From positions 1 through 53,253 of the forward strand of contig JABGQV010000048.1 of the NCBI GenBank assembly GCA_018648655.1: a stretch of DNA of 53,253 nucleotides. The letters are read 5' to 3'. Below, one piece after another: positions 1 to 53,253 of this stretch. Source of the stretch: Anaerolineae bacterium. Its GTDB lineage: Bacteria; Chloroflexota; Anaerolineae; Anaerolineales; Villigracilaceae. The notes under the pieces were generated by a model. The model did no database searches, was not told where the DNA came from, and worked only from the letters and a program-made list of their open reading frames with translations. Position 1 is the first letter of the stretch, and each line of letters begins with the position of its first letter. The position numbers and the translations under genes are program-made.

Positions 1-375
1 ACGGAGGGCTTTATCCTGCCAAAATGGGATGACGTTCTGCGCGTAGCCACTGCGTGTGATAGGTGAAACTTTGTAGGATGTTTTGGGGCGGGTGTCGAGG
101 GTGTCGAGGTCGGCGAGAGTGTGGCAGCAGATTTCGGGATAGGTGGAGGTGGATTTTGGCGCGATGCCCCGTTCGCCGACGATGAGTTCGCCCGCGTTGA
201 AGACGATTTTTTTGCGCCCGAGAACGTAGGCGAAGCCTTTGGCGCGCTGGACGGGGATGGATTCTAGCCCCTGATTTTTTTTGTAGAATTCGGTGATTAG
301 CTCTGCCCGCTCCGAGTCGATGGTTGGGGCAGCGTCAAGGGATTGTTGGCGGAGGGTTTTTACTCTTTTATTCAT
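1..375 (-). CDS. Glycyl radical enzyme (pyruvate formate-lyase family), N-terminal part
   Basis: The frame stays open from an ATG at 375 to the window edge, giving 125 residues of the N-terminus. An AAGGAGT ribosome site lies just upstream of the ATG. Visible residues include GELIVGERG, followed by a TYPEICCHTLADLDTLDTRP segment and IPFWQDKALR. This is the start of the PFL-type barrel domain, where substrate-binding glycyl radical enzymes carry an 'ElIVGxrg...yPE' signature. The pattern reminds me most of the diol or hydroxyproline dehydratase branch (HypD-like) rather than true pyruvate formate-lyase, but the active-site Cys and the glycyl-radical Gly lie outside the window. These enzymes are oxygen sensitive, which fits an anaerobic host. 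Family call is fairly firm; substrate is inference. Confidence 0.7.
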   Translation of the reverse strand, partial: MNKRVKTLRQQSLDAAPTIDSERAELITEFYKKNQGLESIPVQRAKGFAYVLGRKKIVFNAGELIVGERGIAPKSTSTYPEICCHTLADLDTLDTRPKTSYKVSPITRSGYAQNVIPFWQDKALR

Positions 376-639
376 TTTTTACTCCTTGTATCACGAATAC
401 CCTTACGGGCACATGTGTTGCGAATTTTTTAACACGAATTACGCGAATGGCGCGAATTTTTTGTAGGCGAAGATGACAGTCACCTACTAAAAGATTTATG
501 GCGTTCAACCATCCCATAATGGAATGTGTTTTTATCCAAAAATCTACAATTAGGTGACTGTCATCTCATCCAAGGAGTAATTTAGAAGGGGATGAAGTAG
601 GTGGGGAGGCGGAGGGTTTTGGCGTGGTGGTTCATGAGG
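376..639. other. Intergenic region with CGAAT-rich tract and nested palindrome
   Basis: This 264-bp stretch separates the two minus-strand genes. Its left part (about 391-465) has repeated 'cacgaat / cgcgaat' words. Its right part holds the inverted repeat described separately at 471-566. I see no convincing gene. A 17-codon frame on the minus strand at 582-635 has no independent support. Confidence 0.5.
471..566. repeat. 96-bp nested inverted repeat (16-bp perfect arms)
   Basis: The arms AGATGACAGTCACCTA (471-486) and TAGGTGACTGTCATCT (551-566) are perfect reverse complements. The 64-bp interior can pair again (AGATTT near 493 with AAATCT near 538, and CCAT with ATGG in the centre), so the whole element can fold into one long cruciform or RNA hairpin. 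There is no open frame inside and no T-run that would make it a plain terminator. It resembles a MITE or REP-type palindromic element. No clear target-site duplication is visible. Confidence 0.7.
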
Positions 640-3600
640 TTAGAACAACTTGTCTTGGCTTGATGTTTTTGTAGTTTTTGGTCCTTTACGCTCAGCTTCT
701 GTTGGTTTTTCAAAATCGTTAGATTTGAATAAATCACTTTCTATAATCAAATCTAACGATTTTGCCAATTTGGGGAATAATTCAATCGTGTGTTCCAATA
801 CCCATAGCAAGTCTAGAAGTTCTTCATCAAAGCTCCATATTTTTGGACGAATTTCATCTAAAGGAGAAGATTTTTTCCCTTTACGTTTGAGCATACGATA
901 GCCCAGCCAAGATTTGACAACTTCAAAACGTGAAATGCTAAACTCCCACACTTGCGGACTAACATTCTTGAAAACACCTTTCCCGACGTATAATTCTTGG
1001 TCAGAATAGCTGTAAGAGAAATCTTCAGGGTAATCAGTTTGAGTTGAGGGCGTGCCAACTTTACAGCGGGCTTTTCCTGACGGGAGTTTCCCTGCTTTTT
1101 TGCCAGCAGGAACGAAGCGTTCCCCATAAGTGTGTAGCCATAACAAATTTTCCCCTAATGCTACAGTTTCTTTGAATAATAGCGCGTTTTTAGTAATTGG
1201 AATTCTCGGACCTGGAATAGTGAGTTCGTCCCAGAATTTTTTCACATATTGTGGTGAAGCTAAAATAGCATAGAAATATGCGAAGAAATTTTCTGGAGAA
1301 ATCGTTTCTTCAAAAGTCTGGTTTAACTTTTCCAATACTCCCGTGGTAATGTTTGCATTAGTCGCATCAATATCTTTCCAGAGGGGGATTACATGTTTTG
1401 CTCCAAAGGAGCCACGAAAGTGGTCTAAATCAGGAATAAGAGTTGTTGCGGTTGCAGAAGAGCCTTCTCCAAGCACATTTGTAAGCAGGCTGGTAAGATA
1501 GATTTGTTTGTTACTGTGTGCGCTTTGAAGTGTAGGGCGCGGGCGGTCACAAAGTCTATTGTCTAGCAAAACCCAACGGCGATCAAAACTACGATAAGCA
1601 TATTGAGACATTTGAAATGATGGTGAGTTAGGGGGCAGTGTGTTGATAGCTGGAAGTTTTTTTCCACTACCATCAAGAGCGGGGTAAGTTTTACTTATCT
1701 TTCTAGCACCAGTTTCTTTAAGTGCTTGACCACGCTTAGTTAAAGGTAAATTTAGCATTTCCTTCCAGCGATCTTCAAGTACCGTTTTACTTTCGCAAAT
1801 TGGCCAAGTGCGCTTAAATTGTATTCCATTTTCCTGCCAAGGGAAAATATCGGTGATTAGTGGCCAATCCCAATAATCGCCATCACCACCTGGAAGAAAT
1901 TCATCTTGCCAACCATTTAGGCATTTCCGCCACTTAAAATCCTGAAAACTAGTAACGCTTTCCAAGATTGCCAGTTTTTCTTTCTCTGTACCCTCTACTC
2001 GTGTATAACGAACCCTTGCAGGTTTTTCAAGTTGAGTTTCAGCGTAACGGACACCAATTGCAATGGCAACAGGTGTTCTGATTGCAAAAACATTATCCGT
2101 AATTCTCGCTCCCAGACTATCACCTTCGAGGTCAATAATCCATAAATCATCAAAGGTTTGACGCATATTTTCACGAACACCAGCAAAACCAGGTCCGCGT
2201 AAATATGACGATGCTGTAATAAAACTTACTATTCCGGGGCCAGATTTTGATTCAAAAACCTTCCATAAAGCCCAACGCCAAAAATAAATATAGTCATTGT
2301 AGAGATTCTTTGCGTGGAGACCTAAACCACTTTTTGTAAGCGGAGTTATGAAGTCTTGCAACGGTGCTTTTTTATCATCCTTGCCCTCGCCAAAGCGTAT
2401 CCAACCACCTTTTAATTTTTCTTCTGATTTGTTGGTTCTTTGTTGACGATCGTAGGGAGGATTGCCAATGCAAACAAAAACAGGTGTTTCAGCTTTCACT
2501 TTTCTAGAACGTTTATGTTCTTCACCTAGTGGGCGGTAAAGAAGCGGCAGTTCCGGTGGTTTTTCATTGGGAGATTCAAGCGTGTCAGTTAAATAAATAT
2601 GCACACCATCGTCTGGTACTTTGCCTCCTTCCGCTAAAATTTGTTGAGTTAGTCGCAGATGGGCAACTGCGTATGGTCCTACGAGAAGTTCAAAGGCATG
2701 CATATTTTTTGCAGCTGATGTCGCATATTGCGCTCGCATCCCAGCACCTTTGGTTTTCGCAACTTGTTCCAGTCCATGTTCAATGGCTGTCAAGGAATAA
2801 GTTCCTGTCCCTGCGGCGGGGTCAAGAGTAACAACATTTGGGTCTACAAAAGAAAACTCAGCGTCAAATTTTTGAGATAATAATTCTGCAACCAAGCGAA
2901 CTTGAGTTTGGATAATAGGCAAAGGCGTGTAATATACGCCCCTGTCATTACGCATTTTGGGATCATAAGCTGCTAGGAAATCTTCATAAAAATACAGCCA
3001 AGGATCACCCTTGCTTTTTTCAGTAAGTGTTTGCACATCAATGGCTGCAATGATTCTTTCTAATAACCCCACAGGAACAGAAATCTCTTCTCCTGCACTT
3101 TCATCGCCTAGAATTTTCAATGTATCAGATAGCAGGCGGTGACCTGTACGAATAGTTTTCACTGCTTTTGAAATAGATAGCTCATCTGCTCCTGAAAATT
3201 GTGCTAGCAATAATGCGTAAGTGAGTGTTTGTGCGTAAGCGTTTGCGAATTGATTATCGTCTGCGTCAGGAAATAAGTATTTACGCCAATCTGTGGCTAG
3301 AATACTAAGATTTGATTTTGGGTTTTGTAAAGAGGCAGAAACATCTTCTCGTAAAAAACGACAAATTGGGGCTAATAATTCAGCTAAGGCGCGGGGAGAA
3401 GAGGGAACAATTGGTTCCCAGTTTAGAAAATCTCTAAGAAGGCTAAATAATGATTTTGCATCATTTTCATCTACAGCTTTTGCCCCATCAGTTGTTACTT
3501 CTCCAGAAAACTTTATAATTTTCCCGATTCGTTTTCCATTTCTATAAAGTGCCCATTCATTACCGTCGGTGTAAATCAAGTTCGGTAAATCTTTAAATTT

Positions 3601-3906
3601 CTCCCATTGTTTTTTGTTTCTCCCGCGTAATCGAGCGGTATTTGCTCCATACCCTGGAGCTTTTAACTCTATGTGTCCAGCAACTAAAGACTTTATAGTT
3701 ATTCCAATATCAGGGCGTCCTGCTAAATCATCTACTTGTACTTCTGTGATGGTTTCAATTTCTAAATTTAATAAACTCCCTGCATTTTCTAGCAAACTCG
3801 CCACTGGACTTTTAAGCTGATCTTCAGGTTGAAAAGAAACAGGAAGAGAGTATTTAGACGTTAGCTCTGTAGCATATGTTTTAAGGAAAGATTGAAATTC
3901 TTTCAT
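640..3906 (-). CDS. Single-chain restriction-modification enzyme, Type ISP-related, Type IIG-like
   Basis: This 1088-residue protein probably both methylates and cuts DNA. The N-terminus holds a PD-(D/E)xK nuclease pattern (P65-D66, then E80-x-K82 in the IELKAPG segment). A gamma-class N6-adenine methyltransferase follows, with SAM motif I LDPAAGTGTYSL (D362) and catalytic motif IV NPPY (N482 to Y485). The C-terminal half contains YRSFDRRW and DRPRPTL, which match the C-terminal specificity domain of Type ISP enzymes. Real Type ISP proteins are about 1500-1600 residues and carry a helicase between nuclease and methylase; there is no room for one here, so cleavage should not need translocation. 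No separate specificity, helicase or restriction gene is adjacent. Start ATG at 3906 has a modest AAAGGG upstream. Family call is firm; cutting activity is inferred from motifs. Confidence 0.85.
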   Translation of the reverse strand: MKEFQSFLKTYATELTSKYSLPVSFQPEDQLKSPVASLLENAGSLLNLEIETITEVQVDDLAGRPDIGITIKSLVAGHIELKAPGYGANTARLRGRNKKQWEKFKDLPNLIYTDGNEWALYRNGKRIGKIIKFSGEVTTDGAKAVDENDAKSLFSLLRDFLNWEPIVPSSPRALAELLAPICRFLREDVSASLQNPKSNLSILATDWRKYLFPDADDNQFANAYAQTLTYALLLAQFSGADELSISKAVKTIRTGHRLLSDTLKILGDESAGEEISVPVGLLERIIAAIDVQTLTEKSKGDPWLYFYEDFLAAYDPKMRNDRGVYYTPLPIIQTQVRLVAELLSQKFDAEFSFVDPNVVTLDPAAGTGTYSLTAIEHGLEQVAKTKGAGMRAQYATSAAKNMHAFELLVGPYAVAHLRLTQQILAEGGKVPDDGVHIYLTDTLESPNEKPPELPLLYRPLGEEHKRSRKVKAETPVFVCIGNPPYDRQQRTNKSEEKLKGGWIRFGEGKDDKKAPLQDFITPLTKSGLGLHAKNLYNDYIYFWRWALWKVFESKSGPGIVSFITASSYLRGPGFAGVRENMRQTFDDLWIIDLEGDSLGARITDNVFAIRTPVAIAIGVRYAETQLEKPARVRYTRVEGTEKEKLAILESVTSFQDFKWRKCLNGWQDEFLPGGDGDYWDWPLITDIFPWQENGIQFKRTWPICESKTVLEDRWKEMLNLPLTKRGQALKETGARKISKTYPALDGSGKKLPAINTLPPNSPSFQMSQYAYRSFDRRWVLLDNRLCDRPRPTLQSAHSNKQIYLTSLLTNVLGEGSSATATTLIPDLDHFRGSFGAKHVIPLWKDIDATNANITTGVLEKLNQTFEETISPENFFAYFYAILASPQYVKKFWDELTIPGPRIPITKNALLFKETVALGENLLWLHTYGERFVPAGKKAGKLPSGKARCKVGTPSTQTDYPEDFSYSYSDQELYVGKGVFKNVSPQVWEFSISRFEVVKSWLGYRMLKRKGKKSSPLDEIRPKIWSFDEELLDLLWVLEHTIELFPKLAKSLDLIIESDLFKSNDFEKPTEAERKGPKTTKTSSQDKLF

Positions 3907-4011
3907 TTTTTGTGCCCTTTAGATTTTCTAAACAAGGAATGTATTAAATTGTGGGTTGGTGGAGAAATCTCCCTCTATTCTAACGCTAAAATCCCGTTCT
4001 TGAAAATATGC

Positions 4012-4740
4012 CTAATCATTTTCATAAAAACGCAAAGCCATATGCCCCGCCACCAAGCGTACTTCGGGGTGAGCAGCGACAAGCTCTCGAATGCAGGGAG
4101 CATGATGATACATAAAATAGCGCGCAAACCAGCGCGGGACAAGATCCACGCGGGCGTTGTAGGGCAGGGCATCGCTACCGTATAGAATCCAGCCTTCGCC
4201 GTCTCGTATTGCTACGCTTGCGTGACCGGGGGAATGTCCGATTAAAGGGATTAGCCAGATTTCGGGATCGAATCCCTTTAGCTGAATGGCGTCAAAATCA
4301 AACCACTTTTCACCTGTTAGCTTATGCTGTACCCAATCGGGTTTATGCTCCCAATGTTCTGGTTCATATTTCCAGCTTGGGCGTGCCATAACGTGATCAT
4401 ATTCTTCTTTGTAGATATGCACCTTCGCCCAAGGGAAATCGGATAGCCCTCCGGCATGGTCAAGATGTAGGTGGCTGATGATAATATGATGAATATCTTC
4501 TGGGCGGTATCCCAGCTTTTGGACGAGATGAAATGCTGTTCTTTCGAGACCTTTTGAAGCGCGGTAAAAATATTTGTAATAGCGCATTCTCTGTGTGGGG
4601 TGGAGGTGGTCGCGGCGACCGATGCCAGTATCAATCAAGACAAGTCCCTGATTTGTTTCGACGAGCAAAAAGGTCACGCTGCCTTTTATGAAGGTTAGAT
4701 AGGGTTTAATTTTAAGGCTGTTTAAAATATGGATAGTCAT
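4012..4740 (-). CDS. MBL-fold metallo-hydrolase (AHL-lactonase-like)
   Basis: This 242-residue protein has the metallo-beta-lactamase zinc motif HLHLDHAGG, preceded by the usual 'GLVLIDTGIG' strand. Further metal ligands are plausible in IGHSPGHAS and the late GSDALPYN and VAGH segments. The layout (compact, no signal peptide, HxHxDH followed by a GHSPGH segment) is that of the lactonase or quinolone-degrading branch of MBL hydrolases, which open lactone or ester bonds using two zinc ions. Substrate cannot be read from the sequence. It is divergent from the acyl-CoA dehydrogenase at 4917 and 105 bp away from the restriction enzyme, with no clear shared operon. No Shine-Dalgarno is obvious before the ATG at 4740. 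Confidence 0.8.
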   Translation of the reverse strand: MTIHILNSLKIKPYLTFIKGSVTFLLVETNQGLVLIDTGIGRRDHLHPTQRMRYYKYFYRASKGLERTAFHLVQKLGYRPEDIHHIIISHLHLDHAGGLSDFPWAKVHIYKEEYDHVMARPSWKYEPEHWEHKPDWVQHKLTGEKWFDFDAIQLKGFDPEIWLIPLIGHSPGHASVAIRDGEGWILYGSDALPYNARVDLVPRWFARYFMYHHAPCIRELVAAHPEVRLVAGHMALRFYEND

Positions 4741-4796
4741 TTTTTATTTATTCACTGCTGGGAAAGATAAAATAATCATATATGACGAATACTTTT

Positions 4797-4821
4797 TTGT
4801 CTATATTTTTTTGATAGACAA
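4797..4821. promoter_or_regulatory. Small inverted repeat between divergent genes, possible operator
   Basis: TTGTCTAT and ATAGACAA form 8-bp perfect arms around a 9-nt T-rich centre. The repeat sits between the start of the MBL hydrolase and the promoter of the acyl-CoA dehydrogenase. It is not followed by a convincing T-run on either strand, so an operator is more likely than a terminator. This is inference only. Confidence 0.3.
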
Positions 4822-4868
4822 TCCCTTTTATAAAAAAGCACAAAAATTGCTTTTACATGAATTCTAAA

Positions 4869-4910
4869 TGCTATAATTATCAAAATATTCCTACATCATA
4901 GCTAAAGGAG
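4869..4910 (+). promoter_or_regulatory. Extended -10 promoter and RBS of acyl-CoA dehydrogenase
   Basis: TGCTATAAT (TATAAT at 4872-4877 with an upstream TG) is a near-consensus extended -10. A TTGC-like -35 lies further upstream at suboptimal spacing. AAAGGAG at 4904-4910 is the ribosome site, 6 nt before the ATG at 4917. Confidence 0.55.
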
Positions 4911-4916
4911 CCATCC

Positions 4917-6617
4917 ATGTTTCTTCTCAATCCTAAAAAATATCAACGCGATTTTTCTGATGAAAAGACGCGGGAAATCATGCTTAAAACAATTGCTTTT
5001 TTTGAAAATAGAGGCAAGGTGAAGCTCAAAGAAGATGATCATGCTCGCCTTTGGTATGCTGATTTTCTTGAATTCATTAAAGAAGAAAAAGTTTTTGCAA
5101 CTTTGCTTACCCCAGAAAAATATAGCGACGAGGAAAATACACGCTGGGACACATCGCGCAACTGCGCCTTCAATGAAATTCTTGGCTTTTATGGTCTTGC
5201 CCATTGGTATACATGGCAAGTTAGTATTTTAGGGCTGGGTCCCATTTGGATGAGTCCCAACGTATCCCTCAAAGAAAAGGCGGCGCAATTATTGCGAGAT
5301 GGCGAAGTTTTTGCCTTTGGACTATCCGAGCGTTTGCACGGCGCAGATATTTACTCCACAGCAATGACGCTTAGCCCTCAAGAAGATGGCAGCTATCTCG
5401 CAAATGGTGAGAAATACTATATCGGGAATGCCAATATCGCCCCAATGGTTTCTACTTTCGGGAAAATGGCAGATACGGGGGAATACGTTTTCTTTGCCGC
5501 TGATTTTCGACATAAAAGTTATGAGTTGGTTAAGAATGTGACTAACAGCCAAAATTATGTTGGGCAATATATCTTGGATGATTACCCGATTACGGAGGAG
5601 GAGATTCTTTCTCGTGGACAAGATGCTTGGGATTCGGCTCTCAACACGGTCAATGTAGGTAAATATAATTTGGGTTGGGCTTCGATTGGGATGTGTACTC
5701 ACGCATTTTACGAAGCCATTAATCACGCGGCAAATCGGCGTCTATATAAAATGTACGTAACCGACTTCCCGCATGTAAAACAAATGTTCACAGATGCTTA
5801 TGCGCGTTTGGTCGCCATGAAACTCTTTGCGCTACGAGCGGCAGATTATATGCGAGCTGCTTCCCCTGACGATCGGCGTTATCTACTCTATAACCCGATG
5901 GTCAAGATGAAAGTGACTACGCAGGGAGAAGAGGTTATTAATTTGCTTTGGGATGTGATTGCAGCGAAAGGTTTTGAAAAGGATATGTTCTTTGAGATGG
6001 CTGCGCGCGATATCCGTGCCTTGCCCAAACTTGAGGGGACGATTCACGTCAATATCGCTTTGATTGTCAAGTTTATGCCCAATTATTTCTTTGCGCCCGC
6101 CGAGTATACTGATTTACCGAGACAAGATGAACCTAAAAATGATGATTTTCTCTTTGAGCAGGGGCCAACACGTGGGCTGGGAAAAATCTGCTTCCATGAT
6201 TATAAAATCGCTTTTGAAAATTACGATTTGCCTAACGTGAATCTTTTTCAAGAGCAAGTGGCTGTATTTAAAGAATTTTTGGCGATGGCAGCTCCAGATG
6301 CTTCGCAGCAAAAAGATACCGATTTTCTGATGGCAATGGGAGAGTTATTTGCGCTGGTTGTTTACGGGCAATTAATCCTTGAGAATGCGGAAATCTACGA
6401 AATAGATGAAGCTCTGGTTGATCAGATTTTTGATTTTATGGTGCGCGATTTCTCTAAATTCGCTTTGCAGCTATATGGTAAACCAAGCAGTACAGATGAA
6501 CAAATGGCATTTTGCCAGCGCATGATCCGCAAAGTAGTGGTTGACGAGGCACGTTATCAGAAAGTGTGGCAAGAGCATGTATATGCGCTTAAAGATATTT
6601 ATGAGATGGATTTATAG
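4917..6617 (+). CDS. Acyl-CoA dehydrogenase family protein, long form
   Basis: This 566-residue flavoprotein should oxidise an acyl-CoA at the alpha-beta position and pass electrons to electron-transfer flavoprotein. The middle domain shows FGLSERLHGADIYSTAM and NGEKYYIGNA, the usual FAD and substrate-binding strand pattern of acyl-CoA dehydrogenases. Near the end of the catalytic core, LEGTIHVN contains E373 at the place of the 'EGT' catalytic glutamate used by the short- and medium-chain enzymes. About 170 extra residues follow the core, making it longer than the usual 380-400 residues and more like very-long-chain or DNA-alkylation-response relatives. It stands alone with its own promoter and terminator. 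Substrate chain length cannot be told from the sequence. Confidence 0.8.
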   Translation: MFLLNPKKYQRDFSDEKTREIMLKTIAFFENRGKVKLKEDDHARLWYADFLEFIKEEKVFATLLTPEKYSDEENTRWDTSRNCAFNEILGFYGLAHWYTWQVSILGLGPIWMSPNVSLKEKAAQLLRDGEVFAFGLSERLHGADIYSTAMTLSPQEDGSYLANGEKYYIGNANIAPMVSTFGKMADTGEYVFFAADFRHKSYELVKNVTNSQNYVGQYILDDYPITEEEILSRGQDAWDSALNTVNVGKYNLGWASIGMCTHAFYEAINHAANRRLYKMYVTDFPHVKQMFTDAYARLVAMKLFALRAADYMRAASPDDRRYLLYNPMVKMKVTTQGEEVINLLWDVIAAKGFEKDMFFEMAARDIRALPKLEGTIHVNIALIVKFMPNYFFAPAEYTDLPRQDEPKNDDFLFEQGPTRGLGKICFHDYKIAFENYDLPNVNLFQEQVAVFKEFLAMAAPDASQQKDTDFLMAMGELFALVVYGQLILENAEIYEIDEALVDQIFDFMVRDFSKFALQLYGKPSSTDEQMAFCQRMIRKVVVDEARYQKVWQEHVYALKDIYEMDL

Positions 6618-6647
6618 GGAAAGACTTTGGGTCCTATTAAATGCATA

Positions 6648-6690
6648 AACCCCGCTAAAGTGAAAATAACTTTAGCGGGGTTCTTTTTTA
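6648..6690. terminator. Bidirectional intrinsic terminator
   Basis: CCCCGCTAAAG (6650-6660) pairs perfectly with CTTTAGCGGGG (6670-6680) around a 9-nt loop. A run of T follows on the plus strand and A-rich sequence precedes, so it can end both the acyl-CoA dehydrogenase transcript and the converging FIST-kinase operon. Confidence 0.9.
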
Positions 6691-6698
6691 AAGAAGGA

Positions 6699-7943
6699 TT
6701 ATTCTTTTTCTTTTTGTTTTTCTGCTAGCCTTGTCTTTACATCTGTCTTTTTGAGTGAAACAGTTGTCAAATCTTCTTTTTCATCTTCACCAAAGACCAC
6801 TACAGTGATATGTTGGTTGAGAAAATCAGGAGGGGATTCATCTTTACCGGGGGTGACTTGCCCAAGGGTATACCCACCAATGAGGGGAATATCTTTACCG
6901 AGAATATCTTGAACGGCTTTGACCTCTGCACCGCTTTGCGCTTTTAGAAGCATTTGCCAAGCAATATCAGCTAAGATTAAAGCAAATTTTGGTTTGACAT
7001 CCCCTAGGGAAATGAGCGCTTTTTGTGTGGCTCGTTGGGCGGCTTCGATACAGGTTGCAGGGCTGCCCGTAAGCAAGTAAGCGTCTGTTCCATCACGAAT
7101 GGGGGCATTCATGCGGAAGCTCCCATCTGCTTCTACACGCAGGGGCGAGCGAACAAGCAGGTCTCCATCTCCTTTTTCGATTCCTAAAGGGTAGAGACGC
7201 ACTAAATAATTGAGTGGAGGAAAGCCCCAGTCGCGGGCGGGGTACCCAAATAGGGATGAATAGGCTTCAGATGCAGGCCGACCATCAAGGGCGCGAATCC
7301 AAAATCCACGTGAGCGAGTGATGCGAAATTGGCTACCAATAGGGCGCCAGCCATAATCGGAGCCTACGCCAATTTTCAGGTTTCCTTCAATGAGTGCGGC
7401 AGCTAAACTTCCTGAGCCAGCTCGGACTCCAGCAATTTGATTGGTGGTGCCTGTATGTGGATTCCCGCTTGATAGCCCGCCAATAAGTGAGATTGGTGAT
7501 CCTGTTAAGGCAAGGCACATTTGCTCGGCATCACCGTTGAAACCGTCGGCAAAAAAGAGTATCTTCTTGTCCTTTGCATCGGTAACCGAAGCAAGCTCAC
7601 GCAAGAGCGTTGCGGTTTCTCGTCCACTTTGGGCATATCCAGGCAGCCAGTGCTCGCTTACTTTTATATCTGGGCTGCTTAGTAATGCTACGGCAACTGA
7701 ATTTTTAGTTTGTCCAGAACTGGTGAGCGCAGATGCAGATGAAAATCCAATTGTGGGGGTATTACCCAAGAGGCTGGAAACGCTACTGGCAACACGTTTT
7801 GCATCGTAATAGCGTGACGCAACAATAATGGCTAGAGAGGGATTGCCTTCGCCAAGTTTCTTAAGTGCCCGATGCGTGGCCTGTAAGCCTGCTTCGCGTC
7901 CATCAAATGCTTGTGCTTGTCCTACTACTGCTTTTAGGGTCAT
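6699..7943 (-). CDS. FIST domain sensory protein
   Basis: This soluble 414-residue protein carries a FIST_N then a FIST_C domain. Visible landmarks are the early IGFSSASAL turn, LIGGLSSGN near the middle, LIEGNLKIGVGSDYGWRPIG at the domain join, and DIPLIGGYTLGQVTP near the end. FIST proteins are thought to bind small ligands such as amino acids and work with signalling proteins. The gene starts 8 bp after the stop of the large histidine kinase, so the two are almost certainly co-transcribed and may act as ligand sensor and kinase. It ends at the shared terminator at 6648. Highly charged C-terminal tail (EKQKEKE). No signal peptide, so it acts in the cytoplasm. Ligand unknown. Confidence 0.88.
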   Translation of the reverse strand: MTLKAVVGQAQAFDGREAGLQATHRALKKLGEGNPSLAIIVASRYYDAKRVASSVSSLLGNTPTIGFSSASALTSSGQTKNSVAVALLSSPDIKVSEHWLPGYAQSGRETATLLRELASVTDAKDKKILFFADGFNGDAEQMCLALTGSPISLIGGLSSGNPHTGTTNQIAGVRAGSGSLAAALIEGNLKIGVGSDYGWRPIGSQFRITRSRGFWIRALDGRPASEAYSSLFGYPARDWGFPPLNYLVRLYPLGIEKGDGDLLVRSPLRVEADGSFRMNAPIRDGTDAYLLTGSPATCIEAAQRATQKALISLGDVKPKFALILADIAWQMLLKAQSGAEVKAVQDILGKDIPLIGGYTLGQVTPGKDESPPDFLNQHITVVVFGEDEKEDLTTVSLKKTDVKTRLAEKQKEKE

Positions 7944-7951
7944 GGCTTTGC

Positions 7952-10900
7952 CTATTTTTCTGCTACTGGTACGGTAAAGTGGAAGGTGCTGCCCTCACGG
8001 AATTTGCTCTCAAACCAGGTGCGTCCGCCTTGCATTTCGATAAGACTTTTAGTGATATTGAGGCCTAGTCCAGTACCTGGAGCTTCGCGAGCTTTTTGGT
8101 CTTCTGAGCGGAAGAATTTTGTAAATACTTTCTCTTGGTCATCTTCTGTCATGCCAATGCCATTATCTTTAACCCAGATATGGATAACATTTGGTGCTCC
8201 TTCTGAATCCCATATATTATCGGCCTCTTCTGCGCCAATAATAATATGTCCTCCTTCTTGAGTATATTTATAGGAATTACTCACAAAGTTGACTAATACT
8301 TGCTCAACACGCGTGCTGTCTGCCCAAATATTGGGAAGATCTTCTGGTACTTCAAGTGAAATAGTTTGTTTCTTCTCGGAGATTTGTTTATCTGTAGAGC
8401 GGACTGCGTTGTCGATAATTTCTGAGATATTAGAGGGAGCAAAGTCTATGCGCAGGAGACCAACTTCGATTTTTGAATTATCGTTTAAGTCTGAAACGAG
8501 GGTAGACATACGGATGACGTTGGAGCGAATGGTTTGGAGGAAGTTTCCTTGATTTTCGTTTACTTCGCCTACTGCACCTGCAGCAAGAAGTTCTGTATAT
8601 CCCTTGATTGATGTCATTGGATTTTTAAGTTCATGAGCTACAAAGGAAACGAAGTCGCTTTTAGCGATATTTGCGGCTTCAACTTCTGCGTATAATTGGG
8701 CGTTAGCGATAGAGATGGCTGCATGATCGCTGAGGCGACTTAAGAAGTCGAGATCAACTTCAATTTTTTCGACACTTTCCAAAAGGATTAGTCCAACGAT
8801 ATTTGCTTCTCGGCGGAGGGGAACAACAATTTGAGTTCGTGTGCCAGATAATAAACCGCCTTGTTGCGCAGGGTTAAGTTGGAGTGTTTCAGGTTGACCA
8901 CTCTCAGTGGCTTTAATCATGGTCGGGAGTTCAAGAGGCAAGGTTTTATCTTTATAATAATCAAGTTGATTGCCGTAACCTTCTTGCGCCATAATATAGA
9001 TGCCGTTTTCATCAAGGTTGCCAATTAGCCCCGCTTCTGTTTGAGAGCGACGCATTGCCCATTCTAAGGTAGTGCGCATAGCACGATCGGTTTCGAGACT
9101 AGCGTTGAGCTCTCTATCAATACGCTGCATGATGGATAACTCTTCGACACGAGCGCTAAGTTCTTGATCTGTAAGGGTATATAGGCGAGCGTTTTCTACA
9201 GCGACTGCGGCTTGTCCAGCAAAGGCGGTTAGCAAGTTCTCATCACCATCAACAAAGGGAAGGCCATCTTTTTTGTTGATGACTTCAACAACACCGATGA
9301 CATTTCCTTTAACTTGGAGTGGCACAGCAAGTAAAGCCTGAGTCACAAATCCGGTCTTTTCATCGGTACTTTTTGCAGTACTTTTTAGCCAATCTTTTGT
9401 ATCTTGTGTATTATTCTCTACAACAGGAGCGCGTGTTTCAACAGCTTTTCCAACAATGCCTTTTCCTGGGGGAATACGCTTCCCAATCAAATCTCCTGCA
9501 GCAGGTCCTACAGTGACAGTGAAAACCAATTCCTCGGTGTTTTCATCAACCATAAAGAGTGTTCCTGCTTCACAGTCAAGAATCTGAACGGCGCTTTCGA
9601 GAATATTTTGAAGAAGTGGTTCATGTTCCAATGTTGACGTAAGTTGTTGTGTGATTTCATTTAGCGTAGAGAGTTGTTTGGCACGTCTTTCGGTTTCTTG
9701 AAGCAAGCGAGCTTTAACAATGGCGCCTGCTGTTTGATCGGCAATTGCTCGAAGTAAATTTAGTTGTTTTTGAGTATAGGTTGTATTTGGATCACGGTTT
9801 CCAACACTGAGGGCGCCAATTGTTTCTGAGCCAGCATTAAGTGGAACACCTGCCCAAGCAAAAACTTTTTGTAGTGAGGGGACAACATTAAGGCGTTGAC
9901 ATTCTTGTCTGTAGTCTTGTGCAAGAAGGGCACGGCTATTGCGAGCAACCCATTGACCAATACCCTGATTATAAGGGAGAGGGAGATTCTCTTTTTCTTC
10001 AAGACGTTGTCTGCCCTCAATACAAAAAGCATAGTAGAAATACCCACCGGTTGGATTGAGCAGAGTGATATGAAAATCAGCAGCAGGGATAATTTGAGTT
10101 GTTTGAGCAAAAATTAATTCAAGTACATCGTTAAAGGAGAGTGTGATACTAACGCCCTGTGAGATGCGAGTAAGAGCGTTCATTTCTTCAACTTGTTTTT
10201 CCATATTGACAACAACCTGAGCTCGTTCTATAGCGATTCCAGCTTGGTTGCTTAAATTAGTAAGAAAATCAAGTTCTTGAGGAGTATATGGGTCTCCTGA
10301 AGGTCGCAAGCCTAAGGCAATCCATCCCATTAGCCTATCTATGCTTTTGAAGGGTACAAAAAGATGGGCACTAAGTAAAGCAAGGCGAGTACTTTCTACC
10401 TCAAATTCAGATGGGGGATTTATGGGATTGTAATAAAAGGGTTGGTCTTCAATTTTTAACGTTTCAACCAATACGCTTGTTTCGGTAAAGCGGATATCAC
10501 TACTTATTTTGCCCTTGTAATTCATTGCTGTAAATTGATTGCTTGCAGAATCATGAATATAGATATGCAAAATGCTTGGCATAAGGCTTTCGCCAATTGC
10601 TTCTTGGAGCGATACTGCAATCCCTGAGAGATCTTTAGCGTTGGTTATTTTCTGACTAAAAACTTGTAACTGTTCTTGGAAAGCGTGCTGCCCTCTAAAA
10701 AGAATTCCATCAATTAACTTTTGAAGCCTATTTCGTAGAGGATGTATGAAAAGAGCTATAGCGGTAACTAATGCACCAATTGCCCACGGGTTATTTGCGG
10801 GGATTTGTGCCCCAGTGGCCAATCCAATTCCCCATAGAATAAGCCCATAGCCCAGACTTGCTATAGTTGTTAAGCTAAGCACTAGTAAGCTGCGGCTAAA

Positions 10901-11944
10901 AACATAATCTACTTTAAATAGACGATAACGCAAAATCGCATAACCTATAATTATAGGGAAACCAATTGTTGTGCCGAAGAGATAGGGGCTGAAATTCATG
11001 GAGCGGAAGAAAGAAATAAACAACCACGTCCCAACAGGAGCAAAAGAAAATAATATCCCCCACCACGTCATTTTGATTTGTTGTTTGGCTATAGGTGATT
11101 TATCGGTATTGCTACGAAATAGAAGAAGGCCAACAAAAAAGAGAACTGAAAGCCCCGTAAACCCGTAGATTAGTTGCCATTTTTGAATATAAGCTGAAGC
11201 ATTTTCTAAATCATAAGTACTTAAGATAGAAAAGAAACCTAATAGAAGAGCAATAACATATCCTACTTTGCGAATAAAAGGTTTGTTTTTCGTAAGATTG
11301 AACTCTCGCGGAAAAATTAAAGATAAATCTAGTAGAGAACCTCCAACAATAGCAACAGAGAAGAACCATATTATAGTAAGGAAATGAGTAGTATAAAGAT
11401 CAAAAAGAGCTACGGCACTTAGAGAGAAGGATGTTGCAAAGAAAATAAAAGCACGTCCTGAACTCTCTGAAAGGCGTAATTTTGACATCCATAAACCGAG
11501 CACCAAATAGACGAGTCCGATAGCATAAGGAAAATAAAAATATTTAAATTTATCTGTTGCTGGGAAAGCCATTAAACTAAGGCTTTTAGTGGTTTCTCCT
11601 CCCTCTTTTTGCAAATAAGTGATTTCAATTTTGTCACCAACTTTGTAGGCAGAGAGAACTTTTTGTACATCATCGGAGCTGGAGACTTTTTCTCCTTCAA
11701 TTTCAATAAGTTGGTCCTCAAGAATTACCTCTGTATCAAAAAGCGCCCAGTCGCTTTCCCCTACACCATTAAAGACCATCGAGTGTTCAACAAAGGCGCC
11801 AATAAAAGGCGTTTTCCACCATCGAAACGCGAGAATAGGGGTAATAATAAAAATTATAATAGCCACAGCCTGATAAGCTAAAATAGTGGCTTCCATGATT
11901 TTATCGCGCGTTTTTTTCTTTTCAATAGGTTGAGTAATGCTCAT
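7952..11944 (-). CDS. Large membrane sensor histidine kinase with PDZ-like and multiple GAF domains
   Basis: This 1330-residue kinase starts with one membrane helix (about 17-40), then a PDZ-like extracytoplasmic segment (about 45-125, with LEDQLIEIEGEKV and VGDKIEITY). About eight more membrane helices follow (130-360). Then come four GAF-like domains (roughly 410-575, 590-745, 765-930 and 950-1085), the dimerisation and phospho-acceptor segment FVAHELKNP (H1104), and an HATPase_c domain with SNSYKYTQEGG, DNGIGMTEDD and GTGLGLNITK. All catalytic motifs are intact. No receiver domain is attached and no response regulator is adjacent; the nearest is at 26388. The FIST gene follows at 8 bp. A good AAGGTGA ribosome site precedes the ATG at 11944. 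It probably reads membrane or redox state plus cytoplasmic ligands. Confidence 0.92.
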   Translation of the reverse strand: MSITQPIEKKKTRDKIMEATILAYQAVAIIIFIITPILAFRWWKTPFIGAFVEHSMVFNGVGESDWALFDTEVILEDQLIEIEGEKVSSSDDVQKVLSAYKVGDKIEITYLQKEGGETTKSLSLMAFPATDKFKYFYFPYAIGLVYLVLGLWMSKLRLSESSGRAFIFFATSFSLSAVALFDLYTTHFLTIIWFFSVAIVGGSLLDLSLIFPREFNLTKNKPFIRKVGYVIALLLGFFSILSTYDLENASAYIQKWQLIYGFTGLSVLFFVGLLLFRSNTDKSPIAKQQIKMTWWGILFSFAPVGTWLFISFFRSMNFSPYLFGTTIGFPIIIGYAILRYRLFKVDYVFSRSLLVLSLTTIASLGYGLILWGIGLATGAQIPANNPWAIGALVTAIALFIHPLRNRLQKLIDGILFRGQHAFQEQLQVFSQKITNAKDLSGIAVSLQEAIGESLMPSILHIYIHDSASNQFTAMNYKGKISSDIRFTETSVLVETLKIEDQPFYYNPINPPSEFEVESTRLALLSAHLFVPFKSIDRLMGWIALGLRPSGDPYTPQELDFLTNLSNQAGIAIERAQVVVNMEKQVEEMNALTRISQGVSITLSFNDVLELIFAQTTQIIPAADFHITLLNPTGGYFYYAFCIEGRQRLEEKENLPLPYNQGIGQWVARNSRALLAQDYRQECQRLNVVPSLQKVFAWAGVPLNAGSETIGALSVGNRDPNTTYTQKQLNLLRAIADQTAGAIVKARLLQETERRAKQLSTLNEITQQLTSTLEHEPLLQNILESAVQILDCEAGTLFMVDENTEELVFTVTVGPAAGDLIGKRIPPGKGIVGKAVETRAPVVENNTQDTKDWLKSTAKSTDEKTGFVTQALLAVPLQVKGNVIGVVEVINKKDGLPFVDGDENLLTAFAGQAAVAVENARLYTLTDQELSARVEELSIMQRIDRELNASLETDRAMRTTLEWAMRRSQTEAGLIGNLDENGIYIMAQEGYGNQLDYYKDKTLPLELPTMIKATESGQPETLQLNPAQQGGLLSGTRTQIVVPLRREANIVGLILLESVEKIEVDLDFLSRLSDHAAISIANAQLYAEVEAANIAKSDFVSFVAHELKNPMTSIKGYTELLAAGAVGEVNENQGNFLQTIRSNVIRMSTLVSDLNDNSKIEVGLLRIDFAPSNISEIIDNAVRSTDKQISEKKQTISLEVPEDLPNIWADSTRVEQVLVNFVSNSYKYTQEGGHIIIGAEEADNIWDSEGAPNVIHIWVKDNGIGMTEDDQEKVFTKFFRSEDQKAREAPGTGLGLNITKSLIEMQGGRTWFESKFREGSTFHFTVPVAEK

Positions 11945-12227
11945 AATTCACCTTATTGCTTTGGGGGAGATTTAATTTTTATTTCTGTAAGATAACTAGT
12001 ACCGATTTTACTCTAAAATTTCTCAAAAGAAGATAGTTATTTCATAACAAAATCGGTCTGCAATGAGACCGATTTTGTTAAAATTTATATTTGGAATGAA
12101 AAACCGTGCTCTACACGTTTTGAATTGGTGTGCCTTCGGTTAGCATCTTTTTGCTGTGGCGCCTCTTCTGCTTATGCAGCAAGTCTGCTTGGGTGCAGTC
12201 GCCCAGCCCAAAACACCTATGTTGCGC
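11945..12227. other. Intergenic region: terminator plus unexplained GC-rich block
   Basis: The left half contains the kinase leader and the gyrB terminator at 12046-12079. The right half (about 12100-12227) is noticeably richer in GC than its surroundings and full of short self-complementary words (for instance GGTGT with ACACC, and CTGC with GCAG). It holds no open frame longer than about 15 codons. I cannot assign it to a known RNA family. Confidence 0.4.
12046..12079 (-). terminator. Intrinsic terminator downstream of gyrB
   Basis: AACAAAATCGGTCT (12046-12059) and AGACCGATTTTGTT (12066-12079) form a perfect 14-bp stem with a 6-nt loop. Read on the minus strand the descending arm ends in TTTTGTT, typical for a terminator of the gyrB transcript. 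The kinase gene reads away from it. Confidence 0.75.
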
Positions 12228-15159
<2,932 letters not shown>

Positions 15160-15190
15160 AACCCATCAATTTTACCATACTGGCTTGCTC

Positions 15191-15219
15191 TTGGCATCTT
15201 TCTGGGAGGCAGGTACAAT
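15191..15219 (+). promoter_or_regulatory. Sigma-70-type promoter
   Basis: TTGGCA (15191-15196) and TACAAT (15214-15219) are separated by exactly 17 bp. The predicted start of transcription is near 15226, giving a leader of about 27 nt before the ATG at 15253. Confidence 0.7.
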
Positions 15220-15252
15220 GGAGAAATATCAAATTATTTTAACGGAAATTCC

Positions 15253-16068
15253 ATGAAAAAAAATCATTATCCTCCAGATTCTAATCGTATTAGTGTCTTA
15301 GTAGCAACTGTCTTATTGGCTTTTGCGCTAGCGCGTTTGCTATCTACCTCTGCGTATGTGATTGCTTTCGAGATTTTAGGAAGAGTTATTCGCCTTGAGT
15401 TTGATTTGCGTATAATGGTTATTCTTTTAGCATCTGGCCTGACTGCTACGGGAATGGACTGGCTTTTGCGCAGTCATCCTCTAGTAGAAAAAAAACGTAG
15501 GATTGAGCATTGGTTTGTTCCAATGCTGACGGCATTGGTTTTGGGCGTCTTGCTCGAGTTGCTACCTCTTGGCACACTGTGGTGGTGGGTTGGTTTTGCG
15601 GTGAGTGGAATTTTGCTTGTGCTTGTCTTTTGGGCAGAGTATGTGGTCGTTAGTGCAGGAGATACTAGCTATCCGGTAGCGACGGTTCTTCTTACGGTTA
15701 TTTCTTTTGCGCTCTATTTGATTTTAGTGCTTGCTTTACGCTATGCAAATCTTCGTCTTTTTCTAATGGCCCCAGCATTTTTTACTGTGAGTTTTTTCGT
15801 TAGTTTGAGAACCTTGCATTTGCGTTTTGGGCAGCGATGGGAAGGAGCTTGGTCTGTTGGGATTGCATTAGTTGTCGTTCAAGTAGCGGCGGGATTGCAC
15901 TATTTGCCTATCTCTCCTATTCGTTATGGAGTTTTGTTATTAGGCCCTCTGTACGCCTTGGTTGCTTTAGCCGCTAGCTTGTTGGAAGGGTTTCATATTC
16001 GTAGGGCAATGGTTGAGCCAATAGTAATGCTGATTTTGATTTGGAGTGCGGGAATTTGGCTTGGGTAG
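15253..16068 (+). CDS. Multi-pass membrane protein of unknown function
   Basis: This 271-residue protein consists of seven or eight hydrophobic helices with very short loops. The first begins about 12 residues after a basic N-terminus and the last (VEPIVMLILIWSAGIWLG) runs to the C-terminus. No enzymatic motif is visible. A good promoter lies upstream, but the ribosome site is weak (ACGGAAA). It precedes plsY by about 120 bp on the same strand, so joint transcription is possible. Divergent from the gyrB operon. I do not recognise the family. Confidence 0.6.
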   Translation: MKKNHYPPDSNRISVLVATVLLAFALARLLSTSAYVIAFEILGRVIRLEFDLRIMVILLASGLTATGMDWLLRSHPLVEKKRRIEHWFVPMLTALVLGVLLELLPLGTLWWWVGFAVSGILLVLVFWAEYVVVSAGDTSYPVATVLLTVISFALYLILVLALRYANLRLFLMAPAFFTVSFFVSLRTLHLRFGQRWEGAWSVGIALVVVQVAAGLHYLPISPIRYGVLLLGPLYALVALAASLLEGFHIRRAMVEPIVMLILIWSAGIWLG

Positions 16069-16187
16069 CGAAAAGAGCATCTGCAATATGAGTAAGTTCG
16101 AGATACTCTCGGAGCGATTCTTCACTCAGAGAGTAACCGCTTAGAAGTATCAGTGTTACCATTGTCAGACTAAACTTGGAGGTAAAA

Positions 16188-16862
16188 ATGCAGATTTTTC
16201 AAAGCATTCTTATAATTATAATTGGTTACTTGATTGGCTCTGTTCCCATTGGCTTATTGATCGTCAAAATGCGGACAGGAAAAGACGTTCGGCAGGTTGA
16301 AAGTGGGCGTACGGGAGGTACAAACGTAATGCGCGCGGCCGGATTTTGGTCTGGCTTTGTTACTGGAATTCTAGATATTGTGAAGGCTGCCTGTACTGTT
16401 TGGCTGGCACGTGCATTTGGTGCAGGTGTGTGGGCAGAGGTGCTTGTCCCGATTGCTGCGATTATCGGGCATAATTACTCAGTCTTTTTGGTTAGCAAAA
16501 AAGACGGAAAAACTCATTTTGGAGGCGGAGCTGGTGGGGCGGCTAGCGTTGGGGGTGCGTTAGGTTTATGGGCACCCTCTATACTTCTTGTTTTCCCGAT
16601 TGGCCTTTTTATTTTCTTTGCAGTTGGCTATGCCTCTGTGGCAACAATGAGTGTTGCTCTGATTGCGACTGTGATTTTTATTGTGCGTGCTTGGATGGGG
16701 TTATCTCCGTGGCAATATATTTTATACGGGGTGCTGGCAGAAGCTTTGCTTATTTGGGCATTGCGTCCTAATATCAAGCGTTTATTAGCTGGTGAAGAAA
16801 GATTACACGGCTGGCGTTCTAAAGAAAAAACTTGGGGAGTAGGTGAAGAAAAAAAGGAATAG
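16188..16862 (+). CDS. plsY: Acyl-phosphate:glycerol-3-phosphate acyltransferase PlsY
   Basis: PlsY is an inner-membrane enzyme that moves the acyl group from acyl-phosphate to glycerol-3-phosphate, the first step of phospholipid synthesis. The 224-residue protein has the three cytoplasmic motifs: SVPIGLLI with RQVESGRTGGTNVMRAAG, IIGHNYSVFL, and HFGGGAGGAAS. It also has the expected membrane helices. I chose the ATG at 16188 because TTGGAGGT directly before it is a strong ribosome site; a TTG four codons upstream is part of that site. The C-terminus has a charged extension (WRSKEKTWGVGEEKKE) slightly longer than usual. A terminator follows at 16902. Confidence 0.92.
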   Translation: MQIFQSILIIIIGYLIGSVPIGLLIVKMRTGKDVRQVESGRTGGTNVMRAAGFWSGFVTGILDIVKAACTVWLARAFGAGVWAEVLVPIAAIIGHNYSVFLVSKKDGKTHFGGGAGGAASVGGALGLWAPSILLVFPIGLFIFFAVGYASVATMSVALIATVIFIVRAWMGLSPWQYILYGVLAEALLIWALRPNIKRLLAGEERLHGWRSKEKTWGVGEEKKE

Positions 16863-16901
16863 TGTTTTTTTTGAGCAATGAAAAAGCACTACCTTATATA
16901 G

Positions 16902-16947
16902 AAAAAGCACCTCCTGCTTTGATGTTCTCTGGCAGGGGTGCTTTTTT
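16902..16947 (+). terminator. Intrinsic terminator after plsY
   Basis: AAAAAGCACCTCCTGC pairs with GCAGGGGTGCTTTTT with one bulged base, followed by TTTTTT. It may also serve the converging MBL gene, since the A-rich left arm becomes a T-run on the other strand. Confidence 0.85.
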
Positions 16948-16984
16948 GTTTAAAGGGCAGATTCTTCTTTTTAAAGGCTTTTGA

Positions 16985-17827
16985 TTATTCTGTCTTTGCT
17001 TTTTCTAGTGCTAAATTATAAACATATTCTAAGTTTTGTTGATGTAGTTCTGCGGAAAGCCCCCCAAGAATAATTCGACTTTTTCCACATTTTTCTACAT
17101 CTTGTTTGGCCAAATACTCCATGGGAGCTTTTCGGCGCATTGCGGTTTTGGCAGCTTTTTCTAGAATATTGAGATAATTGAGATTATCATCAATAGTAGG
17201 AGCAACCTCACCTCGAAGAATAACTTCTCCATGTCCCTGAACGATATTTTCTAAAGTCATTCCATGGAATTTCTCATAGGTGGCACGCATTTGGCCAATA
17301 TCACCATCGAGAAGATAGGGGATAGGCATTAAAACATCACCAGCAAAAAGAACACGATCTTCAACGACCAAAATGGCAATGCCGTCTTCGCTATGACCAG
17401 GAGCAGCCATAATTTTTAAGTGTTTTTTGCCAATCGTCAATGTCAGCTCGCCATCGTCAAGGGTTATATGTGGCAAGACAATTCTAACGTTTTTCAGGCC
17501 AGGATTATATTTTTTAGCTTCTTTTAGCGCTGGGATACCACGTTCTATTAATAAATCTCGGCAACGAGCATGTGCAATAATCGTCGCATCTGGAAAAAAA
17601 TAATTTCCCCAAGCGTGGTCAGCGTGATAGTGCGTATTAATAATATAGCGAATTTTTGTTTGGAGATGTCGCTCAACATAATCACGAATTTCCATAGCTT
17701 CTTCAGGCAAAGCTAGGGTGTCAATTAAAACAGACCATTTGGGTCCAACAATAACACCTGCTGTAACCTGTGCATAAACATTACTTTGGAACCAATAAAC
17801 ATTATCAGAAACACGTTCTCGATGCAT
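16985..17827 (-). CDS. MBL-fold metallo-hydrolase
   Basis: This 280-residue protein has the zinc-binding motif THYHADHAWGN after the 'VLIDTLA' strand, then AAPGHSEDGIA and LFAGDVLMPIPY, with IVQGHGEVI providing the last histidine. This is the glyoxalase II/B3-like branch of the metallo-beta-lactamase superfamily, with two likely metal sites. No signal peptide is present, so it is cytoplasmic. It differs clearly from the MBL protein at 4012. A 100-residue helical C-terminal extension follows the core. It is divergent from the regulator at 17958. Substrate not predictable. Confidence 0.8.
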   Translation of the reverse strand: MHRERVSDNVYWFQSNVYAQVTAGVIVGPKWSVLIDTLALPEEAMEIRDYVERHLQTKIRYIINTHYHADHAWGNYFFPDATIIAHARCRDLLIERGIPALKEAKKYNPGLKNVRIVLPHITLDDGELTLTIGKKHLKIMAAPGHSEDGIAILVVEDRVLFAGDVLMPIPYLLDGDIGQMRATYEKFHGMTLENIVQGHGEVILRGEVAPTIDDNLNYLNILEKAAKTAMRRKAPMEYLAKQDVEKCGKSRIILGGLSAELHQQNLEYVYNLALEKAKTE

Positions 17828-17918
17828 TAAATAACCTCACAAATTAGTTTTCCTAATTGATAGCATAAAGAGTACCTAAAAGTCAAGGTGAGTTTCTCTA
17901 TTCCCCCTACCGACATGC

Positions 17919-17947
17919 TTGATTCTACACCTCTCGCATGATAAAAT
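17919..17947 (+). promoter_or_regulatory. Promoter giving an almost leaderless transcript
   Basis: TTGATT (17919-17924), a 17-bp spacer, and TGATAAAAT with the -10 box TAAAAT at 17942-17947. Transcription should begin near 17954, only about 4 nt before the ATG at 17958. No Shine-Dalgarno sequence is present. Confidence 0.6.
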
Positions 17948-17957
17948 TTTATTTACA

Positions 17958-19697
17958 ATGTCATTCTCTCTGCTTGTCGTCACCCCACAGCCTAGTTTTG
18001 GAGAGCATATTCGCCAAAGTCTAGAAGAAAGCAATTCAGCAACGGTTGATATTGTGGATGGTATTGTTGCAGCTCTATATGCAGCAGAAGCACAGAAATT
18101 TACACATGCTTTTTTAGATATGGATATAAAAAGCGGCTCGGTTCTTGACCTTGGGCTTGCTTTGCGAAAATTAGACCCAGATTTGCGCCTTGTCATTGTC
18201 TCCCCGCGCCAAAGCATCCCGCGCTTTGACGCCCTCCGCCCTTGGAGTTTGCTAAATAAACCCTTCTATATCCCCGACCTTCTTCGTGTTTTAGATCAAA
18301 ACACAAAATCATCTTTATCCCTTTCGCCTGTGCAAAATAAAAAAGAGCCCAAAATGGAATTTAAAACTGGAAGTAACACAAAAACATTTGCTTGGTTAAA
18401 AGATGTTAGCAAAGCCGCTCAACATCTTACTCGTCTAACCTTAGAATCATCAGCTCAAGCCACGCTAATTATCCGCGACGGTGAATTGTGGGCTTATGCT
18501 GGCCAGCTTTTAGAAGAAGCTTCAGCTGAATTGGTGAAAATAGTTGCCCGAGACAAAAAAGCGGGAGACCTTCTTAAATTCCTTCGCCTCAATGCTACTC
18601 AAGCGGAGCATATGCTGTATGCTACAAAGTTGGCAGAAGAAACAGCACTTGTAATGGTTTTTGATGCTGAAACACCCTTTAGCGCAATTCGACAACAAGC
18701 TGCTCATCTTTCAGAATCTCTAGCAATGTCGTTAAAGGCATCCCCTTCAATACCATCTATTGAAGAAGTAGCTCGAGAAGAAAGCTCAGCCGAAAAAGAA
18801 GATAAAGACCTCATTGATCTTTTCGAGTTCGGTGATGATGAGAATGATAATTACCCACCTATTTCGGATATCTTAGAAAATATCCCCAATCCTAACCCTA
18901 TGAGCGCGGCATCTGAAATTAAAACATCTGCACCGGTTAGTACCCCTAGTCCAAATGTCCCACAAAGCTCGGTATTTGACGAACCAATGCCCAACCCCTT
19001 TGCAAGTTTAGAAGCGCGTTCTCGAAATGTTGTAGCCTCAGTGCGTGAAGAATCGCCAGCTATTAGAGAAGATGATTATTTTCAAGCGCATCAAGAAGCA
19101 CAAAACGACCTTGCTGAAACGCGTGTCCAAGAAGCGCGCCCTCAAGAAAGCCCTGAGACTGATTTAAATCTAACTCGTGTATCAAAACCTCTGCGTCCCG
19201 AAACGCCAGTGCGTAAACCAAAACCGGATGAATTAGTAGAAACGCGCCCACGCTCTATAACAGAAGTTGCGGGGCGAGTAATTCTTGAGAACTCCTCCTC
19301 TGGCATGTATGATTTGACCTATGCTTGTTTACTTGTGCCGCGCTTTGGAACACACTATCTCACAGGTGATCTTTCTGAAGAAATCTCTAAATGGATGCCT
19401 GATATTTGTATTGCATTTGGGTGGCGCTTAGAATTCCTTTCTATACGTCCTGATTATTTACAATGGGTTGTTAATGTTCCGCCGACCACATCACCAGGCT
19501 ATTTGATGCGCATTATGCGAAAACAAACATCAGAGAAAATTTTTAGAGATTTCCCCCGCCAAAAAGATAAAAATCCCTCTGGTGATTTTTGGGCCCCGGG
19601 TTATCTTATTATGGGCGGGAGCCAACCGCACCCTTCTAAGCTGGTTAAAGACTATATAAATCGCACTCGTTTGCGCCAAGGCACGGGAAAATATTAA
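17958..19697 (+). CDS. Pseudo-receiver / roadblock-like / degenerate Y1 transposase fusion protein
   Basis: The 579-residue protein has three recognisable parts. Residues 1-115 resemble a response-regulator receiver: FLDMD gives D54 at the phosphorylation position and NKPF gives K101. The usual acidic pair after the first strand is replaced (VVTPQP), so magnesium binding is doubtful. Residues about 125-245 resemble a roadblock/LC7 domain (ATLIIRDGELWAYAG, TALVMVFD). A long Pro/Glu-rich linker follows. The last 130 residues align with IS200/IS605 TnpA: YDLTYACLLVPRF, GWRLEFLSIRPDYLQWVV, FWAPGYLIMGG and VKDYINRTR. The HUH histidines are replaced by Y500-L501-Q502, while Y566 sits at the nucleophile position. 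I infer a domesticated DNA-binding regulator. I start at ATG 17958; the upstream TTG at 17919 overlaps the -35 box. Confidence 0.75.
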   Translation: MSFSLLVVTPQPSFGEHIRQSLEESNSATVDIVDGIVAALYAAEAQKFTHAFLDMDIKSGSVLDLGLALRKLDPDLRLVIVSPRQSIPRFDALRPWSLLNKPFYIPDLLRVLDQNTKSSLSLSPVQNKKEPKMEFKTGSNTKTFAWLKDVSKAAQHLTRLTLESSAQATLIIRDGELWAYAGQLLEEASAELVKIVARDKKAGDLLKFLRLNATQAEHMLYATKLAEETALVMVFDAETPFSAIRQQAAHLSESLAMSLKASPSIPSIEEVAREESSAEKEDKDLIDLFEFGDDENDNYPPISDILENIPNPNPMSAASEIKTSAPVSTPSPNVPQSSVFDEPMPNPFASLEARSRNVVASVREESPAIREDDYFQAHQEAQNDLAETRVQEARPQESPETDLNLTRVSKPLRPETPVRKPKPDELVETRPRSITEVAGRVILENSSSGMYDLTYACLLVPRFGTHYLTGDLSEEISKWMPDICIAFGWRLEFLSIRPDYLQWVVNVPPTTSPGYLMRIMRKQTSEKIFRDFPRQKDKNPSGDFWAPGYLIMGGSQPHPSKLVKDYINRTRLRQGTGKY

Positions 19698-19764
19698 GCT
19701 GCTAGACTTTCCCTTTTTACCATATTTTTAACCCTTAGCTCAACTTTTAAAATCTAAATACCCA

Positions 19765-22548
19765 ATGCCCCCAACCCTTTATTTAATTGACGGACACGCC
19801 CTTGCCTATCGTTCATATTTTGCGCTGAGTGCAGGTAACCCAGATCGCTGGAAAACTGCCTCAGGTGAACCCACAGGTGGAATTTACGGTTTCGCCAGCA
19901 TAATTTTGCGTCTTCTCGAAAACGACAAGCCCGACTATATGGTAGTTGCCTTTGATGTGGGGAAAACTTTTCGGCATGAAATGTATCCAGAATATAAAGG
20001 CACACGCGCCAAAATGCCCGATGATCTTCGCCCGCAAATTGAGCGTATTCGAGAAATGGTCGATATCTTCAATTTGCCACGTGTAGAGATGGAAGGTTTC
20101 GAAGCTGATGATGTATTAGGTAGCCTTGCTCGTCAAGCTGCAGAGCAAGGTTTGGGTGTGAAAATCATTACTGGTGACCGTGACCTACTTCAACTTGTAG
20201 ATGAACGTGTCATTGTTAATTTGCCCGGTCGCTCAATGAGCGATGCCCGTGATTATTATCCTGACGATGTTGTCAAAAAACTTGGCGTACGACCTGACCA
20301 AGTTGTTGATATGAAGGCCCTCATGGGAGATAAGTCAGATAATATCCCCGGAATCTACGGGATTGGGGAGAAAACGGCTCAAAAATTGCTCGCTCAATTT
20401 GAAACCCTCGATGGTATTTATGAAAATCTGGATGAAGTATCGGGACGTTTCAAGAGTAAGCTTGATGGCGGTAAAGAAGCCGCTTACCTGAGCCGAGACT
20501 TGGCACGCATTCACACCGACTTGAACGTGAGTCTTGATCTTGAACATGCGACCGCTAGTGAATTGGATGTGCCAGCAATAACCGAACTTTTCCGTGAACT
20601 TGAATTTCACACCCTTATTAATCGTGTAAATAAGCTGACGAAAAACTCTCTTTCTGATGCGTCTTCAGCCAGTGGGGGCCAACTTTCGCTCTTTGGTGGT
20701 GGGAAGGGGGCAGCAAAGATGTCTACGCCGAATCAGCCTGTCTCCATAAGCACTCAAGTTGTAGACACGCATGAGGCGTTAATCGCATTAGCAAAAAAAC
20801 TAGAGACTGCAAAAATAATCGCATTGGATACAGAGACGACATCCACAGATGAGATGCAAGCTAATTTAGTTGGAATTTCTCTTGCGGTTGAAGTGGGTGA
20901 AGGCTTTTATATCCCAACAGGTCATAATGATGGCAAACAGCTGGCCATAGATGAAGTGCTAGATGCTTTGCGCCCTGCATTGACGAATCTTGATATTCAA
21001 AAAATTGGACATAATCTAAAATACGACATTATTATGCTGGCCCGTTATGGCTTGCAGGTTACACCGCTTTCTTTTGACACAATGATTGCTGAATGGTTGA
21101 TTGATCCAGCATCGCGGAATTTGGGCTTGAAAAAATTGGCATTTGTGCGCTTAGGTGAGCAAATGATTGAAATTGAAGCCCTGATTGGGAAGGGGAAAAA
21201 CCAGATCAGTATGGCAGAAGTGGCAATTGCCGATGCCGCTCCTTATGCCGCCGCAGATGCAGAAATTTGTTTGCAACTTTACCCCCTTTTGATGAAAGAC
21301 TTATTGCGAGCCGATGCGCTAAAATTACTTGAAGAGATAGAAATGCCGCTTGTTGGTGTTTTAGCAGAAATGGAAATGGCGGGTATTTTGCTCGACATTC
21401 CTTTCTTTGAAGAGTTTTCGGTAGAGTTAGCAATACGTTTAGCAGAAATAGATAAAGAAGTAATTGACTTGGCTGGGAAGGCCTTTAATCTTAACTCTAC
21501 GCAACAGCTTTCAGATGTACTTTTCAATAAATTGGGCTTAGAGCCACCAACCCGTACACGAAAAACAAAAAGTGGTCATTATTCAACTTCTGCTTCTGTG
21601 TTAGAGGGGATGCGAGGCAATCATCCTATTATTGATTTGATTTTAGAAAATCGTGAACTTTCTAAATTAAAATCAACTTATGTAGATGCTTTACCAGCAG
21701 CGCTTAACCCCAAAACAGGGCGTGTGCATACTTCTTTCAACCAAACAGGTTCGGTGACTGGGCGTTTGGCTTCATCTAATCCTAATTTGCAAAATATCCC
21801 AATTCGTTCAGAGTTGGGCCGGCGTGTACGCAGAGGTTTTATTGCTGATAAGGGGAATCTTTTATTGGCAATTGATTATTCGCAAATTGAATTGCGGATT
21901 GTCGCGCATATGGCGCAAGACAAAACGATGTTGGCTGCTTTTAATTCTGGGCAAGATATTCACACCACAACAGCGGCAGGAATTTATAGCGTTGAGCCTA
22001 TAGAAGTGACTAAAGATATGCGGCGTGATGCGAAGGCCGTCAACTTTGGTTTGATATATGGTATGTCTGCCTTTGGGTTAACACGCTCTACTGAATTGAC
22101 TTTAGCGGAAGCAGAAGACTTTGTAGCTGCTTATTTCGCAGAATTTCCTGGTGTGAAGCGATATTTGGATAGTATTCGCAATATTGCCGCAGATCAGGGT
22201 TATGTAGAAACTTTGTTGGGCAGGCGAAGATATTTCCCCGCGCTGAAGAACCCTACAAATAATCAACACCGTAGAAATTCAGAGCGCGCGGCTATCAATG
22301 CCCCTATTCAAGGGACTGCTGCAGATATTATGAAAATTGCCATGTTAGATGTGGCAAAAACTCTCAAAAATGCAGATGTTCGGGCAAAAGTACTTTTACA
22401 AGTTCACGATGAAGTTGTAATAGAATGCCCTGAAAGTGAACTAGGGCTTATAATCAAGTTGGTAACTAAGGCAATGGAAAGCGCTTATTCGTTGGATATA
22501 CCCCTAACTACTGAAGCCCGCTCAGGGTTGCGGTGGGGTGATTTGTAG
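19765..22548 (+). CDS. polA: DNA polymerase I
   Basis: This 927-residue protein has all three Pol I domains. The N-terminal 5'-3' exonuclease (1-300) shows LIDGHALAYRSYFA, FEADDVLGSLA, TGDRDLLQLV and MGDKSDNIPGI. The 3'-5' proofreading domain (about 320-500) keeps its catalytic acids (ALDTETTSTDE and HNLKYDI), so proofreading should work. The polymerase domain shows NLQNIPIRSELGRRVRRGF, DYSQIELRI, RRDAKAVNFGLIYGMSAFGL and QVHDEVVIE. It fills gaps in repair and removes RNA primers. The ATG at 19765 has no Shine-Dalgarno; a TAAAAT box at 19748 suggests a leader of about 5 nt. It follows the transposase-like regulator by 67 bp. Confidence 0.96.
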   Translation: MPPTLYLIDGHALAYRSYFALSAGNPDRWKTASGEPTGGIYGFASIILRLLENDKPDYMVVAFDVGKTFRHEMYPEYKGTRAKMPDDLRPQIERIREMVDIFNLPRVEMEGFEADDVLGSLARQAAEQGLGVKIITGDRDLLQLVDERVIVNLPGRSMSDARDYYPDDVVKKLGVRPDQVVDMKALMGDKSDNIPGIYGIGEKTAQKLLAQFETLDGIYENLDEVSGRFKSKLDGGKEAAYLSRDLARIHTDLNVSLDLEHATASELDVPAITELFRELEFHTLINRVNKLTKNSLSDASSASGGQLSLFGGGKGAAKMSTPNQPVSISTQVVDTHEALIALAKKLETAKIIALDTETTSTDEMQANLVGISLAVEVGEGFYIPTGHNDGKQLAIDEVLDALRPALTNLDIQKIGHNLKYDIIMLARYGLQVTPLSFDTMIAEWLIDPASRNLGLKKLAFVRLGEQMIEIEALIGKGKNQISMAEVAIADAAPYAAADAEICLQLYPLLMKDLLRADALKLLEEIEMPLVGVLAEMEMAGILLDIPFFEEFSVELAIRLAEIDKEVIDLAGKAFNLNSTQQLSDVLFNKLGLEPPTRTRKTKSGHYSTSASVLEGMRGNHPIIDLILENRELSKLKSTYVDALPAALNPKTGRVHTSFNQTGSVTGRLASSNPNLQNIPIRSELGRRVRRGFIADKGNLLLAIDYSQIELRIVAHMAQDKTMLAAFNSGQDIHTTTAAGIYSVEPIEVTKDMRRDAKAVNFGLIYGMSAFGLTRSTELTLAEAEDFVAAYFAEFPGVKRYLDSIRNIAADQGYVETLLGRRRYFPALKNPTNNQHRRNSERAAINAPIQGTAADIMKIAMLDVAKTLKNADVRAKVLLQVHDEVVIECPESELGLIIKLVTKAMESAYSLDIPLTTEARSGLRWGDL

Positions 22549-22640
22549 ACTTCTTATGGCTTCATTTTGCATTAGTTAAGCGACACATATAAATTTCATT
22601 TATACCTGATGTGTACTAAATCAAAAAAGAGACAAACTAT

Positions 22641-24956
22641 ATGGTAGAAGAAAACAAAGGCTTTCAGAAAGCAATGAGTGATGGTCATTCAGCTGCATGG
22701 GATCAATTATGGGAAAAAGCCGCTGCGTCTTATCGTGATGCACTGACGGAAGTTCCAGATAATCCTAAGGCACTTTCTAGTTTGGCTTTAGCTTTATATC
22801 AACTGCAAAACTATAACGAAGCTTTAGTAGCTTACGTGAATTTAGCAAAAATCACGCCTAGCGACCCTGTTCCCTATGAAAAAATCGCACAATTATCAGA
22901 GCGAATGGGATCTATCAAAGAAGCGGTCATTGCTGCAACTAACGCAGCTGACTTATATCTCAACCAAAAAGATGTTAATAAAGCAATCGAAAACTGGTCA
23001 CGTGTTACTCAGCTTGCTCCTGAGAATGTCTTAGCCCACTCTCGTCTTGCTTTGGTTCATGAGCGTTTAGGGCATCGAGAGCGTGCGGTCACTGAGTATC
23101 TTGCTCTCGCTAGCTTAATGCAGCGTTCAGGAAAAAATGAAAAAGCGACTGGTTTTTTAGCGCGGGCTTTGAAAATTTTGCCAGGCAATCAGGCAGCACA
23201 ACAGGCACAAGCTTTGCTAAGTAGCGGACAGCTTTTGCCTAAACCCGTCCGGCCAAAGGGTGGTACAGGTCCATTACGAATGGCGCAAGTGAAAGAATTA
23301 AATAAACCTAAAGAAAAAATAACAAGTAGCCTTGATCCTATTCAAGAAGCTAGCAAAAAATCTCTAATGGTGTTAGCTGAAATTCTTTTTGAATACTCTG
23401 ACGAGGGCGGTGAAGAAAAAGTGCGTAAAGGTTTGCAGGCTATTATGCATGGAACAGCACATCTTTCATTAAAAAAGATGGAGCAAACAAAAGTCATTCT
23501 TCATTTGGGACAGGCAATTGATGCGCAATCTAAAAACCAAAATGAGCTTGCAGCCGATGAATTAGCGCACGCTCTTCTAGCGGGATTTGAACACCCAGCT
23601 CTTTACTTCGATTTGGGGATGCTGAGGACAAAGGGAGAGCGATACGAGAGCGCGCTTCCGCACCTTCAACATGCGATATCACACGTGGATTTTGGGCTTG
23701 CTGCGCGATTGTTGGCAGGGCAAAACCTTCGGCATTTGGGGCGCACTCCCGAAGCAGCCACCGAATACCTCGAGGCTTTAAAAATCGCAGATGTTAAGTT
23801 GGCCCCTGAAGACCAAGTAGCTTCCCTTCGGCAGCTTTATGAGCCGCTAATCGAGGCTCAATCACAAGAAGAAGATGAAAAAGCGCATTTACGCCTTTGT
23901 GATAATGTTGAAGAAATGCTCGTGCGAGAAAATTGGCGTGAACATCTGTTGGATTCTCGTAAAGAACTCCCCAAATCAGATGGTGAAATGCTTTTGCCTT
24001 TAGCTGAAATATTGATTCAGGCACAAAGCAGTGAGGTTTTGGGCGCAATGACTAGTGTCCACGAGTTGGCACGTTTAGGACGAATGCGGTCAGCGATGGA
24101 TGCGGCTTTTCAAGCAATTATATATGCGCCAACCTATCTTCCCCTTCACTCTTTAATTGGCGACCTTCTTGTTAAAGAAGACCGTAAAGATGAAGCCATT
24201 GCAAAATATAACGTAGTTGCAGAAGCCTATGGCATTCGTGGTGAAGCGCATCAATCTACAGTCTTTTTGCGCAAGATAATTCAACTTGCCCCCATGAATC
24301 TTTCTTCTCGAACAAAACTCATAGACCAATTAACTGCACGTGGTCAAATCGATGATGCGATTCAAGAATATCTAAATTTGGCTGATATTTATTATCGCTT
24401 AGCCGAGCTAGATATGGCGCGAAAAACCTATACGACTGCGTTACGAGCAGCACAACAAGGTGGAGCGGAAGGCTCATGGAATGTACATATTTTGCAGCGT
24501 ATGGCAGATATTGATATGCAGCGTCTTGATTGGAAGCGCGCAGTTAGAGTTTTTGAACAGCTTCGCACTCTTGTTCCAGGTGATAATGATGCACGCATAA
24601 ATCTGATTGACCTAAATTTGAAACTTGCTAATAAATCACAAGCTATAAATGAATTGGATAACTATTTGAGTTATTTAGATGAAAACTCTATAGAAAGTAG
24701 TGACCCTATTGCTTTATTAGAAGATTTAATTGATACGCATTCATCAGTTGCTCAATTACACCGTGCGCTTGCTGGGCAATATCTTAAGATTGAGAAGAGA
24801 GATGAAGCAGTTAAATCTTATGATCTTGCAGCGGAGATATTCTTAGAAACAGGGGATACTGAAGAAGCAATTCAGACCATTACAAGTCTTTTGCATATGA
24901 AGCCAGATAATGAAGATGAATACCGCCAAGTTTTGGCAGAAATTCAGGCGAGCTGA
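22641..24956 (+). CDS. Large tetratricopeptide-repeat protein
   Basis: This 771-residue soluble protein is built almost entirely of TPR-like helix pairs. Examples are NPKALSSLALALYQLQNYNEAL near the start, ENVLAHSRLALVHERLGHRE near 130, and the series between 500 and 770 ending in DNEDEYRQVLAEI. A less regular section (about 210-330) links the two TPR blocks. There is no signal peptide or catalytic motif, so it is likely a cytoplasmic scaffold for protein-protein contacts. It follows polA by 92 bp, with its own weak leader and a strong terminator at 24986. Partners are unknown. Confidence 0.85.
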   Translation: MVEENKGFQKAMSDGHSAAWDQLWEKAAASYRDALTEVPDNPKALSSLALALYQLQNYNEALVAYVNLAKITPSDPVPYEKIAQLSERMGSIKEAVIAATNAADLYLNQKDVNKAIENWSRVTQLAPENVLAHSRLALVHERLGHRERAVTEYLALASLMQRSGKNEKATGFLARALKILPGNQAAQQAQALLSSGQLLPKPVRPKGGTGPLRMAQVKELNKPKEKITSSLDPIQEASKKSLMVLAEILFEYSDEGGEEKVRKGLQAIMHGTAHLSLKKMEQTKVILHLGQAIDAQSKNQNELAADELAHALLAGFEHPALYFDLGMLRTKGERYESALPHLQHAISHVDFGLAARLLAGQNLRHLGRTPEAATEYLEALKIADVKLAPEDQVASLRQLYEPLIEAQSQEEDEKAHLRLCDNVEEMLVRENWREHLLDSRKELPKSDGEMLLPLAEILIQAQSSEVLGAMTSVHELARLGRMRSAMDAAFQAIIYAPTYLPLHSLIGDLLVKEDRKDEAIAKYNVVAEAYGIRGEAHQSTVFLRKIIQLAPMNLSSRTKLIDQLTARGQIDDAIQEYLNLADIYYRLAELDMARKTYTTALRAAQQGGAEGSWNVHILQRMADIDMQRLDWKRAVRVFEQLRTLVPGDNDARINLIDLNLKLANKSQAINELDNYLSYLDENSIESSDPIALLEDLIDTHSSVAQLHRALAGQYLKIEKRDEAVKSYDLAAEIFLETGDTEEAIQTITSLLHMKPDNEDEYRQVLAEIQAS

Positions 24957-24985
24957 TTAGTTTGGAGTTTGCTTAAAAAAATATG

Positions 24986-25022
24986 AGCCTGATAGGTCTT
25001 GAAAACCTATCAGGCTTTTTTA
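24986..25022 (+). terminator. Intrinsic terminator after TPR gene
   Basis: AGCCTGATAGGT and ACCTATCAGGCT form a perfect 12-bp stem with a 7-nt loop, followed by a T-run. Confidence 0.92.
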
Positions 25023-25097
25023 TATCTTCCTCTCAAAAACTCTAGATGCTTTTAATCATCTAGAAAATCCTTACGAAACCCTCTTCTTTTCTAGGTT

Positions 25098-25131
25098 TTG
25101 TATATAAAGTCTTTTCTGGTAAACTCCTCGC
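25098..25131 (+). promoter_or_regulatory. Promoter of leaderless C39-like peptidase gene
   Basis: TTGTAT (25098-25103), a 16-bp spacer, and the extended box TGGTAAACT (TAAACT at 25120-25125). The ATG starts 7 bp after the -10 box, exactly where transcription should begin, and no Shine-Dalgarno exists. The same GGTAAACTC word forms the metK promoter. Confidence 0.6.
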
Positions 25132-26352
25132 ATGTCTAAAAAAAAGATTTCTCTTACGATACTTGTGCTAATTGTTGTAGGTATTATTTTTTCACAACTT
25201 CCCCCTATAAAATCACGCCTAAGTTGGCGAGTTGAAGTTGCTAAAACCTATTTGCGTGGTGTTATAAACCCCGTTGATGCGGTGCCAACTGCACGGCCGA
25301 TAAATACACCCACAAATGAAGACGTTCAGATAATAGAGCCAACACAAAGTGTTGATATTTCGCCAACTATTACACCTACAGAAAGCGCAACTTTAGAGCC
25401 TTTGCCCGCACAAGTATCTCTCCCAGTCCCCAGCTATGAATTGCAAGATATGAATAATTGTGGCCCCGCTTCTCTTACAATGGCCTTACGTTATTATGGC
25501 TGGGATGGGAATCAATTTGATATTTCTGACATAATTAAGCCGATTCCTCAGGACAGAAATGTAAATCCAGAGGAGATGGTTTACTACGTGCGCAATTACG
25601 CGGGATGGCTTCGCGCGGAATATCGCGTGAACGGGAACTTGCTACAGCTTAAAAAACTGATTGCTGCTGGTTATCCTGTTTTAATCGAAGAGACTTTTCA
25701 TTTTAATGAGGCTTATTATCCAAACGATGACCTTTGGGCCGCGCATTATATGCTTTTAACTGCCTACGATGATGAAGATGAGGCCTTCATCGGTCAGGAT
25801 TCTTTTCACGGTGAAAATCAGAGAATTTCTTACAAAAGCCTGGATGAAGATTGGCGCCCTTTCAATCATGTCTATATGTTGATTTACCTCCCTGAAGATG
25901 AAGCCGAGTTGGCTCTTTTATTGGGGGATGATTGGGATGAAGAAAAAAACCGTGAGAGGGCACTCCAAGCTTCTCTACGTGCGACCGAAGAAAATCCAGA
26001 AGATGCCTTTGCGTGGTTTAACTTAGGGTCAAATTTGCTCTATTTTGAAGAGTATGCGCAATCCGCTAATGCTTATGATAAAGCGCGTTCAGTGGGGCTT
26101 CCACAACGGATGATGCGCTATCAATTTGGGGTTTTTATTGCTTCTTTTCAAGATCATCGCACCGAAGATCTGATTGCTTTAACAGAATACGCCTTAGAGC
26201 GCACGCCAAATTCTGAAGAAGCATTATTGTGGCATGGATGGGGGCTATATCAACAAGGTGATTACGCTGGTGCAATTATCGATTGGGAGCGCTCTCTCAA
26301 GTATCGTCCAAATTATTTTGACGCAGAATATGCCTTAGACTTTGCCCGGTAG
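25132..26352 (+). CDS. C39-like cysteine peptidase with TPR tail, membrane anchored
   Basis: This 406-residue protein begins with a basic stretch and one membrane helix or uncleaved signal (about 4-23), then a Thr/Pro-rich linker (about 50-100). The papain-like C39_2 domain has its catalytic Cys in NNCGPASL (C110), His in AAHYMLL (H205) and Asp in GQDSF (D223). All three catalytic residues are therefore in place. Residues 285-406 are TPR repeats (EDAFAWFNLGSNLLYFEEYAQ and PNSEEALLWHGWGLYQ). It probably acts outside the membrane on peptides or a pseudomurein- or bacteriocin-type substrate; the target is unknown. No ABC transporter domain is present, unlike bacteriocin-exporting C39 proteins. 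Confidence 0.8.
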   Translation: MSKKKISLTILVLIVVGIIFSQLPPIKSRLSWRVEVAKTYLRGVINPVDAVPTARPINTPTNEDVQIIEPTQSVDISPTITPTESATLEPLPAQVSLPVPSYELQDMNNCGPASLTMALRYYGWDGNQFDISDIIKPIPQDRNVNPEEMVYYVRNYAGWLRAEYRVNGNLLQLKKLIAAGYPVLIEETFHFNEAYYPNDDLWAAHYMLLTAYDDEDEAFIGQDSFHGENQRISYKSLDEDWRPFNHVYMLIYLPEDEAELALLLGDDWDEEKNRERALQASLRATEENPEDAFAWFNLGSNLLYFEEYAQSANAYDKARSVGLPQRMMRYQFGVFIASFQDHRTEDLIALTEYALERTPNSEEALLWHGWGLYQQGDYAGAIIDWERSLKYRPNYFDAEYALDFAR

Positions 26353-26387
26353 GTAATTGCCTGAACGTTCTTCGCGAAGAGTAAAAC

Positions 26388-27071
26388 TTAATCCTGAAAA
26401 GAATAGCCTCCAGGAGCGGTTTGAATCATATACTCTCGCTTTGCGCCTAGTTTTTTTCGTAGCCGGTAAACAACATTTTTGAGCGCAGTTTGATCGCTTG
26501 TGTCGGTGATTCCCCAGACTGTGCGAATAATCTCTTCATTTTGGAATACGTAGCCAGGGCGGTTTTTAAGTAATCGCAAAAGCCGAAACTCGAGATTGGT
26601 AAGATAGATTTCATCCCCTTCTGGAGTGCGTGCTAAGCGTTTTGCTGAATCTAATTTTAATTGAGGTGCGCCAAGTGGGGAAGTTTGTATAGGAACACTG
26701 CGCCGTGACCATGATGTGATTTTTGCGAGAAAAATGGCAGGGCTAATGGGCTTAACAATGCATTCGTCAACGCCTGCATGGTATGCCTCAAGAATTTCGC
26801 TTTCATGATGAGTTGGAAGAAATAATAAAATTGGCTTTTTGCTTAGAGAGCGATATTTTTTTGCGAGCTGAATCCTTTCTGAATGTGGAGCATTAACATC
26901 TATGATAATTAAATCTGGTGTGACTTCCATTGCACGCTCAATAGCGCGCTGCACTGACGTTTCAATAATGGCATTTAGTCCTTTTTCTCGAATCATATAC
27001 CCTAAAAGAGGGGCTGTATCGCTTTGGTCGCAAATAATTAGAACACGGCTTTTTTTACTCAAAGTTGTCAC
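26388..27071 (-). CDS. OmpR/PhoB-type response regulator
   Basis: This 227-residue DNA-binding regulator has an N-terminal receiver (1-120) and a C-terminal winged helix (130-225). The receiver keeps the phospho-acceptor aspartate in LIIIDVNAPH and the conserved lysine in VKPISP. The first-strand acidic pair is partly changed (VLIICDQSD). The winged helix shows LTNLEFRLLRLLKNRPGYVF and ALKNVVYRLRKKLG, ending in TAPGGYSF, typical of the family. No kinase gene is adjacent. The large kinase at 7952 lacks a partner in the window and is one candidate among many. It converges on the C39 peptidase gene, 35 bp apart. Confidence 0.9.
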   Translation of the reverse strand: MTTLSKKSRVLIICDQSDTAPLLGYMIREKGLNAIIETSVQRAIERAMEVTPDLIIIDVNAPHSERIQLAKKYRSLSKKPILLFLPTHHESEILEAYHAGVDECIVKPISPAIFLAKITSWSRRSVPIQTSPLGAPQLKLDSAKRLARTPEGDEIYLTNLEFRLLRLLKNRPGYVFQNEEIIRTVWGITDTSDQTALKNVVYRLRKKLGAKREYMIQTAPGGYSFQD

Positions 27072-27238
27072 ATTATTCTCCTTTGTCTGACTGCTTGACT
27101 TCTTGATTATACCTCATTGGTCGCGAAAGGTCGCAGAATAACATTTATTTGTGACTTTTGGGTGATAACAAAAAAAATATCTCCCCGCTATACTCAAATC
27201 GAAGTTCAAAATAAAAGTTCAAAATAAGGAGAACTGAA

Positions 27239-28186
27239 ATGAAAAAACTATTTTTTGTATTGATGGCACTTAGCCTTCTTCTCGTTGCTTGTGGGGCAGG
27301 CGCAGGTGCAGATGCAGAGCCAACCGCAATCCCTATGTCTACGGCGGTGCCAACTGCTGTGGTTGTAGAAAATGAAGCTGCTGAAGCTGTGGCCGAAGAT
27401 ACTCAAGCAGGCACAGAACGCGTTTCCCCCGTTGATGGCATGGTGCAGATTTTTGTTCCAGCTGGTAGTTTTCGTATGGGTGCTTTAGACGCAAAAGCCG
27501 CAGCAGATGAAAAACCAGATCGCCAGGTTACAATGTCTGCTTTTTGGATGGATAAGCACGAAGTCACTAATGCTATGTTTCTAATTTGTGTACAGGCTGG
27601 TGCTTGTGAGCCTCCAGACGAGTTTAAATCTGAGAAACATGATACCTACTTCAATACAGATGAATTTGCTGATTTCCCTGTTATTTATGTTACTTGGGGC
27701 AATGCTGTTGATTACTGTTCTTGGGCAGGCAAGCGTCTTCCCACAGAAGCTGAGTGGGAACGTACCGCACGTGGTGATGACTTCCGCAACTTCCCTTGGG
27801 GAGATGACCGTCCGGATTCTTCACATGCTAATTATAATAACTCAATTCGCGATATTACTCGTGTAGGTTCTTTCCCCGCAGGCGCTAGCCCTTTTGGTGC
27901 CTTAGATATGGCTGGTAATGTATGGGAATGGGTCTCTGATTTTTATGATGCAGTTTATTACTCTAACTCAGTAGCCACTAACCCCACTGGACCTCTCTCT
28001 TCAGTTGGTCCAGGGTATCGTCACACTATTCGCGGTGGCTCTTATCAGGATGTAGAGAAAGAAATTCGAGTTTCTAGTCGTGGCTACGCTATTGGACCAG
28101 ACCCCGATGCCAGTGATATGGATTCTATTGCTTATTTAGGAGAATCTTCCCCGAAAATCGGTTTCCGCTGCGCTGCAGATAATTAG
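27239..28186 (+). CDS. FGE-sulfatase (SUMF1-like) domain lipoprotein
   Basis: This 315-residue protein starts with a lipoprotein signal peptide whose lipobox is LLVAC (Cys near residue 18). An Ala/Thr-rich linker follows, then one formylglycine-generating-enzyme-like domain (about 65-315). Signatures are VPAGSFRMG, WMDKHEVTNAMF, LPTEAEWERTARG, NFPWGDDRP, MAGNVWEWVSDFY, IRGGSY and the final GFRCAADN. It keeps a Cys near the C-terminus but has no nearby sulfatase gene. Many bacterial members of this domain bind ligands or have other roles, such as ergothioneine-synthesis-like oxygenases, so formylglycine formation is not implied. Anchored outside the cell membrane. AAGGAGAA precedes the ATG. 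Confidence 0.88.
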   Translation: MKKLFFVLMALSLLLVACGAGAGADAEPTAIPMSTAVPTAVVVENEAAEAVAEDTQAGTERVSPVDGMVQIFVPAGSFRMGALDAKAAADEKPDRQVTMSAFWMDKHEVTNAMFLICVQAGACEPPDEFKSEKHDTYFNTDEFADFPVIYVTWGNAVDYCSWAGKRLPTEAEWERTARGDDFRNFPWGDDRPDSSHANYNNSIRDITRVGSFPAGASPFGALDMAGNVWEWVSDFYDAVYYSNSVATNPTGPLSSVGPGYRHTIRGGSYQDVEKEIRVSSRGYAIGPDPDASDMDSIAYLGESSPKIGFRCAADN

Positions 28187-28240
28187 CCAGCGTGCGTAAA
28201 AGAAGATTTTGCGCTTGAGAAACTTTTTATCGCTAAATTA

Positions 28241-28279
28241 AAATCTGCCAGGGTTCACACAATCCTGGTAGATTTTTTT
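28241..28279 (+). terminator. Intrinsic terminator after FGE lipoprotein gene
   Basis: AAATCTGCCAGG pairs with CCTGGTAGATTT (one G-T pair) around an 11-nt loop, followed by a run of T. Confidence 0.88.
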
Positions 28280-28373
28280 GTTTTAAAAGTGGGGGCAAAA
28301 ATATGTTTCTTTAGTGGTACCAAGATCAAATTTAAGTATGTGTCGCTCTTTCAGACTATGCTAAAATGAAAAT

Positions 28374-28402
28374 TTGACTTCAAAATTTCGCTATGGTAAA
28401 CT
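28374..28402 (+). promoter_or_regulatory. metK promoter
   Basis: TTGACT (28374-28379), a 17-bp spacer, and the extended -10 TGGTAAACT (TAAACT at 28397-28402). Transcription should begin near 28409, about 27 nt before the riboswitch. Confidence 0.75.
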
Positions 28403-28435
28403 CTTGCCACAATTCAATAGCCCCAAATACGGCAA

Positions 28436-28545
28436 CTCTTATCCAGAGAGGCGGAGGGACCGGCCCTACGATGCTTCGGCAACCTAGTTTTTATTAAAAA
28501 ATCAAGGTGCTAATTCCGGCAGTGAAATTTTCTGGAAGATGAGAG
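28436..28545 (+). ncRNA. SAM-I riboswitch (S-box) aptamer
   Basis: Stem P1 is CTCTTATC (28436-28443) with GATGAGAG (28538-28545). Inside it are the invariant core words: AGAGAGGCGGAGGGA (the kink-turn arm), GATGCTTCGGCAACC, then AAGGTGCTAATTCC and the closing GGAAGATGAG. This is the classic S-box layout (Rfam SAM family). It senses S-adenosylmethionine and turns off metK, the SAM synthetase gene, when SAM is abundant. The call rests on nearly complete agreement with the consensus. Confidence 0.96.
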
Positions 28546-28612
28546 GGCAGCCGTGCATTTTTTTTGCGTATATGCCCTTTCATCAATAGCTGAATGGGCA
28601 TTTTCTGTTTTT
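28541..28612 (+). promoter_or_regulatory. metK riboswitch expression platform (antiterminator/terminator)
   Basis: TGCCCTTTCA (28573-28582) and TGAATGGGCA (28591-28600) form a terminator stem with one mismatch, followed by TTTTCTGTTTTT. GAGAGGGCA (28541-28549), which includes half of the P1 3' strand, can instead pair with TGCCCTTTC (28573-28581). With SAM bound, P1 forms and the terminator forms; without SAM, the antiterminator forms and metK is read. Confidence 0.82.
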
Positions 28613-28657
28613 AAATCTTAAATCATAATATTTAAGACTATTCTATGAGGTAAAAAA

Positions 28658-29869
28658 ATGACTACAACTTTTATGACTTCGAAAAGCCTTATGTTCACAT
28701 CTGAATCTGTGACAGAAGGGCATCCCGATAAAATGTGTGACCAAATTAGTGATGCAGTTTTGGATGAGTGTTTGAAGCAAGATCCAAAATCACGTGTGGC
28801 TTGTGAAACTGCAATCAAAACGGGTTATGTAATGTTATTAGGGGAGATTACAACTAAAGCCTATGTTGATTTTGATAAATTAGTGCGTAAAGTTGTCAAT
28901 GAGATTGGGTATGATCGCGGTAAAAAAGGTTTTGATGGCAATACTTGTGGCGTTCTTTCTGCAGTAGCCAGCCAAAGCCCTGATATCGCGATGGGTGTTG
29001 ACGAAGCCCTCGAATCAAAATCTGGCGAAATGACTGAAGCTGAAATTGAATCAATCGGCGCGGGCGATCAAGGCATGATGTTTGGTTATGCTTGTAACGA
29101 AACCCCAACCCTAATGCCAATGCCGATTTATTTGGCACATAAATTAACTTTGCGTTTGACTGAAGTCCGCAAAAATGGAACTCTGGATTGGGTGCGTCCT
29201 GATGGCAAAAGCCAAGTAACAATTGAGTATTCAAAAGGGCAACCTAAACGCGTAGATACAGTGCTGATTAGTACGCAACACTCCCCTGATATTTCTGCCG
29301 AAGATATTCGTTCGCAGATTATAGAACATGTGATCAATCCTATTTTGCCTGCAGATATGGTAGACGATGATTTGAAAATCTTTGTCAATCCCACTGGTCG
29401 TTTTGTTATTGGTGGCCCTATGGGCGATGCTGGTGTGACTGGACGTAAAATCATCGTTGACACCTACGGTGGTATGGGTAGACACGGTGGTGGTGCTTTT
29501 TCTGGTAAAGATGCCACAAAAGTAGATCGCTCTGCAGCTTATGCTTCTCGCTGGGTGGCAAAAAATATCGTTGCCGCAGGGATTGCAGAACGCTGTGAAA
29601 TTCAAGTTGCTTATGCAATTGGTGTTGCACACCCGCTTTCTGTGAACGTCGAAACTTTTGGTACAGGTAAAATTTCTGACGAAAAGATTGCTGAATTAGT
29701 GACAGAACATTTCGATTTGCGCCCAGGTGCAATTATTCGTGATCTTGACCTCCGTAAACCGATTTACCGCAAAACAGCGGCTTATGGACACTTTGGACGT
29801 GAAGATTATGAATTTACTTGGGAACGTACAGACAAAGCTGATGTACTAAAAGCAGTAGCAGGTCTATAG
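28658..29869 (+). CDS. metK: S-adenosylmethionine synthetase
   Basis: MetK makes SAM from methionine and ATP. The 403-residue protein has [20 protein letters not shown] at the N-terminus (ATP and methionine site), the methionine-loop segment [12 protein letters not shown], and the phosphate-binding [19 protein letters not shown]. It also has the [17 protein letters not shown] signature. Length is normal for bacteria. The gene is alone under the SAM-I riboswitch and ends at a strong terminator at 29879. The ATG at 28658 is preceded by TGAGGT. Confidence 0.97.
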
Positions 29870-29878
29870 ATTTATGTG

Positions 29879-29913
29879 AGACCTCGAGTATTTTTATACT
29901 CGAGGTCTTTTTT
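29879..29913 (+). terminator. Intrinsic terminator after metK
   Basis: AGACCTCGAGTA and TACTCGAGGTCT form a perfect 12-bp stem with a 6-nt loop, followed by six T. Confidence 0.92.
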
Positions 29914-30082
29914 ATGCAGGGGATGGTGAAAAAGAAACAGAAGTAATCATTGCCACAAGGGGGCAAGGGAATCAACGGATTATTCAAGTAGTATCTGACC
30001 ATTTCTCCTGCGCGCTAGTTTTATTGAGTGCGAAAGAGTTGCATTAAATAATACAGAAAATGAATTTTATAAGGCATAAATA

Positions 30083-31114
30083 ATGGATAAAAAAATCATC
30101 ATTTTCGATGTAGATGGCGTTCTCATCGAATCGCACGGCTACCATCAAGCATTCAAGGATACCGTTCGGGTTGGGGCAAAAGAATTGGGTTTTGACGTAA
30201 ACCTTTCAGATAAAGATATTGCTCAATTCGAAGGCATGGGCATCTCTAGCGAATGGCATTCTAGTGCCGCATGTATGGCAGTGCTTTTGATTAATGGAAA
30301 ATTCGATTTGGGTCCCCTCTTCACGTCTATTAAGCGGGAGCAAGCTAAAATTCCCGTTCGTATCCGACTAGAGAGAGCGGTTAAACGCATGGCGAAAGAG
30401 GCGGGTGTTGACCCCGCGCGCTCAGTTTCCATTATCCGAAATAGTGAGATGATTGAAACTTTTCCTTTTAATATTTTTCAAGAAATGATTTTAGGCAGTG
30501 CCGAATTTGAAGAAATTTATGGAATAAAAAACACCTTGGATATGGAAAGTTATCTCTATAAATTCGACAAAGCGTTGCTTGATACAGACGTGAGAAAACG
30601 ACTTTTTTCTTGGCTTCAACATCCAACGCATGGATGCGCGATTATGACGAACCGCCCCTCACGTGAGATGCCCGATGCAAAATATGCACAGAAGTTAACG
30701 AAACTAGAAAAAATCCCTGTTGCGGGCTATGGAGAGATGGGCTGGCTGGCAGAAAAATTTGGTGGTGAAGCGGCAAATTACTCAAAACCTTCGCCAATTC
30801 ACGCACTAGCGGCAGTTTTGGCGAGTTTTGGCAAGGAATCAAATCAGTGCTTGCTAGAAGCTCACGCCGCAACAGAAGGTGAATTTTCTGATGATATTAC
30901 GCGATTAGATGGTTATGAATTTTGGGTTTTTGAAGATACGCCTGCTGGTATCATAAGCGCTGGTGCAATGGGAGAGTTGCTTCGCTCACAGGGGATGGAT
31001 GTGAAGGTCAATAAATTTGGTATTACAAATTCATTGGTTAAAGCAGAGTATTTAGAAGCGCAAGGGGCGCAAGTTTTTGAGCATGTAAATTTGGCATTAA
31101 AAGAGATTTTATAG
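30083..31114 (+). CDS. HAD-superfamily hydrolase-like protein, unusual length
   Basis: The N-terminus IIIFDVDGVLIESHGYH carries HAD motif I with both aspartates (D9 and D11). The late FEDTPAGIISAGAMGELL segment matches motif IV plus the following helix of phosphoglycolate-phosphatase-like enzymes. Motif II is probably the Thr in CAIMTNRPSR. At 343 residues it is about 120 longer than the typical HAD phosphatase; the extra part lies in the helical cap (about 40-200). It is cytoplasmic, stands alone and ends at a terminator. A phosphatase or phosphomutase role is likely, but the substrate is unknown. Confidence 0.78.
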   Translation: MDKKIIIFDVDGVLIESHGYHQAFKDTVRVGAKELGFDVNLSDKDIAQFEGMGISSEWHSSAACMAVLLINGKFDLGPLFTSIKREQAKIPVRIRLERAVKRMAKEAGVDPARSVSIIRNSEMIETFPFNIFQEMILGSAEFEEIYGIKNTLDMESYLYKFDKALLDTDVRKRLFSWLQHPTHGCAIMTNRPSREMPDAKYAQKLTKLEKIPVAGYGEMGWLAEKFGGEAANYSKPSPIHALAAVLASFGKESNQCLLEAHAATEGEFSDDITRLDGYEFWVFEDTPAGIISAGAMGELLRSQGMDVKVNKFGITNSLVKAEYLEAQGAQVFEHVNLALKEIL

Positions 31115-31118
31115 AACA

Positions 31119-31153
31119 AAAAAGCGGAGATGATTTTTCATCTCCGCTTTTCT
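31119..31153. terminator. Bidirectional intrinsic terminator
   Basis: AAAGCGGAGATGA and TCATCTCCGCTTT form a perfect stem with a 4-T loop, flanked by A on the left and T on the right. It separates the converging HAD and zinc-ribbon genes. Confidence 0.9.
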
Positions 31154-31179
31154 TATTTCTTCGTGTGGTTTTATAGGCT

Positions 31180-32058
31180 TTAGCTTCTTAGTTTCACCCC
31201 ACAAGCCCTACAAAATTTATCGTTTCCGCTAGAGCGACTACCACATTCGTGGCAATATTTTGTTCCTCCGCTAGCTTTATGGCGTTTTCGGCTTGTAGAA
31301 GAAGTCTTTTCTCCGCGCCCTGCTAAAAAGAAATAGAGTATACCGCCAATAATCAGTAAAATGCCTACACCTACTAAAATAGTGGGCAAAGAATCACTTA
31401 ATGAAAAATCGCTGCTTGCATTTTCTGACAAGCCGCCAACGACAACGGGCATAGAAGAAACGGTTAAGTCATCATTGTCTTTATCATAGGAGACTTCTAT
31501 TGCAAAAGGCTCTCCAGCAGGAAGTTGCCCGCTTTTTAATGTGTGATAAATCATCCCCTCTTGCACGGGTTGGGAGTTTGGCAAAATTGGTTTTGTGACC
31601 AAATTTTTTGCGCTTGGGGGTTCTTGAAGTTCTACGAATACTAGCCCTGTATCGTAATCACTTTCCCATAGGAGAGAGAAATGACGGGCATCTTCTTCTA
31701 TATCCATGGGCTCATAATACTCTACTCTGTAGGTTGTTATCTCATCCATAACGAGTGTTAGAACCTTCCAATCGCCATCGACGATAGGCAAATCATAAGG
31801 CACAGTTAGCATCTCGCCTTGCGAGAGTTTTGCCACAGCATTTAAGTTAGCATCTACGGGAATACGAATTTCTAAATTCGCTGGGAGAGGAGTGTCATCA
31901 GTCAACAGAAAAGAATACATTACCAACATCTCAGTGCGGTCATATTCTGGCCAAAGCTGAATCCCTAATTCTTTGAGACTTATATTACTTTGCGCTTGCG
32001 CTAAGGTTGGTATTAGCAATAAGCTTACTAGAATCAAGAGTAAAAAAAACTTTCGCAT
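31180..32058 (-). CDS. Secreted/membrane protein with C-terminal zinc ribbon
   Basis: This 292-residue protein has a signal peptide (about 1-22, ending AQAQS). An extracytoplasmic beta-rich domain follows (25-215), then one membrane helix (about 225-247, ILVGVGILLIIGGILYFFLA). The cytoplasmic tail has a double-CxxC zinc ribbon (YCHECG and FCRACG). The fold of the outer domain is not one I can name. The gene is 11 bp after panE in the same direction with a good AGGAGC site, so the two are likely co-transcribed, although the functions look unrelated. Confidence 0.7.
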   Translation of the reverse strand: MRKFFLLLILVSLLLIPTLAQAQSNISLKELGIQLWPEYDRTEMLVMYSFLLTDDTPLPANLEIRIPVDANLNAVAKLSQGEMLTVPYDLPIVDGDWKVLTLVMDEITTYRVEYYEPMDIEEDARHFSLLWESDYDTGLVFVELQEPPSAKNLVTKPILPNSQPVQEGMIYHTLKSGQLPAGEPFAIEVSYDKDNDDLTVSSMPVVVGGLSENASSDFSLSDSLPTILVGVGILLIIGGILYFFLAGRGEKTSSTSRKRHKASGGTKYCHECGSRSSGNDKFCRACGVKLRS

Positions 32059-32069
32059 ATAAAAAGCTC

Positions 32070-32993
32070 CTAAATTTGAATTTCCCGAATCTTACCACGA
32101 TTAACCTTTGATTTTATAAGTTGCCAGCAGATTTTATTTGTAGGTGTTGGCAGAGAAAATTTCTCCCCAATTTTTGTAATTGCCCCAGAAATCATATCGA
32201 TTTCGGTTGGTGCACTACGGCGTAAATCTTGTAACATTGAAGAGGTATTTGTTGCCGTTTGTTTCGCTACACGCTCCACTTCTTCAACAGGGTTTTCAAA
32301 AGTGAGCGGGATATTTTGTGCTTTTGCAAGCGATGCCGTCTCAAGAGCCAGCTCTGCCATCATTTTTCTTGCTTCAGGTATTTTCAGTAAATCACCATTA
32401 GGGATATCTAAAAGTGCAGTGAGTGGATTTATTGCTGCATTAATAACTAACTTACTCCATATTAAGGATTGAATATCCGCGACGAGAGTGACCTCGAAAT
32501 TGCTTGCCCGAAAAAGAGATTCTATTGCTTCCAAACGTGGATGTGTTCCCATTGAAACCTGAGCATCTCCGCTCATCTTCACAACCCCTGGCTTAATCAG
32601 TGATGCACCCACAGTGGTCACTCCTTGCGCTACACGTTCTGCACCTAAAATATTTCTTAGAACCTCGCCATTCCCTAAACCATTTTGGAGAGTTAGTGCC
32701 ACTGCGTCTTCAGTTAGATGTTTTTTTAGTTGCTGGGCAACGCCCTTTGTTTGCCAGCTTTTGACTAAAAGAATGGCAAACTTCACATTGCTATAATTTT
32801 TCACTGCCTTTACGGGATAGAAAACTTCTCTCTCTTTAGATTCTACAAGCCCTGCGCCATATTTTTTAAGGGAAATTAGAGAGGCTTGCCATGAGCCGAA
32901 CATCGTCACATCAGCGCCAGCAGATGAAAGACGGGCTGCGAAAAGAGTGGCAAGAGCACCAGTGCCAACGATAAGTACTTTTTCTTTTTTCAT
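32070..32993 (-). CDS. panE: 2-dehydropantoate 2-reductase family protein
   Basis: This 307-residue protein has the N-terminal Rossmann motif VLIVGTGALATLFAARLSSAG for NADPH, then LVKSWQT and LQNGLGNGEVL. The C-terminal helical domain has the WSKLVINAAINPLTALL segment, whose Lys and Asn are the catalytic and substrate-binding residues of ketopantoate reductase. It would reduce ketopantoate to pantoate for coenzyme A synthesis. ApbA/PanE-family paralogs with other substrates exist, so the gene symbol is probable rather than certain. The ATG at 32993 lacks a clear ribosome site; a TATATT box 7 bp upstream may give a leaderless mRNA. Confidence 0.85.
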   Translation of the reverse strand: MKKEKVLIVGTGALATLFAARLSSAGADVTMFGSWQASLISLKKYGAGLVESKEREVFYPVKAVKNYSNVKFAILLVKSWQTKGVAQQLKKHLTEDAVALTLQNGLGNGEVLRNILGAERVAQGVTTVGASLIKPGVVKMSGDAQVSMGTHPRLEAIESLFRASNFEVTLVADIQSLIWSKLVINAAINPLTALLDIPNGDLLKIPEARKMMAELALETASLAKAQNIPLTFENPVEEVERVAKQTATNTSSMLQDLRRSAPTEIDMISGAITKIGEKFSLPTPTNKICWQLIKSKVNRGKIREIQI

Positions 32994-33067
32994 ATTTTAT
33001 TAAATATAAACATGCTTTTTTTTATGTTATCATTGCGGCGAATTTTGAAGGTTTAAGGAGAAGAATA

Positions 33068-33706
33068 ATGAAGCTCGAAGAAAAAAAACTCGCAAACACG
33101 CCCACGCTCTCAACAATGGCGATTATCTTGGTTGCAGCCTATATTGCTGCACAGATGTTAGCGGATATTGCCAGCTTGAAAATTGGTGTAGTAGCAGGTT
33201 TTGCTGTAGATATGGGCACTTTTATTTATCCTATCACATTCACTTTGCGAGATGTTGTACATAAAGTTTTGGGTAAAAAAAACACACAAGTTCTCATCCT
33301 GTCTGCGGGTGTAATCAACTTATTTATGGCAGGCTATTTAATGTGGGTAGCAAGCGTTCCCGGAGATACTCAATGGGGCCTTACAGAGGAATTTAGCGCA
33401 ATCCTCGCACCTGTTTGGCGCATTGTAGCCGCATCAATTTTAGCAGAAATCGTTAGCGAAATGCTTGATACAGAGATTTATGCTTGGTTTATAAAGAAAA
33501 TTACTCGCGAACATCAATGGGCACGAGTTTTAGTAAGTAATAGTGTCTCTGTTCCTGTTGACAATTTGATTTTCGCTCTTGGTGCTTTTGGGGGTATCTT
33601 ACCATGGGGCGTTGTTTGGCAAATCTTTATTTTTAATCTAATTGTCAAATATTTAGTTACTCTGTTTAGTTTACCTTTAATATATATTGTTCCTGATAGA
33701 GTCTAA
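33068..33706 (+). CDS. Queuosine precursor transporter (YhhQ/VUT family)
   Basis: This 212-residue membrane protein has six helices and the family words DMGTFIYPITFTLRDVVHKVLGKK and RIVAASILAEIVSEMLDTEIY, with a late SVPVDNLIFALGAFGG. YhhQ-type proteins import preQ0 or preQ1 for tRNA queuosine modification. I looked for a preQ1 riboswitch in the 74 bp before the start and saw none. A strong TTAAGGAGAA ribosome site precedes the ATG. Divergent from panE. No other queuosine gene is in the window. Confidence 0.9.
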   Translation: MKLEEKKLANTPTLSTMAIILVAAYIAAQMLADIASLKIGVVAGFAVDMGTFIYPITFTLRDVVHKVLGKKNTQVLILSAGVINLFMAGYLMWVASVPGDTQWGLTEEFSAILAPVWRIVAASILAEIVSEMLDTEIYAWFIKKITREHQWARVLVSNSVSVPVDNLIFALGAFGGILPWGVVWQIFIFNLIVKYLVTLFSLPLIYIVPDRV

Positions 33707-33831
33707 CTAAAACCCTCATAAGAGGTGTGCAGCATTCTAAAATAGCCTTCAAAAGACGAAAAACTTTCTGTTTTTCTCCTTTCAGTTTTTCACCTTTTAC
33801 GCTTTTCTGTTATCATCATTGCGGAGAAAAG

Positions 33832-34347
33832 ATGAACCCACAAAGAGACCCTGCTGCTCGCCGCCGCTTAATTTTTATTTCTATTATTTTTGCAACTATT
33901 CCTTGTTATCTTTTGGGATTTGCTGCACTTGCTATTGCGCCTGAAAAAGTTTCCGTCGTGCCTACATCAACAGCCACTGCGAGCATGATAGCTTCACTTC
34001 CTCCAGAAACTGCGACGATAATTACAACGCCTTCTCCAACTCTTAGCCCTACTCCAGATATTATTAGCCCTACCCCAACCCAAACAACAACTTTGTCGCC
34101 AACACCTTTTTTACCTGCCACATCAACATGGACACCTTCCCCAACTTTTACATCAACTTTTACGCTCACGCCTTCCCCAACATTTACACCCACTCAAACA
34201 TTTACGTCTACCCCTACTTTTACGCCTACGAATACAGAAACGCTCACTCCTTCTCCCACTGCCACAGAAACGCTAACGCCCACACCTAGCAGTACGCCCA
34301 CAAATACTTTGCTTGAAAATATTTTAACGCAGGTAGCAGGCGACTAA
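33832..34347 (+). CDS. Short membrane-anchored Thr/Pro-rich protein
   Basis: This 171-residue protein has a short basic cytoplasmic start (NPQRDPAARRR), one membrane helix (about 13-35) and then about 130 residues made almost only of Thr, Pro and Ser, with repeats such as TPTPS and TFTPT. There is no folded domain after the repeat. Such tracts act as linkers or glycosylated stalks in Chloroflexi envelope proteins. I start at ATG 33832, which has GCGGAGAAA upstream; the longer frame from 33727 lacks a ribosome site. It lies 12 bp before the first M42 gene. Confidence 0.65.
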   Translation: MNPQRDPAARRRLIFISIIFATIPCYLLGFAALAIAPEKVSVVPTSTATASMIASLPPETATIITTPSPTLSPTPDIISPTPTQTTTLSPTPFLPATSTWTPSPTFTSTFTLTPSPTFTPTQTFTSTPTFTPTNTETLTPSPTATETLTPTPSSTPTNTLLENILTQVAGD

Positions 34348-34359
34348 TACTCAATAACT

Positions 34360-35409
34360 ATGAAAACAGACTTCTTAAAATCCCTTCTTTCTGCATCTGG
34401 GTTATCCGGCTTTGAAGCCCCCGTGACTAAAATTATTCAAGAAAAATGGGAGCCACTCACAGACGTACTTAGTCTTAGTCCTCTTGGTTCACTGCACGGG
34501 ATTAAGCGCGGGAGCGGAAAATCTCACTCGCTAATGATTGCAACGCATATGGATTCTATCGGATTAATTGTTGATCAGATAGATGGCGAATTTTTGCGTA
34601 TTGTCAATATCGGTGGGATAGATATTCGCGTTTTGCCGGGGCAAGCCGTAAACGTCCATGCGGGTGCTGGCGTGCTGCCCGGAATCATTTGCCAGCCCCC
34701 CGCACACCTTCTTCCTGAAGGCGCGGGAAAGGGCGCGGTTGCCCTCAAAGACCTTCTTGTAGATGTAGGGCTTTCTGCACGTCAAGTTGCGCGTAAAGTG
34801 AAAATCGGCGATACCATCTCCTTCGCCACTGAGCCAATAGAAATGAGTGGAGGATTATTAGCGGGACACTCTATTGACAATCGTGCTTCTGTTGCTGCAT
34901 TAACACTTTGCCTTGAAGAATTGCAATCTCGCGAACATATTTGGGATGTACAAGCCGTTGCAACTGTGCAGGAAGAAGTTGGCCATATGGGCGCACTAAC
35001 ATCTGCTTTTGCACTTCGCCCCGATTTAGCAATAGCGGTAGATGTAACTTTTGCTAAAGGTCCGGGTGAAAACAGTTGGGAAAGCTTTGAGCTTGGCAGT
35101 GGTCCCGCGATTGGCTGGGGCGCAGTTATGCACCCATTTTTGCATGAGCAATTCAAAGAGCTCGCCGAAAAACTAGAAATACCTTATGGCATAGAAATTT
35201 TGCCTGCTCGTTCTGGTACTGATGGTGATGATTTACAAATTGCGGCAGAAGGAATCCCGACCATTGTTATTTCTATTCCCATTCGCTATATGCACACACC
35301 TGTTGAAGTTATCGCAATAAAAGATATTCAACGTACAGCGCGTTTGCTAACAGAGTTTATTACGATGCTAGATGATGGTTTTTTAGAGAAAATTATTTGG
35401 GATGACTAA
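34360..35409 (+). CDS. M42 family metallo-aminopeptidase, paralog 1
   Basis: This 349-residue protein belongs to the M42 family (glutamyl aminopeptidase/endoglucanase CelM type), which forms large tetrahedral particles and trims peptides. Metal-site residues are visible in ATHMDSIGL, GHSIDNRASV, VQEEVGHMGA, AVDVTF, and the C-terminal YMHTPVEV. It is the first of three M42 genes in a row. It is the most divergent of the three, with QEEVGHMGA and SIDNRASV where the others have QEEVxxRGA and LDDRLG/MDNRIS. No Shine-Dalgarno precedes the ATG, so it may be translated after the Thr/Pro-rich gene. Confidence 0.88.
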   Translation: MKTDFLKSLLSASGLSGFEAPVTKIIQEKWEPLTDVLSLSPLGSLHGIKRGSGKSHSLMIATHMDSIGLIVDQIDGEFLRIVNIGGIDIRVLPGQAVNVHAGAGVLPGIICQPPAHLLPEGAGKGAVALKDLLVDVGLSARQVARKVKIGDTISFATEPIEMSGGLLAGHSIDNRASVAALTLCLEELQSREHIWDVQAVATVQEEVGHMGALTSAFALRPDLAIAVDVTFAKGPGENSWESFELGSGPAIGWGAVMHPFLHEQFKELAEKLEIPYGIEILPARSGTDGDDLQIAAEGIPTIVISIPIRYMHTPVEVIAIKDIQRTARLLTEFITMLDDGFLEKIIWDD

Positions 35410-35527
35410 AAACAGTCTCTGAGCGGAGCGTAAGGGCAGGTGAAGAGCGGCTCATGCAAACCCCGCCCTTCGACTATAGGTTCAGGTGCTGTCACCTTCC
35501 GCTCAGGAACTGATATGGTATGAATAA
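35410..35527. repeat. Structured palindromic element between M42 genes
   Basis: CTGAGCGGA (35419-35427) pairs with TCCGCTCAG (35498-35506). Inside, AAGGGC (35432-35437) pairs with GCCCTT (35465-35470) and AGGTG with CACCT near 35484-35497, giving a branched fold. AGGTGCTGTCACCT within it resembles the arm AGGTGACTGTCATCT of the palindrome at 471-566. No T-run follows. It may be a dispersed REP-like element or an mRNA-processing structure. Confidence 0.5.
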
Positions 35528-36583
35528 ATGCTAAAAATTAAAAAAACTCAACTCAACCTCCTAGAAAAATTGACCAATGCAGTTGCCCTCCCTGGTGATG
35601 AAGGCGCGATTCGTAAAATTGTGCGCGCTGAAATTGAAGATATTGCCGATGAAATCAAAATAGACTCTATGGGCAATCTTCTCGTTACTAAACGTGGCAG
35701 AGGTAAAAACCATCTAAAGGTGATGCTCGCTGCACATATGGACGAAGTCGGTTTCATGCTCGTAGATGATGAAAAAGACGGCATCTTTCGTTTTGAGACC
35801 CTTGGCGGTTTAGATCCACGCCAATTGGTCGGCAAGCCTGTTTGGGTAGGAAAAGATAAAGTTGAAGGTGTTATTGGCGCGGCTCCAGTGCATCTTATTA
35901 GCGCGGAGGAGCGCAATAGCAAGATTCCGCTCTCGTCGCTGAGAATTGATGTGGGGCTGGGCAAGCCCAACGTCAAGGTCGGTGATCGGGCGACTTTTGC
36001 CACAAAGTTTTTGAGAATGGGCGATTCGATTCGCGCAAAAGCATTAGACGATCGTCTCGGAGTCGCCATCCTCATTGAATTGCTCAAAAATGCCCCCGAT
36101 AATATAGACTTGCTTGCCGCTTTTACTGTTCAAGAAGAAGTAGGTTTGCGGGGAGCTAAAATTGCTGCTCACGCCTTAAATCCTGATTTGGCTCTAGCTG
36201 TAGACTCAACCCCTGCCTACGATATGCCTATGCACGATGGCAGTGAAAATATTCGCTATAATACAAAATTGGGCGCGGGGCCTGCTATTTATACTTTGGA
36301 TGGACGCACGATTTCTGATCCACGCATTATCCGCTGGTTGAGTGAGGCAGGGGATGCGAAGAAAATCCCTTACCAATATCGGCAACCAGGTGGTGGTGGG
36401 ACAGACGCGGGAAGTATTCATCTTTCACGTGCTGGAATTCCCACTGGTTCTGTTTCTGTGCCGGGGCGTTATGCGCACACGGCAATGGGTCTTTGCAGAA
36501 TTAAAGATTGGGAAAATACACTGAATTTATTGCACGCAGCCCTAAGTGATTTATCACCTAAGTTGCTGGCAAAAGCGCGATAG
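35528..36583 (+). CDS. M42 family metallo-aminopeptidase, paralog 2
   Basis: This 351-residue member has the canonical M42 words: AAHMDEVGFMLVDD, ALDDRLGVAIL, TVQEEVGLRGAKIAAH, LAVDSTPAYD and GRYAHTAMG, which hold the two-metal site and the catalytic Glu pair. Near the C-terminus, GGGTDAGSIH is the usual substrate-side turn. It likely cleaves N-terminal residues from peptides as a large oligomer in the cytoplasm. It is separated from paralog 1 by a palindromic element and from paralog 3 by 48 bp. Exact residue preference is not predictable. Confidence 0.92.
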   Translation: MLKIKKTQLNLLEKLTNAVALPGDEGAIRKIVRAEIEDIADEIKIDSMGNLLVTKRGRGKNHLKVMLAAHMDEVGFMLVDDEKDGIFRFETLGGLDPRQLVGKPVWVGKDKVEGVIGAAPVHLISAEERNSKIPLSSLRIDVGLGKPNVKVGDRATFATKFLRMGDSIRAKALDDRLGVAILIELLKNAPDNIDLLAAFTVQEEVGLRGAKIAAHALNPDLALAVDSTPAYDMPMHDGSENIRYNTKLGAGPAIYTLDGRTISDPRIIRWLSEAGDAKKIPYQYRQPGGGGTDAGSIHLSRAGIPTGSVSVPGRYAHTAMGLCRIKDWENTLNLLHAALSDLSPKLLAKAR

Positions 36584-36631
36584 TATTCTCACCTTGTCGT
36601 CTTTATGTGAGATAAAACTAGGAAATTTCTT

Positions 36632-37621
36632 ATGAAAGCCTTAATTAAAAAACTGACTGAGACATTTAGCCCCTCCGGCTACGAAAATGCAATCCGTGAA
36701 GTTATCATGGAAGAAATCAAAGAGCTTGCGGATGATATTAGAATAGATGCGCTCGGTAATCTCATTGCGCGTAAAGGCTCGGGCGGGAAGAAAATCATGC
36801 TCGCTGCGCATATGGATGAGATTGGCTTGATGGTCAACCATGTAGATGAGGAAGGTTTTATTCGTTTTACGCCAATAGGGGGCGTTTTTCCGCAGACTTT
36901 AGTTGGCTCACGCGTTAAGTTCATGAATGGCCTAACTGGTGTTATTGGTGCGCATATTCTCTTTCGGCCATCAAAGCTCATACCCCTCGATAAAATGTTC
37001 ATCGATGTGGGCGCGACCAGTGCTAAAGATTGCCCTGTAAAAATCGGGGATGTAGCCGCCTTTGACCGACCATTTGAAGAAGTAGGTAAAAATCGTTTTA
37101 TCGCGAAATCAATGGATAATCGTATCAGCGTTGCTACGCTCATCGAAACGATGAAAAAGCTAAAATCTACACCACATGAAATTTACTTTGTTTTTACTAC
37201 CCAAGAAGAAGTTGCGGTGCGTGGTGCGCTTACATCTGCTTATGGGATTAACCCAGAAATTGGTATTGCAATCGATGTTTGCCCCACAGGCGATACGCCT
37301 GACAAACTAAAGAAAGAAGTAAGTCTCAATAAAGGGCCTGCTATCAAAATCAAAGACCCTGGCCTGATTGCTGACCCCCGCCTTGTAAAATGGATGATAA
37401 AGGGTGCCGAAAAAGCAAAAATTCCTTATCAACGTGAAGTTGCTGTATTGGGCAGCACTGATGCACGTGCTATGCAAGTTGCGCGCGCCGGCGTAATGGC
37501 AGGGAATATTTCTATTCCTTGTCGCTACATTCATTCACCTTCAGAAATGGTTGATTATAGAGATGTACAAAATACGGTCAAATTATTGGTGGAATTACTT
37601 GAGAAAAAGATAGAGCTTTAA
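36632..37621 (+). CDS. M42 family metallo-aminopeptidase, paralog 3
   Basis: This 329-residue member shows AAHMDEIGLMVNHVDEEGFI, AKSMDNRISVATLI, TTQEEVAVRGALTSAY, IDVCPTGDTP and CRYIHSPSEMVDY, the full set of M42 metal and catalytic positions. GSTDARAMQVARAG is the C-terminal turn. It resembles paralog 2 more than paralog 1. Its stop overlaps the start of the solute-binding-like lipoprotein by one base (TAATG), so these two genes are translationally coupled. The coupling suggests external peptide capture feeding intracellular peptide breakdown, which is inference. Confidence 0.92.
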   Translation: MKALIKKLTETFSPSGYENAIREVIMEEIKELADDIRIDALGNLIARKGSGGKKIMLAAHMDEIGLMVNHVDEEGFIRFTPIGGVFPQTLVGSRVKFMNGLTGVIGAHILFRPSKLIPLDKMFIDVGATSAKDCPVKIGDVAAFDRPFEEVGKNRFIAKSMDNRISVATLIETMKKLKSTPHEIYFVFTTQEEVAVRGALTSAYGINPEIGIAIDVCPTGDTPDKLKKEVSLNKGPAIKIKDPGLIADPRLVKWMIKGAEKAKIPYQREVAVLGSTDARAMQVARAGVMAGNISIPCRYIHSPSEMVDYRDVQNTVKLLVELLEKKIEL

Positions 37622-38790
37622 TGAAAAAAATACGCTTTTTTACTTCTTTCTTCTTTTTATTTTTCCTTTTAGTCTCTTGCACCGCTTTTCCTTATAATAC
37701 TGCGTTACCAGTAACGCCTACACAGCAAATAGAAAGTGTAGAGGAAATTACCACGCCAGAAGCAGAAGAAACTATTCCCACAGAAGATAATACCCCAAAA
37801 ACTTTGCGCATTTGGCTGCCTCCAGAATTTGACCCTAATGCCGAAACGGATGCCGCCGCAATTCTCCGTGCTCGTCTAGAGAGCTTTCAAAAACGTCGTC
37901 CCGATCTTATTCTCGAAGTTCGTATCAAAGCCGTGACGGGAGAAGCCAGCCTACTTAATGCTCTTATTGCCACCTATAATGCCGCGCCTTCTATCATGCC
38001 TGATCTTGTTGCTTTGCAACGCCCTGATCTCGAAAGTGCGGCAAATGCGGGTGTTTTGCATCCACTTGAGGGGTTAACTGATGCGCTAGACGATCCCGAT
38101 TGGTTCCCTTATGCCCAGCCTCTTGCCCATATCCAAAACTCAGCTTACGGGCTACCATTTGCTTCAAATTTGCTTGCTTTGCGTTATGAGGCTAGCGAAG
38201 ATTTCCCTCACCCTAGTATTGAAAGCCTTAGCGAAGAAGAGTTGCAAATTTTACTCTCTGAAGATAGTGCAATGCTTAGTTTTTGTTTCTACGATGAAGA
38301 AAATATTGAAGAAGAAAGTTTCACCCAGCTCCTCAGCTTTTATCAAAGTGATTTGTTTACTTTCACCGAGACGCCAAATAGTCTTCCTATTAAATGGTCA
38401 AAAGATTTTTGGGATGAAGGGGTAGATGGCGTGAACTTGGGCGCGATTCCGACCCCCACGGGAGATGTTTGTTCCCTGGCATCTGGTTGGCTCTGGACGC
38501 TGGCTGGGAGCGATCCTGAACTTCAGCCCGATTCTGTTGAGTTGGCAGAGTACCTATCCCAAAGCGATTTTCTCGCTGAGTGGACACAGGTAACAGGTTA
38601 TATTGCCCCTCGCCCTACTGCAATCCTATTGGCAGAAGAGCAGGCTTTAAGTCTCGTAGCACAGGTAATTCCCTCTAATGAGATTGTGGAGGCACTGGCA
38701 GAAAAGTTCAATATCGCAATAATGTCGGTGCTCACAGACCAAGTTGACCCAAGTGTGGCAACGCAAGGATTATTAGAGAGTATCCAATAA
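37621..38790 (+). CDS. Extracellular solute-binding-like lipoprotein
   Basis: This 389-residue protein has a lipoprotein signal with lipobox LLVSC (Cys about residue 20) and a Thr/Glu-rich linker. A type 1 periplasmic-binding fold follows: TLRIWLPPEF, LESFQKRRPDLILEVRIK, DLVALQRPDLESAANAGVLHP and YGLPFASNLLALRYE. These are the usual features of ABC sugar/peptide-binding proteins. However, no ABC permease or ATPase gene is next to it, and its start overlaps the M42 peptidase stop. Ligand unknown. It could serve a distant transporter or work as a sensor lipoprotein. Confidence 0.78.
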   Translation: MKKIRFFTSFFFLFFLLVSCTAFPYNTALPVTPTQQIESVEEITTPEAEETIPTEDNTPKTLRIWLPPEFDPNAETDAAAILRARLESFQKRRPDLILEVRIKAVTGEASLLNALIATYNAAPSIMPDLVALQRPDLESAANAGVLHPLEGLTDALDDPDWFPYAQPLAHIQNSAYGLPFASNLLALRYEASEDFPHPSIESLSEEELQILLSEDSAMLSFCFYDEENIEEESFTQLLSFYQSDLFTFTETPNSLPIKWSKDFWDEGVDGVNLGAIPTPTGDVCSLASGWLWTLAGSDPELQPDSVELAEYLSQSDFLAEWTQVTGYIAPRPTAILLAEEQALSLVAQVIPSNEIVEALAEKFNIAIMSVLTDQVDPSVATQGLLESIQ

Positions 38791-38839
38791 AAAAGAAATA
38801 AGTATTATCCATCTAAATTGATTAAGCTGAAAGTCAGGT

Positions 38840-38867
38840 TTGATTTATATGTAGAGGATGTTAAAAT
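38840..38867 (+). promoter_or_regulatory. Ferritin gene promoter
   Basis: TTGATT (38840-38845), a 16-bp spacer and TAAAAT (38862-38867) with a TG two bases upstream. The leader would be about 27 nt and carries AAAAGGAAA before the ATG at 38901. Confidence 0.5.
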
Positions 38868-38900
38868 TGACATCTCTAAAAAAATAGAAAAGGAAAAACA

Positions 38901-39395
38901 ATGAGAATTAGTGAACAATTAGCGAAAATGATGAATGAACAATTTGGCAATGAGATGGGTGCTGCGATGCAATATATGCAAATTGCAACTTATTTTGATG
39001 GGCGTTCTTTGCCTAAATTTGCCGAATTTTTCTACGCACAAGCTGTTGAAGAACAAGAACATGCCATGAAATTCCTGCACTATTTACTTGATGTTGGTGC
39101 AGAAGTTAGTATTCCTGCTATTGCAGCCCCTGTATATGAAATCCCCGATACCGCAGCCAGTTTTCAGATGTCTTTAGACTGGGAAAACGACGTTACTGCG
39201 CAAATTTATGCCTTGATGGACAGAGCAATGGAAGAGAAAGATTATGCTGCCCAAGCCTTTTTGCAGTGGTTCGTGACCGAGCAAATTGAAGAAGTTGCCA
39301 GTATGGAAACCTTGCTGGATGTAGTAAAGCGAGTTGGCGATAAAAACCTCTTTATGATCGAGAGTTATTTGACGAGAGAAGAAGAAAGCGCATAA
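38901..39395 (+). CDS. Bacterial non-haem ferritin
   Basis: This 164-residue four-helix protein stores iron. Ferroxidase-centre residues are visible: E18 in GNEMGAA, E51 and H54 in VEEQEHAMK, Glu in SLDWENDV, and Glu/Gln in VTEQIEEVASM. The length and the FtnA-like order of helices (LAKMMNEQFGNEMGAAMQYMQI at the start) fit ferritin rather than bacterioferritin: the haem-ligand Met is not clearly placed and no bacterioferritin-associated ferredoxin is nearby. It detoxifies ferrous iron and oxygen, relevant in an anaerobe. Own promoter and strong terminator. Confidence 0.93.
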   Translation: MRISEQLAKMMNEQFGNEMGAAMQYMQIATYFDGRSLPKFAEFFYAQAVEEQEHAMKFLHYLLDVGAEVSIPAIAAPVYEIPDTAASFQMSLDWENDVTAQIYALMDRAMEEKDYAAQAFLQWFVTEQIEEVASMETLLDVVKRVGDKNLFMIESYLTREEESA

Positions 39396-39452
39396 AGTTT
39401 TTTTGTGCTAGAAAGAAGATGCATTGCATATCTGTGATTAGACTTTAATAGC

Positions 39453-39493
39453 AGAGACCCTAAAGGTTTTTAAAACCTTTAGGGTCTCTTTTT
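39453..39493 (+). terminator. Intrinsic terminator after ferritin gene
   Basis: AGAGACCCTAAAGGTTTT and AAAACCTTTAGGGTCTCT form an almost loopless 18-bp hairpin followed by T-run TTTTT. Confidence 0.9.
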
Positions 39494-39532
39494 GCGTAAA
39501 GCGCAACGCAGAGCGTTGTTAGTAAGTAGAGA

Positions 39533-40021
39533 CTACGCCCAAATGACCCATAGAATAATCATCATAATGCCGATGATGAAGCGTAGCACAAATGCCCATC
39601 CCCAGCCTACCATCAGACCTTTAGTGATTTTTTTAGCTTCTTCGGGCGTATGTCCCTGGTTTTTTTCTGAAAGATAGAGTGTTGTTGGTGCGGCAATTAA
39701 TCCCGCCAGTGGGGAGAAAAATAAGCTCACAACTATGCTCACGAGTCCGGCAAGAACTAAAGAAATCTTTGCCGCACCATGCTCAAGGGCTTTTTTTGCC
39801 ATCAAAAGACCATCTGAGATATTGCCAATGAGCATAAGAATGGTTATGGCGATAAAAATTCCCCAGCCCGCTGTGCCGAATCCGCTAATGATGCCGAATC
39901 CCAGTGCAGCAAGCCAGATAATGACTAAGCCGGGGAAGACAGGCATAATTAAACCGAAAAGCCCAAAAAGCATAATAATAAGGGTGATAATTGTAATAGA
40001 TGTTTCTAGCCAAGCAGGCAT
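39533..40021 (-). CDS. DUF456 family membrane protein
   Basis: This 162-residue protein has four or five hydrophobic segments, with the DUF456 pattern FGLIMPVFPGLVIIWLAAL at the first pair and LGAxxG-like glycine-rich loops in the middle. A charged loop (LSEKNQGHTPEEAKKITKG) precedes the last helices. Function of the family is unknown. It starts 14 bp after the serS stop with a good AAGGAG site, so it is probably carried on the serS transcript and thus under the T-box. Confidence in the family is moderate to good. Confidence 0.75.
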   Translation of the reverse strand: MPAWLETSITIITLIIMLFGLFGLIMPVFPGLVIIWLAALGFGIISGFGTAGWGIFIAITILMLIGNISDGLLMAKKALEHGAAKISLVLAGLVSIVVSLFFSPLAGLIAAPTTLYLSEKNQGHTPEEAKKITKGLMVGWGWAFVLRFIIGIMMIILWVIWA

Positions 40022-40035
40022 GTGGTACTCCTTTT

Positions 40036-41304
40036 TTACTTAATAACTTCAATGCCGCCCATCCAAGGGCGTAAAATTTCGGGGACGATAATCGAGCCAT
40101 CTTCTTGTTGATAATTTTCCATGATGGCAATCATTACGCGGGGCAAACCCATCCCTGAGCCGTTTAGGGTATGCACAAATTTATTTCGCTTGCTATCTTC
40201 TGGTCTGTAGCGAATATTGGCACGCCGCGCCTGAAAATCGGTCACGTTCGAGACAGAAGAAACTTCGAGCCACTCGTTGCAGCCCGCCGCCCAAACTTCG
40301 ATGTCGTAAGTGATGGTCGCGCCGAAGCCCAAATCTCCCGTGCAAAGTTGATGGATGCGGTAGGGTAAGCCCAAAAGCGCAACGGTTTCTTCTGCATCTG
40401 CCATCATCTGCTCAAACGCCGCATCGGATTCTTCGGGTTTGACGAACATATACATCTCAACCTTGTCAAATTGATGTCCGCGCTTGATGCCGCGCACATC
40501 ACGCCCTGCGCTCATCTTTTCTCGCCGAAAACAAGGTGTGTAGGCTGTGTAGGCTTTTGGCAAATCACTATCTTCAAAGGTTTCATCCATATGATAGCCA
40601 GTCAGCGGTACTTCGGCAGTTGGCACCATATATAGATCTTCTTCGTGATCTTTATAGAGATTGTTTACAAATTTTGGCAATTGACCTGCGCCATAAACAG
40701 TCTCTGTTTTTACCATAAAGGGCGTATATTTTTCAACATAACCCTGCTTGATATGCAAGTCGAGCATATAGGCAATCAGCGCACGTTGCAAGCGAGCACC
40801 CGCTCCGCTCAAAACATAAAAGCGGGAACCTGAAATTTTCACGCCACGTTCAAAGTCGATGATGTCCAACTCAGGGCCTAGGTCCCAATGTGTTTTTGGT
40901 TCAAAACTAAATTCAGGGATTTCGCCAACTGTCTTGAGGACGATATTCTCGCTCTCGTCTACACCATAGGGCGTCGCATCGCTCGGGATATTGGGCAGGG
41001 TTGCCATAGTGGACGTGAGCTCTGTGTCAACATCTCGCAAATCATCATCCAAAGCTTTGATTTTATCCCCAACAGCGCGCATCGCGTTGATTTTTTCTTG
41101 CCGAGATTCGGCATCTTTCATGCGCCCAATTTCCTTGGAAACAGTGTTGCGTTCGGCTTTGAGCTTTTCTACTTTGCTCAAAATTTCACGCCTTTTTTCG
41201 TCCAAGGCTGCGAGGGTGTCTACCACCGCGTCATCGGATTGACGTTTTTTTAGTGCTTCTCGCACCATGTCTGGGTTTTCACGAATTAAACGAATATCTA
41301 GCAT
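40036..41304 (-). CDS. serS: Seryl-tRNA synthetase
   Basis: This 422-residue class II synthetase charges tRNA-Ser. The N-terminal coiled coil (about 25-105) binds the long variable arm of tRNA-Ser. The catalytic domain shows motif 2 ([24 protein letters not shown]) and motif 3 ([18 protein letters not shown]), with [13 protein letters not shown] for the serine site. I start at the ATG at 41304 ([10 protein letters not shown]), preceded by GGAGG; a longer frame would begin inside the T-box terminator. It is the first gene after the T-box leader, and DUF456 follows at 14 bp. Confidence 0.96.
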
Positions 41305-41654
41305 CTTGCACCTCCAATAGAAAAGAAAAAACGCCCCGATCCACAGCAGGACGAGGGGCGCTCGTGGTGCCACCTGCTTTCGTCACCTTTCGAAGAAAGG
41401 CAACCTCTATGACGCTATAACGGGCGTGCCCGTCTCTCTTAGGATTTTATTGAAATCTCTGCGAGAGCAACGTGGTGAAAGCCTTTTCTTTAATCTCCCC
41501 TTAGTGGGAGAATTTATCCATTCCCTTTCAGGGGAAGGCTAGGATGAGGCGACACCAATCGAAGTGGATTTCGCTACTTTGCCGACCATCTCGCACGACC
41601 GATGGCTCTCTGTATAGCTACGCAGGTACTTGTCTTCGAGTTCGTTTTCTATAT
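41305..41654 (-). ncRNA. T-box leader of serS, serine specifier UCC
   Basis: Reading the minus strand, the leader has stem I words AGAGAGCC and the distal-loop sequence GGTCGTGCGAGATGG. Then comes the specifier loop GAAATCCACTTC, with the specifier TCC (41568-41566) for serine. The T-box bulge is GGTGGCACCACG (41374-41363), which pairs with uncharged tRNA ends. A terminator stem follows: GCGCCCCTCGTCC with GGATCGGGGCGTTTTTT (41362-41325). Uncharged tRNA-Ser should favour the antiterminator and switch on serS. The three diagnostic pieces all match the gene product. Confidence 0.94.
41325..41362 (-). terminator. Regulated terminator of the serS T-box
   Basis: On the minus strand, AGCGCCCCTCGTCC and GGATCGGGGCGT form the stem, followed by TTTTTTCTTTTC. 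It is alternative to the antiterminator containing the T-box bulge. Confidence 0.88.
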
Positions 41655-41660
41655 TTTCCT

Positions 41661-41688
41661 ATTATAAGGGGCTGGGGGGGGGTGTCAA
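41661..41688 (-). promoter_or_regulatory. serS promoter with consensus boxes
   Basis: On the minus strand TTGACA (41688-41683) and TATAAT (41666-41661) are both perfect sigma-70 boxes. The 16-bp spacer is almost pure C on the transcribed sense. Transcription should begin near 41654. Confidence 0.88.
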
Positions 41689-41775
41689 GATTGAATTCAG
41701 GTTTTTGGGTGGAAGAGTCTTGTTATGAGAAAAATGTGAATTTAACGGTAGCAAGCTCAAATCAAGTATGTTCCA

Positions 41776-41810
41776 ATAAAAAACTGGCAACAGTTGCCTG
41801 CCGCCAGTTT
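41776..41810 (-). terminator. Probable terminator after malic enzyme gene
   Basis: AAACTGGC (41781-41788) and GCCAGTTT (41803-41810) form the outer stem. GGCAAC and GTTGCC nested inside can pair as an alternative. On the minus strand the stem ends in TTTTTTATTGG. Confidence 0.7.
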
Positions 41811-41828
41811 CAAATCATCCAGAAAAAA

Positions 41829-44084
41829 CTAGTTTCTGTTCATTGCATCCATCACTGCTACTGCGGCGATTTCTACGATGTCATTTACTTCGTCACCTGC
41901 TTGCAAAACGTGGACGGGTGCGCCCATGCCTACAAGGATTGGACCTATGGCTTTTGCTTTTCCTAGCCGAGCAAGCAATTTATAGGAGATATTTGCTGCA
42001 TCAAGAGATGGGAAAATAAGCACATTGGCGTCTTTGATCTCACTAAATGGGAAGCGCTCTTCAATAAGGCTAGGGACTACCGCAGTGTCGGCTTGCATTT
42101 CACCTTCAGATGGAATGTCGGGGTGTTTTTCTTTCATCAATTTTGCAGCTTTGGCTATTTTATGTGCATACGGATGGTCTGTGGAGCCAAAGTCTGAGAA
42201 GGAAAGAAAGGCAACGCGCGGATCAATTTCTACTGTTTTTGCAAAGCCTGCCGCGAGGGCGGCTATTTCTACCAAATCTTCTGCGCTAGGGTCAATATTA
42301 ACTGTTGTGTCTGCAAAAATATAGGCTTTAGCGTTAACGATCATGATATATAGCCCAGCAACATGGTCTGTGCCTTCAGCAGTATGATGGATTTTCAGTG
42401 CAGGTCGCAGAATATCTGGGTAGTCGTAAGTGAGGCCTGATACAACAGCATCTGCTTCGCCCATATGTATCATCATTGGGGCAAAAACATTGGAGCGACG
42501 CATAATTTTACGTGCATAGGTGGGCGTTATGCCTTTGCGTTTTCGCATGGCATAATAGGCTTCACCATATTTTTTGCGTCTGTCCATATCACGAGGGTTG
42601 ATAACTTGGGGCTTGAAATCTAAGGCTAAATCTTTAACTTTAGCGCAAATTCTCTCTTCGTTGCCCAATAAAATAGGGATGCCAATTCCTTCGTCTTGTA
42701 CGCGGAAAGCGGCGCGAATAATTTTTGCCTCTTCACCTTCTTCAAAGACAACTCGTTTTGTGCCACCTGATGATTTGGCTTTATTCATAATCAGGTGGTG
42801 CATTCGAGCGCCTTTGCCTTGTCTGAAAGCTAACTCTTCGCGGTATTTTTCGATATCAATTGTTTTGCGTGCTACACCAGAATCCATTGCTGCTTGAGCA
42901 ATTGCAGGAGCTTCCCAGAGCAATACACGTGGGTCCATCGCTGCGGGGATAATATATTCGCGCCCGAATTTCATACTTTCTTTATTATAAGCACGCAAGA
43001 CGCTGTCTGGCACGTCTTCTTTGGCAAGGTCTGCGATAGCCTTGACTGCTGCAATTTTCATTTCTTCATTGATTGCAGTTGCGCGTACATCTAAAGCGCC
43101 ACGGAAGATGAAAGGGAAGCCTAAAACATTATTAACTTGATTAGGATAATCAGAACGCCCTGTAGCAATAACACAGTCGGGTCGAACAGCTAAAGCCTCT
43201 TCTGGCATAATCTCAGGCGTGGGGTTTGCCATAGCAAAGATAATTGGGTCTTTTGCCATTTCTTTGACCATTTCTGGCTTTAGCGCACCTGCAACAGAAA
43301 GACCATAAAAGACATCTGCACCTACCATCGCATCTGCAAGAGTGCGTTTATCTGTTTCTTGCACAAATTCTTTTTTATATTTATTTAAGCCTTCACGCTC
43401 ATGGTGTAAAACACCACGAGAATCTAGCATGATTAGATTTTCTCTCTTGACACCAAGTCGAATTGCCAATTTACTGCACGAAATAGCAGAAGCTCCTGCG
43501 CCGTTAACAACGACTTTTATATCTTCTATTTTCTTGCCAATAATCTCTAGAGCATTTATTAATCCTGCCGAAGAAATAATAGCTGTGCCGTGTTGGTCAT
43601 CATGAAAAACGGGAATATCGATCTCTTTTTTGAGTCTTGTTTCAATCTCAAAACATTCTGGTGCTTTGATATCCTCAAGATTGATTCCGCCAAAAGTTGG
43701 GGCAATTGCTTTAACGATTTTGATAACTTCTTCAACATCCGTTTCGTCCACTTCGATGTCGAAAACATCTACATCTGCAAATTTTTTGAAGAGAACGCCT
43801 TTTCCTTCCATCACTGGTTTAGATGCCAATGGCCCGAGATTCCCTAATCCCAAAATTGCTGTGCCATTGCTCACTACAGCAACTAAATTACCTTTTGAAG
43901 TATATTCATAGGCATTTTCTGGATTTTCAGCAATATCTTCTACAGGAACTGCTACGCCAGGCGAATATGCTAAACTCAATTCGCGAGCGGTATCCATTGG
44001 CTTTGTGGGAACAACTGCAATTTTTCCGGGTTTCCCCTTTAAACGGTGATATTCCAAAGCCTCTTCACGAGTAAACTTGCTCAT
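41829..44084 (-). CDS. maeB: NADP-type malic enzyme fused to phosphotransacetylase domain (MaeB)
   Basis: This 751-residue protein converts malate to pyruvate and CO2. The N-terminal malic domain (1-about 420) shows [54 protein letters not shown] and [16 protein letters not shown], with the NAD(P) Rossmann fold. The C-terminal part (about 430-751) resembles phosphotransacetylase ([35 protein letters not shown] and [21 protein letters not shown]). In the MaeB family this second domain lacks acetyltransferase activity and acts as an acetyl-CoA sensor. A strong AAGGAG precedes the ATG at 44084. It stands alone. Confidence 0.94.
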
Positions 44085-44467
44085 ACTATCTCCTTGTTTG
44101 CATCTTGAAATGCTTTCTAAAATTGAGCACTTTCTTAGATGCGACCTTAGCTAAAATTTAGCCTATAAGGTTGAATCTCATCAACAGGATTATGACATAA
44201 TGAAGAATGTCTATATAGTTCCTTTTGTCACATATATTTGATGATGCCTGCATGGTTTGGGATAAAAAGATTAGTGATGAAGCATGCGAAACGCACGTGA
44301 ACTGAACTTGGGTGCTTTTCAAGTAATATTTGTTCTGGTGTGAACAGAGTTTTGTAGTTGCGCTCGTCTTGGCAGCAGGGCGATTGGCTGTAGATATATA
44401 AAGAGACCGCATTTTTCGAAAACGCGATCTCTTTATTTTTATGGTTATCAAAATTGTATATCTGTGA
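44085..44467. other. 383-bp intergenic region with one hairpin
   Basis: Apart from the hypE-proximal hairpin (44400-44435) and the malic enzyme ribosome site, I see no gene, no known RNA family and no repeat. A 116-codon frame crossing 44158-44508 overlaps the end of hypE and has no ribosome site or recognisable content. Confidence 0.45.
44400..44435 (-). terminator. Possible terminator after hypE
   Basis: AAGAGATCGCGTT and the downstream CGGTCTCTT on the minus strand form a stem with one G-T pair around a T/A-rich loop. The T-run after it (TTTATATAT) is weak. Confidence 0.45.
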
Positions 44468-45535
44468 TTAACAAATCCTTGGCAATAATTCTCCAGCGGG
44501 CAAATCAACTACTCTCGAGCCGCCAATTGCCGTCTTTGCTACAACACGACCAGCATGACCTTCTACTACGCTACCGATAATTGCTGCATCTTTCCCATAT
44601 TCATTTGCTTGCATCACAGCCAGCACTTCAGCGGCAACTTCGGGAGCAACGATAGCAACCAGTTTTCCCTCATTCGCTATATAGAAGGGGTCGAGACCCA
44701 GCATCTCACAGGCGGCATTAACAGCAGGGGTAACTGGCACTTTTGTCTCTTCAAACTCGATGCCAACTTTCGAAACATCTGCCAATTCATTCAAAACGGC
44801 TGAAAGGCCACCGCGCGTTGCGTCGCGTAGGCAGTGGATTTCTTTCGTTACGTCGAGCATTTCTGCGATCATCCCGTGCAAGGGGGCGGTATCGCTCATA
44901 ATCTGGCTTTCGAATTCCAGCCCTTCACGTTTGGACATGATCGCCATACCGTGATCGCCCATTGTGCCACTGACGAGAATAATATCGCCCGGACGGGCGT
45001 TTTTCGCGGCAATATTTATCCCTTCAGGAATCATTCCAAAACCAGATGTGTTGATATAAATTCCGTCTCCGTGGCCTTTATTGACTACCTTTGTATCACC
45101 TGTCACGATTTGTACACCAGCTTTTTTTGCTGCATGTGCTATCGAGGTCACTACCGCGCCCAGCGTCTCCATCTCTAAGCCTTCTTCGAGAATGAAGCCA
45201 ACTGAAAGGTAGCGTGGTTTTGCGCCGCTCATGGCTATATCATTCACTGTCCCGTTCACGGCTAAATCACCGATATCACCACCAGGGAAGATGATGGGGC
45301 TAACGACAAAAGAATCGGTGCTGAAAGCCAAGCGTCCACTTGTGTTTAACGCGCGGATGTCTAAGGCAGTTGAATCACCCATTTGCGCAAGCAAGTCGTT
45401 ATGCAAGAGCGGTGCGAAGAGATGGCCAATTAAATCGTTCATCATTTTGCCGCCTGCACCGTGTCCCATCATAATTTTCGGATAATTTTTTAGCGGGATG
45501 GGGCAAGTCCATCCATCAAAAGAAGGCTTTGTCAT
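44468..45535 (-). CDS. hypE: Hydrogenase maturation protein HypE
   Basis: HypE dehydrates a carbamoyl group, placed on its C-terminal cysteine by HypF, to make the cyanide ligands of [NiFe]-hydrogenase iron. The 355-residue protein shows MGHGAGGKMMNDLI, MGDSTALDI, FSTDSFVVSPIIFPGGDIG and the AIRS-type ATP loops (VTGDTKVVNKG and LVSGTMGDHGMAI). It ends with LPRIC, the essential C-terminal Cys motif, fully intact. No other hyp gene or hydrogenase is in the window, although HypE normally sits with hypABCDF. Therefore it is either separated from its cluster or serves a distant operon. ATGAGGA precedes the ATG. Confidence 0.95.
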   Translation of the reverse strand: MTKPSFDGWTCPIPLKNYPKIMMGHGAGGKMMNDLIGHLFAPLLHNDLLAQMGDSTALDIRALNTSGRLAFSTDSFVVSPIIFPGGDIGDLAVNGTVNDIAMSGAKPRYLSVGFILEEGLEMETLGAVVTSIAHAAKKAGVQIVTGDTKVVNKGHGDGIYINTSGFGMIPEGINIAAKNARPGDIILVSGTMGDHGMAIMSKREGLEFESQIMSDTAPLHGMIAEMLDVTKEIHCLRDATRGGLSAVLNELADVSKVGIEFEETKVPVTPAVNAACEMLGLDPFYIANEGKLVAIVAPEVAAEVLAVMQANEYGKDAAIIGSVVEGHAGRVVAKTAIGGSRVVDLPAGELLPRIC

Positions 45536-45585
45536 ATATTCCTCATAATATTTTTTCTTTATTGTACTACCACTCTAGGTTATGT

Positions 45586-45615
45586 TTTACGCAATTCTTT
45601 TAGAAATGATAAAAT
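45586..45615 (+). promoter_or_regulatory. Possible promoter of threonine synthase operon
   Basis: A TTTACG -35-like box near 45586 and TAAAAT near 45610, with TG two bases upstream of the -10, lie at about 18-bp spacing. The -35 match is weak. A poor AGGAT ribosome site precedes the ATG at 45655. Confidence 0.35.
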
Positions 45616-45654
45616 TACTTTTTAGAAAAAGTTTATGTGATTATAGGATAAAAA

Positions 45655-46896
45655 ATGAATAAATTTCTTGGCTACCAATGTTCTATTTGTAGGAAAAAAT
45701 ATACCCCTAAAGAAGTAACTTATATTTGCCCCTACGATGGAGGCAATTTAAATGTTTTACTTGATTATGAAGCGATAAAAGAAAAATATCAACCTGATGA
45801 TATAACCTGCCGCACAGAAAATTCACTTTGGCGATACTTGCCCCTTTTGCCTGTTTCAAATCCTGGTGGGGAGGAGACGCCGCTTTATGCTGTGGGCTGG
45901 ACACCGACTTTTTCTTTACCAACATTGGCCAAAAAGCTTGGCATAAAAAGGCTTTGGCTTAAAGATGAAAGTGCTAATCCTACTGCTTCATTTAAGGATC
46001 GTGCTAGTGCTATTTTGGTTGCGCGTGCCAAGGAGATTAATGCTGAAGTGATAGTGACTGCATCTACTGGTAATGCGGGTGCGGCTTTGGCGGGGATGTC
46101 TGCTGCTGTCGGGCAAAAAGCAGTTATTTTTGCGCCGAAAACTGCGCCTGTAGCAAAAGTTGCACAACTGCTTATTTTTGGTGCAGAAGTAATGCTTGTG
46201 GATGGGACTTATGATGATGCAGTTGAGTTAGCTGTGAAAGCTGCAGATGAATTTGGTTGGTATTGTAGAAATACTGGTTATAACCCTTTTACAGTTGAGG
46301 GGAAGAAGACTGCCGCTTTTGAGATTTGGGAATGGTCGCTTAAGGCTCTCTCCCAAACCGATAAAACTTTAACAGTTTTTGTTTCAGTTGGAGATGGCAA
46401 TATCATTTCTGGCATTCATAAAGGATTTAAAGATTTAGTTGCACTGGGTTGGTTAAAAGAAATGCCGTGTATTTTTGGTATTCAAGCAGAAGGCTCTGCT
46501 GCAATTGCGAATGCCTTTAATGCAAAAACTGAAGAAATTCTTCCTGTCTCTGCAACGACTTCAGCGGATAGTATTTCTGTAGATATGCCTAGTGATGGCG
46601 TTCGTGCTCTGCGTGCTGTAACTGAAACAGGTGGTCAATATATTCTTGTAGATGATGATGCCATCATTGCGGCTATAGCAGAGCTTGGCAAAGTGGGCGT
46701 TTTTGCAGAGCCTGCTGGTGCTACAGCTTATGCTGGTTTAGAGAAAGCAATTTCAATAGGTGCTGTGGGCGCGAATGACCCTGTTCTCGTTATCAATACG
46801 GGGAGCGGCCTCAAAGATGTTGGCGCTGCGTTGAGGGCTGTTGCAGAAGCTCCAATAATCCCGCCAACTTTGGAGGCTGTAAAGGAAAATCTATGA
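45655..46896 (+). CDS. thrC: Threonine synthase
   Basis: This 413-residue PLP enzyme converts phosphohomoserine to threonine. An N-terminal zinc ribbon (YQCSICRKKYTPKEVTYICP) precedes the fold-type II PLP domain. That domain shows WLKDESANPTASFKDRAS with the PLP lysine and TASTGNAGAALAGMSAAVG as the phosphate-side loop. The C-terminal half holds SVGDGNIISGI and INTGSGLKDVGAAL. This is the zinc-ribbon class common in Archaea and Chloroflexi. Cysteate synthase is a close relative, so thrC is likely rather than certain. It overlaps the next gene by four bases (ATGA), so they form an operon. Confidence 0.9.
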   Translation: MNKFLGYQCSICRKKYTPKEVTYICPYDGGNLNVLLDYEAIKEKYQPDDITCRTENSLWRYLPLLPVSNPGGEETPLYAVGWTPTFSLPTLAKKLGIKRLWLKDESANPTASFKDRASAILVARAKEINAEVIVTASTGNAGAALAGMSAAVGQKAVIFAPKTAPVAKVAQLLIFGAEVMLVDGTYDDAVELAVKAADEFGWYCRNTGYNPFTVEGKKTAAFEIWEWSLKALSQTDKTLTVFVSVGDGNIISGIHKGFKDLVALGWLKEMPCIFGIQAEGSAAIANAFNAKTEEILPVSATTSADSISVDMPSDGVRALRAVTETGGQYILVDDDAIIAAIAELGKVGVFAEPAGATAYAGLEKAISIGAVGANDPVLVINTGSGLKDVGAALRAVAEAPIIPPTLEAVKENL

Positions 46897-48020
46897 GAGA
46901 GAAATGGAGTGTGCCTGCGCGTTATCTAATATTGGGTTTATCAATCATTTTGATTGTGGCATTGGGATGGTATATGCGCTCGATGTTGCAACCTTTGATC
47001 GTTGCGGGGCTGATTGCCTATATTATGATGCCCTTTGTTAATATGATGAAAAGCAACTTTGGAATGAAGCATAAACTGGCGGTGAATTCAGTTTACTTTC
47101 TTTCTCTGGGCTTGGTGTTGGCATCCCCAGTATTATTTCTGCCCGAACTCATTGCGCAAATACAGGTTTTCTCGAACGACTTGGTGCGGATCTACGAGCA
47201 GTCTCTTGTCTTTTTAAGTGAGCCGATTCGGTTGGGCACTTTTGTTTTTGATGCGAGTGATTATCTTTCTGAGTTAGAAAGTTCTGTGTTGGCTGTTTTG
47301 ACCAGCCTTCCTGAACAGGCTTTACATATTATTGAAAGTACATCTCGAAATGCCGCCTGGTTTTTTGTGATTATTGTTGCGATTTATTACCTTTTGTTGG
47401 ATTGGGATAATTTGCGTGAGTTTTTTATTCGGCAGGCTCCAGAAAACTATCGGCGTGATGCTCGTTTAGTTTTTTTAGAGATCAAGGAGCTTTGGGCTGC
47501 ATATTTACGTAGTCAAGTGGCACTTATGGCGATTGTGGGTACTGTTTTTACTATTGCCTGGTTTTCGATTGGGCTTCCTGGTGCGTTGGTTATTGGTATT
47601 TTGACGGGCTTTTTGAATGTAATTCCCGATATTGGACCGATGGTAGCGACAGTGATTGCCTTGGCAGTGGCTTTGCTGGAAGGCTCCCTTTTCTTACCGA
47701 TTTCAAATATTTGGTTTGCAGTTTTGGTCTTTGTGATTTATTTGGTGCTGGTCAATTTAAAAAATATTTGGCTACGTCCGCGCTTGATGGGGCGCAGTGT
47801 TCATTTGCATGAGGGTTTGGTTTTTGTTGCAATTATGGCGGCGGTGCTGATTCAGGGTATTCTGAGCGCGATCGTGATTGTGCCAGTAATTGCCTCTACG
47901 CTTGTAATCGGGCGTTATCTCAAATCAGGGATTTTAGGCTTGGAGCCAGACTTGCGTGAAGATTTGCTTGAGAAAGTAGAGGTTGTTGAAAAAGAAGCAA
48001 GTGAACCAGAAGAAGAATAA
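46893..48020 (+). CDS. AI-2E family (PerM-like) transporter
   Basis: This 375-residue membrane protein has seven or eight helices and the family segments LQPLIVAGLIAYIMMPFVN at the start, GLPGALVIGILTGFLNVIPDIGPMVA in the middle, and ISNIWFAVLVFVIYLVLVNLKNIWLRPRLMG near the end. Family members include the AI-2 exporter TqsA and sodium/proton or other permeases, so substrate is open. The start overlaps the thrC stop, and a bidirectional terminator follows. The acidic tail (EKEASEPEEE) is cytoplasmic. Confidence 0.88.
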   Translation: MREKWSVPARYLILGLSIILIVALGWYMRSMLQPLIVAGLIAYIMMPFVNMMKSNFGMKHKLAVNSVYFLSLGLVLASPVLFLPELIAQIQVFSNDLVRIYEQSLVFLSEPIRLGTFVFDASDYLSELESSVLAVLTSLPEQALHIIESTSRNAAWFFVIIVAIYYLLLDWDNLREFFIRQAPENYRRDARLVFLEIKELWAAYLRSQVALMAIVGTVFTIAWFSIGLPGALVIGILTGFLNVIPDIGPMVATVIALAVALLEGSLFLPISNIWFAVLVFVIYLVLVNLKNIWLRPRLMGRSVHLHEGLVFVAIMAAVLIQGILSAIVIVPVIASTLVIGRYLKSGILGLEPDLREDLLEKVEVVEKEASEPEEE

Positions 48021-48049
48021 GAATAAGACTAAAAAACTTTTTTATAAAA

Positions 48050-48086
48050 AAAAGGAGCGTGGATGAAACTCATCCACGCTCCTTTT
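48050..48086. terminator. Bidirectional intrinsic terminator
   Basis: AAAAGGAGCGTGGATGA (48050-48066) and TCATCCACGCTCCTTTT (48070-48086) are perfect 17-bp complements with a 3-nt loop. It separates the transporter gene from the converging molybdenum hydroxylase gene. Confidence 0.94.
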
Positions 48087-48089
48087 GCT

Positions 48090-50672
48090 TTAGAGCTTTA
48101 TCACTTTGCTTTTTCTTTTTTTCTTCGCTAACTTCATCGGGAATTTTCTTCTGCGCTTCCCATCAAACTGATATAGCGCATTTGCCACTGCTGCGGCAGT
48201 CGGCACTAAGCCAATCTCACCAACACCCTTTGCTCCATAAGGACCTAAGGGGTCGGGCACTTCAACACCAATTACATCAACTGAGGGCATTTCTTTGGCA
48301 CGTAAAATGCCCATTTTTCGCAAATTGGTACTAAGTGGAACGCCATCTTTCATTGGTAAATCTTCGCTAATTGCGTAGCCGATCCCCATGTGAACTGCAC
48401 CTTCAACTTGCCCTTCAAAGAGCATTGGGTTATAGATTTTCCCCGCATCATGTGCGGCGGTTACTCTTTCAATTTGCCCGTCATCGTCAATCGCAACGAG
48501 TTGCGCCGCGTAGCTGTAAGAATAATGAGTGATAACTTCATCTACGACTGCGTCAGGCTTTGTTGTCCAGTCTACAATCCATTCCCCAAAATATTCTTTG
48601 CCAACTAAATCGGCGAGGGTGTTATTTTTCAAATCTTTGTTAAGCTTTTCACAGGCATCCAAGAGCGCGTTGCCGAGCAGGGATGTTGCCCGTGAGGCGG
48701 TCGTCATCCCCGCATTTTGGTTTGATATGGTATCTACGCGTACATCAATTAAATCGGGGTGAATACCGGTTTCATTACAGACGAGTTGACGTGCAATTGT
48801 ATTTACACCTTGCCCCATTTCTGTCCAGCCGTGATCGATGGTGACTTTATCTGGCGCAATAATCGAAATCAACGCAGAAGATTCATCGGGCATGCCGTTG
48901 CCGATACCGGTATTTTTTAATCCACAAGCCAAGCCTGCAAATTTTGTTTTCTCATAAGCAGGTTTGATTGCTTCCAATGCACGTTTTACGCCAACGCCGC
49001 CCGCTAAAACTTGCCCTGTGGCTGTCATTGAGCCATTTTCTAGTGCATTATCATAACGGAACTGCCAGCGGTCAAAATCACCTTGTTCACAGAGATCATC
49101 TATCGAACTTTCCATACCAAAGGTGGCTTGGTTCACACCAAATCCGCGCATTGCACCGCAAGGGAGATTGTTAGTGTAGACTGCAAAGGCTTCAATGTCT
49201 GTTGCAGGGACGTGATATGCCGCAGTGGCGTGGCTGGCGATGCGTGTGAGCACTTTTGCACCTACAGAAGCATATGCGCCAGTATCGCCCACAAAACGTG
49301 CTTTGATGAAGGTTAGCTTGCCATCTTTATCACAGCCTAATTCATAATCCATCCACACAGGGTGGCGTTTGGGGTGCATGATAATTGACTCATCTCGTGT
49401 GAGATGTACTTTTACAGGCAATTGCATTAATTTTGCCATCAATGCGGCATGTCCTTGTACGCTTAAATCTTCTTTGCCGCCAAATCCGCCGCCATTTGCT
49501 ACCAAAATTACGCGCACTTGTTCTTTTGATAAGCCAAGCAATTTTGCAATTTGTGTTTGATCTTCATAAATGCCTTGGCTTTGCGAATAAATTTTCACGC
49601 CTTTGCCATCGGGCATAGCTACAGCGGCTTCAACTTCCATGAAGGCGTGTTCAACACGTTGGGTTTCGTAAACGCCCGTTGAGATATAGGCTGAGTTTTT
49701 TCTCGCTTCTTCCATATCTCCACGCACAAACACGGGATGAGATAGGATATTCCCGCCCTCATGCACTTTCGGGGATTCGGGAGACATCGCCGCGTGCATA
49801 TCACTAACAACCTCGAGCACTTCATACGTGACCTTGATCTTGCTCATTGCATCACGAGCAATTGCTTCGCTTTCAGCAACTACGCTTGCAACTACGTCTC
49901 CTAGATAGCGGGTGATTTCGCCTTTTTTGAGCATAAGGGGCCAGTCTTGAGAAATCAAGCCGATGGTGCGGTCACCCGGGATGTCTTCGGCGGTGAAGAT
50001 GCGTAGCACGCCTGCCACGCCCTCAGCTGCTTGGGTGTCGATATCCAGTATTTTGGCACGAGGGTATTCGCTAAATTTTAGGGCACCATGTACCATCCCC
50101 TCGAAGCGGAGATCATCTGTATATTGATGGTCGCCCAGCACCAATTCCCGTGCCTCATATTTGGGGTGTCGTGAGCCTATTTTGCCCTCACTGGTGGGGA
50201 TGGGGATTTCACTTTCGTCCCGAATAGCCTCTGCTGCATAATCGATGGCTTCAATAACTTTCGTGTAGCCAGTGCAGCGGCAAATATGGGGAGTGAGCGC
50301 TTTTTTGATGTCATCTTCACTAGGCGCAGGATTTTTCTTGATGAGCGTATCAGCGCGCATAACGATGCCAGGGGTGCAGAAACCGCATTGAACCCCACCT
50401 TTTTCGGCAAAGGCATTGGCGAAAGTGTCGCGTTTATATTCGCTGAGGCCTTCAGGCGTAGTGATGCTCGTTTCTCCCAATTTTTTCATGGGTGTGATGC
50501 AAGAGAGCTTAGATTTTCCATCAATATCAACTGTGCAGGCTCCACAAGATGCCTGCCCAGAGCAACCATCTTTGACAGATGTGATATTTTCATGTTCTCG
50601 CAAAAAGGTTAAAAGGGTGAGTTCGGGGTCACCGCTAAATTCTTTTTTTGTGCCGTTTAGGGTAAATTTCAT
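48090..50672 (-). CDS. Fused molybdenum hydroxylase, selenium-dependent xanthine dehydrogenase type
   Basis: This 860-residue protein joins both [2Fe-2S] domains and the molybdopterin domain in one chain. The plant-type cluster cysteines are C37, C43 and C46 (CSGQASCGAC, one residue longer than the usual C-x4-C-x2-C). The helical cluster is in GGVQCGFCTPGIVM and HICRCTGY. The Mo domain (from about 165) has GGGFGGKEDLS, GAMRGFGVNQ, TEMGQGVNTIARQ and late GAKGVGEIGLVPTAAAV. No FAD domain is present. This single-chain form is the selenium-dependent xanthine dehydrogenase layout of Clostridium and Enterococcus. It contains no selenocysteine; selenium would be a labile ligand. Start at ATG 50672: the AAAGGAG before it lies within the longer frame. 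Purine hydroxylation is inference. Confidence 0.85.
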   Translation of the reverse strand: MKFTLNGTKKEFSGDPELTLLTFLREHENITSVKDGCSGQASCGACTVDIDGKSKLSCITPMKKLGETSITTPEGLSEYKRDTFANAFAEKGGVQCGFCTPGIVMRADTLIKKNPAPSEDDIKKALTPHICRCTGYTKVIEAIDYAAEAIRDESEIPIPTSEGKIGSRHPKYEARELVLGDHQYTDDLRFEGMVHGALKFSEYPRAKILDIDTQAAEGVAGVLRIFTAEDIPGDRTIGLISQDWPLMLKKGEITRYLGDVVASVVAESEAIARDAMSKIKVTYEVLEVVSDMHAAMSPESPKVHEGGNILSHPVFVRGDMEEARKNSAYISTGVYETQRVEHAFMEVEAAVAMPDGKGVKIYSQSQGIYEDQTQIAKLLGLSKEQVRVILVANGGGFGGKEDLSVQGHAALMAKLMQLPVKVHLTRDESIIMHPKRHPVWMDYELGCDKDGKLTFIKARFVGDTGAYASVGAKVLTRIASHATAAYHVPATDIEAFAVYTNNLPCGAMRGFGVNQATFGMESSIDDLCEQGDFDRWQFRYDNALENGSMTATGQVLAGGVGVKRALEAIKPAYEKTKFAGLACGLKNTGIGNGMPDESSALISIIAPDKVTIDHGWTEMGQGVNTIARQLVCNETGIHPDLIDVRVDTISNQNAGMTTASRATSLLGNALLDACEKLNKDLKNNTLADLVGKEYFGEWIVDWTTKPDAVVDEVITHYSYSYAAQLVAIDDDGQIERVTAAHDAGKIYNPMLFEGQVEGAVHMGIGYAISEDLPMKDGVPLSTNLRKMGILRAKEMPSVDVIGVEVPDPLGPYGAKGVGEIGLVPTAAAVANALYQFDGKRRRKFPMKLAKKKRKSKVIKL

Positions 50673-50707
50673 AGAAACTCCTTTATTCATAAGGAAAGGT
50701 CAGACCT

Positions 50708-50713
50708 ATTATA
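50708..50713 (-). promoter_or_regulatory. -10 box of molybdenum hydroxylase gene
   Basis: On the minus strand GTTTATAATAGG carries a perfect TATAAT, about 36 bp before the ATG at 50672. The -35 region overlaps the terminator of the upstream methyltransferase gene and has no good match. Confidence 0.45.
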
Positions 50714-50727
50714 AACGATAAGAAAGC

Positions 50728-50762
50728 AAAAGAGCCGAACAATTTTCTTATTCGGCTCTTTG
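50728..50762 (-). terminator. Terminator after methyltransferase gene
   Basis: On the minus strand CAAAGAGCCGAA and TTCGGCTCTTT form the stem, followed by T-rich TTGCTTTC. It ends the methyltransferase cluster before the molybdenum hydroxylase promoter. Confidence 0.82.
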
Positions 50763-50783
50763 TTTTTCTCTCTTATTTGGAAT

Positions 50784-52169
50784 TTAGCGTCTTTCCATCA
50801 AAAACAAGTGTCGTTCAGATTCATTAATATGTATTTTTTTGTGAATAGTGAAACGAGACTTGAAAACTCGCTCAAAATCTTCGAGCATATACTCGTTAAA
50901 AATATCTTCACGGCTTTGAAGTAGCTTCTTAACTTGAGAGTCTGATTTCGGAACAAACTCAATGACAAGCCATTTTCCTGTATCGCTAAAGAAATCAGCT
51001 AATTGCTGAAGGGGAACATTATTTGAGATTGCAAGATGATGAATTAGTGCTAAGGCAAAAACCATATCGGCAGGAGCGCGTTCTGAGAAAGATTCGCGCT
51101 CGTTATTATGCCAGCCAAGCGCAGGACTTGGATTTGTTAGATCTGATACAAGGGGGAGGAGATTCTCTTCTTTTGATGATTTCACCTGCCGATAATTTTG
51201 TTCCACGGCGGCAGGGTCAATATCAAAGGAGATAGTGAAAACCCCTTGCTCAGAGGCTAATCGGCTGAAGATACCATTATTCGCGCCTAAATCCCAGACT
51301 TCCTTAGGCTCTCTTTCTTTTACCCATTCAAAGATTAACTCTTTTTTATGCAGAAAGGCTGCATCAGTATAGTTTGTGATTTCGTAGTAGTTTCCCCATT
51401 CCGTTCCTGCTGGATTCCATTCAAGCTTTTTGATGGTATTTTTAAGGCTATCAATAAGACTTAGGAGAGCTTGTTTGTTAATCTTTTTTTTCTGCTTTTT
51501 CTCTTCGATATCTTCGTCTGCATATTTGCTTTGTGCTTTTGCATGCAGGTGAATATGCATCATTAAGCCCGCGTTGAGCTTGGATGATTTGGGGAGTAGG
51601 TCGCTAGCCAAATCAAGGGGAATCCCATCAATATAAACGCGCAGTAGTTGGCTAAGGCGAATATCTCTTTTTGCCATTAACGCTAAGGGAGCCAAGAAAT
51701 GTTGACAGAATTGTTTATAGGCCACCCAAGGATTGCCCTCTTCGTAGAATTCAAAAGAAAGGGTGTCTATCAGAATTGCTTTGCCACGATGAAATTGGAT
51801 ATTATATGCGCTGGCATCCTTGAGAGACATCCCTGCCTTGATTGCCCGTTTCTGAATAGCCAGTGTTGCCAGTGCGGCTTCTTTTAATTGAGAAAAAGAC
51901 CATTCGTAAGGATAGGAGATGAATGGTATCACTTCCGGTTGAAGAATCTTGAAAGCTGAAGCCGCCTTGATGGGAGGAATATCTACTTCTTTATGTGCTA
52001 TCAAGCGTCCGATTTTTGCTAATTGCTCATAGAGTCCTGATTCTATGAGATGTTTGTACTCGGATGCATATTTTTGATTGACTTGTCTATAGAGTATGCT
52101 CTCGTGTGTGAATAGAAATCCGCTTGGATCTCGGAATGAAGCCGGATGTTGGGCTTGAGTGCTACTCAT
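50784..52169 (-). CDS. SAM-dependent methyltransferase, large unusual form
   Basis: This 461-residue protein has a class I Rossmann methyltransferase core in its C-terminal half (about 285-460). The SAM motif I is VWDLGANNGIFSRLA and the acidic strand 2 is ISFDIDPAAVEQNYR; VFALALIHHLAIS is the motif IV region. The N-terminal 280 residues are mainly helical and unrelated to any fold I recognise, apart from the YNIQFHRGKAILIDTLSFE segment. That segment resembles family members acting after nodulation- or polysaccharide-type transfer. It overlaps the small upstream protein by eight bases (ATGAGTAG) and is translationally coupled to it. Acceptor unknown. Confidence 0.8.
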   Translation of the reverse strand: MSSTQAQHPASFRDPSGFLFTHESILYRQVNQKYASEYKHLIESGLYEQLAKIGRLIAHKEVDIPPIKAASAFKILQPEVIPFISYPYEWSFSQLKEAALATLAIQKRAIKAGMSLKDASAYNIQFHRGKAILIDTLSFEFYEEGNPWVAYKQFCQHFLAPLALMAKRDIRLSQLLRVYIDGIPLDLASDLLPKSSKLNAGLMMHIHLHAKAQSKYADEDIEEKKQKKKINKQALLSLIDSLKNTIKKLEWNPAGTEWGNYYEITNYTDAAFLHKKELIFEWVKEREPKEVWDLGANNGIFSRLASEQGVFTISFDIDPAAVEQNYRQVKSSKEENLLPLVSDLTNPSPALGWHNNERESFSERAPADMVFALALIHHLAISNNVPLQQLADFFSDTGKWLVIEFVPKSDSQVKKLLQSREDIFNEYMLEDFERVFKSRFTIHKKIHINESERHLFLMERR

Positions 52170-52359
52170 CTAAGAAATCGTCGTCTGTATCATTATCTTC
52201 TTCGACATCTGGAGAAGACGAAGACATGCCCAATAATTCCTTGATTTTTGCCCATTGTGAGCGGATGAAAAGTCCAGCACCGAGCGCGGCGGCAACTGCT
52301 AATTGAATAAGAATACTGCCTGAACCAGGATCAAGATATATAGCGGGTGAGTAGTGCAT
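52162..52359 (-). CDS. Small membrane protein with DPGSGS motif
   Basis: This 65-residue protein begins with YLDPGSGS, continues with one membrane helix (about 17-33) and an acidic tail (EEDNDTDDDFLDE). The YLDPGxGS start followed by a glycine-rich helix is a recurring small-protein pattern next to surface-polysaccharide and methyltransferase genes. Its stop overlaps the following methyltransferase start by eight bases, so a joint role at the membrane is likely. A strong AAAGGAG precedes the ATG. Function unknown. Confidence 0.72.
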   Translation of the reverse strand: MHYSPAIYLDPGSGSILIQLAVAAALGAGLFIRSQWAKIKELLGMSSSSPDVEEDNDTDDDFLDE

Positions 52360-52407
52360 TTTTTTTTAGTTCTCCTTTATTTTGGATAATTAGGTAGTAG
52401 ATAATGT

Positions 52408-52425
52408 TTTTGTCCGAGGACAAAA
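52408..52425. promoter_or_regulatory. Perfect palindrome upstream of small membrane protein, possible operator
   Basis: TTTTGTCC and GGACAAAA meet over two bases, making an 18-bp near-perfect palindrome 49 bp before the ATG at 52359. It is followed on the plus strand by a T-run, but no plus-strand gene ends there, so an operator is at least as likely as a terminator. Confidence 0.35.
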
Positions 52426-52526
52426 TAAATTTTTTTGATGAGAAATAGTTGTGGAAAGCAAGCGTAATCCAATATTAATCGTACTCCATGGTTACTTTAC
52501 CATATAACTATAAATGAAAAAACTAG

Positions 52527-53253
52527 CTAAGGGGTGTATTTATAAATCATGATATTGTCACTTTGGTATACTTCTTTATACTTGATAATCTCTTTTGATA
52601 AATTCAGAATGAGTCCATCCCCTCGAATGATGGACTTGTTTTCATCATAAGTTTTTTTTGCGATATAGATATAGTCATAATCAAAATTGAGCTTCGAGGC
52701 TTGTATTTCTATACATTCAAGGGGGGCACTTTCTTCTGTAATGCAATTTTGTAATAGTTGAACACCCGCATATAGATTGTCAAATCCTTCTCCGTCTATC
52801 CATTCACGTCCTTGAATTGTTGTCAGACTTTGTCGATAAGCTAATGTCGGGAACCATTCAAGAGTTGGGTCTGCCAAAACATTACTACTTCCTGTAATAA
52901 CAAGAAATCGACTGTTGCTAGGGGTATTTCTCTCTACCCATTTATAGGCTTGCAGATTTTCTTCTGAAACTCTATCTTGGGATATTTGTGAACTATAGGT
53001 CTGCATACTAATAAATATGATGAGGATCATATTGGCAAATAAAAACTTCTCTGAACGACTTTGTAATATGGTATTGAAAGATGTTCCTCTCGCTCTACTT
53101 TCTATCTTAGCCAATGCAGGAAATATAAAGTCGCAAAGAGCAATGCTGGCATGTAGAGCCATGGCAAGGATAGTGATATTGAAGCCGCTGCGCGGATCTA
53201 AAATAAAAGGCAAGATATACATTATTGGCAAAAAATAATGTTTTTGGGCTATA
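52527..53253 (-). CDS. C-terminal part of a large membrane protein, glycosyltransferase-like
   Basis: The frame is open to the window edge, so at least 242 residues of a longer protein are present. The visible part starts in a membrane segment (IMYILPFILDPRSGF), continues with hydrophobic helices (ITILAMALHASIALCDFIF) and one further helix (LFANMILIIFISM). It ends in a soluble domain of about 160 residues with YKWVERNTPSNSRFLVITG. This order, membrane core then extracytoplasmic tail with a 'WVRENTPxxA' segment, is typical of GT-C type membrane glycosyltransferases (PMT/ArnT-like). The catalytic loop lies outside the window, so the call is inference. It is upstream of the small membrane protein in the same direction. 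Confidence 0.6.
   Translation of the reverse strand, partial: IAQKHYFLPIMYILPFILDPRSGFNITILAMALHASIALCDFIFPALAKIESRARGTSFNTILQSRSEKFLFANMILIIFISMQTYSSQISQDRVSEENLQAYKWVERNTPSNSRFLVITGSSNVLADPTLEWFPTLAYRQSLTTIQGREWIDGEGFDNLYAGVQLLQNCITEESAPLECIEIQASKLNFDYDYIYIAKKTYDENKSIIRGDGLILNLSKEIIKYKEVYQSDNIMIYKYTP

Follow-up and report, generated by a model that had tools for sequence, protein, structure and literature searches.

The window analyzed here, a whole stretch of 53,253 nucleotides from an Anaerolineae bacterium, contains a gene (17958..19697, forward strand; an ORF of 579 aa) that codes for a protein composed of a pseudo-receiver, a roadblock domain, a Pro/Glu linker and a catalytically dead Y1 transposase (TnpA) domain. 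This three-part gene belongs to the host and is not mobile: it is the first of a conserved polA cluster in Anaerolineales. Its predicted fold, missing catalytic residues, conservation, synteny and co-inheritance with polA are shown by the analysis. A preliminary description of the window had proposed a transposase turned into a regulator. Homologues, fold, synteny and tree all give strong support to a domesticated, non-catalytic Y1 domain fused with a pseudo-receiver and a roadblock domain; the regulatory role is put forward below as a proposal. The gene offers a testable case of the conversion of a transposase into a regulator, and may feed a signal into DNA polymerase I.

The C-terminal domain (residues 446-569, 19293..19664, forward strand) is matched by the Pfam model Y1_Tnp over residues 451-569 (E 3.3e-13, 50.2 bits, cut-off 23) and by the NCBIfam model transpos_IS200 over residues 446-568 (59.9 bits, cut-off 55). 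An AlphaFold2 model of residues 440-579, built with 60 aligned sequences, reached a mean pLDDT of 92.1 and a pTM of 0.84. The preliminary description had suggested comparing this segment with known transposases, and the comparison found the TnpA likeness: the best structural match is 2ec2 (Z 16.3, rmsd 1.8 over 109 residues), followed by 2fyx (Z 16.1), the ISDra2 TnpA (2xo6, Z 16.1) and the IS608 TnpA (2vju, Z 15.1), and the REP transposase 4er8 (Z 8.3) falls below the TnpA matches. Profiles and structural matches (Z 15.1-16.3) therefore agree that the C-terminus is an IS200/IS605 TnpA, as had been read from the sequence. The NCBIfam model also matches all 45 members of one alignment (A3) at E 0.001 or better, although its cut-off was compared for the window protein alone; because of these fits, automatic annotation will probably label such dead-Y1 genes as transposases.

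Homologues were collected as a set of 153 distinct ORFs, once identical and contained ones had been removed; L028 and L031 were dropped as duplicates. This set comprises 114 ORFs that match both the N-terminal part and the Y1 domain, 14 with Y1 only and 25 with the N-terminal part only. Eight of the 114 lack a receiver match (L027, L035, L036, L057, L177, L185, L211 and L215), and for some of them the locus or contig ends there.

In IS200/IS605 enzymes the metal is bound by two histidines and by a residue located about four positions after the tyrosine (Q131 in IS608), according to the accessible part of PMC6006769. At the His-u-His place the window protein carries Y500-L501-Q502 (19455..19463, forward strand), and none of the 114 homologues has His at both 500 and 502. 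The replacement, already noted in the preliminary description, is itself conserved: Y stands at position 500 in 105 ORFs, against F or H in three each, C in two and A in one, and Q502 is found in 105 of the 114. Position 570, the place of the third metal ligand, is T in the window protein and in 92/114 homologues, and Q in only four. Judged by sequence, then, all three metal ligands of the domain are lost, so it should no longer cut single-stranded DNA by the HUH reaction, and it almost certainly performs no such cleavage. The tyrosine that had been noted at the nucleophile place, Y566 (19653..19655, forward strand), is indeed present in the window protein; it is not conserved, since the position is Y in 87 of the 114 ORFs, F in 27 and nothing else. 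Its context, Y566-I-N-R-T570, also differs from the Y---NP of TnpA-REP proteins. Other residues are nearly invariant: R571 is found in 114/114 ORFs, and W489 and W545 in 113 each.

The N-terminal module was modeled as residues 1-259 (pLDDT 87.5, pTM 0.51), a prediction in which the receiver and roadblock domains are each well defined and their mutual placement is not. The receiver-like domain (residues 1-118, 17958..18311, forward strand) has the receiver fold (best Z 18.4, rmsd 1.6, 115 residues aligned in the structure search), with T9-P10 in place of the acidic pair that holds Mg2+ and with D54 and K101 present, which bears out the earlier reading of a receiver-like domain without its acidic pair. 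T occupies position 9 in 84 of the 114 homologues, with S in 14 and D in four (nine gaps); D54 is kept in 104/114 (nine gaps) and K101 in 99/114 (eight gaps). Among N-only ORFs longer than 230 aa, some of which may be ordinary receivers, 19 of 23 have D at position 9. Since the acidic pair has been lost, ordinary phosphorylation of this domain appears doubtful, although the acceptor aspartate is kept. An antisense ORF (17876-18217) overlaps the receiver part of the gene, and in several genus pairs the synonymous distance of this part is apparently lower than that of the rest of the gene.

The roadblock domain (residues 145-257, 18390..18728, forward strand) had been described as a roadblock/LC7-like segment, and the assignment is backed by its fold: Foldseek matches it to the MglB structure 6izw_B (E 2.7e-7, rmsd 2.5, 121 columns), with no match of the Pfam roadblock model (Robl_LC7) in the window protein. 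Some MglB relatives fused to receivers are likewise said to escape the Pfam model in the accessible portion of PMC4316618. No cognate MglA-type GTPase was found among the four neighbours checked by Pfam, and a Ras/ATP_bind_1-type stretch is present elsewhere in the same genome.

The two halves of the protein are joined by the long Pro/Glu linker that had been noticed earlier (residues 263-445, 18744..19292, forward strand), whose length varies from 26 to 236 residues across the 114 homologues (median 146). Two short motifs recur in it. The first, PPISDILENIPNPNP in the window protein (residues 300-314, 18855..18899, forward strand), follows the strict pattern P.I..[IL][LM]...P.P.P in 66 of the 114 linkers and a looser pattern in 91; the second, REESPAI (residues 363-369, 19044..19064, forward strand), contains an SPA that is found in 67/114 linkers and is preceded by an E.. 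type context in 50/114. Both may be docking sites. A clamp-binding motif was considered and rejected, the pattern Q[LI][SDGA]LF being found in only one of the 114 linkers (L057).

Directly downstream lies polA (19765..22548, forward strand), which is the usual neighbour, and then a TPR protein gene (22641..24956, forward strand; TPR by Pfam) that is usually third in the cluster. The preliminary description had recommended an inspection of genomic neighbours, and polA does co-occur: 92 of the 111 testable ORFs with both parts (three of the 114 are untestable) have it less than 1 kb downstream on the same strand and four more within 6 kb, and 15/111 lack it in the downstream sequence available, which for some of them is only ~1.4-1.5 kb; in others, such as L141, L178, L186 and L189, there is no polA in 4.8-6 kb. 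The median gap is 112 nt (101 ORFs, all groups), measured from the last sense codon to the polA start extrapolated from the alignment. In a comparison of 41 larger loci, the window included, members of the polA cluster are found in 38 and the TPR gene cluster in 31. Some receiver-roadblock ORFs without Y1 (n=19) also precede polA, within 1 kb in seven, with computed gaps as small as -8 (L065), -8 (L066) and -1 nt (L206), although ten of the 17 testable ones have no polA within ~1.2-1.5 kb (two are untestable). The close cases suggest that the N-terminal module was perhaps tied to polA before Y1 was added, the alternative being that Y1 was lost there. In another family of the class (L211, L215), polA is preceded by a protein of ~1000 aa that combines a roadblock domain with a very divergent dead Y1 domain, which in L211 has FxY in place of HxH.

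The gene and polA have been inherited together. Their pairwise distances, calculated for 78 distinct loci out of 95, are correlated with a Mantel r of 0.901, and 1000 permutations reach a maximum of 0.285. This correlation shows shared descent and not shared function, and synteny and shared descent can mirror shared transcription or mere stability. As to constraint, the Y1 domain has a dN of 0.10-0.16 and polA one of 0.09-0.19 in eight genus relatives, Y1 being lower than polA in six of them and higher in two; dN was used because dS was saturated in many comparisons, which leaves dN/dS unreadable in them.

Matches to the protein, some of them partial, were found in 55 of 60 genomes of its own and other members of the genus, family and order. 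A wider search of 150 family genomes with an alignment of the paralogues (A5), which counts the domain and not the full protein, gave a dead-type Y1 match in 143 of them and in 86 of the 88 of good quality. A scan of the genome_contigs collection with the single protein found no relative there, and a scan with an alignment found 205, of which 80 were kept; most carry labels of Anaerolineales, Anaerolineae or Chloroflexi MAGs, with Candidatus Desulfolinea nitratireducens among them, and one record has a Herpetosiphon label. Across the phylum, an alignment of the roadblock part matched 25/301 genomes, of which 18 belong to the same family. When 58 Y1 domains were placed in a tree, a single branch (support 96/99) split 22 TnpA rows from 36 of dead type, the latter including other families of the class (L202, L211, L215). 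Its rows were a selection of 28 from the 114, the full set of 14 Y1-only ORFs and additional TnpA loci scoring above 25 bits, with L254, L228 and L231 left out as repeats; the tree is unrooted, takes its TnpAs from Anaerolineae only and has three long rows. Within these bounds the topology fits one old capture of a TnpA domain. The genome from which the window comes carries two other Y1 genes, one (G000:C56:1795-2157, L228) with an HVH motif (L002, L228) and one (G000:C86:25509-25844, L255) of 195 aa with HFH at the motif.

Upstream of the gene, a sigma-70-like scan located a promoter, TTGATT-N17-TAAAAT with a TG extension (17919..17947, forward strand), 10 nt before the ATG. As the scan yields seven such sites in the region when 4.8 are expected, conservation is the better evidence: an extended -10 close to the start codon is found in 93 of 101 homologues (mean 3.6 and maximum 10 in shuffled sequences), and a Shine-Dalgarno-like motif in only one. 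The comparison covered 101 of the 114 homologues, 104 having a mapped start and flank and three of these lacking a start codon. The gene has its own promoter beside polA, as had been proposed, and its transcript is likely to be near-leaderless. Extended -10 sites of the same sort precede 6/37 genes of the window, this one included, so the feature is not special to it. No conserved palindrome, operator or hairpin was seen upstream of the gene in nine genus members, and the hairpins between the gene and polA vary from genome to genome.

Dead Y1 domains, mostly standing alone, are also found outside the polA context. Thirty-two such loci were examined, with a Y1 ORF recovered in 30 (none in L303 and L305); L300 and L304 were left out of residue counts owing to poor alignment. 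Twenty-five of the loci come from among the matches listed for the family genomes, and are those with open frames shorter than 260 aa that the set did not yet contain. In 18 of the 30 (L052, L053, L054, L057, L062 and 13 of L283-L307), one of the two genes that follow on the same strand codes for an Mrr-type restriction endonuclease, and in all 18 the dead Y1 gene is upstream of it. The three nucleases tested by Pfam (L053, L062, L306) have Mrr_N and Mrr_cat, Mrr_N being below the cut-off in L062 and L306. After the nuclease gene there is often one whose product has a conserved N-terminus (with TPRs in the three longer members tested) and then one for a membrane sensor kinase (Pfam: L052, L307); this tail is present without Mrr in 2/30 loci. 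Nine others (L056, L291, L293, L294, L298, L299, L300, L301 and L304) have chemotaxis or motility surroundings, that is, MCP, DUF1521 or MotA clusters, in which one member each of MCP, DUF1521 and MotA was tested by Pfam and MotB, FlbD and CheW were named by eye. Only L286 falls outside these classes. The idea that the paralogues stand at the head of operons was weakened, since only 12 of the 30 loci have an upstream neighbour on the opposite strand; same-strand ORFs lie close upstream in others (for instance, 41 nt in L053 and 88 nt in L055). Two of the Mrr-linked loci keep more of the protein, L057 the roadblock and Y1 parts and L062 all three, which looks as if a duplicated gene had been reduced step by step. 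All 26 usable standalone domains have R571 and W489. One of these paralogues (L294) keeps His-Leu-His, with Phe at the nucleophile place, and is the sole HxH among the 26.

Two readings deny the protein a role as a non-catalytic host factor. The first, an IS200/IS605-type transposase or HUH nuclease that still works by means of odd catalytic residues, could appeal to the profiles, which still say transposase and exceed the NCBIfam cut-off, and to the Y566 kept in the window protein, but it has to face the absence of HxH from all 114 homologues, the absence of the tyrosine from 27, the co-inheritance with polA and a lack of visible ends. Between positions 17000 and 20200 an inverted-repeat scan picked up five short pairs (9-14 nt), none resembling paired transposon ends, in keeping with the earlier statement that none flank the gene. 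Neither of the findings that the preliminary description had named as contrary to its view, a C-terminus unlike TnpA or homologues with an intact HUH motif and transposon ends, was encountered. In plasmid and phage records, 14 plasmid and two phage matches to the Y1 part were found, all partial and TnpA-like, with none covering 80% of the query, and viral_contigs gave one weak relative (21% identity). Phage or plasmid cargo was discarded on these grounds, an active mobile element was ruled out by catalytic residues, synteny, co-inheritance and the lack of visible ends, and a defence gene was also set aside, neither the three-part protein nor the TPR protein having a PADLOC match. We regard a working enzyme as extremely improbable. 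Still closer to negligible is a decaying fusion or assembly artefact without function: the lost acidic pair of the receiver and the variable linker might speak for it, but the first 31 homologues listed hold 57-84% identity in the Y1 domain, dN in eight relatives is like that of polA, and the same architecture and neighbour recur in many genomes, so that purifying selection and repeated synteny make it very unlikely.

The other two readings differ in what the dead domain would bind, and lie within the interpretation of the protein as a non-catalytic regulator or scaffold. Residues were compared between 28 chosen dead domains and the 14 tabulated of 22 TnpA rows, in which His is present at 500 in 14/14 and at 502 in 13/14. 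H456 and R464, found in 14/14 TnpAs, where they may touch DNA, have been lost, the former being A in 19/28 and the latter P in 14/28 dead domains; K462 and K521, also in 14/14 TnpAs, are R or K in 28/28 and 21/28, respectively, and R518 is new in 19/28. From the 22 TnpA rows to the 28 dead domains, the median net charge drops from +7 to +2. Binding of hairpin DNA or RNA, as suggested in the preliminary description, thus has mixed sequence evidence, in which the loss of H456, R464 and charge stands against two positions that mostly stay basic, and nucleic-acid binding by the Y1 part appears to have somewhat less than an even chance. A regulator that binds DNA or hairpins and controls its own operon, having lost cutting and kept recognition, would agree with a gene that heads the polA cluster with its own promoter, with the position of the dead Y1 gene before the nuclease gene in every Mrr cluster and with the basic residues kept or gained, but not with the residues and charge lost, the lack of a palindrome conserved upstream in the genus or a presumed leader too short for a hairpin; we hold it to be possible, at clearly less than even prospects. 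A purely protein- or ligand-binding signalling domain, in which the old active site would be a new pocket and no nucleic acid would be contacted, could account for the newly conserved residues (W489 in 27, R490 in 24, P513 in 27 and R571 in all of the 28 dead domains) and for the paralogues beside genes for a sensor kinase, a chemotaxis receptor and motor proteins, although a DNA enzyme is present in two of the three contexts (PolA in one, Mrr in another) and two of the basic positions of TnpA mostly stay basic; it is likewise a tentative reading that falls short of even. As residues and charge give mixed evidence, DNA binding and protein or ligand binding are held as nearly equal rivals.

The explanation that we propose is that a receiver-roadblock protein would have gained a TnpA domain, which lost all three metal ligands, and that the whole protein acts as a regulator or scaffold without catalysis. 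Input would reach it at the pseudo-receiver and at the roadblock domain, for which the preliminary description had suggested a possible sensing role, through a partner protein or through dimerization, the two short linker motifs could dock partners, and the Y1 part, whose fold is kept and is dimeric in TnpA, would be the output, contacting a partner protein or a nucleic acid and possibly tuning the polA operon or Pol I. Taken as a whole, this explanation is about as probable as its negation. Against it count the 15 of 111 testable homologues without polA in the downstream sequence available, the ten of 17 Y1-less ORFs without it nearby, the loss of H456 and R464 and the drop in charge, which speak against hairpin binding of the TnpA type, and the lack of any conserved palindrome around the promoter in nine members of the genus. 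Some functional link between the three-part protein and Pol I is rather probable. Although its chemistry is gone, the domain shows constraint similar to that of polA within the genus and turns up repeatedly in the order, so the fold itself must do something. A broader proposal, in which Anaerolineales use the transposase fold as a general output domain without catalysis, in three or more kinds of cluster (polA; Mrr and sensor kinase; motility and chemotaxis), and in which the full protein links a signal to DNA polymerase I, seems only just short of an even prospect, and there is a fair chance that the dead Y1 part defines a new regulatory domain.

The three-part protein has relatives among known systems. 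With the TnpA proteins of IS200/IS605 elements (IS608, ISDra2) it shares the Y1 fold and profile, but its family lacks the His-u-His motif and the third ligand, may replace the tyrosine by phenylalanine, is fused to a signalling-type module and gives no sign of mobility. TldR proteins are catalytically dead, RNA-guided regulators derived from TnpB, and so are a case of a protein of the same IS superfamily turned regulator; they differ in being TnpB-derived and RNA-guided, whereas the window protein derives from TnpA. In TnpA-REP (RAYT) proteins, called domesticated transposases in the accessible part of PMC8266576, a Y1 domain has likewise been kept by the host. The window family differs from them in having no HuH motif, in the T570 that stands instead of the Y---NP context and in the lack of REP-like palindromes in the nearby region scanned (17000-20200). 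As far as PMC6006769 is accessible, it treats TnpA-REP members with HuH and Y as functional, and its tree includes only sequences with both (722/924). Proteins of unexpected length, fusions among them, were discarded there, and a family of dead-Y1 fusions would accordingly have been excluded. Fusions of Response_reg and Robl_LC7 (MglB) domains were already known (PMC4316618) and have an N-terminal receiver and roadblock as in the window protein, which adds a dead Y1 domain and the linkage to polA, neither of them mentioned in the accessible portion of that paper. The accessible part of a review of exaptation (PMC8987985) has no such TnpA case, and a literature search that left most subscription journals and all preprints outside its reach turned up neither a dead TnpA regulator nor an account of its link to polA, in line with the earlier remark that no described system was known to have this set of domains. 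In these sources, to the extent that they are accessible, domesticated Y1 transposases are taken to keep their cutting chemistry, the residues for which are gone here. Exapted transposases as such are already known, and what is new in this family is an exapted transposase that has lost its catalytic residues.
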